Part shown: positions 1 to 36,852 of the stretch, piece after piece
Layout: the number at the start of each line of letters is the position of its first letter
Numbering within the stretch: the stretch's first letter is position 1
Origin: a virus
IMG/VR virus record: IMGVR_UViG_3300020172_003342
Coordinates: 1 to 36,852 of that record
Reading direction: 5' to 3' (one strand)
DNA length: 36,852 bases
The notes under the pieces: generated by a model
What the model was told of the DNA's origin: nothing
What the model saw: only the letters and a program-made list of their open reading frames with translations
Database searches by the model: none
Position numbers and translations under genes: made by a program

Positions 1-2590
1 CACTATAATTTATGCCACCACCTCCACCACCACCACCACCAGCAGCAGCGACAACAATGCTACTGCCAACATATATCCCTGAGGCACCACCACCACCACC
101 ACCAGCACCACTACCACCATCATGCCCAGCAGTGCCACCGATACCACCGTTTCCAATAGAAGAGGATCCACCGGCAGCTCGTCCAGAGTCAGGTCCGCGA
201 CCGGACCCACCCCCGCTACCTCCAGCACCAACAACAATAGATATTACTTGTCCAGGAGTTACTGCATACCCAGTACCGCTTACTACATTCCCACCCTTAC
301 CGGCAAGACCAGAATAGGAATCACTACCACCACCACCACCACCTCCGCCAGTAACTAATATGTTAAGCGTGGTTACATAGGCTGGCACAGTCCAGGTAGA
401 ATTGGAAGTCCATGTGTATGAATATGGAGGTATCGCATAAGTTACAACATGTGTAGCAGTTCTTCCATCACTAGCTGTTAATGTAAATGTATAGGTACCT
501 GGTGATCCTGTTGGGGTAAGTGTTTCGGTAGATCCACCGTTAGCATCGAACGGATATGGTCCACTTGCATACCCAGTAGAAGAAGATACGGTATATGTTC
601 CACTTATTGGACCATTTGCAACAGTCCATGAATATGGTTGACCAATGGTCCCTCGACCGGTTCCAGTAATCGTAATGGATGAATATACAACAGAAATGGT
701 TTTTGTTACTTCTGTTCCATTTCCAAAATGAAAGACCAAGTCAAATGTACCAACATCCGGATAGAATGATCCAGTGTTCGAATACGCACCTGATGAATTT
801 AATGATAATGTCCCGGATGCTGGAAATCTCGGTTTATTTGGAGCAGTAGTTGTTACATACCATGTATCATTTGCAACCCCACCAGAAATAGAATAGCTAA
901 AGTCGTTCAATACATAAACTGTACTTGGTACTGTAACCGTAGCTATTGTTACCGATGTATCATTTACTGTAATTGATGCGCTATCCGCTAATACATTACC
1001 ATTTAAGGTATCACGTAGTTGTAATTTGAAATTTTCCGAACCTTCTGAAGCTTGATCAGCAGATAATACGGCAGATATAACCTTAGTGAAATACTGATCA
1101 CCATACGTATCAGCCGTTAATGCAACGGTGATTGGATTATTATTATAAAAACCACTAGTAAAATCAGGGGATGTTGCAGTGCCACTGGTTGTTAAATAAT
1201 AGGTGGTACTAGATGATGTTACCGCATTCCCGTAAATAGTAAAGGTCACTGTTCCACCCTCATTAACACTTGTCACATTCGCACTAATTGAAAATGATTC
1301 AGATGTTATCGATGTATCATTTACTGTTATTTCTGGACTGGTTGCAATAACTGTACCACTTGCTGAACCTGTTCTCAATTGAAGTTTAAATTTTTCAATA
1401 CCTTCTGATCTTAAATCAGCTCTTAAAATGCTAGTATCGGTATATATAAAATTTTTATCTAGATTTGCACTGGTCGTCAATGATACTGTAATATTACCAT
1501 TGAAATAATCACCAGTATTAAAATCATCTGCATTTACTACACCAGCGGTAGTTAGTGTCGTTAAATAATATGTAGTAACGGATGGAGGGACAGCTTGTCC
1601 TGAAATGGTTATATTAAATGAACTACCTTCATTTACACTTGTTGAATTTATACCGATAGCATATACTGGCACAACTTCACCACCACTAAACTCTCCTGTC
1701 GCGGATGGAGCAGATACTGATACATAATCCCCGCTAGCTCTATATGCTTTTACAATACTTATTAAAGTACCATCAACATTAACATCACTAATTTCAGTAC
1801 CGTCTGCATCAATAAAAGATATTGTTAATATAATCGTTGCACTAGATGATGTAGATAATTTAGCTCTTATATTATATGAATTACTTGTAAATCCTGTTGA
1901 TGGAGATTTAGTATATATCAACGATTCTGAGGTCGTTAAATCACTAGCTCCTATAACAGAAGTTAACACAGAGTTTGCACCAACAACTTGATAAGAATTA
2001 TACTTTGCAATTCGTATTGTACCAATATCTGATAGTAAAGATGTCCATGAAGTATTTTTTGTTGTTGATGAACCATTGCTTCTACTTGCAGATATATCAA
2101 TACAACTTCCAGAATTGAAGAAATATCTCATTTCACTATCATTAGTAAATGTTATTGTTACAGTGTGTGTCATGGTTGAATTCCAAGATACATTCTTTGT
2201 ACCAGTAACTAAAACATCTTGCGATACTTGGGATAATGGTGGGATTACATATCTATCCGTTTCACAGGCATTCGCCATTGTTAAATATGTATTTCTATCA
2301 TCTTCACTTAGAATATTAGTATATAATAATCTATCCTCATCTGTAATAACTGTTGTATTCCTAGGAGTTTTTAATGTGGCTGACCCAGTTTGATGTATTC
2401 TAGCTTTTAAAATATCAGTTCTCAAATTTGACCACTGATTTACACTTATCTTTGCACCAGGTGATATTTGTGAACTAAGAACAGTTTGTCCATATCCATA
2501 ATCATTAGACCCAGTTCCCAAAACATTAGCGATTTTAGACTGTATATCATTATAATGTGTTGCTTTAATTAATTTATATTGTTCTGACAT
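1..2590 (-). CDS. Long tail fibre/adhesin with Calx-beta-like repeats and glycine-rich end (partial)
   Basis: The frame is open from an ATG at 2590 to the left edge (863 codons, no stop), so the 3' end is missing. The start follows AAAGGA six bases upstream and begins MSEQYKLIKATHYNDIQSKI. Seen: an N-terminal region of about 140 residues; two related modules at about residues 305-430 and 430-545, each opening with TSVNEG and closing with EG-x-E-x-FKLQLR and ITVNDTS, which fits the Calx-beta fold; Ig-like beta-rich segments at about 545-715; then a TWTVP motif and a strongly glycine-rich stretch from about residue 735 with runs of up to nine Gly. In phages, glycine-rich ends of this sort occur on receptor-binding adhesins. 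It is the last gene seen in the leftward block, next to three other fibre genes, so I infer a host-contact fibre. Fibre role fairly sure; receptor unknown. Confidence 0.8.
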   Translation of the reverse strand, partial: MSEQYKLIKATHYNDIQSKIANVLGTGSNDYGYGQTVLSSQISPGAKISVNQWSNLRTDILKARIHQTGSATLKTPRNTTVITDEDRLLYTNILSEDDRNTYLTMANACETDRYVIPPLSQVSQDVLVTGTKNVSWNSTMTHTVTITFTNDSEMRYFFNSGSCIDISASRSNGSSTTKNTSWTSLLSDIGTIRIAKYNSYQVVGANSVLTSVIGASDLTTSESLIYTKSPSTGFTSNSYNIRAKLSTSSSATIILTISFIDADGTEISDVNVDGTLISIVKAYRASGDYVSVSAPSATGEFSGGEVVPVYAIGINSTSVNEGSSFNITISGQAVPPSVTTYYLTTLTTAGVVNADDFNTGDYFNGNITVSLTTSANLDKNFIYTDTSILRADLRSEGIEKFKLQLRTGSASGTVIATSPEITVNDTSITSESFSISANVTSVNEGGTVTFTIYGNAVTSSSTTYYLTTSGTATSPDFTSGFYNNNPITVALTADTYGDQYFTKVISAVLSADQASEGSENFKLQLRDTLNGNVLADSASITVNDTSVTIATVTVPSTVYVLNDFSYSISGGVANDTWYVTTTAPNKPRFPASGTLSLNSSGAYSNTGSFYPDVGTFDLVFHFGNGTEVTKTISVVYSSITITGTGRGTIGQPYSWTVANGPISGTYTVSSSTGYASGPYPFDANGGSTETLTPTGSPGTYTFTLTASDGRTATHVVTYAIPPYSYTWTSNSTWTVPAYVTTLNILVTGGGGGGGGSDSYSGLAGKGGNVVSGTGYAVTPGQVISIVVGAGGSGGGSGRGPDSGRAAGGSSSIGNGGIGGTAGHDGGSGAGGGGGGASGIYVGSSIVVAAAGGGGGGGGGINYS
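15..49. repeat. CCA/GGT trinucleotide repeat coding for poly-glycine
   Basis: On the plus strand this is a run of CCA, CCT and CAG-type triplets; on the coding (minus) strand it reads as GGT/GGA codons followed by GCT-type codons, giving a glycine run and then alanines in the partial fibre. Similar runs lie at about 85-103 and 325-343. Because the unit is three bases, gain or loss of units would change glycine number without breaking the frame. Confidence 0.7.
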
Positions 2591-2599
2591 AAATTTCCT

Positions 2600-4135
2600 T
2601 TATAAAATCACTGCTTCAACAATTTTTACATCTGGGTTAGTATTATCTTCTAACGCAATAGCAAAAACAAGATCTGGCATCTCAAGTGGTGTTAAAGCCT
2701 TTGCTACACCGTTTGTATATGCAATTAATCTATCACCTTTTTTAACAGGTCCGTATACTTTAACCGGAACCCGTCCTTTAAGTGCAATATATGTTCCATC
2801 TACTAAATGACTATTCATCATATATGCTGGATTTTCTGATATTGTTCCCAATGCTCTATATCCTGATTGACATGCGGTAACTTCTTTTTCACCACCAACC
2901 ATAACAACTGTACCAACTTCATAATTTTTATCAGCTAAGTATTTCTCAGCCAAGTCAGCATAATATGCCGATGTTGCAGTACCAACAAAATATGTTGCTT
3001 TAATTGAACCAGCAGTTGTTGCAACACCATTAATCATTTCATTGGCATTTGTTCTAGCAACAACTGTTCCAGATGAAGCATCAATACTGGCAGATCTATA
3101 AGTACCACCAACTGATAAATTATCAGCATTATCGGCTGTACCTTTAAATAATGTTGCATATACTTTATTAAATCTACTAGTAGAAGAACCGATAATAGAT
3201 ATATTGTCTTCACCAGGTACCAAATCAATACCAACTATTTTTAATGGTGTTTTTGTAGAATTATTAACAGTTGTTTTGAAAATTATTTGATCACTTACCT
3301 TATTATGAATAATTGGTATTAATGGTCCACCACTAGTTTGTGCTTCATTATAGATCCATAATCGATAATTAGGTGCATCACCACCAACAGTTAATCCAAC
3401 TTCAGGAAAATGCACCTGTGTAGTAAACGATGCATTGCTTGCATATGCAAATTCTGATGGTAGATGGCCACCTAATCGGTCAGCATTTGTAGCAGTTCCC
3501 CAAAATCTATGATCTGTGATTGTTTGACCTGGTTGTAAATCATCATTTGTATTTCTTAATGTAATACCTTTTTGGATTTTTGTAAATCCAGCAATAGGAT
3601 TAATAGTATCATCTAATGTAAATACTGAATCACGACTAATAGTAAATATTGTTTCACCGTTTACAATGCCTTGAATAATAGCATGACTTATATGGTCCGA
3701 TGAGGCATCTATAACATTTTTAGAAAGCATTTCAGTAGTTTGTGTACCAGCAGCTTGTGGGCCAATAAGTACATATTGGGTTCCATCCCATGTATTAAGT
3801 TGATTATGCAATGTATCAAACCACATATCACCAACCGTAAGCCCTGCTGGAGCACTATCTCCGATTTCAGCACCACCGGTTGTACGCCATTTAACACTAT
3901 CAAAAAACTTTAATTTACTAGTGCCGCTATCAAACCAAATTTGACCCTTAACAGCTTTTGATGGTGGATATGGGCGTGAAAAATTTTCTAATAAAAATAC
4001 AAAATTTTCATTTTGTGATTCACCATAACCGGCATAATTTTTACCAATTAGTTTAATATCAAGGGTAGTATCAATTGTTCCATCTGCTACTACTGCTATT
4101 TGATCCCCATTTGTATTATTGATGATATATGACAT
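2600..4135 (-). CDS. Tail fibre protein, paralog 3, with chaperone-like C-terminal domain
   Basis: A 511-aa protein whose first ~250 residues match those of the two genes upstream: MSYIIN start, TDxxLIGKNYAGYGE, NENFVFLLENF, a GQIWFD motif, GDMWFDT, LIGP and RFWGTA. The middle is beta-rich and variable. The last ~125 residues contain YADLAEKYLADKNYEVGTVV followed by motifs such as NPAYMMN and VPVKVYGPVKKGD, a C-terminal type common in phage fibres and resembling self-cleaving intramolecular chaperone (peptidase G2-like) domains. That resemblance is recalled, not tested. AAGGA lies ten bases before the ATG and an AATAAATA late-promoter candidate sits in the gap upstream. Inferred role: trimeric fibre or fibre tip at the baseplate edge. 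Confidence 0.8.
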   Translation of the reverse strand: MSYIINNTNGDQIAVVADGTIDTTLDIKLIGKNYAGYGESQNENFVFLLENFSRPYPPSKAVKGQIWFDSGTSKLKFFDSVKWRTTGGAEIGDSAPAGLTVGDMWFDTLHNQLNTWDGTQYVLIGPQAAGTQTTEMLSKNVIDASSDHISHAIIQGIVNGETIFTISRDSVFTLDDTINPIAGFTKIQKGITLRNTNDDLQPGQTITDHRFWGTATNADRLGGHLPSEFAYASNASFTTQVHFPEVGLTVGGDAPNYRLWIYNEAQTSGGPLIPIIHNKVSDQIIFKTTVNNSTKTPLKIVGIDLVPGEDNISIIGSSTSRFNKVYATLFKGTADNADNLSVGGTYRSASIDASSGTVVARTNANEMINGVATTAGSIKATYFVGTATSAYYADLAEKYLADKNYEVGTVVMVGGEKEVTACQSGYRALGTISENPAYMMNSHLVDGTYIALKGRVPVKVYGPVKKGDRLIAYTNGVAKALTPLEMPDLVFAIALEDNTNPDVKIVEAVIL

Positions 4136-4159
4136 CGTATTTAATTCCTTATGATAGTA

Positions 4160-4167
4160 TATTTATT
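4160..4167 (-). promoter_or_regulatory. Candidate gp55-type late promoter (AATAAATA)
   Basis: Read on the minus strand the box is AATAAATA, 24 bases before the ATG of the 511-aa fibre gene, with AAGGA between them. It fits the NATAAATA form of the T4-type late -10 box. It lies in a 36-base gap within an otherwise tightly packed gene block. Confidence 0.5.
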
Positions 4168-4171
4168 CTTA

Positions 4172-5725
4172 CTATAAATTATTTTGCCATTCCCAATCTC
4201 CAGAACTACTTAATTTAAATAATCTTATAGTTATATTATCTGGTTCATTACAAACTACTCTACATAATGTATTAGTAAAATAATCAGTTGATGGGAATAC
4301 TTTTGACAAATAATCAGTCGCAATAGTAATATTGCTTATATTTGCTGTATTTAATGATATACCAAGTGGTCTACTTTTAACCGTAGAATTTAATTTATTT
4401 AAATTTACGGCATCTGTCCCAGCAGTTGCAGATGCTACATTAACTATTTTTGAACTACTGGCGTTTATGTTTCCAGATCCTTTTGGTAATAATACTATAT
4501 CACCATTTACTTGACCTGTATTTACATAACTAATAGTAGAATCATTGATGTTTATTGAATCAACTTGTAGAGTCCCCAATATTCCAACACTAGTCAAACT
4601 GGAGTTGACAATCGTTGACCCTAATGTATCTGAACTTACTACACTGACCCCATTAATTTTATAATCATTACCAGATGAAACATTTATACTCTCAGATAAT
4701 AGTAAACTACTAGAATTAACATCCCATGTTAATGTTACAGCAGATGACGGTCCTATATTAATAGATGAATTTGTTGTTATATCACCGGTGGATAATATAT
4801 CACCAGTTACATCCATTGCTGCTAATGGATTGTTATTAAAAATACCAACTCTTTCGTTTATAGCATTGATTGTTATTGCTGGTCTTATACCACCATTGTT
4901 TAGAATATTAATCTTAAAATCTTGATTTGTTGCATTAGAATTTATGCTAAACAGATCTGGTAGTACTTGAATCTCGTTGCTACTATTTTGACCCAATACC
5001 AATGGTTTATTATTCAATATAGTCATAACACCATAAAAGATATTATCATTATTTTTATTAACAAAACTAGATGCAGTTTTCAAACTTCCATCAGCTGGAT
5101 CAACTAATGCATCAGCAGATGCAGCTCTAGTATGAAACTTTATACCTGAATAATTACCGGTATTAAATCCAACTTCTACATTCCCAGTAAATCCAGCAAT
5201 AGGTGATTGTGGTATAAATGCATCTTTACTAAATAACCCAATTAAAACTCTTGCTACATACACTAAAACAATTGTATGCCTATTATTACTGATATCCAAA
5301 ACATCAACTGTTTGACATCCTGAAATTCCTTGTTGATATGAATATCCAGGACCAGCTAATATAGTAGAAACACCATCATTAAAATATAATTGTTGTCTGT
5401 ATGAATCAACCCACAAATCACCAGATGATATAGAACTGGGTACAATATTTGATACAATGGTTCCACCACTAACCTTGAATAATGTTCCATCATATATTTT
5501 TAATCTACCTTCGGACGTGTCATACCATAATTGCCCAGTAATAGGACTGTTTGGGGGGGATGTATTAGCGAAATTTTCCAATAAATATACTAAATTTTCA
5601 TTAAAAAACTCACCATATGAACTTGAATTTTTCCCAAGTAAAGTTAAATCAGTAGCATGATCAACTGTCCCATCTACTATTTCGGTTAATCTAGAACCAT
5701 CAGTTTTGTTTATAATATAACTCAT
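4172..5725 (-). CDS. Tail fibre protein, paralog 2
   Basis: A 517-aa protein with the shared fibre N-terminal module (MSYIINKTDGS, LLGKNSSSYGEFFNENLVYL, GQLWYDT, GDLWVDS, LAGPGY) over roughly residues 1-190. The rest is a serine-, asparagine- and isoleucine-rich beta region (residues 190-460) and a short C-terminal part ending in WEWQNN. It has no collar domain and no G2-like C-terminus, so its tip differs from both sister proteins. The ATG overlaps the stop of the upstream fibre gene by one base (TAATG), which suggests translational coupling, and its own ribosome site is weak. It may be a fibre shaft or an alternative receptor-binding protein. Confidence 0.78.
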   Translation of the reverse strand: MSYIINKTDGSRLTEIVDGTVDHATDLTLLGKNSSSYGEFFNENLVYLLENFANTSPPNSPITGQLWYDTSEGRLKIYDGTLFKVSGGTIVSNIVPSSISSGDLWVDSYRQQLYFNDGVSTILAGPGYSYQQGISGCQTVDVLDISNNRHTIVLVYVARVLIGLFSKDAFIPQSPIAGFTGNVEVGFNTGNYSGIKFHTRAASADALVDPADGSLKTASSFVNKNNDNIFYGVMTILNNKPLVLGQNSSNEIQVLPDLFSINSNATNQDFKINILNNGGIRPAITINAINERVGIFNNNPLAAMDVTGDILSTGDITTNSSINIGPSSAVTLTWDVNSSSLLLSESINVSSGNDYKINGVSVVSSDTLGSTIVNSSLTSVGILGTLQVDSININDSTISYVNTGQVNGDIVLLPKGSGNINASSSKIVNVASATAGTDAVNLNKLNSTVKSRPLGISLNTANISNITIATDYLSKVFPSTDYFTNTLCRVVCNEPDNITIRLFKLSSSGDWEWQNNL

Positions 5726-7863
5726 TATAGTACACCAGTAAAAATTATATAATTAATTGTTAAGTATGGATTCATTACCGAGAATGGTTGTCCCAAACTT
5801 GTATTAGGAGGTGTCAATACACCACCACTGTTCGATAATGCATTTCCTGTACTAGAATTTGGCATTCCTCTAGCAGGTGTTACACCATCACTGTCATCAT
5901 ATCCAGCATTTGGTAGACCAACTGCATAATATTGCTGTGATTTATCTGGTGAATCAGATCTAAGATTATGTTTATGGTCTGGGATATTTCCAAACACTAA
6001 TGAAGTGCTTTCTGACCCAGCATTATATCCAGTAACATCCGCTGATAAATCTGTTACTCTATTTGCCGATCCACCACCAGAATCTACCAATACATTTGGA
6101 TCTGCTTTACTTGGAACTGTTGTATTATTATCCATATTGTCACGACCAAGTGCAAATCTACCTCGTAAATCTGGTAGTGCAAATGTCCCGGCACCAATTA
6201 ATAATTCAACATCTTTATATGTATAGCCAAGCAAATTATATAAATCGGTATAATCTCGTATCAAAACCTCGCTACCATCACATAGCAAATACCCAGTTGG
6301 AGCTGCTTGACCAGCATATGGTAGAATTGTTCCAATAGGCACCGTTGCCACATTTGAAAATATATCTGCTTTCGATATTTTTTTAAGACCAATATTAGCA
6401 ACTGATGACCTATAAATTAAAAAATCATCAGTATCGATTGATGTGGTTACTCTTCCCTTAGAAGTTATCAAGTCTTGGGATATAACAGTATTAAATGTTG
6501 CAGGGCCAGATCTTCCATCAAAGTCAACAATATTAGTGTTAACAACATCACCAGTCAAACTAAATCGAGTAGGACTTGCTAATTGTGCAGCTTTTCCAGT
6601 AATATCACCTGTCAATGTTCCAGTAATATTGCCGTTCAAATTACCAATAAATTGATTCGCATATACATATCTAAATTTTTTAGATGATGAACCAATATCA
6701 TAACTTGTAGTATCAGATGGTAATATAACACTTGTATTAACTGGATTACCGGTATTATCCAAGTTGCTTAGATATAATTTACCATGTATTGTTACATCTT
6801 TGCTAAAATTCGAATTATCAGCAACTAATATTCCACCAGAATTAACTATTAATCCACAACCAGTTGAATCTTTTGTTCCATTTGTTATTAATGCACCACT
6901 TGATGTTATATTTCCTAGTACATCTAATACTTCAGATGGATTTATGTTATTCGATCCAATACCAACTCTAGTAGCATCCATATGAACAATAGATGCAGTA
7001 TTACTAACGCTAAAATCAATGGTCTTTCCGCCTGATTTTATCATTGCAGAATTAGATGATGTTGTTATACTAAACAACAAATCACTTCCTATTTTAATTC
7101 CAGTATCAGTTCTAATACTTAATTGTACATTTGTCGGCACTGTTACATCAGTTCTTAAAAAATTAGATGAATTAACGGGTTGCCCATTAACTACTAACGA
7201 ATCAGCTTTTTCAGCAATACCCCAAAATCTACTTGGAGTGGATGTAAGGGTATTATCAGAATTAATACTACTTAGATTAACACCTTCTTTTATAGTATTG
7301 AAACCAATAATAGTTGTTTTAGGAGTGAAGGTAGTTTTACTAATAATAGCAATTCTATTATCAGCAGAATACATTGATATAATACTATGAGAAATATTAT
7401 TAACATCTACAATAGTTTCATTCAATGGACCTGTTTTTGAACCTGATGTGTATTGAGGTCCAACCAACAACCATCCAGACCCTGAAAATATATTCAATTG
7501 TTGGTTCGTTGTATCAACCCATATATCCCCTGCTATACTAGATTCCTTTGTCGGAGCTGTTGGTGATTTTTTAACACCACCAGCAATTACCCATCCATTA
7601 TTAGTACCATCATATACTTTTAATTGATTTATAGATGGGGAGTTATCAAACCATAATTGACCCTGCACAGGTTTAGATGGTGGAGATACGTTAGCAAAAT
7701 TCTCTAATAGATGTAGAAAATTTTCTGCAACATATGGCCCATATCCTGAAAAATTTTTTCCAACAAATGTCAAATCTGTTTGCACATTCAATGATTGATC
7801 TTCAACTGTTATTGCTTGTTTAGATGAATTATTTGTTTCGGTAAATGTTACTTGATATGACAT
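5725..7863 (-). CDS. Tail fibre protein, paralog 1, with phage tail collar domain (gp12-like tip)
   Basis: A 712-aa protein. Residues 1-250 carry the shared fibre module (MSYQVTFTETNN, FVGKNFSGYGPYVAENFLHL, PVQGQLWFD, GDIWVDT, LLVGP, SRFWGIAEKAD). A beta-rich shaft follows. From about residue 508 there is a clear phage tail collar domain: VPIGTILPYAG, PTGYLLCDGS, then FALPDLRGRF near residues 562-571. Further on, H630 and H632 (PDHKHNL) recall the HxH metal-binding motif of T4 gp12, and the protein ends with the typical MNPYLTINYIIF. T4 gp12, the short tail fibre, binds the cell surface irreversibly, and I infer a similar role here. AGGAG lies seven bases before the ATG. It is first in the three-gene fibre array. 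Confidence 0.87.
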   Translation of the reverse strand: MSYQVTFTETNNSSKQAITVEDQSLNVQTDLTFVGKNFSGYGPYVAENFLHLLENFANVSPPSKPVQGQLWFDNSPSINQLKVYDGTNNGWVIAGGVKKSPTAPTKESSIAGDIWVDTTNQQLNIFSGSGWLLVGPQYTSGSKTGPLNETIVDVNNISHSIISMYSADNRIAIISKTTFTPKTTIIGFNTIKEGVNLSSINSDNTLTSTPSRFWGIAEKADSLVVNGQPVNSSNFLRTDVTVPTNVQLSIRTDTGIKIGSDLLFSITTSSNSAMIKSGGKTIDFSVSNTASIVHMDATRVGIGSNNINPSEVLDVLGNITSSGALITNGTKDSTGCGLIVNSGGILVADNSNFSKDVTIHGKLYLSNLDNTGNPVNTSVILPSDTTSYDIGSSSKKFRYVYANQFIGNLNGNITGTLTGDITGKAAQLASPTRFSLTGDVVNTNIVDFDGRSGPATFNTVISQDLITSKGRVTTSIDTDDFLIYRSSVANIGLKKISKADIFSNVATVPIGTILPYAGQAAPTGYLLCDGSEVLIRDYTDLYNLLGYTYKDVELLIGAGTFALPDLRGRFALGRDNMDNNTTVPSKADPNVLVDSGGGSANRVTDLSADVTGYNAGSESTSLVFGNIPDHKHNLRSDSPDKSQQYYAVGLPNAGYDDSDGVTPARGMPNSSTGNALSNSGGVLTPPNTSLGQPFSVMNPYLTINYIIFTGVL

Positions 7864-7864
7864 A

Positions 7865-8461
7865 TTAAACTCCTACCAAACCAGTTAAACTTTGAATACG
7901 AACTGTATAATCAATCTGAATTAATCTGTTTAAAGATTTTTGAACAGGATGAAACATAACATGTGTGAGTAATAAACCACCTGCTGATTTCAAACCAAGT
8001 TCATCAAATACATATGCGCTTTCATTATTATTTGTTGTATCATATGCATTTTGACCATCTGGCTCTCCATAATCCAATAAGCACGTAACAAATACATCGG
8101 TATAATTAGTACCAGTCACATGTCTTGTTTCAATTAAGTTTCTGGTTGGATCTCGATTAGTTGGGGAATTTCCATCAACTACCTTTGTATAAGTTTCATT
8201 ATATAAACTAGCATTAGACCCAGTACTGTTTGGTGTTAAATATGTAATAATACCAGTTGGATCAATAGATGTTCCACCATTACCGAATGCCATCTCATGT
8301 ATAATGCCTTGGTTGGTATTAGCAATACTCTGTGCCAAGGCAATACTCATATTTTCATACTGAATTGCATTTGTCTTATCAATGAATACCTCATTAGATA
8401 GTGGGTCATATATCTTTATATGACCTCTAATATGTACTCCTGTCATGTCTTTATTCTGCAT
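7865..8461 (-). CDS. Uncharacterised virion protein between the giant wedge protein and the fibres
   Basis: I do not recognise this by name. The frame could begin at 8491, but I chose the ATG at 8461 (MQNKDMTGVHIRGH, 198 aa) because AAGAGAGA stands just before it and no ribosome site precedes 8491. Its sequence (AQSIANTNQGIIHEMAFGNG near the N-terminus, then FDELGLKS, LLTHVMFHPV and QIDYTVRIQ towards the end) has no transmembrane segment or signal peptide and looks like a beta-rich structural protein. A GATAAATA late-promoter candidate lies 20 bases upstream. Its place between baseplate wedge and fibre genes suggests a fibre-attachment or baseplate-rim role, which is inference only. Confidence 0.7.
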   Translation of the reverse strand: MQNKDMTGVHIRGHIKIYDPLSNEVFIDKTNAIQYENMSIALAQSIANTNQGIIHEMAFGNGGTSIDPTGIITYLTPNSTGSNASLYNETYTKVVDGNSPTNRDPTRNLIETRHVTGTNYTDVFVTCLLDYGEPDGQNAYDTTNNNESAYVFDELGLKSAGGLLLTHVMFHPVQKSLNRLIQIDYTVRIQSLTGLVGV

Positions 8462-8481
8462 ATTAATCTCTCTTATCCATA

Positions 8482-8489
8482 TATTTATC
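8482..8489 (-). promoter_or_regulatory. Candidate gp55-type late promoter (GATAAATA)
   Basis: The minus strand reads GATAAATA, 20 bases before the chosen ATG at 8461, in the 56-base gap after the giant gene. Transcription starting about seven bases downstream would leave a leader of about 14 bases holding AAGAGAGA. Placement and motif both support a late promoter for the fibre genes. Confidence 0.5.
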
Positions 8490-8517
8490 AAGTATTATTA
8501 TCTACTGGTTTAATCAA

Positions 8518-11500
8518 TTACTTCAACACTGTATACCATATACCAGGCTCTGCTTTCAAAAATGTTGATACAACATCTGAACTGCCATACACACTACTAT
8601 CATAATTTCCAATTCTAGTCCCTTGATTCAATAAATTTATATTATATCCGTCCCAATTTATTCCAGTACGTTTAACAATTGTAATTCTAGTACCAGGTGT
8701 TAAATTGTTAGTCAATCGCATAGTTGATGATATCCCGTCCACTGAAAAATCAGCATCAAATTGTATATCACCAGCTGGACTATCTTGATTAATGTCAACA
8801 TTATGCACTTTATATGGTTTTTTCTTTAATCGTATATTACCAATGAAAAAATCCCATTTTAATATATCATCATGAAATTTTAATCCACTAATATGTGCTT
8901 CTTTACATCTATAGGTATAACTACCAACAATTACTATTTGATCAATTGCATAAGTTACATTAGATGCCCATACTGTACTATCATTGTATCCACCTACAAA
9001 TACTTCAATATCATCAGCTTGTCCATAATTAGATGGAATAGATGATGTAAAGCCAGTATCATAGTTCCATGGAGTTGATGATTTAGTTGGTATCATATCA
9101 TCTAATTGGATTATATTAGAACCAGTTGATACTATTTGTTTTGTAATATTAGTCTCGATATATGGAATGGTTTCACTCGCACCAATATCTTGTACATATG
9201 ATCCAGCGGTATGAACTACCGGTGTTCCTGTGCCAAGAGTTCCTCTACGCAATTTACTTAATACATTCCCGTTTATTTCAAAGTATTCAATACGTTCACC
9301 TCGTATTTCAACAACACCAGGTTTATTATTAAGTGGATTTGGATTATCGAAATTACTACCATCAGCCACAGTAATTATAATGTCATTCCATTTTAAATCA
9401 TTGACTAATATTGTTTGTTTTTTCAAACTCAATCGTTTATAATGAGTTCTATTCAACATATCTTTGAATTGCATATAAGATATAGAAGGCAATAAAATAT
9501 TACTTCCAAATGTAATTATTGAAAAGTCATCAGTTGATAATGAACCATCTTCAAGTTCAATAGATGATTTATTTTCATTCAATCTGTAATCTACACTCGG
9601 TACTAGTAATATTCCATTTTTAACAACCCATACATAATTATCATTGATAACTGGTCTATCTAACGTGATAATTCCACCTAAAATATTATTATATGTATAA
9701 TATTCTGGCTCTTCTGGTGTTAAAATGATATCTAAATTCAAGTCCGAACGTTGAATATCTAAACTAGAATGTTCATATGAATTAATAATCTCAACCGAGT
9801 GTGAACTATCATAACTTTGATTGAAATATATTTTTGATGGCTCATTTGTAGTCGCAGGAATAATAGAATATCCCTGTTCACTTATTAAACTAATAATTAA
9901 TTGTTTTCCATTATATTGATTGTAAATATTTTTTGTTATTTTTACAGTTATACCACTTAAATCAACTGAATAATCTTCTCCAATTATTAATAAATTACCA
10001 TCAGCGTACACTTTTATTGTATATACATCATCTTTATACGGTTGTTTTTTAAGTTTATCAACGGTATAATTCAATTTATTACTTTTTAAAGTATAATAAC
10101 TATTATTCGGTGATTTTAATATGGTTTGATCTACTCTTACAATTACTTTTGATTCAATTTGGAATGAATCACCATATGACGACATTAACATATATGGACT
10201 GTCAGCTGATCTACCATCTACTGGAATTTTTTCAATTTTGGAAAACGAAAATGATCTACTTGCACCATTATTAATTATATAATCTATATTTGAATAACTG
10301 ACAGGTGCTTCATCAAATTTAATTGCTATAAACCCATCAAGATTTATCAAATTGTATGAACCTGGTGTACCATTTACATTAACTAAAGATGAAACTGGAG
10401 TAATCCATGGTGCTTTTGTTAAAAATTCCTTAGTATTACCATCTCCTACAATGTGTCCAACATCCAATAAATTATTACCACTGTATCCAATCTCATATAT
10501 GGATATCAATGAATCAGCAGCAGGCACTTGATTAAAAACTACAGCGTTATTAATACCATCTATTATATAATCATCACTAATATTTTTTATTACAGATTGA
10601 TTAGCATTCGTTAACTTTACAATTATAGATTTATTGTTAACATTTTTATATGTTATTGGGAATGATTTTATAACACCATCTGCATAATAATTATCAATGT
10701 TTACATTAGCCGAACCATTCGATTGCATATCAAACACTTTAATTGCTACTGAATCCACGATTTGTCCTGGTACTACCTCTTCTGGTGCCGGACTTGATGT
10801 TGGTGTAACAAATCCATCACCATCAATGATAATATCATCAGCGGCCAATCCCTTTGCTGTTGAATATGCCAAATCTCCACCACTTAATGCAGTATCATAA
10901 TCAGCTTCTAATGGTTTTATTGACCCATCGCTTGTTATTTTTCTGAAAATAAACTCATCATTAGTTCCAACCGCGACAGTATTTGGTATGGTTATAGTTC
11001 TATGAATTCCATCACCAATAAAAGATGACATTACTGCATTTTCATTAGATTGTCCATCAGTATTATAATATTGATCATCTATTCTAACAGGATTGTCAGT
11101 TGAACCATCTGGTTTATGATATATATTTATTACATCCCCATTATCTGGAATATATGGGAGGTTAAATTCTCGTGTATCAGCAGCAACATAAACAATATAA
11201 TCATCAAATGTTGAATCCATTGTATCCCATTTATCTGAATAATACGGTGAGCTATCCCATCCTCTGCTTACTTCAAACCCAAGACCACTAACAATAACTC
11301 CACCATAATCCATCCCAGTCATTAATTGCGATAAATCTTTTCCTAAATCACCATCACCAGGATTGTAATAATATTGAATTCTATCAGCAGCATTTAATAA
11401 AGACCAGTCTTTAATATATGTTATTGAAATAATAGCATTATTTGTTGGTGGAGTTAAAAATGTAATCGATCCTATATAATTTGTATGTCCATTTACAATT

Positions 11501-14500
11501 GTTTTTACAATTTTTAATTTGTAATCATCTCGTAATGCATCGATACCATTAATTGTTACACTTGATGTTCCTATTCTAACATCAGGTGCCCATTTTAATG
11601 GGAATATTAGTCTTGAACCAGATCCAGAAAATGTTTCTGTTTCTTGTAATTTAGTAATATAATATGACTGAGTAATTCTATCAAATTTTATTTTAATTAG
11701 GTTTGAACGAATAACACCATCTCCAATAATAGCAACTGCTGTTGCTTTTTTTCCAGTGATTGATATCCCGCCTTCAAGCTGAATAGTTGGCGCTGATAAA
11801 TATCCAGTACCACTAGTCATTAAAATTATACGAGTTACTTTCCCGTTTGCGATAAAAGCCTTGGCTGTCGCAGTCATTTTTGATTTACCAATAATATTTA
11901 CAACCGGTTCACTGATATACCCTTCACCTCCATCAACCACTATGATATTAAGTAGATTGAATCCAACATTATCTACCCAGTGTTTCCATGGGTATGATTG
12001 TATATGTGAATCATCAATGTTAATAATACCGTCTACTACATTGGTGTCAATTATTCCATTATTTCCATTATCATATACAGGTGGTATATCAAAGTCGGTT
12101 ATTGATAATTGATTCAAATCAGTTTTATTATATGCACTAATATATTCACGTACTATAGTTCGATACGGTTTTACTTCGGATACATAGTCTTCAAAATTTG
12201 TTAGATTATCATTTCTATAAGTAACAGATTGATGCAATTCACCTAAATTATGGGTTGCTTTTATAAAACTGGTTTTAAATATCCAATCGACATATGTTTG
12301 TTCACTTAATACATATCTCACACATGTAAAAAATAAATTCAAATATTCAGTTTTTAAATCATCAATGAAAATATCAGTTTTAATGCTATTCAAAATAACT
12401 CTGAGTTCAGTTGATGCACTATTATCAAAAATGCCACCATCATATAACAAATTATCATACCCAACGATTGAATGGGAAAATTCATATAATGATTTACTTA
12501 ATTGAATAGTTCCATTCTGCGATGCTATAATTTGATACGAGCTAGTCCAATCAATAGATTGAGATTCAGCGTACTTTTTCAATACAACCCATGTTCCTAA
12601 ATTTGTGTAACGAACTTTAACCAATTCACCAATATTAACTTCAATTGAATTTAAATCACTATATGTATCAACTGAATATTGGATCGCACTAAATTGATTA
12701 TATCCGTCAGCATACCAATCAATATACCCCCAATACTTTCTAGTATCATATGTTTGTGAACGTATTCTAGACCATAATAAAGTGGTTGGATCATAAGAAT
12801 ATATACTCCATACATCTGATGATTGTGAATCACTATGTACCAACACAGAATAATCCCTAACTATCATAATAGTATTATCATTATATCCATATCCACTATT
12901 CACGATTGTAGCACCAATAATTTGACCATAGTTATTAATATTAGCTTTTATTACTGCATCAACACCAGACCCAACTACTTCTATAAATGGTGCATTGATA
13001 TATCCTCTACCCGAACTTATTATATTAATACCAATAATTCTACCATCTGTTATCTGAGGCTCGATAACAGGTCTAGAATAAGAATTAATATTTGCAAATC
13101 TTAATTCTGCATCAGTATCAACCATCTCATCATATAATCCTCTAATAACATGTGGCTCTGCTTCATAACTTTCTAAATTACTAATGTCACGGGTCTCGGT
13201 TATTAATACAGACTTTAATATTAAATTGGCTTGTTCAACATATTGTTTTAATGCCTCATATCTATTAATAAACATGCTTTGATTTGGTCGGAATTCAACA
13301 CCATATCGTAATTTTAATGGTAATGATGTATCAGGAAGTACTCTATCTTGTGCATCCTTTCCGCATAAACTATCAATCCATTTTTTTTCTATTAAAGATG
13401 GTATGTTACTATTAATATCCGTACCCACCATTTTCCATTGTGAATGAATATTATTCTCGCTATTATCAACCAACCAATATTCAACCGATAATACAACATT
13501 TTTATCATTTAGTAACGATTTTATATTGACTAAACTAAATGAATTTGAGCCAGTCAATGCAAGGTATTGATATCCTTCTCCACGTGGATTAGATATTAAA
13601 CTAGATATATTCTGTGCAGAAATATGTCTACCAGATGTATTTGGTGTGGTTTTTTTATTCTTAACCCAATAATAATACGTATTCTTAAATGTTTTACTAA
13701 CATTATCATATTTTCTTTTTATACTATATGCTAAATCTCCATATAATGATTGGCCACTCATTCCGATAGTCAATCCAACTTCGGTGTCAGCCTGCAAGTC
13801 CCATTCTGATGGTAGGTATTTTGATTCAACCCATTCATAAATATCAACCGATGCGCCCGTAGCTAGTGTACTCCATGTACTATTTCTATAAACAATATCA
13901 TTATCATTGCTGTCAACAAATTTTGAAGTTCTTAAATCCCACCATAATGTTCCGACATTTTTAGTAGTCCATGCCATCCCATCATCAACATTAACAGCTG
14001 GTGTACCAACTGAATATATAGCTGGATCATAAAAAACCTTATATTTTATTTCAGAGTCAGCAATACCTGCTATTTTACCATTCAATGGATCAATAATATC
14101 CAAATATTTTATTAATTCATTAGTTGATTTATTATATAAAAATGCCTGTTTGATTTTTTTAACATCCGGAATCAATATTTCATTATGCTTAATGGTCCAG
14201 CTGTAAGTATTTGGCTGTTTTCTATATTCATATATTACACCAGATTTTATAGTATTATAAGTAGCATATGGGGAGCTAACAATTACACAGTCTGAGGCCG
14301 CTATCAGAACCGTTCCATACCCATCTTCTTCAGAATCAGTCATTTCCAAGCTTTCACTAAAAACCCATTTAGATCCATATTGGTTATAGACATCAATTCT
14401 TCCACTGTCTAAATTGTTTTCATCAATAAACTGGGTAGTACTATCATCAAATATAGTGTTATCTGTAAAATTCAATTTTACAACTGTATCTGCATTTTTA

Positions 14501-17500
14501 CTATAAACCAATAAAGTTTTATAATCATTTGCAAATAATATTTTTGTACCAAAGTACCCAGATACCTCCGGACTATTGTTTATCAATTCTTGATATTGGA
14601 TATACGTGCCAGTATCTTTATAAACAATCACTTTGCCTTCATTATTTTTTTCACCATCAAATAATATATCTGAAATTGAAATATATTCACCAGTAGGTGA
14701 TATTGTTATATCTTTTCCAAAATATGAATTGGTACCTGTAATAGTTTGGGTCAATATATCATTTTTATATACAAAAACTTTTCCGTCCAAATCAACATTT
14801 CCAGGTGCTGAAATTAAAATAGTATTTCCATCATTAGTACCAATTATTTTATTTCCATATCCGCTATTGGTATTAGTACCATGTTTTGTTTTTGCAGTAT
14901 TATATTTCCATTCTGTTGTAGTAAATGTTACCATACCGGACGGAGTTGAATCTGGTTCCGCATTTAATAGTACTGTTTTATTAACAGAATTTACACTAAC
15001 TACTTTTTGAGATTTTGTAAATCCTGTACCATGCGCGGTCATCCCAGCTTGTATGCCTGATACATTAGATAATTTTATTGTTGTACTAATGCTTCCAATT
15101 TCATCATAATATGCAGTTGCCCAGACAGTATCATTGTATTCCAGTTTATACACCGTGCCGTTTCCATAATCAGCACCTACATATAAACAATTACTTCCGA
15201 AGAATAAACTTGAACCAAATTTTTCATTTTGTGTAGGATTTGGACTTAATACAGTATCAACTAATGTATAGATATTATTAATATCCTTTTCATATAATGA
15301 TATTACACCATGGTTAGTAATACTAGATTCATTCGACTGTTCATTAATAACATTCATAAACCCGTTTAATTGATACGAACCATAACTAACTGTTGATGAA
15401 CCAGTTGCCATCCATCTTCCATCACTAGACATTGCAATTGTTGTTGCAATACTGGTTGGGTTTACATTCACAATAGTTGGTGTTATGAATGGGATCTCGA
15501 TAATTTGACGTTGAACCCATGGACTAGTTGTACTTCCTCTATCATAGGTGATGACTTCACCAGTATCTAACGTGGTTGCTATTAATCTAGCATCTGAACT
15601 TATTTCAATCACCTTTCCATATTTTAAGTTATTAATTGGATTTCTATATAAATGTGAATAGCGTGTATATACCGGTGAATATTCCCATGTTGACCATAAC
15701 CCAGAACCATTATCATCTGTCCACAATAACTCTTTTTCTTTTAATATTTTTGGCAATTTTAGATCAATATTATCAATTGAATCAACTCGTTGACTATCAA
15801 ATGAATAAATTATTGTATTTTCATTATTATCATATGGAGCTGTAAACTGTAATCCTTTAATGTCAATAGTTAATACATTAAGTTCAACACCTGATATCTT
15901 ATAAAATCCACTGATTCCTGTTGTTGTAAATGAATTATCAACTTTTATGTTTTCTCTAATTCCAATATAAGATCCAACTGCCAATGATATCAACCTGTCA
16001 GTTGTAATTGTTAATACATTATTATCATATGTAATATTATTAATTACAAGATTAGTATCAGTGTATCTGTAAACGTTCCATCCATTTATGTCAAATGAAC
16101 ACCATACATAATCACCATTAACAAATTTGGTGATATCCTGTTTTAAAATTTCATCAATTGATTTTAGACTAATTAATACCTCATTTTCTCTAACATAACC
16201 AGCTGTTCTTAAAAATGGTTTTTTATCTGTCAACATTGGCCATGGATTTGAGTTATATCCAATTGGTTTTAAATATACATCGTTTTGTGATTGTCTTATG
16301 ATAAAATCAACAGAAGATGAGTTAACTTTATCTATTAATTCTACACCCTGTGGATTGTTCTTGAACAATGATTCATCCAATATAAACTCAATATTTTCAT
16401 ATGAACTACTTGCACCATATTGACCGACCCTAACTGCCCATTCTTCATTGAATTTTAAACTTTCTTGGTTATCAGCACTTAATACATCAAATAATTTATT
16501 AAATACATTTTGTGTACCTTTTTCAATGATCATGCCTTGGTAAAATTTGAACTCACTAACATCATCTTGAATTATATTTTCTAAATATTGTCGTTTTTGA
16601 TATCCAATTAAATGCTGTGCCATTTTTTGTTGTGTTATATCAAAATTATCACTATCCAAACTATAAAAATCTTCAAACTGACTGGCTTTATAATTCCAAT
16701 TTGGTAATAATGCTGGTACTGGTTTTTTATCTAATTTAATCCATAACGTATGATTGAATTCAGCAGTACCATTTATAAATTTACTAGCACTATAATAAAA
16801 TTCTTTATATTTTACTATATCGCCTAATGCATAATCTTTCCATGCTTCCCAATCTTGGATTTTAGCTTGATCAAAAATAAACCCAGGTACATCAAAAGCA
16901 CCGTACCAACCAATACTAAGATACCCAGCTACTTTTATTCTATCTTGTTTATACCCACTTTCTGGATTGTAAATCGTGTCATTGAACATGGTAGAGTTAT
17001 CAATAATGACGACTTGTTCTTTCTGCACTAAGAAAAATGTTGCACCATAAATGCCATCATCACCAATCGGTGTGTAAGTAACGGCATTATCTTCTCTATA
17101 AGAATTTAAAAAATTATATGGTATTGTTTGTCCATCAACACGATAGATTTCATAACCATTAAATGAATTAGTAATATCATCAACAACTGACATTGGCGAA
17201 CTGAATGTCAATTTTTCAGCCGATGGGCTTAATGAAATTACAGAACTACCAATTGTACTCAATCCATCCAATTTTACAAAATCATTAGTATTAAATATAG
17301 ATGATTGCGAATTTCGTATTGCACGATAATAATCACCATTATACATAACAATCGACCCATATGATACTAATGCATCAGCATCCCAATCATCCCATTTATC
17401 CTGTCCAGTTGACCAATTTTGAGTAGTCCAGAATAAAAATTCTTTCGCACTTGTTTCCCAATTGGTCACACTAGATAAATTAGTATTAAAATCATCAAAA

Positions 17501-20500
17501 ATAAAACCTTGATCTTTTAAGTATTCACCATATCCTTGAAGAAAATCTACAACTTCCTGTGTTGTTCTAAATTTAGTATTATAAGGAATTGTTAATGCTG
17601 TTTCTCTATCCCATCTTTTTCTAAGTATCGCATCTTTTCCACCTATAATAGGTAAATCAGGTAAAATTTGATAATATGATTGATCAAATGATGCGCTAGT
17701 TGTATGTAACGATTTTACTCTATAATATTTCCCATTATAATTTACAATTTTACCAGCAGAATATTGTTGATTTGATGTCCATAAAAGATAACTTTCTGAT
17801 ATCCCACCGACATTTATTGTAATACCAGATTGTTGCCATGCATAATATTTAAAATATGGTGTTGTTTTACTGTATCCCTTTACTTCAAAACCATCAGGCA
17901 GTTTTGTAACAATTACCCCACTGTAAGTAATCTTTTTAATAGGGTTAGAACTATTCAAAATTATATCATAATTTTCGTGTGGTACAAAAACATTACCAGT
18001 TGATAATGGTGTTTTTGAATCCAGCAATAAATTGAATTTTTCTTTACTAGTAAAAGATCCAAGTCTATGAGAGATTCTAGGTGTGATATTAGTCAAATCA
18101 TATTGATATTGTGTATATGATTTTAAATTATCACTCAATATATAATTTACTAGATAATTGATTATACCAGATGTTTGTGAACGATTTATACTCGATTGGA
18201 TGCTTGGCAATACAATATCACTTGGTTTTATGCGTAAGCCAGTATCTTTATACACTAATTGGTCGGTTTTATTTCTAATAATTCTTGATCTATCTAATAA
18301 AACACCGATAGTTTGATTTGGTTTTAATAACATTATAGTAATTATTATCGCAAATGGATAATACGAACTACGTCTCCATGCTGATTCAATTGGACTCATA
18401 TCTCCAAAAACAAAATCACCACTAACTGATTCAGTAATAATACCATTCGCTAAATCAGACATGAGAGGACTTATTAATTCTCCATATTCATCAACTGGAA
18501 TATGTGATGTAATGAATGGTTTAGCATATCTTTCTAATTTAATAGTTGGTTTTCCTGGTTCTTTTACAAATCCATTACTTATATCATCCCATAATACAAA
18601 GTTATTACTGGTATATGGAGCTGGCCCATATACATCAGTCCACCAGTATGGTTCTTCTGTAAATCCCAACATTTCCCATGGACATAAATGTGGTCTATCA
18701 GTATCTAAAATCCATTTATATACACCTCTCCAATATCCTGGTACTGTACTCCCATCTGGTGCTGAATGACCTGAATAATTGTAAGTAAATGAATTACTTC
18801 TATCAAAACTTAATGGTTTTGAAAAATCACGGTCGATCAACGATGTCCATTTATAAAAATTAGGTGCTAATACATTATTAAATTCTGACAAACTATATTC
18901 AGTTTTTCTATTGTATCCTGGAATAATGTCATTTATATCAAATATAGTTGTATCATATGTTACTTTAATATTATTATATATTCTCTTTTCTAATTCAAGT
19001 AACAATGCATCACGGTAATCTGGTGTACCATTAACATCATATGTACCATATGCTAATACTTGACTACCATCATGTCCTTGTATCATCCAACGTGGAGTTA
19101 CAAAACTAGTGTCTAGATATATCATTGGTTGATATTTTGGAAATATTCCCAATTTTGTTGGTGTTTCTGGTATGAAACACCCATCGGTATTTTCATATTC
19201 ATAAATGGTTATTACATCATCATTAACCAGTTTAGATGTTATTACAACAAAACCTTGTGTATCAAAATAATAATCACGACTATATAATAATTGTTCGTCA
19301 TTGACATATACAATCACAGATTTATTAGAAAGTAATTCCATGGAGAATACAGTAGTCAGTGGATAAAGTTTTATTCTATAATCTACTACTTGTATAATAG
19401 TTTTTATACTTGCACCACATGGGGCCATATCACTAAAATAATAAGGAAAAGTATTTGGTTTATCTTTATTAATTTTATCTAATACCAAGTTCACATGTGA
19501 TATTATATCGGTATCTACACCAGTCTGTTCAGCTACTTTAATAAAATTTCTTTTGAATTTACCGTAATCATCTCTACTCTTTTCAATTGATCTAATAATA
19601 TTATTAGTTTCAGTTGTAATATGATATAATGATAAACTAGCTGGACCACTATGTTGTATGAATCGAGTACCGTACTGTGATGTATTACCTAAATCTCTTA
19701 AATTACTAATACCAGGAAAAAAACCAACAAATGTTGATAAATTGTCAACAATAGAATTAACATGATCAATGATTTCCCCTAAAGTAAAATCGGTCATTTC
19801 ATCATTCATTGGATTATTCTGTAGATTTAATGGAATTTCATAGTAACCAGTTTCATTAATTAGTTGTGATGAAAATGCTCTAATTGTTAATACATCAGTG
19901 GTCATTAAATCGACAGCTAACTGTATAACCTTGTATACAGGACCATCAGTAATGTTCCAGTTAGATTTGTCTAATCTAACACCATTAACGTACAATTTGA
20001 CTGTCAAATCACTTAACTCATTAATATTATCAAAAATATCAATTTCAAAATTGTTTACTTGGTTGGATGATTTGTAAATTCTAATTGCCGCTTGTGTATT
20101 ATCTAGTGTATTTTTTTGCCAACCGTTTACATATATGATATTACCAGAATAATCCATTTTTGACAAATAACCAACATTAATTTTTTTATCAATAACTGAG
20201 GTTAGTTCTTTATATATAAATGAATCTGACACCATATTAAAATTAAAAACAATATCACCTATATTATTAATATTCTTATATGATAAAGGAAATCCTAATA
20301 CAGAATCATTTGATCCAGTACCAATTTTATATGAAAATATCTTAGTTCCGTTAAAGGTAGTTCCAGTGAACACACTTGCATCACTGTAACTCACACCATT
20401 TTCATCAACAACATCAAATAATGGTGGTTGATTTAATGAGGTTTTTTGCTGTGTTTTTACCCAACTTTCACCATTAAACCAATACATATCACCTTGGTTT

Positions 20501-22080
20501 TTAACACCAGAGTGAATTAAAACTACTTGGTCCGTTTCAGGATTACCTACTTCAACTAGGTGAATTATTTTTGATAATGAAACCCCATTCAATGATAAAT
20601 GGTCGTAATCTAAAATTTGTACTTCATATATTTTATTTTTAACCATTGGATCAGTATCAGCTGCTGCTAGAATTCTATGACCAGCTATTAAATCAATACC
20701 ATCAATGTTATATCCATATGAACCTTCAATGGTTGAAAAAATATCAGTTGTGTAAGTATCAATAAGATCAACATCTTTAATAGCAGTTGTACCAAAGTTA
20801 AACAATCTTAAATCGGCTTCGAATTCTATGATTGCACGTTTTGCTCTTGTAGATTGATCTAGTTCTGCTATTTTATTGTTATATCGAGCACTTGATTCGA
20901 TTGTATCTTTATGAAACCATCTATTATATCTAGACCATGGATTGTGATCTCGGCTAGATCTGTTTATAACGATGTAGTCTGGGGTTCCTGCAAACGAAGT
21001 TGCATCACTAAATGGCATTTTGTCAAATGGTGTTGTATCAAACTGAACAGTAACAGAAGATGTATATGAACTTGTCATTTCTAATACAGATTCATCCACT
21101 AATGTTATAGCGTTACCAACACCTTCAACATAATATTTCCCAGTAGAATATTCATTTGGTTCTACATTACCACCGAATGTGACTTTCATACCATTACTCA
21201 ATGGTGTTCCATCTGGTAATGCATATGTTTTTTTGCCTAATAATTCTGTTTCAACATTGATATATGAATTTTCTTCAATGGTTAAAATATGAATTACTCC
21301 ACCCAAATCAGTATCATTCTCACTCTGATAATATAATACAGAAGGAGCATCATATGGTATTGTAAATGTTATAGTACCGGTTTCTATAGTATTATTTTTT
21401 AATCCAATATCAGTATATCTATTACTAGTACCAGAACTTCTATGTGTCTTAAAACTAAATGGGTTTCCTGGACTATTAATCTCAAAATTATATGTCTGCC
21501 CTTTGAATAAGGTTAGAGTTGGGTTTCTATCCAATCCATTAGGTGTAAATATATAAGTGTTATTATCACCTTCAGATTCAATAACAACAGTATAAGTACT
21601 TTCTATCTTATGTCTCTGTCCATATATTCTAATTACATCCGGGCCATAAGGTAACCAATAATAGTTCTGAAAATTTGATACTTTATCCCAGTCAATATGT
21701 GGATCCCAACTATAAAATTCTTCTTTATTAATTCTTGAATGATTTGATACATCACTTCCAAAAACATCTAATTGATTTATATAATCAATATAATCTTTAA
21801 ACAATATAGTATTATTCAATGAATCTTTAATAACTAATCCTGGCTCTAATTGATAATTTTGTCGTACTGCATCGACCGCAGATAAAAATATGTCATCCCC
21901 ATTAGTTGCTTTTGCATTTCTACGACCAATATATCCATTTACTTTTTTAACAGTACCAGGTTTAATCAATTGATCCATTGTAGCTTGTAAAAACTTTTTA
22001 TTAAAATCTGTTGTATAAATTCTAGGTAAAAAGCTTGAAGAAATGTTATTACTGGCGTTTGGTTTTGTGCTATCTGCCAT
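8518..22080 (-). CDS. Giant multidomain baseplate wedge-region protein (4520 aa, gp7/gp8 position)
   Basis: One unbroken 13.6-kb frame. The ATG overlaps the gp6 stop (TAATG) and has GGGAG seven bases upstream. Seen in order: an N-terminal segment with NFQNYYWLPYG near residue 140; a cupredoxin-like beta segment at 186-267 ending LYYQSENDTDLGGVIHIL; an NPWSRYNRWFH motif near 380; a helical segment at about 760-850 (TLGEIIDHVNSIV, YGTRFIQHSGP, FKRNF); modules of the form W-Y-G/D-IV-YNG-YYR near 1430, 1570, 1745 and 4370; a beta-propeller-like repeat region at about 2150-2620; GxGY...AP repeats near 3017-3070 and 3377-3430; and MDYGGVIVSGLGF near 3590. Long proteins of this kind sit after gp6 in T4-like aquatic phages. 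T4 gp7 has about 1030 residues, so this one is over four times longer. Gp7/gp8 equivalence is inferred from position. Confidence 0.85.
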   Translation of the reverse strand: MADSTKPNASNNISSSFLPRIYTTDFNKKFLQATMDQLIKPGTVKKVNGYIGRRNAKATNGDDIFLSAVDAVRQNYQLEPGLVIKDSLNNTILFKDYIDYINQLDVFGSDVSNHSRINKEEFYSWDPHIDWDKVSNFQNYYWLPYGPDVIRIYGQRHKIESTYTVVIESEGDNNTYIFTPNGLDRNPTLTLFKGQTYNFEINSPGNPFSFKTHRSSGTSNRYTDIGLKNNTIETGTITFTIPYDAPSVLYYQSENDTDLGGVIHILTIEENSYINVETELLGKKTYALPDGTPLSNGMKVTFGGNVEPNEYSTGKYYVEGVGNAITLVDESVLEMTSSYTSSVTVQFDTTPFDKMPFSDATSFAGTPDYIVINRSSRDHNPWSRYNRWFHKDTIESSARYNNKIAELDQSTRAKRAIIEFEADLRLFNFGTTAIKDVDLIDTYTTDIFSTIEGSYGYNIDGIDLIAGHRILAAADTDPMVKNKIYEVQILDYDHLSLNGVSLSKIIHLVEVGNPETDQVVLIHSGVKNQGDMYWFNGESWVKTQQKTSLNQPPLFDVVDENGVSYSDASVFTGTTFNGTKIFSYKIGTGSNDSVLGFPLSYKNINNIGDIVFNFNMVSDSFIYKELTSVIDKKINVGYLSKMDYSGNIIYVNGWQKNTLDNTQAAIRIYKSSNQVNNFEIDIFDNINELSDLTVKLYVNGVRLDKSNWNITDGPVYKVIQLAVDLMTTDVLTIRAFSSQLINETGYYEIPLNLQNNPMNDEMTDFTLGEIIDHVNSIVDNLSTFVGFFPGISNLRDLGNTSQYGTRFIQHSGPASLSLYHITTETNNIIRSIEKSRDDYGKFKRNFIKVAEQTGVDTDIISHVNLVLDKINKDKPNTFPYYFSDMAPCGASIKTIIQVVDYRIKLYPLTTVFSMELLSNKSVIVYVNDEQLLYSRDYYFDTQGFVVITSKLVNDDVITIYEYENTDGCFIPETPTKLGIFPKYQPMIYLDTSFVTPRWMIQGHDGSQVLAYGTYDVNGTPDYRDALLLELEKRIYNNIKVTYDTTIFDINDIIPGYNRKTEYSLSEFNNVLAPNFYKWTSLIDRDFSKPLSFDRSNSFTYNYSGHSAPDGSTVPGYWRGVYKWILDTDRPHLCPWEMLGFTEEPYWWTDVYGPAPYTSNNFVLWDDISNGFVKEPGKPTIKLERYAKPFITSHIPVDEYGELISPLMSDLANGIITESVSGDFVFGDMSPIESAWRRSSYYPFAIIITIMLLKPNQTIGVLLDRSRIIRNKTDQLVYKDTGLRIKPSDIVLPSIQSSINRSQTSGIINYLVNYILSDNLKSYTQYQYDLTNITPRISHRLGSFTSKEKFNLLLDSKTPLSTGNVFVPHENYDIILNSSNPIKKITYSGVIVTKLPDGFEVKGYSKTTPYFKYYAWQQSGITINVGGISESYLLWTSNQQYSAGKIVNYNGKYYRVKSLHTTSASFDQSYYQILPDLPIIGGKDAILRKRWDRETALTIPYNTKFRTTQEVVDFLQGYGEYLKDQGFIFDDFNTNLSSVTNWETSAKEFLFWTTQNWSTGQDKWDDWDADALVSYGSIVMYNGDYYRAIRNSQSSIFNTNDFVKLDGLSTIGSSVISLSPSAEKLTFSSPMSVVDDITNSFNGYEIYRVDGQTIPYNFLNSYREDNAVTYTPIGDDGIYGATFFLVQKEQVVIIDNSTMFNDTIYNPESGYKQDRIKVAGYLSIGWYGAFDVPGFIFDQAKIQDWEAWKDYALGDIVKYKEFYYSASKFINGTAEFNHTLWIKLDKKPVPALLPNWNYKASQFEDFYSLDSDNFDITQQKMAQHLIGYQKRQYLENIIQDDVSEFKFYQGMIIEKGTQNVFNKLFDVLSADNQESLKFNEEWAVRVGQYGASSSYENIEFILDESLFKNNPQGVELIDKVNSSSVDFIIRQSQNDVYLKPIGYNSNPWPMLTDKKPFLRTAGYVRENEVLISLKSIDEILKQDITKFVNGDYVWCSFDINGWNVYRYTDTNLVINNITYDNNVLTITTDRLISLAVGSYIGIRENIKVDNSFTTTGISGFYKISGVELNVLTIDIKGLQFTAPYDNNENTIIYSFDSQRVDSIDNIDLKLPKILKEKELLWTDDNGSGLWSTWEYSPVYTRYSHLYRNPINNLKYGKVIEISSDARLIATTLDTGEVITYDRGSTTSPWVQRQIIEIPFITPTIVNVNPTSIATTIAMSSDGRWMATGSSTVSYGSYQLNGFMNVINEQSNESSITNHGVISLYEKDINNIYTLVDTVLSPNPTQNEKFGSSLFFGSNCLYVGADYGNGTVYKLEYNDTVWATAYYDEIGSISTTIKLSNVSGIQAGMTAHGTGFTKSQKVVSVNSVNKTVLLNAEPDSTPSGMVTFTTTEWKYNTAKTKHGTNTNSGYGNKIIGTNDGNTILISAPGNVDLDGKVFVYKNDILTQTITGTNSYFGKDITISPTGEYISISDILFDGEKNNEGKVIVYKDTGTYIQYQELINNSPEVSGYFGTKILFANDYKTLLVYSKNADTVVKLNFTDNTIFDDSTTQFIDENNLDSGRIDVYNQYGSKWVFSESLEMTDSEEDGYGTVLIAASDCVIVSSPYATYNTIKSGVIYEYRKQPNTYSWTIKHNEILIPDVKKIKQAFLYNKSTNELIKYLDIIDPLNGKIAGIADSEIKYKVFYDPAIYSVGTPAVNVDDGMAWTTKNVGTLWWDLRTSKFVDSNDNDIVYRNSTWSTLATGASVDIYEWVESKYLPSEWDLQADTEVGLTIGMSGQSLYGDLAYSIKRKYDNVSKTFKNTYYYWVKNKKTTPNTSGRHISAQNISSLISNPRGEGYQYLALTGSNSFSLVNIKSLLNDKNVVLSVEYWLVDNSENNIHSQWKMVGTDINSNIPSLIEKKWIDSLCGKDAQDRVLPDTSLPLKLRYGVEFRPNQSMFINRYEALKQYVEQANLILKSVLITETRDISNLESYEAEPHVIRGLYDEMVDTDAELRFANINSYSRPVIEPQITDGRIIGINIISSGRGYINAPFIEVVGSGVDAVIKANINNYGQIIGATIVNSGYGYNDNTIMIVRDYSVLVHSDSQSSDVWSIYSYDPTTLLWSRIRSQTYDTRKYWGYIDWYADGYNQFSAIQYSVDTYSDLNSIEVNIGELVKVRYTNLGTWVVLKKYAESQSIDWTSSYQIIASQNGTIQLSKSLYEFSHSIVGYDNLLYDGGIFDNSASTELRVILNSIKTDIFIDDLKTEYLNLFFTCVRYVLSEQTYVDWIFKTSFIKATHNLGELHQSVTYRNDNLTNFEDYVSEVKPYRTIVREYISAYNKTDLNQLSITDFDIPPVYDNGNNGIIDTNVVDGIINIDDSHIQSYPWKHWVDNVGFNLLNIIVVDGGEGYISEPVVNIIGKSKMTATAKAFIANGKVTRIILMTSGTGYLSAPTIQLEGGISITGKKATAVAIIGDGVIRSNLIKIKFDRITQSYYITKLQETETFSGSGSRLIFPLKWAPDVRIGTSSVTINGIDALRDDYKLKIVKTIVNGHTNYIGSITFLTPPTNNAIISITYIKDWSLLNAADRIQYYYNPGDGDLGKDLSQLMTGMDYGGVIVSGLGFEVSRGWDSSPYYSDKWDTMDSTFDDYIVYVAADTREFNLPYIPDNGDVINIYHKPDGSTDNPVRIDDQYYNTDGQSNENAVMSSFIGDGIHRTITIPNTVAVGTNDEFIFRKITSDGSIKPLEADYDTALSGGDLAYSTAKGLAADDIIIDGDGFVTPTSSPAPEEVVPGQIVDSVAIKVFDMQSNGSANVNIDNYYADGVIKSFPITYKNVNNKSIIVKLTNANQSVIKNISDDYIIDGINNAVVFNQVPAADSLISIYEIGYSGNNLLDVGHIVGDGNTKEFLTKAPWITPVSSLVNVNGTPGSYNLINLDGFIAIKFDEAPVSYSNIDYIINNGASRSFSFSKIEKIPVDGRSADSPYMLMSSYGDSFQIESKVIVRVDQTILKSPNNSYYTLKSNKLNYTVDKLKKQPYKDDVYTIKVYADGNLLIIGEDYSVDLSGITVKITKNIYNQYNGKQLIISLISEQGYSIIPATTNEPSKIYFNQSYDSSHSVEIINSYEHSSLDIQRSDLNLDIILTPEEPEYYTYNNILGGIITLDRPVINDNYVWVVKNGILLVPSVDYRLNENKSSIELEDGSLSTDDFSIITFGSNILLPSISYMQFKDMLNRTHYKRLSLKKQTILVNDLKWNDIIITVADGSNFDNPNPLNNKPGVVEIRGERIEYFEINGNVLSKLRRGTLGTGTPVVHTAGSYVQDIGASETIPYIETNITKQIVSTGSNIIQLDDMIPTKSSTPWNYDTGFTSSIPSNYGQADDIEVFVGGYNDSTVWASNVTYAIDQIVIVGSYTYRCKEAHISGLKFHDDILKWDFFIGNIRLKKKPYKVHNVDINQDSPAGDIQFDADFSVDGISSTMRLTNNLTPGTRITIVKRTGINWDGYNINLLNQGTRIGNYDSSVYGSSDVVSTFLKAEPGIWYTVLK

Positions 22081-25000
22081 TAGTTACTCCCGTATAATGA
22101 ACTTGTTATTGCTTGTTGTGATGAAACGGTTGAATCAACTGCAGTTCCGCTCACTGATTTAATGTTACTTGTAGTAATTCCAGTAATGATTTCTATATCA
22201 TCAACTGTAGCCCCATTTATAAAAAGTTGGTTACTCAATGATTTTATTTCAAATAAGCTTCCAAAATTTAATGTACCCTGTCTAGGCACTATCACAATTG
22301 ATGAAATATTTGGTGATAATTTATTCATAATGTAGGTTGATAATTCTGAAAAATAGAAAGTATCTCCAAAATCCCAATTTTCTAATGCAAAAAATTCATT
22401 AATAGCACTTATAACTTGTGATTTTATATCATTGTTAGATATTACTTGACCTTGAGTTTTAATAACTTTAAAAGATGCTTGTAAATCTGGAGTTGCTTTA
22501 CTTCCAAATAATATTCTATAATTAACTGGGTGATATACGATTTCATCTGATGTAGCTTTAATTAAATTCAAGTTAGATGATAATGTATTATACAACTCAG
22601 CCGAACTTGGTGGCAATGGCATATTAATTACTGACCCGCTTACCCACTGTCTATATAATATATCATAAGATTTAGTCAATACATAAACATCTATAATATT
22701 ACTAACACCTGGATCTATTCTAGAATCATAGTCTGCACTATGGGTATATTGAAACTTTAAGTTATCCCTACCTGAATATACCTTATAATCAAGTGTTGGT
22801 GTAAATGTTCCAGATGGGAGTTTTAATTGTTTTACTACATCAGTATCGATAAAATAAAAATATTGTCCATTTCGATATTGAATCAATGATCCAACATCAG
22901 ATTGTGATTGTAAAATTTTAACTTTAGTATCTATATTTGAAACATATCTGTAATCTTCTTGACCAATTGAAATTGTATATTTTTCTAAAATTATATATTT
23001 TGTTAACACATTAGTAGTTGGAGATACAATATTTAAAAATGATTCAGGATTGTCAACAGTTCCGTTATAATCAGTGTCGGCAAATGTTACTATTATTTTT
23101 TTGGTATCAATGTAGCCATCTAATCCAACATACTCTGAAACAATGTCCCATTTTATATCTGTAGTATATGGTTGTGTACTATCAGGTTGATTGTTTACAC
23201 CAAGTATATTAATCCTGTCACTAACTACAGAATTAGTTCTACTATCATATATTTTCAAGTTACTATCAAAATAAAATCTCAGCTGTTTATCACTTTCAAA
23301 AATATATCTAGATTCCCTACTGGTGATTGTATAATATTCATTATCTGTCGTAAATAACAATATCCAACTAGAATCTTGTTGTGTATTAGTAACAATCCCC
23401 TGCTTCAATAATGAAAAATTTGATGATGTATCTAAGTTTGTTTCAAATATAACTTTCCAAGATTGTGTTGATGCATCATATCGCAATCCAAATGGTTTAT
23501 TAGAAAATATCAAATCTATCATAGTTGTCACTACAGCAGAATCTAACGAGGTTCTCCATTTTGGAATTATCTGTGTTATAATAGCATTAGTAGGTATTAC
23601 GTTATTTAAGGTAATCGGTCCTGTACCGTCTGCTAGTATACCAGACCCTGCAGCGCGACCATCATCCACTATTGATACTACCTCAGCCCATAATTCAGTT
23701 TTTGCACCCAATGATGTGGCAACACCATTTGTTAATTTATTATTATTAGTTGTGTCAAAATACTTACCTGATGGTGCGGAAAACTTTACCAATGCACCGG
23801 CAGTAACATATTTTAACAACGTATTCACTGAACTTCCTACAGCATATATTTCACCATCTAATACATTACCTATATTACCAGTTGACGAATTATAATCAGT
23901 CGTCACAGAATTCCATAATATGTTCATACTGGTTGTTACATAATTTATGTAATTTGAATAATAAAAATTTCTAACACCAGGATTGGCAATTATATCTAAA
24001 ACTGTATTATAGATAATTCCTTCAATATCCGTTCTTGTTGAATATGAAAATCTGGTCGATGACGTATATGTTTCTGTATGTAAAACCCCATCATCAGCAA
24101 ATAAATTTGTGGTACTATACTTCCCAGTTGGATCAACTAAGTCAAAATATCGACTAATACCACTAGATGTTCTATTAACAGCCTTAACTTTAAGTACTTG
24201 CTGATTAACACTTAATGGACTTATGTTATAATCTTCACCAGTTATCATTCTATTTTGAGTATAATAATTTGCTGGAGCATTTGCTTTAATACTATTATTG
24301 GATTCAGAAGAATCTGAATTGGCCACCGATGTTGATAAACTAAGTGATAAAGATAATGTCTCAATTTGGCCAGTAATTGATGTATATGGAATTGCTATAG
24401 AAACACTTTTAATATCTTGGGTATTTATTGTATATGACAGTCCATTACTTATTCTATAATAAGTTCTAAATGTCCCAAGAGGTAAGTTTCCAAATGTACC
24501 ATCACTAAATGTCAAACTAACTGAATCACCAACTCTAGTAGTAACTCCATATATATTTCTAATGCTTTTAACAATACTGTTATATATTATGTTGTTTCCT
24601 TCAAAACTTGGAACTTGTGTCCATATTTCTGATTCACTTCCATTTGCATCTAATCTATATAACCATATATCATTATTATTAATATTTTGGGAATCTATAT
24701 CAATTGATTCGTTTGAACTTGGCTGAGATATTGTAAATGTTCCAGTATTCAATGAACCTTGTGTAAAATTAAAATAAAATCCTGTTCCAGAACTACCATA
24801 CCCCTTCCCATCATCTTTATAAACACAGGCAATTTTATTAGCTATTCTCGGAGCTTCTTCATAAATGTAATTTTGTCCACTGAATGTAGTACTAGTTATT
24901 TCAAAATTCATATTACTACCAGATATAGACTTAGTGAAAGAATAAACCGGAACGTCAGCATTAGATGATTCAAATCTGTATTGCTCTGTTGGGGTTCCTT

Positions 25001-25538
25001 GAATAATTGCTTTATCAGATGGGTTTCCGAATTGTTGATTTGGTGAGAAAGCTGCATTTATAACTTTAAAGAACTGATCATACCAATTTGAATTTGATGG
25101 ATCATTCCAAGTAATTATTTGCCCAGATAGATTTCTACCGTTGCTATCAATAACATTTTCGGTTGTTTGAATAGTATTAAATTTTAACAGACCTTGTGCA
25201 GGAATATTTCTTTTTGCATTATAACTGATCAACCGTGCCAATCTTAAAACACTATCACGGCGCTCTGCCAACTCTAAGAAATTCTCACGAGCATTTAAAT
25301 CTACTCTAAATGCAATACTTTGACCAAGAAATGCAACTAAATCAATAAGAGCTAGATACTCAGAACTTTCTATATAATCATTAAAATCTTCCGGGTAATT
25401 CTGTCTTATGTAATCAATCATTACTCTACGTAAATTTTCAAAATCATAACTTTGAAAATCCGCATTTCGATATGATTGATATATTTTCTTCCAATCCTCA
25501 GCTAGTAAAAGTCTGTTTTGTCTATCTGTTGAGCTCAT
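22080..25538 (-). CDS. 6: Baseplate wedge protein gp6 (baseplate J family), enlarged
   Basis: A 1152-aa protein that in T4 forms the ring joining the wedges around the hub. The N-terminus is diagnostic: DWKKIYQSYRNADFQSYDFE, then YPEDFNDYIESSEYLALIDL, FLGQSIAFRVDLNARENFL and RRDSVLRLARLI over residues 15-105. The C-terminal part (SQVISAINEFFALENWDFGD, then a FSELSTYIMN helix near residue 1060) is typical of the baseplate J core. T4 gp6 has about 660 residues, so the middle is expanded by serine-, asparagine- and tyrosine-rich beta segments. AGGAT precedes the ATG, and an AATAAATA box lies just upstream. It is followed by the giant protein with a one-base overlap, matching the T4 order 25-6-7. 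Confidence 0.92.
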   Translation of the reverse strand: MSSTDRQNRLLLAEDWKKIYQSYRNADFQSYDFENLRRVMIDYIRQNYPEDFNDYIESSEYLALIDLVAFLGQSIAFRVDLNARENFLELAERRDSVLRLARLISYNAKRNIPAQGLLKFNTIQTTENVIDSNGRNLSGQIITWNDPSNSNWYDQFFKVINAAFSPNQQFGNPSDKAIIQGTPTEQYRFESSNADVPVYSFTKSISGSNMNFEITSTTFSGQNYIYEEAPRIANKIACVYKDDGKGYGSSGTGFYFNFTQGSLNTGTFTISQPSSNESIDIDSQNINNNDIWLYRLDANGSESEIWTQVPSFEGNNIIYNSIVKSIRNIYGVTTRVGDSVSLTFSDGTFGNLPLGTFRTYYRISNGLSYTINTQDIKSVSIAIPYTSITGQIETLSLSLSLSTSVANSDSSESNNSIKANAPANYYTQNRMITGEDYNISPLSVNQQVLKVKAVNRTSSGISRYFDLVDPTGKYSTTNLFADDGVLHTETYTSSTRFSYSTRTDIEGIIYNTVLDIIANPGVRNFYYSNYINYVTTSMNILWNSVTTDYNSSTGNIGNVLDGEIYAVGSSVNTLLKYVTAGALVKFSAPSGKYFDTTNNNKLTNGVATSLGAKTELWAEVVSIVDDGRAAGSGILADGTGPITLNNVIPTNAIITQIIPKWRTSLDSAVVTTMIDLIFSNKPFGLRYDASTQSWKVIFETNLDTSSNFSLLKQGIVTNTQQDSSWILLFTTDNEYYTITSRESRYIFESDKQLRFYFDSNLKIYDSRTNSVVSDRINILGVNNQPDSTQPYTTDIKWDIVSEYVGLDGYIDTKKIIVTFADTDYNGTVDNPESFLNIVSPTTNVLTKYIILEKYTISIGQEDYRYVSNIDTKVKILQSQSDVGSLIQYRNGQYFYFIDTDVVKQLKLPSGTFTPTLDYKVYSGRDNLKFQYTHSADYDSRIDPGVSNIIDVYVLTKSYDILYRQWVSGSVINMPLPPSSAELYNTLSSNLNLIKATSDEIVYHPVNYRILFGSKATPDLQASFKVIKTQGQVISNNDIKSQVISAINEFFALENWDFGDTFYFSELSTYIMNKLSPNISSIVIVPRQGTLNFGSLFEIKSLSNQLFINGATVDDIEIITGITTSNIKSVSGTAVDSTVSSQQAITSSLYGSN

Positions 25539-25556
25539 AATTAATCCTAATAATTG

Positions 25557-25564
25557 TATTTATT
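25557..25564 (-). promoter_or_regulatory. Candidate gp55-type late promoter upstream of gp6 (AATAAATA)
   Basis: The minus strand reads AATAAATA 18 bases before the gp6 ATG, in the 46-base gap between gp25 and gp6. It would give a leader of about 11 bases with AGGA. It matches the boxes at 4160 and 8482. Confidence 0.5.
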
Positions 25565-25584
25565 GAATTAATTAAGTATGTATA

Positions 25585-26028
25585 TTATTGCATTAATAAT
25601 CCATTTTCTTGATCAAATCTGAGTTGTAATGATTGTGTCATATTATACGGCATATATGTCAATGAACATTGAATCTGAATTCCACTCTCATATTGGGTAA
25701 CTATTACATTTTCAGCTCGTATTCTAGGATCATAATTTATGATTTCATTAACATTTTGTAATATTAAATTTTTTACATGTTCAGTCAATGGTTCAAATAG
25801 TAAATCCCATATAATAGTACCAAATGTAGGATTCATCAATCTTTCACCTTGTCTAGTATAAAAATGGTTTAATAAGTCCTGTTTTATTAATTCAAAATCA
25901 TACAACTTAAAATTTTCAGTATTAGTATTTACTGTACTGAAACCTTTATACATTTTTGATGTTATTTGATTTGGTTTATGTACTGCTGGTAATGATATTT
26001 TATCATAAAGTCTAGCATTTGAACTCAT
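25585..26028 (-). CDS. 25: Baseplate wedge protein gp25
   Basis: A 147-aa protein of the GPW/gp25 family, which in T4 bridges the wedge and the sheath-initiating part of the baseplate. The hallmark GERLMNPTFG is at residues 61-70, followed by IIWDLLFEPL and, near residue 100, YDPRIRAENVIV. T4 gp25 has about 130 residues, so length is normal; the extra lies in the first ~40 residues. The ATG overlaps the stop of the spike gene (ATGA) and has AAAGGAG seven bases upstream, the strongest ribosome site in the block. Order and neighbours match T4-like baseplate clusters. Confidence 0.93.
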   Translation of the reverse strand: MSSNARLYDKISLPAVHKPNQITSKMYKGFSTVNTNTENFKLYDFELIKQDLLNHFYTRQGERLMNPTFGTIIWDLLFEPLTEHVKNLILQNVNEIINYDPRIRAENVIVTQYESGIQIQCSLTYMPYNMTQSLQLRFDQENGLLMQ

Positions 26029-27569
26029 TTTTCTGCTCCTTTTACTTTAGCAAATGTATCGGTTGTAGTTGTATATTTCTGCCACATATCAGCTGGTGCT
26101 TTCATAGACTCGGTTGGTGTTGTACGTTCATTATCAACATTTCTATCAGTATTAGCTGATGAATATTTGACAGGATCTAAATTTTCATGCTGTGGATACG
26201 GTTCATGCGTTGGTACTCGACGCATTATTGTTTCGATAGTACTGCCATCTTCCATTGGTAAAATATGTGTTAATAATTGTGAAGTAACTTCCGCAATAGC
26301 AGCTTGAATACCATTAGAATGAATTTTTGAAGCAGTCATAATATGATTTCCACCTGAATTAACTTCTGTGGTTGTACCAGCTGTAAATTTATTACTACCA
26401 GTTGTATTAACATCTAATTTACCCTTGGTCGTAATTTTTCCGTTTAGACCAATAATCAAACTTGTATTTTTACCAGAATCTATATGTATATTATTTGCAG
26501 ATTTAACATTAATGTTTCTTCCAGCTTCTAAATTTATATCTCTATTTGCATAAAAATTAAAATCTTTATTGGTATGTAAACTAATACTATCTTGTGCATA
26601 TATGTCTATTTTACCATTACTAGTCAGTTCAATCCAGGTTGTACCACTTGCATTTGATATATAAATTAAATCTTCTGAATTATGTAATAAAATTTGATGA
26701 CCAGTTCTAGTTCTAAATCTTATTAATTCATTATGTGGTATTGTAACATCGCCGCCAGTTTCGCCTTGTTCAACTGCAACATATTCAGGACCGGCTTCTT
26801 TAGCTGGTTTTTTACGGAGGAATTTATCATCACCATCATCCATTACAAAAGTAGAACCACCTAACCTACTAACAAATGCATTTGGTACTTGATGTTCTTT
26901 TTTACCAATCGGTCCTCGTTTAGCAGTTTGTCTTTTATCAGTTGGTCCAGGTGTACTAATACCAAACACCATACTGGGTGCCTCCCGTCTAGCACTACTA
27001 GTCGTTATTCCTCGAATATCATCTTTTATCAATCCTTGTGATGATAAAACATCCGCTAATGGGTGTTTTGGTTTTTTAACTTTGGTGGCATCTACTGTGT
27101 TTTCTGTTATTTTTTTATTATACTCAGCAACCGGAACTCTACCAGTCTGTGTTTCTACCACACTTTCAGTCGCGGCTAGACCAGGAACCATAAAGTTCAT
27201 ACCTTTATCCATAACACATCCAATCCAATATCCACGTTTTGGATCTCCATCGATAAAAATAACAACAACCGTTGATCCTGGATCTGGTGGTATCATCCAC
27301 ATACCGTAGCTTTTTTGTGTGTTATTATAATCATCTGGGTCAGCTGCTGTATACGCTTCACTAGTTACTCCATAAAATGGACTCATATATTGAACTTGAT
27401 GTAGTTGTCCTTCTGACGCGGTATTACCAGCACCTGCTCTGAGTATTTCTACTTCTAAAATCCCCATATTAGTAGGATCAAGATGACTTATAACCTTTGC
27501 CAAAAATGGTCCTGGTTTTGATTCCCCTTGATTCACTGACATATGATTGTTATTCGATTGATTTGTCAT
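26025..27569 (-). CDS. 5: Baseplate hub spike protein, gp5-like, no lysozyme domain
   Basis: I chose the ATG at 27569 (514 aa) because it overlaps the hub stop (TAATG); the frame also allows a GTG at 27581. Residues 20-125 form an OB-fold-like domain (GPFLAKVISHLDPTNMGILEV, then WMIPPDPGSTVVVIFIDGDP and GYWIGCV). Residues 283-420 hold gp5C-like beta-helix repeats (GHQILLHNSED, GKIDIYAQDSISLHT, DINLEAGRNINVKSANN), which in T4 trimerise into the membrane-piercing needle. The lysozyme domain that T4 gp5 carries between them is missing; a lysine-rich linker of about 130 residues takes its place. It is transcribed directly after its likely partner, the hub protein. Confidence 0.9.
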   Translation of the reverse strand: MTNQSNNNHMSVNQGESKPGPFLAKVISHLDPTNMGILEVEILRAGAGNTASEGQLHQVQYMSPFYGVTSEAYTAADPDDYNNTQKSYGMWMIPPDPGSTVVVIFIDGDPKRGYWIGCVMDKGMNFMVPGLAATESVVETQTGRVPVAEYNKKITENTVDATKVKKPKHPLADVLSSQGLIKDDIRGITTSSARREAPSMVFGISTPGPTDKRQTAKRGPIGKKEHQVPNAFVSRLGGSTFVMDDGDDKFLRKKPAKEAGPEYVAVEQGETGGDVTIPHNELIRFRTRTGHQILLHNSEDLIYISNASGTTWIELTSNGKIDIYAQDSISLHTNKDFNFYANRDINLEAGRNINVKSANNIHIDSGKNTSLIIGLNGKITTKGKLDVNTTGSNKFTAGTTTEVNSGGNHIMTASKIHSNGIQAAIAEVTSQLLTHILPMEDGSTIETIMRRVPTHEPYPQHENLDPVKYSSANTDRNVDNERTTPTESMKAPADMWQKYTTTTDTFAKVKGAEK

Positions 27570-29782
27570 TAAAAATCCCACAATTTTGTAATATCATTCA
27601 ACAGACCAGATATCCCAGTACTAGTGTTAAATGTTTGATCTGGTGTTGCTTCTTGCTTGCTTTCTTGAAGAGGCATACGTTGTCCTTTTAATGTTTGCAC
27701 AAATTCACCACCTTTAAATGTACTATTTACGGTTAGCACTTTATACATTCCACTATATTGCATCACTGGTGCTGTTTTTGATTTACCACCAAAATCATAC
27801 ATACCAGATTGTTGATTAATATCAATAGGTGTTCTAAAATTGACACCAATAACAACTTCACCATTTTGGTAATTAACAGAACCATCCTCATTCAAGTTCA
27901 TATACTGGGTAGGTTTAGAAGTATAATTCCCCATACCACTTTGTACAATATAATACGGATCTCCAATTATTGTCATGTCTAGTTCAATCAAATCCATCCC
28001 GCGAGTTACTGCATCCATGAATAATCGGCCAGCTCTGGTAGATTCAGTTTCTACACCACCACCACCTTTTTTATCTGTACCGGTTATTGTTCCAATATAC
28101 TTTACAATAGTTGGTATTACGCCAAGTTCCTTACTCGGTGCATTGCCTTTTCCTAACATTAAGCTAGCAGATTGTTGTTCAGATTTTCCACTCATTTCGG
28201 CTGCTTGTTTTACATCTTGTGATTTCCTACCACCATCAACTGCCATAACCGAAGAAAATCCATTGTTAATTTTTATTTCAAAATTTTTAATATCAACATT
28301 TTTACCAGTGTATATGTAATTATATTCTTTAACTACTTGTTTTTTTAGATTATCATATCCAGGTGGTTTGGTATTAGGTGGCATCATATTACCAGCATGA
28401 GCATTATACGGTACTACTCTATATACGTATAATTTTGGCTTTACACCCTGTTCAGGTGTTTCTTTTGAACCTAAATTATATGTTTGTACATCAATTCTCC
28501 ATACAGTACGATATCCTTCTGCGGTTAAATTGGCAGCATTTAAGGTTTCTTTTACAAAATCACTTTGTAATATCACTTGATTTATTGCATTGGGAATATC
28601 AGTATTCTGTGCAAATTTGAAATCACTTTCTTTTACATCAATAGTGTTCTTCGCTCTTATAAATCCACCTGATTTTTCATCATATACTGCATTTTCTTTC
28701 CCAATAGGCGTAGTTCCTGTTCTATATTCACTAAATCCAGAACTTGCTTTTCCTATTACATTACAATCTTTTGAATCTTGTACTAACGATTGATTTACTG
28801 TACTTCTAGTCACTCCTAATTTTTTAAATATCGAACTTTCTGAACTATTACCAGGATCAGTTACTGCTGATGAATTATTTTCTTTTTTTGATGAATTGTT
28901 ATTCGCTGATGATGAAACATCCTGCGGAAATAATATTAATATTTCATCTGCTACACTAACCAATTTTTGTTCAACTAATTGTTTATACCGCTGATTAACA
29001 ACTGATTGTAAACTTTTTTCACCAGTTTGTAATATTTCCTGTACTGTCTTACCTTTAATTGCTATTTCACTTTTAAATTTAGAAACATTGTCAGTCAAGG
29101 CAGCTTGATTATGCGGCATTGCTTCACACATATAAATACTACCAGATTCCGTAACCGTCATCGTAATATCAGTAAAGATAAATGGAATTCTTTTACTAGT
29201 ATTTTGTATACTATCAATTTGCCCTGTTTCTTTATTACCTTTAAAATCAATAGATAATAAAAATGGTGCATCACGCCAATTATCATGTCCTAATTCTTGA
29301 GCAAGTTGCTGAACTGAAATAATAAACAATCCCATACTATATGGTTCAGTTATTTTGAATCTAATCTTACTTACGTTAGTATTAAATCCTTTCATAAAAC
29401 CAATAATACTTTCTAATTCAACATCATCAATGAAAAAATCAAATCTACCATATGGTGTATTAACCCTATTAGAAGGATCTGCATTCGCAGATTTACATAT
29501 TAATGGTAATCGTTTTCCAGAAAGATATGTGGTGTCTGGATTGTGTAAGTCATCATCTGTTAACCCAGCAATACCAAGAGTATATGTATATGATGCATAT
29601 GCAAATAATGGGTTTGGTAATGGAAACTTTTGTTCTGGAATTTTAGTAAATATTGAACCAATTGATTTTAATTCACCTGATATCATATCAGTTATAGATG
29701 ATAAACCATTAACTGGTACTATTTCTGTTATTTTTTTAGCTAATGATATACCAGCAGTTGTTGCACCTATTATATCTGTCAT
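27569..29782 (-). CDS. Baseplate hub protein (gp27-position)
   Basis: A 737-aa protein lying between gp53 and the gp5-like spike, where a hub subunit is expected. Residues 1-50 are hydrophobic and flexible; 60-285 form a mixed domain (FFIDDVELESIIGFMKG, PYSMGLFIISVQQLAQELG, PFIFTDITMTVTESG). A disordered serine/asparagine linker occupies about 289-317. The C-terminal half is beta-rich (YRTVWRIDVQTYNLG, DLIELDMTIIGDPYYIVQSG, YSGMYKVLTVNSTFKGGEF), which fits hub proteins that grip the spike. T4 gp27 has about 390 residues, so this is much larger and direct homology is not proven by eye. AGGAT precedes the ATG, and the stop overlaps the next start. Confidence 0.75.
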   Translation of the reverse strand: MTDIIGATTAGISLAKKITEIVPVNGLSSITDMISGELKSIGSIFTKIPEQKFPLPNPLFAYASYTYTLGIAGLTDDDLHNPDTTYLSGKRLPLICKSANADPSNRVNTPYGRFDFFIDDVELESIIGFMKGFNTNVSKIRFKITEPYSMGLFIISVQQLAQELGHDNWRDAPFLLSIDFKGNKETGQIDSIQNTSKRIPFIFTDITMTVTESGSIYMCEAMPHNQAALTDNVSKFKSEIAIKGKTVQEILQTGEKSLQSVVNQRYKQLVEQKLVSVADEILILFPQDVSSSANNNSSKKENNSSAVTDPGNSSESSIFKKLGVTRSTVNQSLVQDSKDCNVIGKASSGFSEYRTGTTPIGKENAVYDEKSGGFIRAKNTIDVKESDFKFAQNTDIPNAINQVILQSDFVKETLNAANLTAEGYRTVWRIDVQTYNLGSKETPEQGVKPKLYVYRVVPYNAHAGNMMPPNTKPPGYDNLKKQVVKEYNYIYTGKNVDIKNFEIKINNGFSSVMAVDGGRKSQDVKQAAEMSGKSEQQSASLMLGKGNAPSKELGVIPTIVKYIGTITGTDKKGGGGVETESTRAGRLFMDAVTRGMDLIELDMTIIGDPYYIVQSGMGNYTSKPTQYMNLNEDGSVNYQNGEVVIGVNFRTPIDINQQSGMYDFGGKSKTAPVMQYSGMYKVLTVNSTFKGGEFVQTLKGQRMPLQESKQEATPDQTFNTSTGISGLLNDITKLWDF

Positions 29783-29783
29783 T

Positions 29784-30086
29784 TTATAATCCTAATACCG
29801 TTCTTAAACTACTATTTTTTGGTATGTAAATATTTTTACCTGGTATGAAATCAAAAATAGGATCTTGCAATACATCCAAATTTCGTTGAATGAATACCCA
29901 CCATAAACTCGCATCTCCATAAATATCAAATGCCAATAAATCTGGTCGATATGTATACTGAGATTCAATCGTATATAAAAAATCATCAACTTCCGCACTA
30001 ACCGGTCTAATAGTTAGTATATCTAAATAATTTTGTTTAGTCGATGTATTATACCATGGACTTGTATTTGAATAAATTGCTGACAT
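29784..30086 (-). CDS. 53: Baseplate wedge protein, gp53-like (short)
   Basis: A 100-aa protein. The core DLLAFDIYGDASLWWVFIQR followed by PIFDFIPGKNIYIP is typical of gp53 and the LysM-like fold: a small wedge component that in T4 stabilises the hexameric baseplate. T4 gp53 has about 196 residues, so only the core is present. The ATG overlaps the stop of the tube-cap gene (TAATG), and GTGGGG stands upstream. It is followed after one base by the hub gene. Confidence 0.82.
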   Translation of the reverse strand: MSAIYSNTSPWYNTSTKQNYLDILTIRPVSAEVDDFLYTIESQYTYRPDLLAFDIYGDASLWWVFIQRNLDVLQDPIFDFIPGKNIYIPKNSSLRTVLGL

Positions 30087-31087
30087 TATACATACCCCAC
30101 TGAATTATTTAAATATCCACCAGAAACAAACCTGTCTAAACTAAATTTACGTGCGCTATCTCTACTATACACTGGTTGTAATTGAACAGTGAATGTACTT
30201 CTAGTAGGAACATGTGTTACCCCATCATTTGTAGTTCCACCAATTCCCAACGATCCTAGTACACCAGCGGTTTGACCAACTACACCTAACCCTTCAGAAA
30301 TAGTATTTGATAATCCAGATAATCCAGAAACTGCACCACCCAATGTATCAGACAAACTTCCAAGAGAATCAGCAATTCCAGCAATTTCACCAGCCAAACT
30401 ACCTACAACATTACATCCAATATAATCACATTCAGCATTTAATTGTACATCAATTTTAGTTACTACTACCGGGATATTCTTAAAAACATAATTTCCATAG
30501 CCATTTAAATAAATGATCGGAGGTGGATTACCAGCTTTTGGATCATTACCTGTAAACATTTTAGTTAAAGATCTTAAATAATGTAATGCTGCAATCCAAT
30601 ACAAGGCTTGTGTTGAGTCTTCAACATTCATAGGAGCAATAATTTGTATTTGCCCTGGATCACTATTTCTATATGATCTAAATGTATAATTTGTATGTAC
30701 AGTTTGAATAGTTGAATATGTTGCTGAATTTGATATAGTAATTTGTGGTGTATATGGGAAAATCAACCCACCTGCTTCCTTTAATGGTGCCAAGACAGGA
30801 CTGGATTTAAATGTTATCCAATTAGCAAGACTCAATCTTACTCTCCAATCATCTGAGTTTGCATCACCACCAAATGAAGAAACAGCAGACATTAAATCAC
30901 CGACTGCTTCACCGGCGGCTGGAATGTTAACACTTCGTATTGCGCTTAAAACACCACCAGAACTATATGATGATGATAACGCAGCTTTTAAGTTTTGTGC
31001 TGTATTAACAGACGATCCAATTGAACCAATAGCATTTTGTGCAGCAGATATGTTCGATTGTAAACTTTGTCCTAGATTAATTGACAT
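30086..31087 (-). CDS. Baseplate tail-tube cap/initiator protein (gp48/gp54-type)
   Basis: A 333-aa protein, close to T4 gp54 (~320) and gp48 (~364). The central beta part (LIFPYTPQITISNSATYSTI, HTNYTFRSYRNSDPGQIQII, residues ~107-155, then ALYWIAALHYLRSLTKMF) is typical of the proteins that cap the baseplate dome and start tail-tube polymerisation. The N-terminus is alanine/serine-rich, and residues ~228-285 form a glycine/serine/leucine-rich low-complexity stretch. It is the first gene of the leftward block, with AAAAGGA eight bases before the ATG, and is divergent from gp55. I cannot decide between gp48 and gp54; only one such gene is in the window. Confidence 0.83.
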   Translation of the reverse strand: MSINLGQSLQSNISAAQNAIGSIGSSVNTAQNLKAALSSSYSSGGVLSAIRSVNIPAAGEAVGDLMSAVSSFGGDANSDDWRVRLSLANWITFKSSPVLAPLKEAGGLIFPYTPQITISNSATYSTIQTVHTNYTFRSYRNSDPGQIQIIAPMNVEDSTQALYWIAALHYLRSLTKMFTGNDPKAGNPPPIIYLNGYGNYVFKNIPVVVTKIDVQLNAECDYIGCNVVGSLAGEIAGIADSLGSLSDTLGGAVSGLSGLSNTISEGLGVVGQTAGVLGSLGIGGTTNDGVTHVPTRSTFTVQLQPVYSRDSARKFSLDRFVSGGYLNNSVGYV

Positions 31088-31109
31088 GATTTTTTCCTTT
31101 TCATACCTT

Positions 31110-31117
31110 TATTTAGT
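31110..31117 (-). promoter_or_regulatory. Weak late-promoter candidate upstream of the tube-cap gene
   Basis: The minus strand reads ACTAAATA, one mismatch from NATAAATA, 23 bases before the ATG at 31087. It abuts the -35 box of the rightward sigma-70 promoter, so the two start sites could not be used freely at the same time. Included because the virion block needs a promoter here and no better match is visible. Confidence 0.3.
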
Positions 31118-31145
31118 TGACAAAAACATCAGATTATGCTATAAT
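31117..31145 (+). promoter_or_regulatory. Perfect-consensus sigma-70 promoter for gp55-gp47-gp46
   Basis: TTGACA at 31117-31122, a 17-base spacer, and TATAAT at 31140-31145. Transcription should start near 31152 and leave an 18-base leader that contains AAGGA before the gp55 ATG at 31170. This predicts strong transcription by unmodified host polymerase. Confidence 0.9.
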
Positions 31146-31169
31146 CCAATAGATATAAGGATATATTCA

Positions 31170-32000
31170 ATGACAACCACCCCTAAAAACTATCTTAACA
31201 ACAAGGACATGTTACTAGAGATTCACAGATCAAAATCATCTTACTGTAGCTTTGTTGACAAAAGCTATCACCAATATGACATAATTTTACCTAGCTTAGA
31301 TAAAATTAACGTTCGGACAATCGCTGAAGCAAAAAGAAATAGAGCTAAACGGCTTTCAGAAGCTGATTATGCTTCTAGAAAAGCATCAGGTGAAAAAGTA
31401 AAATTAATAGATTGTGAAATAAACTATAAAAAGATATTAAAAACGGATTTAATATTCAGAATTATGTCATATGATCACATCCCGACAGAACATGGTCGTA
31501 AAAAAAATCCAAAATCAGAAGCAGATAAAAGAGCTAAAGTTAACTTCAAACCTTTCCAACATTGGAAATTTGATGAAGATGATAATCTAATCTGTGTTGG
31601 TAAAAGTCATTGGAAAGGTGATTTGGAAACTGGATACTTTGATAAAAATGCTGGAAAAATTACAGATACGTTAGCAAGAATGATGCTAAAATTATGTGAA
31701 AGATATGCTACTCGTGGTAACGTGAGAGGATATACTTATAATGATGAAATGAGAGGTCAAGCAATTTTACAATTGACCCAAATTGGACTTCAATTCGATG
31801 AATCGAAATCTGATAACCCGTTTGCTTATTTTACAGCAGCGGTTACCAACTCTTTTGTTAGAGTTATTAATATTGAAAAACGGAACCAAAACATCAGAGA
31901 TGATATTTTGGAAATGAATGGACTAAATCCATCGTTTACTCGTACTAATTCCGGTGATTTTGAAGCCGGTGAAAGACGATATAACGATGATCACGATTAA
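31170..32000 (+). CDS. 55: Late-transcription sigma factor gp55
   Basis: A sigma-like protein that directs host RNA polymerase to short late -10 boxes, in T4 with the sliding clamp. The frame is open from 30924, but the ATG at 31170 (276 aa) is chosen because it follows the promoter and AAGGA. The start KNYLNNKDMLLEIHRSK is typical of the family. Residues ~170-245 hold the sigma region 2-like helices (LARMMLKLCERYATRGNVRG, DEMRGQAILQLTQIG, NPFAYFTAAVTNSFVRVINI). T4 gp55 has 185 residues; the excess here is a lysine-rich insert at about residues 30-140, before the core. The C-terminus is acidic. It heads the operon with gp47 and gp46, the same relative order as in T4. Confidence 0.9.
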   Translation: MTTTPKNYLNNKDMLLEIHRSKSSYCSFVDKSYHQYDIILPSLDKINVRTIAEAKRNRAKRLSEADYASRKASGEKVKLIDCEINYKKILKTDLIFRIMSYDHIPTEHGRKKNPKSEADKRAKVNFKPFQHWKFDEDDNLICVGKSHWKGDLETGYFDKNAGKITDTLARMMLKLCERYATRGNVRGYTYNDEMRGQAILQLTQIGLQFDESKSDNPFAYFTAAVTNSFVRVINIEKRNQNIRDDILEMNGLNPSFTRTNSGDFEAGERRYNDDHD

Positions 32001-32009
32001 AAGGATTTA

Positions 32010-33023
32010 ATGAATAATTTATTTAAAAAAGTGGCTGTCTTTACCGACATCCACTTTGGATTAAAAAGTAATAGCAATGTTCACAACCAAGATTGCGAAG
32101 ATTTTATTGATTGGTATATTGAAAAAGCAACATCGGAAGGATGCGATACCGGTATCTTTATGGGGGATTGGCATCATAATCGTAATAGCTTAAACATTAC
32201 AACAATGGATGCTAGTCTAAGATCACTCGAAAAACTAGGAAAAGCATTTGAACAATTTTTCTTTTTTCCAGGTAATCACGATTTATATTACAAGGATAAA
32301 CGTGATATCCATTCTGTAGAATTTGGAAAATATATTCCAGGAATTACAGTAGTCCATCATCCACAAACCATCGGTAATGTTACTTTATGCCCTTGGTTGG
32401 TAGGTGATGAATGGAAATCAATCGGTAAAAAAGGTGGGAAATATATTTTCGGGCATTTTGAACTACCATCATTCTTTATGAATGCAATGGTGCAAATGCC
32501 AGATCATGGTGAAATAAGTTTGGAACAATTCCAAAATTATGAACTTGGATTTAGTGGTCATTTTCATAAAAGACAAAACCGTGGTAATATGCACTATATC
32601 GGTAATGCGTTTCCACATAACTACGCAGATACATGGGATGATGATCGCGGAATGATGATCCTCGCTTGGGATGGTCAACCAGAATATCATGCATGGCCCA
32701 ACCAACCAACGTTTAGAACTGTTAAACTCAGTCAACTAATTGACGATGCTGATAAAATTCTAAAACCAAAACAGCATTTACGAGTCACCTTAGATATTGA
32801 TATCAGTTTTGAAGAAGCCAGTTTTATTAAAGAAAAATATATTGGTGATTATAGACTTCGTGAATTAACATTAATTGCTGAGAAAAAAGCAGTTGAAATC
32901 AATACAGATATCGATGTCCAAGCATTTGAAAGTATTGATACAATAGTAGCAAACCAAATCGTGAGTATCGAATCTGATACTTTTAACAAAAACACTTTAT
33001 TAGACATTTATAACGGATTATGA
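32010..33023 (+). CDS. 47: Recombination endonuclease subunit gp47 (Mre11/SbcD-like)
   Basis: A 337-aa metallophosphoesterase, nearly the same length as T4 gp47 (339). All metal-binding motifs are visible: TDIHFG (D13, H15), MGDWHHNR (D53), PGNHD (88-91), FGHF (148-150) and SGHFHKR (183-188). With gp46 it forms the complex that resects DNA ends for recombination-dependent replication and host DNA breakdown. AAAAGGA lies just before the ATG, nine bases after gp55 stops. Its stop overlaps the gp46 start (ATGA), so the two subunits are probably translated together. Confidence 0.96.
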   Translation: MNNLFKKVAVFTDIHFGLKSNSNVHNQDCEDFIDWYIEKATSEGCDTGIFMGDWHHNRNSLNITTMDASLRSLEKLGKAFEQFFFFPGNHDLYYKDKRDIHSVEFGKYIPGITVVHHPQTIGNVTLCPWLVGDEWKSIGKKGGKYIFGHFELPSFFMNAMVQMPDHGEISLEQFQNYELGFSGHFHKRQNRGNMHYIGNAFPHNYADTWDDDRGMMILAWDGQPEYHAWPNQPTFRTVKLSQLIDDADKILKPKQHLRVTLDIDISFEEASFIKEKYIGDYRLRELTLIAEKKAVEINTDIDVQAFESIDTIVANQIVSIESDTFNKNTLLDIYNGL

Positions 33024-34795
33024 GTATAACCATTAAGGAATTAACCGTCAAGAATTTTATGAGCGTAGGGAATCAAACCCAAGCTGTAAATTTCACTGCA
33101 GAAAATCTAACTCTTGTATTAGGTGAAAACCTAGATCAAGGTGGTGATGATTCTGGGTCAAGAAACGGAACTGGCAAAACAACGATTGTCAATGCATTAA
33201 GTTTTGCATTATATGGTGTTGCACTTACTAATATCAAGAAAGATAATTTAATCAATAAAATCAACAATAAAAATATGTTGGTTACATTAACATTATCCAA
33301 GGATGGTATTGATTATAAAATTGAACGTGGTAGAAAACCAGCTATCTTTAATTTTATTAATGTAAGTGATCCCATAAAGAATCAGGAAAGTGATAGTCAA
33401 GGTGAATCAAAGGATACCCAAGAAGATATTAATGAATTATTAGGAATGAGTCATGATATGTTCAAACATATTTTAGCACTCAATACTTATTCTGAACCAT
33501 TTTTATCAATGAGAGCAGGTGATCAACGCGCTATTATTGAGCAATTATTAGGGATAACCTTGTTAAGTGAGAAAGCAGAGGCTCTTAGTAAAGAAATCAA
33601 AAAAACCAAGGAGTTAATTTTTCAAGAAAAAGCAAATCTCGATGCTACACAAAAAGCAAATGAAAGAATTCAACAAAGCATTGATACATTGGTGATGAGT
33701 CAACGTGCGTGGAATGCTAAACATAATTCAGATTTAGAAAAAATTGCTAAATCAATTGTTGAATTAGAAGGACTTGATATAGAAAATGAAATTCAAGCAC
33801 ATGCTGCTTTAAAAATTCATGATGAAAAATCAACAGAATTGAAAAGCTTTAATAAAGAGTTAGCAACATTAGATACAGCGCTAGGACAAGCAACCAAAAC
33901 TTTAACAAAATATGTAAATGATTCTGAAACATTATCATCAAACAAGTGTCCTACATGTGAACAAGAACTACATGACCATAAACATGCTGAAATGTTAAAA
34001 ACAGCAACCGATAACGTCATAGAAGCACAACGATACCATGATAAAGTATCAGCCGATTGGACTAGAACATATGACGCAATCTGCCATCTAGGTGATATAG
34101 GAGTTAAACCTAGTACATTTTATGATACAGTAGAAGAAGCACTTAGACATCAAAATAACTTGACCACTTTAACCACTCAATTAAATTCAAAAGCAGTTGA
34201 AGTTAATCCATACGATGATCAAATTATTGAATTGAAAAGTGAAGCATTACAAGTTATAAATTGGGATATCATCAATGACTTGAATAAACTTAAAGATCAC
34301 CAAGAATTTTTACAAAAGCTACTGACTAATAAAGATAGTTTTATTCGTAAAAAAATCATTGATCAAAATTTAGCTTATTTGAATAACAGATTAACTTATT
34401 ATCTAGATAAAATGGGATTACCACATACGGTAATATTCCAAAATGATTTATCAGTTGAAATTACTCAACTTGGTCAAGAATTAGACTTCTTTAATCTCAG
34501 TCGTGGGGAAATGACACGGGTGACATTGGGGTTAAGTTTTGCATTCCGCGATGTTTATGAAAGTTTATATTCATCAATTAACCTAATATTCATTGATGAA
34601 TTAGTTGACAATGGATTAGATACAAATGGTGTGGAAAATGCCATTGGAATTATGAAAAAATTTGCAAGAGAAAGAAGTAAAAATGTATTCTTGATCAGTC
34701 ATAAAGATGAGTTAGCAAGTAGAGTTAATAATATATTAAAAGTATCAAAAGAAAATGGATTCACATCTTATCAATATCCAGAATATAAAGAATAA
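33020..34795 (+). CDS. 46: Recombination endonuclease subunit gp46 (Rad50/SbcC-like ATPase)
   Basis: A 591-aa SMC-type ATPase, slightly longer than T4 gp46 (~560). Seen: Walker A SRNGTGKTT (residues 47-55); long coiled coils at ~185-300 and ~320-450; a zinc hook CPTC at 310-313 between them; the ABC signature NLSRGE near 492-497; Walker B LIFIDELVDNGLD (522-534); and the H-loop SHKDE (H561). The zinc hook joins two coiled coils, and the ATPase heads control the gp47 nuclease. It starts within the gp47 stop. Its last 41 bases overlap the homing endonuclease frame, so that insertion lies right against its 3' end. Confidence 0.96.
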   Translation: MSITIKELTVKNFMSVGNQTQAVNFTAENLTLVLGENLDQGGDDSGSRNGTGKTTIVNALSFALYGVALTNIKKDNLINKINNKNMLVTLTLSKDGIDYKIERGRKPAIFNFINVSDPIKNQESDSQGESKDTQEDINELLGMSHDMFKHILALNTYSEPFLSMRAGDQRAIIEQLLGITLLSEKAEALSKEIKKTKELIFQEKANLDATQKANERIQQSIDTLVMSQRAWNAKHNSDLEKIAKSIVELEGLDIENEIQAHAALKIHDEKSTELKSFNKELATLDTALGQATKTLTKYVNDSETLSSNKCPTCEQELHDHKHAEMLKTATDNVIEAQRYHDKVSADWTRTYDAICHLGDIGVKPSTFYDTVEEALRHQNNLTTLTTQLNSKAVEVNPYDDQIIELKSEALQVINWDIINDLNKLKDHQEFLQKLLTNKDSFIRKKIIDQNLAYLNNRLTYYLDKMGLPHTVIFQNDLSVEITQLGQELDFFNLSRGEMTRVTLGLSFAFRDVYESLYSSINLIFIDELVDNGLDTNGVENAIGIMKKFARERSKNVFLISHKDELASRVNNILKVSKENGFTSYQYPEYKE

Positions 34796-35471
34796 TACTA
34801 TTCCATACTTATATAAGTGGACTCAGCTATCCACTGGTATGTGGTATATAGGTTCGAAAACGCAGAAGGGTTGGTCACCAGCCCTTCATGAGAAATATAT
34901 ATGTTCTAGTAAAATTGTTAAACCAATGATTTTAGAAAACAGAGATGATTGGAAATATGAAATATTAGTCATAGGGGAAGCATCTTATATACGAAAACTA
35001 GAAACAAAATATCTAGTAATTCTAGATGCAAAAAATAACAGTAACAGTTATAACCGAAGTAATGCTGCTTTCGATCCAGGAAATAAATTAGGAATGAAAG
35101 AATCACTAATTACGCGAAATAAAAAAAGCATAGCTAGATTAGGTGATAAAAATCCAATGTATGGAAAGACTGGTGAAATTTCACCGCATTACGGTAAGAA
35201 ACATTCAGTTGAAACAAAGGCAAAGCAAAGTATTGGTATTAAAAACTATGCAATCAATAGACCAATAGAACATAATAAAAAAATTGCAGAAGCATTGAAA
35301 GGAAATCCAAAAGTTGGTCTTAAAAAAGAAAAGAATCCGTCTTTTGGAAAACCATGGGTTGCTGAACATCTAAAAGATATACCACCTAAAACGTGTGAAT
35401 ACTGTAATAAAACTGTTTCAATAGGAAATTATTCTAGATGGCATGGTGAACAATGTAAATTAAAAAAATAA
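34755..35471 (+). CDS. GIY-YIG homing endonuclease with NUMOD3 repeats and zinc finger
   Basis: A 238-aa free-standing homing endonuclease. The N-terminal nuclease domain shows YLYKWTQ (18-24) and WYIGSK (30-35) as the GIY and YIG strands, and a conserved acidic site in RKLETKYL (E83). DNA-binding parts follow: NUMOD3-type motifs NPMYGKTG and SPHYGKKHS at 133-151, and NPSFGKPW at 194-201, then a zinc finger with C214, C217, H230 and C234 (RWHGEQC). The residue after YIGS is Lys where many relatives have Arg, so activity is uncertain. The ATG lies inside gp46 (41-base overlap) and has only a weak purine-rich site. There is no sign of an intron. A strong terminator follows. Confidence 0.88.
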   Translation: MDSHLINIQNIKNNTIPYLYKWTQLSTGMWYIGSKTQKGWSPALHEKYICSSKIVKPMILENRDDWKYEILVIGEASYIRKLETKYLVILDAKNNSNSYNRSNAAFDPGNKLGMKESLITRNKKSIARLGDKNPMYGKTGEISPHYGKKHSVETKAKQSIGIKNYAINRPIEHNKKIAEALKGNPKVGLKKEKNPSFGKPWVAEHLKDIPPKTCEYCNKTVSIGNYSRWHGEQCKLKK

Positions 35472-35484
35472 TTTAAAATATATT

Positions 35485-35514
35485 AAAATAGGGCTTGACA
35501 AGCCCTATTTTTTT
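35485..35514 (+). terminator. Rho-independent terminator after the gp55-46-endonuclease operon
   Basis: A perfect 12-base stem (AAAATAGGGCTT with AAGCCCTATTTT, 35485-35496 and 35500-35511), a three-base loop GAC, and a run of seven T at 35508-35514. It lies 14 bases after the endonuclease stop. The -35 box of the next promoter is inside it. Confidence 0.92.
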
Positions 35515-35523
35515 GTGTATAAT
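35495..35523 (+). promoter_or_regulatory. Perfect-consensus sigma-70 promoter embedded in the terminator
   Basis: TTGACA at 35495-35500, a 17-base spacer containing the terminator T-run, and TATAAT at 35518-35523. The expected start point, about seven to eight bases downstream, falls at 35530-35531, on the ATG of the next gene. Confidence 0.88.
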
Positions 35524-35530
35524 ATGTGTC

Positions 35531-35884
35531 ATGGGTAGAAAAGTTGAACCGAAACAAGATTACGCACCGAGAGTTTATAGTTGGCAATTGGATCAAATTC
35601 CAACTGACGATGAAATTCACGATAACCTAATTCATGCTTTCCAACAATACTATAAAGCTAATTTGCATTGGACACAAGCTGGTACTAAACGAGCTGGTCA
35701 AGATGCCAGATATTGGTTAAATGAGATTAATATTCTGTCTAAACAACAACGTAAAGTTATTTTAGAATGGATTAATAAAATTAAAGATAAAACCAATAAA
35801 GATAGAAATTTCAAATCAACTACTAGAAAACAACGTAAACTTTTACAGATTCAAGGTAGAGTGAACCCATCAGAAGATAACTAA
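35531..35884 (+). CDS. Small basic protein of unknown function, probably from a leaderless mRNA
   Basis: I do not recognise this family. The frame is open from 35495, but codons before 35531 lie within the terminator and promoter, so I take the ATG at 35531 (MGRKVEPKQDYAPRVYSW, 117 aa). No ribosome site precedes it, and the predicted start point coincides with the ATG. The protein is soluble and rich in Lys, Arg and Gln, with aromatic motifs (QQYYKANLHWTQAGTKRAGQ, then ARYWLNEI) and a strongly basic C-terminal third (KDKTNKDRNFKSTTRKQRKL), which suggests nucleic-acid binding. It ends three bases before the nuclease gene, so the two probably work in one operon. Confidence 0.75.
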   Translation: MGRKVEPKQDYAPRVYSWQLDQIPTDDEIHDNLIHAFQQYYKANLHWTQAGTKRAGQDARYWLNEINILSKQQRKVILEWINKIKDKTNKDRNFKSTTRKQRKLLQIQGRVNPSEDN

Positions 35885-35887
35885 CTG

Positions 35888-36406
35888 ATGAGTAGCAAAT
35901 CTAAAAATAAAGGCAATAGTTGGGAAAGAGATGTAGCAAATCATCTTTCTATCTTATATAAATCAAAATTTATTCGAGTTCCAAACTCGGGTGCATTTAT
36001 CGGAGGTAAGAATAATACCAGGAAAGAATTTCTTCATGAAGGTCAAATCCGAATGATGAAAGGTGATATTATTCCACCAGATAAATGGAAATACTTTAAT
36101 TGTGAATGTAAATCATATGCAGATTTCCCATTTCACCAACTAATGCAAGGTGAATGTAAACAATTAGAAACTTGGCTATCTCAATTACTTGAAGTGGCTG
36201 ATGAAGGCGACATGAATATCTTAATGTTTAAGATAACAAGAAAAGGCAAATTTATAGCAGTACCACAGGCACCACAATGGCACCAATTACCATATAACTC
36301 ATACCATTCTATTAAACATGGTATTTGGCAAATATTTGATTATGATGCATTTTTTGAACATAATCAAAAATTAGTTAAATCACTGTGTATCAAAGGCACA
36401 AAATAA
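35888..36406 (+). CDS. PD-(D/E)XK nuclease (Holliday-junction-resolvase-like)
   Basis: A 172-aa protein. The N-terminal KGNSWERDVANHL (E13), then RVPNSGAFIGG (30-40), KGDII (D60) and NCECKSYAD (E73, K75), follow the order E...GD...ExK of the PD-(D/E)XK fold, as in archaeal Hjc-type resolvases. That would make it an endonuclease acting on branched or damaged DNA, in keeping with the nearby gp46/47 genes. The rest (HQLMQGECKQLETWLSQL, ILMFKITRKGKFIAVP) suits the core sheet and helices. It follows the 117-aa gene after three bases with only a weak ribosome site. Fold assignment is fairly sure; substrate is inferred. Confidence 0.78.
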   Translation: MSSKSKNKGNSWERDVANHLSILYKSKFIRVPNSGAFIGGKNNTRKEFLHEGQIRMMKGDIIPPDKWKYFNCECKSYADFPFHQLMQGECKQLETWLSQLLEVADEGDMNILMFKITRKGKFIAVPQAPQWHQLPYNSYHSIKHGIWQIFDYDAFFEHNQKLVKSLCIKGTK

Positions 36407-36803
36407 GGCATCTCTAGGCTCCACACTTCTGAAATACTCGCACCGGTAGATTGATAGGTGCCGTTGGCAATGGAATGTTCTTCGCATTGAGCGTAACAAC
36501 TGAGCAGAAGCAGTGACTTTTTCGACTACCTACACCTCGTGATGTAGATGATGATTGGATACGCCTTCCGTACAACCAATTTCGAAAATTTGAACAAATG
36601 AAAAAAGGCTAAAAGACTGGGTAATTCCCAGACGTAATAGGAATATGACTAGAGTATTTTCCTATTACCACCGTTGGACATCAGAAACAAAAACGCACTT
36701 CGAGGTAACGGCCAACCGCCTCTGTAATCAGTGTAACTCTAGGTAATGAAGTAACTCAAATGAGATTTTTATTATTTTTTGCTCCCTTCGGGGGGCAAAA
36801 TAT
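36407..36803 (+). ncRNA. Candidate structured non-coding RNA, family unknown
   Basis: No plausible gene is present. By hand count GC is about 42% (36407-36800), against about a third in nearby genes. Hairpins visible: 36459-36469 (TGCC/GGCA), 36474-36488 (AATG/CATT), 36530-36547 (CTACA/TGTAG), 36617-36631 (CTGGG/CCCAG), 36634-36668 (10-base stem GTAATAGGAA/TTCCTATTAC), 36702-36722 (GAGG/CCTC with an inner CGG/CCG) and 36777-36800 (10-base stem with a UUCG loop). Long-range pairs such as 36407-36413 with 36456-36462 and 36491-36495 with 36560-36564 are also possible. It is not a tRNA, tmRNA or RNase P RNA by its conserved parts. Strand is assumed from the genes to the left; ends are uncertain. 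Confidence 0.5.
36777..36800. other. Stable hairpin with a UUCG tetraloop
   Basis: TTTTGCTCCC and GGGGGCAAAA form a 10-base stem (one G-T pair) around TTCG, closed by C-G, the especially stable tetraloop type. No T-run follows it on either strand (the T tract lies before it), so it is not a standard terminator. Similar hairpins occur between genes in T4, where they slow 3' decay or act as boundaries. Here it may form the 3' end of the RNA candidate. Confidence 0.75.
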
Positions 36804-36819
36804 GTAAATCATAATCTAA

Positions 36820-36852
36820 ATGAGTATAGGACAGGTTGCATTACTATTGATA
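36820..36852 (+). CDS. Possible start of a further gene, cut by the right edge
   Basis: An ATG at 36820 opens a frame (MSIGQVALLLI) that runs off the window after 11 codons. It follows the RNA candidate, but there is no clear ribosome site, so it may be chance. Too short to identify. Confidence 0.2.
   Translation, partial: MSIGQVALLLI

Follow-up and report, generated by a model that had tools for sequence, protein, structure and literature searches.

The closest described relative of the element analysed here is Polynucleobacter-1 (Rfam RF01718), which was defined in 2010 from Burkholderiales, fresh water and estuary sequences as probably structured and probably cis-regulatory (PMC2864571). 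Phages also carry larger noncoding RNAs, among them GOLLD and ROOL, which are highly structured, contain multiple pseudoknots and are of unknown function (PMC12286853), and an abundant noncoding RNA is found in the lytic myophage ICP1, with another in its satellite (the ICP1 and PLE RNAs, PMC7567579). In our literature search RF01718 was scarcely named, and DUF6641, whose gene flanks some of the bacterial copies described below, was nowhere named.

The window, i.e., the whole 36,852-nt stretch of viral DNA that was analysed (IMG/VR record IMGVR_UViG_3300020172_003342), ends in a region for which an earlier note, made from the sequence alone, had proposed a folded phage RNA matching no family. 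The folded RNA was borne out by strong covariation across homologues, but a family does match: the plus strand of this region carries a compact, structured RNA, at least ~420 nt long, the 5' third of which is already known as Polynucleobacter-1. What is new are the other two thirds, which lie beyond the Rfam model, the three predicted pseudoknots and the distribution in T4-like phages.

The intergenic gap, its Rfam match and its homologues

The last gene of the window stops at 36406 and no further gene follows up to the window end. The nearly identical contig L002 has its next gene start at 4052, which corresponds to about position 36939 of the window and puts the true gap at ~530 nt and the window end inside it. 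The stretch is geneless, as the earlier note had it, but the end given there (36803) was too early, as conserved sequence runs to 36824. The main features are:

35888..36406, +: flanking gene, PDDEXK/RusA-like resolvase (PF24608, 5.8e-28; phrog_244, 4.2e-18), context outside the RNA
36426..36824, +: conserved RNA inside the window (full-length profile match, boundaries from alignments)
36435..36591, +: Polynucleobacter-1 RNA (RF01718), 5' third of the molecule

The GC content of the gap is 40–43%, compared to 28–35% for nearby genes, and this rise had been noted correctly, as had the positions of CCGTTGG (36461 and 36671), GTAACTC (36733 and 36751) and a UUCG-capped hairpin (36781–36796). The folding energy is unexceptional (z = -1.57, with 8 of 100 shuffles equally good), and several hairpins drawn in the minimum-energy fold differ from the conserved ones. 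Because the folding energy is only slightly better than that of shuffled sequence, hairpins alone prove nothing, and the case for the RNA rests on homology and covariation. No long reading frame is kept across the 102 homologues, whose longest stop-free stretches within the 400-nt core have a median of 64 and a minimum of 36 amino acids.

The RF01718 match was obtained by cmscan at 61.9 bits (cutoff 37, E 5.6e-11), making 36435–36591 a bona fide member by score, and no other Rfam family reached its cutoff on the window RNA. A full-length profile matched 147 loci (102 unique sequences), most of them over nearly the whole length, and homologues from ~100 distinct loci can be aligned across ~420 nt, spanning 36426 to 36824; the close relatives L002–L004 stay conserved far beyond 36591 and have compensated stems. 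Further homologues came from pattern scans of viral contigs and a search of 151 genomes of a Burkholderiales hit's genus. The family falls into groups A (window-like), B, C (bacterial, Polynucleobacter type), D and E, and a diverged group F (L015, L019, L025, L027–L029 and L031) which, like L024 and L214, falls short of the RF01718 cutoff and was recognised by position and motifs. A covariance model built from groups A and D alone was too narrow for the other groups, and a profile search and a grammar test were used instead. Searches by blastn with the window and with group B, C, D, E and F copies found no match in 50,697 phage records, nor did a group B copy match plasmids; RF01718 was absent from seven isolate phages that share a flanking nuclease (including Melnitz-3 and PA5oct).

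Downstream of the RNA, a small hairpin motif with G-A steps, GA[AG]CGN1-3AG[CT]GA, is present in 59 of 92 distinct loci at 380–620 nt past the start of the RNA, compared to seven occurrences at other places in 1.37 Mb of strand sequence; downstream there is a GAGCGNNAGCGA hairpin. In L002 this motif and a terminator-like hairpin stand just past the equivalent of the window end, from which it follows that the transcript probably continues past 36852, to ~500 nt.

Two side observations were made. In RNA-less relatives (L005:3512-3640, L008, L016, L018, L017 and L020) another GC-rich, structured-looking element of ~115 nt lies just after the PDDEXK gene, and it had no Rfam match. In an unrelated contig (L059:8743-9263, minus strand) a copy of the RNA carries an ~80-nt insert before P10 and has a TnpB-like gene upstream.

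Covarying helices and pseudoknots

Comparison of the homologues shows a predicted fold of nine or more covarying helices, along with three pseudoknots, arranged in the window as follows:

36426..36431, +: 5' strand of pseudoknot PK1 (CTTCTG), pairing with 36505–36510
36505..36510, +: 3' strand of PK1 (CAGAAG), in the loop of P4
36440..36461, +: hairpin P2 (36440–36444/36457–36461), covarying, in RF01718
36468..36489, +: hairpin P3 (36468–36472/36485–36489), covarying, in RF01718
36499..36514, +: hairpin P4 (36499–36502/36511–36514), whose loop forms PK1
36519..36588, +: helix P5 (36519–36525/36582–36588), enclosing P5b and P6
36530–36534/36543–36547, +: P5b, inside P5
36554–36558/36576–36580, +: P6, inside P5
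36564..36567, +: 5' strand of PK2, in the P6 loop, pairing with 36605–36608
36605..36608, +: 3' strand of PK2, outside RF01718
36617..36631, +: hairpin P8 (36617–36621/36627–36631), covarying
36634..36668, +: hairpin P9 (36634–36643/36659–36668), covarying
36649..36655, +: 5' strand of PK3 (CTAGAGT), in the P9 loop, pairing with 36736–36742
36736..36742, +: 3' strand of PK3 (ACTCTAG), covarying
36695..36734, +: helix P10 (36695–36699/36730–36734), enclosing P11
36702–36705/36719–36722, +: P11, near-invariant core GAGGTA..GGCCAACCGCCTC
36781..36796, +: hairpin P12 (GCTCCC/GGGGGC), UUCG-capped, with a hairpin at this site in all groups

Among the window-like sequences PK1, P4, P5, P5b, P8, P9 and PK3 each beat all 500 shuffles, which ignore relatedness; recurrence of the helices in separate groups is for this reason the stronger argument, and the same layout was recovered independently by helix scans in four separately aligned groups. 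In this window-like set, six of the seven P5 pairs show double changes (0 of 500 shuffles; P5b likewise), as do two pairs of P8 (0 of 500), and P6, invariant here, covaries in group B. In the combined groups A and D, double changes were found in five of six PK1 pairs and all four PK2 pairs, with none of 500 shuffles reaching either count; PK2 beats all 500 shuffles only with group D included. PK1 takes the form CTACTG/CAGTAG in groups C and E, and PK2 recurs in groups B, C and E.

The part outside RF01718 was followed in a 32-sequence alignment, in which PK3, P10 and P11 together had 100% of cells paired and nine pairs changed on both sides, a count that 0 of 500 shuffles reached, while slid versions of the pairing were 26–55% paired. 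Individually, PK3 (100% paired) shows double changes at five of seven pairs, with 10-bp and 7-bp versions in groups B and E, and P10 (100% paired) at four of five; P11 is invariant in this set and carries no covariation information there. At the P12 site a hairpin with changed stem and loop is present in all groups, where alignment gaps hamper a formal covariation count. P12 was also considered as a terminator and rejected, as no T-run follows it on either strand.

The phage locus and the bacterial copies

The RNA is resident in a T4-like freshwater phage lineage, at the same genome position in nearly all members. In ~80 T4-like phage contigs it occupies one locus, the order being gp47, gp46, a small gene, a SegE-type GIY-YIG nuclease gene, the RNA, a gene for 73 amino acids and an opposite-strand T4 baseplate gene; in the window variant PDDEXK takes the place of the SegE-type nuclease. 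Its retention at one locus by a phage lineage implies a genuine role during infection. Upstream of the RNA no promoter rose above chance, and hence the RNA may be processed from the gp46-nuclease transcript.

Other features of these phages were noted in passing. A NUMOD3 homing endonuclease gene (window 34755-35471, plus strand) overlaps the end of the gp46-like gene, and a single open reading frame of 4520 amino acids spans 8518-22080 (minus strand) in the structural region. Small proteins labelled 'NAD synthetase' in phrog_447 and phage records match Pfam SegE_GIY-YIG (4e-32), and the label looks like a propagated misannotation.

Sporadic copies are found in Burkholderiales and Methylococcales genomes: in 13 of 151 genomes of what is probably the genus Polynucleobacter, some with two copies, and above the RF01718 cutoff in 3 of 399 genomes of the order Burkholderiales and 5 of 301 genomes of the order of a Methylococcales MAG. 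The Burkholderiales copies are flanked by a divergent DUF6641 gene, which in all Polynucleobacter-type copies lies ~150–200 bp upstream. The Methylococcales copies are flanked by a basic protein with a T4-prohead-like N terminus. The window RNA is 83–87% identical to Methylococcales-MAG copies despite unrelated flanks, which suggests transfer of the RNA and a methanotroph host for the phage. At L161, L162, L163, L164 and L093 a divergent gene beside the bacterial copies encodes a basic protein (MRISELLNDD...DIDEG) that starts like a T4 capsid-targeting peptide and has an LxE/IxE-like site, which suggests a satellite of T4-like phages.

The coupled repeat, its possible role and the known systems

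A sequence of 6–11 nt, termed R, occurs twice per RNA, after CTC and after TCT, flanking the last hairpin (P12). In the window the two copies are:

36758..36764, +: R1, first direct-repeat copy, AAATGAG, preceded by ACTC
36818..36824, +: R2, second copy, AAATGAG, preceded by AATCT

Some 20 forms of R exist across the family (AGATGAA, GGATAAT, AGCGAAAG, ACTTAAAGAG, GTGTCAAGT and others, those of group B in TTCG/ATCA contexts), and the two copies within one RNA are almost always identical. When the sites were picked without regard to identity, 48 of 56 RNAs matched at 6 of 6 positions, and the mean match was 5.55 of 6, compared to a permuted mean of 3.45 (maximum 3.93 in 1000); a few RNAs, such as L265, L268 and L260, are exceptions in which R1 and R2 are unequal. 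R2 was also the best partner of R1 positions 1 and 2 by mutual information with the other columns. A grammar consisting of the core and CTC-R...TCT-R gave 90 hits inside known RNAs and none in shuffled sequence, and the core with R1=R2 picked up seven diverged copies missed by both Rfam and the profile. As a pointer to how the RNA works, the R1=R2 rule is sharp and testable.

We tentatively propose that the pseudoknotted body would serve as a scaffold displaying the two identical short sequences around P12, and that a single variable partner would be bound by both, most simply through base pairing, such that drift of the partner would force both copies to change together. The partner is hypothetical, because complements of R were not enriched within the RNA or the flanks of its loci (25 versus 19.6 expected) and no consistent antisense site was found near gene starts in two large phage contigs. 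Taken as a whole, a structured, trans-acting RNA is the explanation that we consider likely, its role as a scaffold much less so.

The same repeats could alternatively mark a DNA-level element, a recombination or replication site folded by chance, in which R1 and R2 would be the sites of a specificity-changing protein. Direct repeats flanking a hairpin fit this reading, as do an integrase near a Methylomonas MAG copy and a catalytic-domain-only tyrosine recombinase downstream of 12 of about 20 Polynucleobacter-type copies (L158, L159, L261–L264 and others). However, kept G-U pairs, swapped loops and covariation of three pseudoknots are RNA traits, the lytic phage copies have no recombinase nearby, and no third R copy in its repeat context was found in 12 loci, leaving the DNA-level reading improbable.

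Whether the RNA instead regulates the next gene in cis, as a leader or riboswitch (the 2010 guess for RF01718, PMC2864571), turns on what lies downstream. The window lineage does have a same-strand downstream gene, with a T4-prohead-like N terminus, but genes between the RNA and the baseplate gene are present in some contigs and missing or inverted in others. Different groups carry unrelated genes after the RNA, and most group B and E phages have their next gene on the strand opposite to the RNA. The bacterial copies are neighboured by different genes again, phages and bacteria share no coding partner downstream, and in L002 a potential terminator hairpin, GGGGAACATGTTCCCC, stands between the RNA and the gene. 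Because the downstream gene changes or points the other way, we infer a separate trans-acting RNA and find a leader of one particular gene quite unlikely.

A hairpin that has an identical repeat at each end, within an RNA, would also suit a DRT2-like reverse transcriptase template, with R1 and R2 as template-jump repeats; the annotated neighbours of phage and bacterial copies, many neighbours being unannotated, include no reverse transcriptase, and we give this reading very little credence.

Membership in a known large phage RNA family (GOLLD or ROOL, which the earlier note had named as the first to exclude), or identity with a tmRNA, an intron or another catalogued RNA, hardly comes into question. 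The style is similar, and on one phage contig a permuted tmRNA (L238:876-1166, RF04321, 95 bits) lies ~200 nt upstream of the RNA, but Rfam models of introns, tRNA, tmRNA, GOLLD and ROOL matched the RNA neither in the window nor in 52 related loci, and by ARAGORN 59 of 60 loci were free of tRNA and tmRNA genes. In the window, ARAGORN and Rfam found no tRNA or tmRNA, the latter of which would carry a tRNA-like domain with a tag frame. A group I or II intron was likewise rejected, as the RNA sits between intact genes. The sole locus of the 60 with a tRNA array (L252:154-9211) has 13 tRNAs, one of them suppressor-like with a CUA anticodon. That the hairpins arose by chance in a decayed gene, which the unexceptional folding energy would allow, is refuted by covariation, conservation across lineages and the lack of a conserved frame.

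Returning to the known systems, the window RNA resembles GOLLD and ROOL in general character and differs from them in size (~420 nt, compared to 659 or >800 nt) and in place, a fixed locus beside gp46 and baseplate genes rather than near tRNA arrays, and it matches neither by sequence or covariance model (PMC12286853). A homo-oligomeric nanocage is a further mark of those two families. The ICP1 RNA, compared by description and with no homology claimed, is ~800 nt and lies near the lysis cluster (PMC7567579). We venture, with considerable doubt, that Polynucleobacter-1 would be only a fragment of a large phage RNA machine of a class not recognised before, which T4-like phages would share with elements integrated in their hosts. 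Such a machine would carry a duplicated and fast-changing recognition sequence (R1=R2) and would thereby work as a retargetable guide or scaffold.

With Polynucleobacter-1 itself the RNA shares P2, P3, P4 and P5, and its membership in RF01718 stands, the Rfam ends being a modelling choice. The model ends at ~141 positions, whereas homology and covarying pairs go on ~230 nt further; it is without PK1, PK2, PK3, P8–P12, R1/R2 and the 3' hairpin, and it misses the copies of group F as well as L024 and L214, so that an extended model would find copies missed by Rfam. Phages are absent from the 2010 table (PMC2864571), and what was then a minor small-RNA motif becomes a large RNA with three predicted pseudoknots, kept at one locus by a freshwater T4-like phage lineage.
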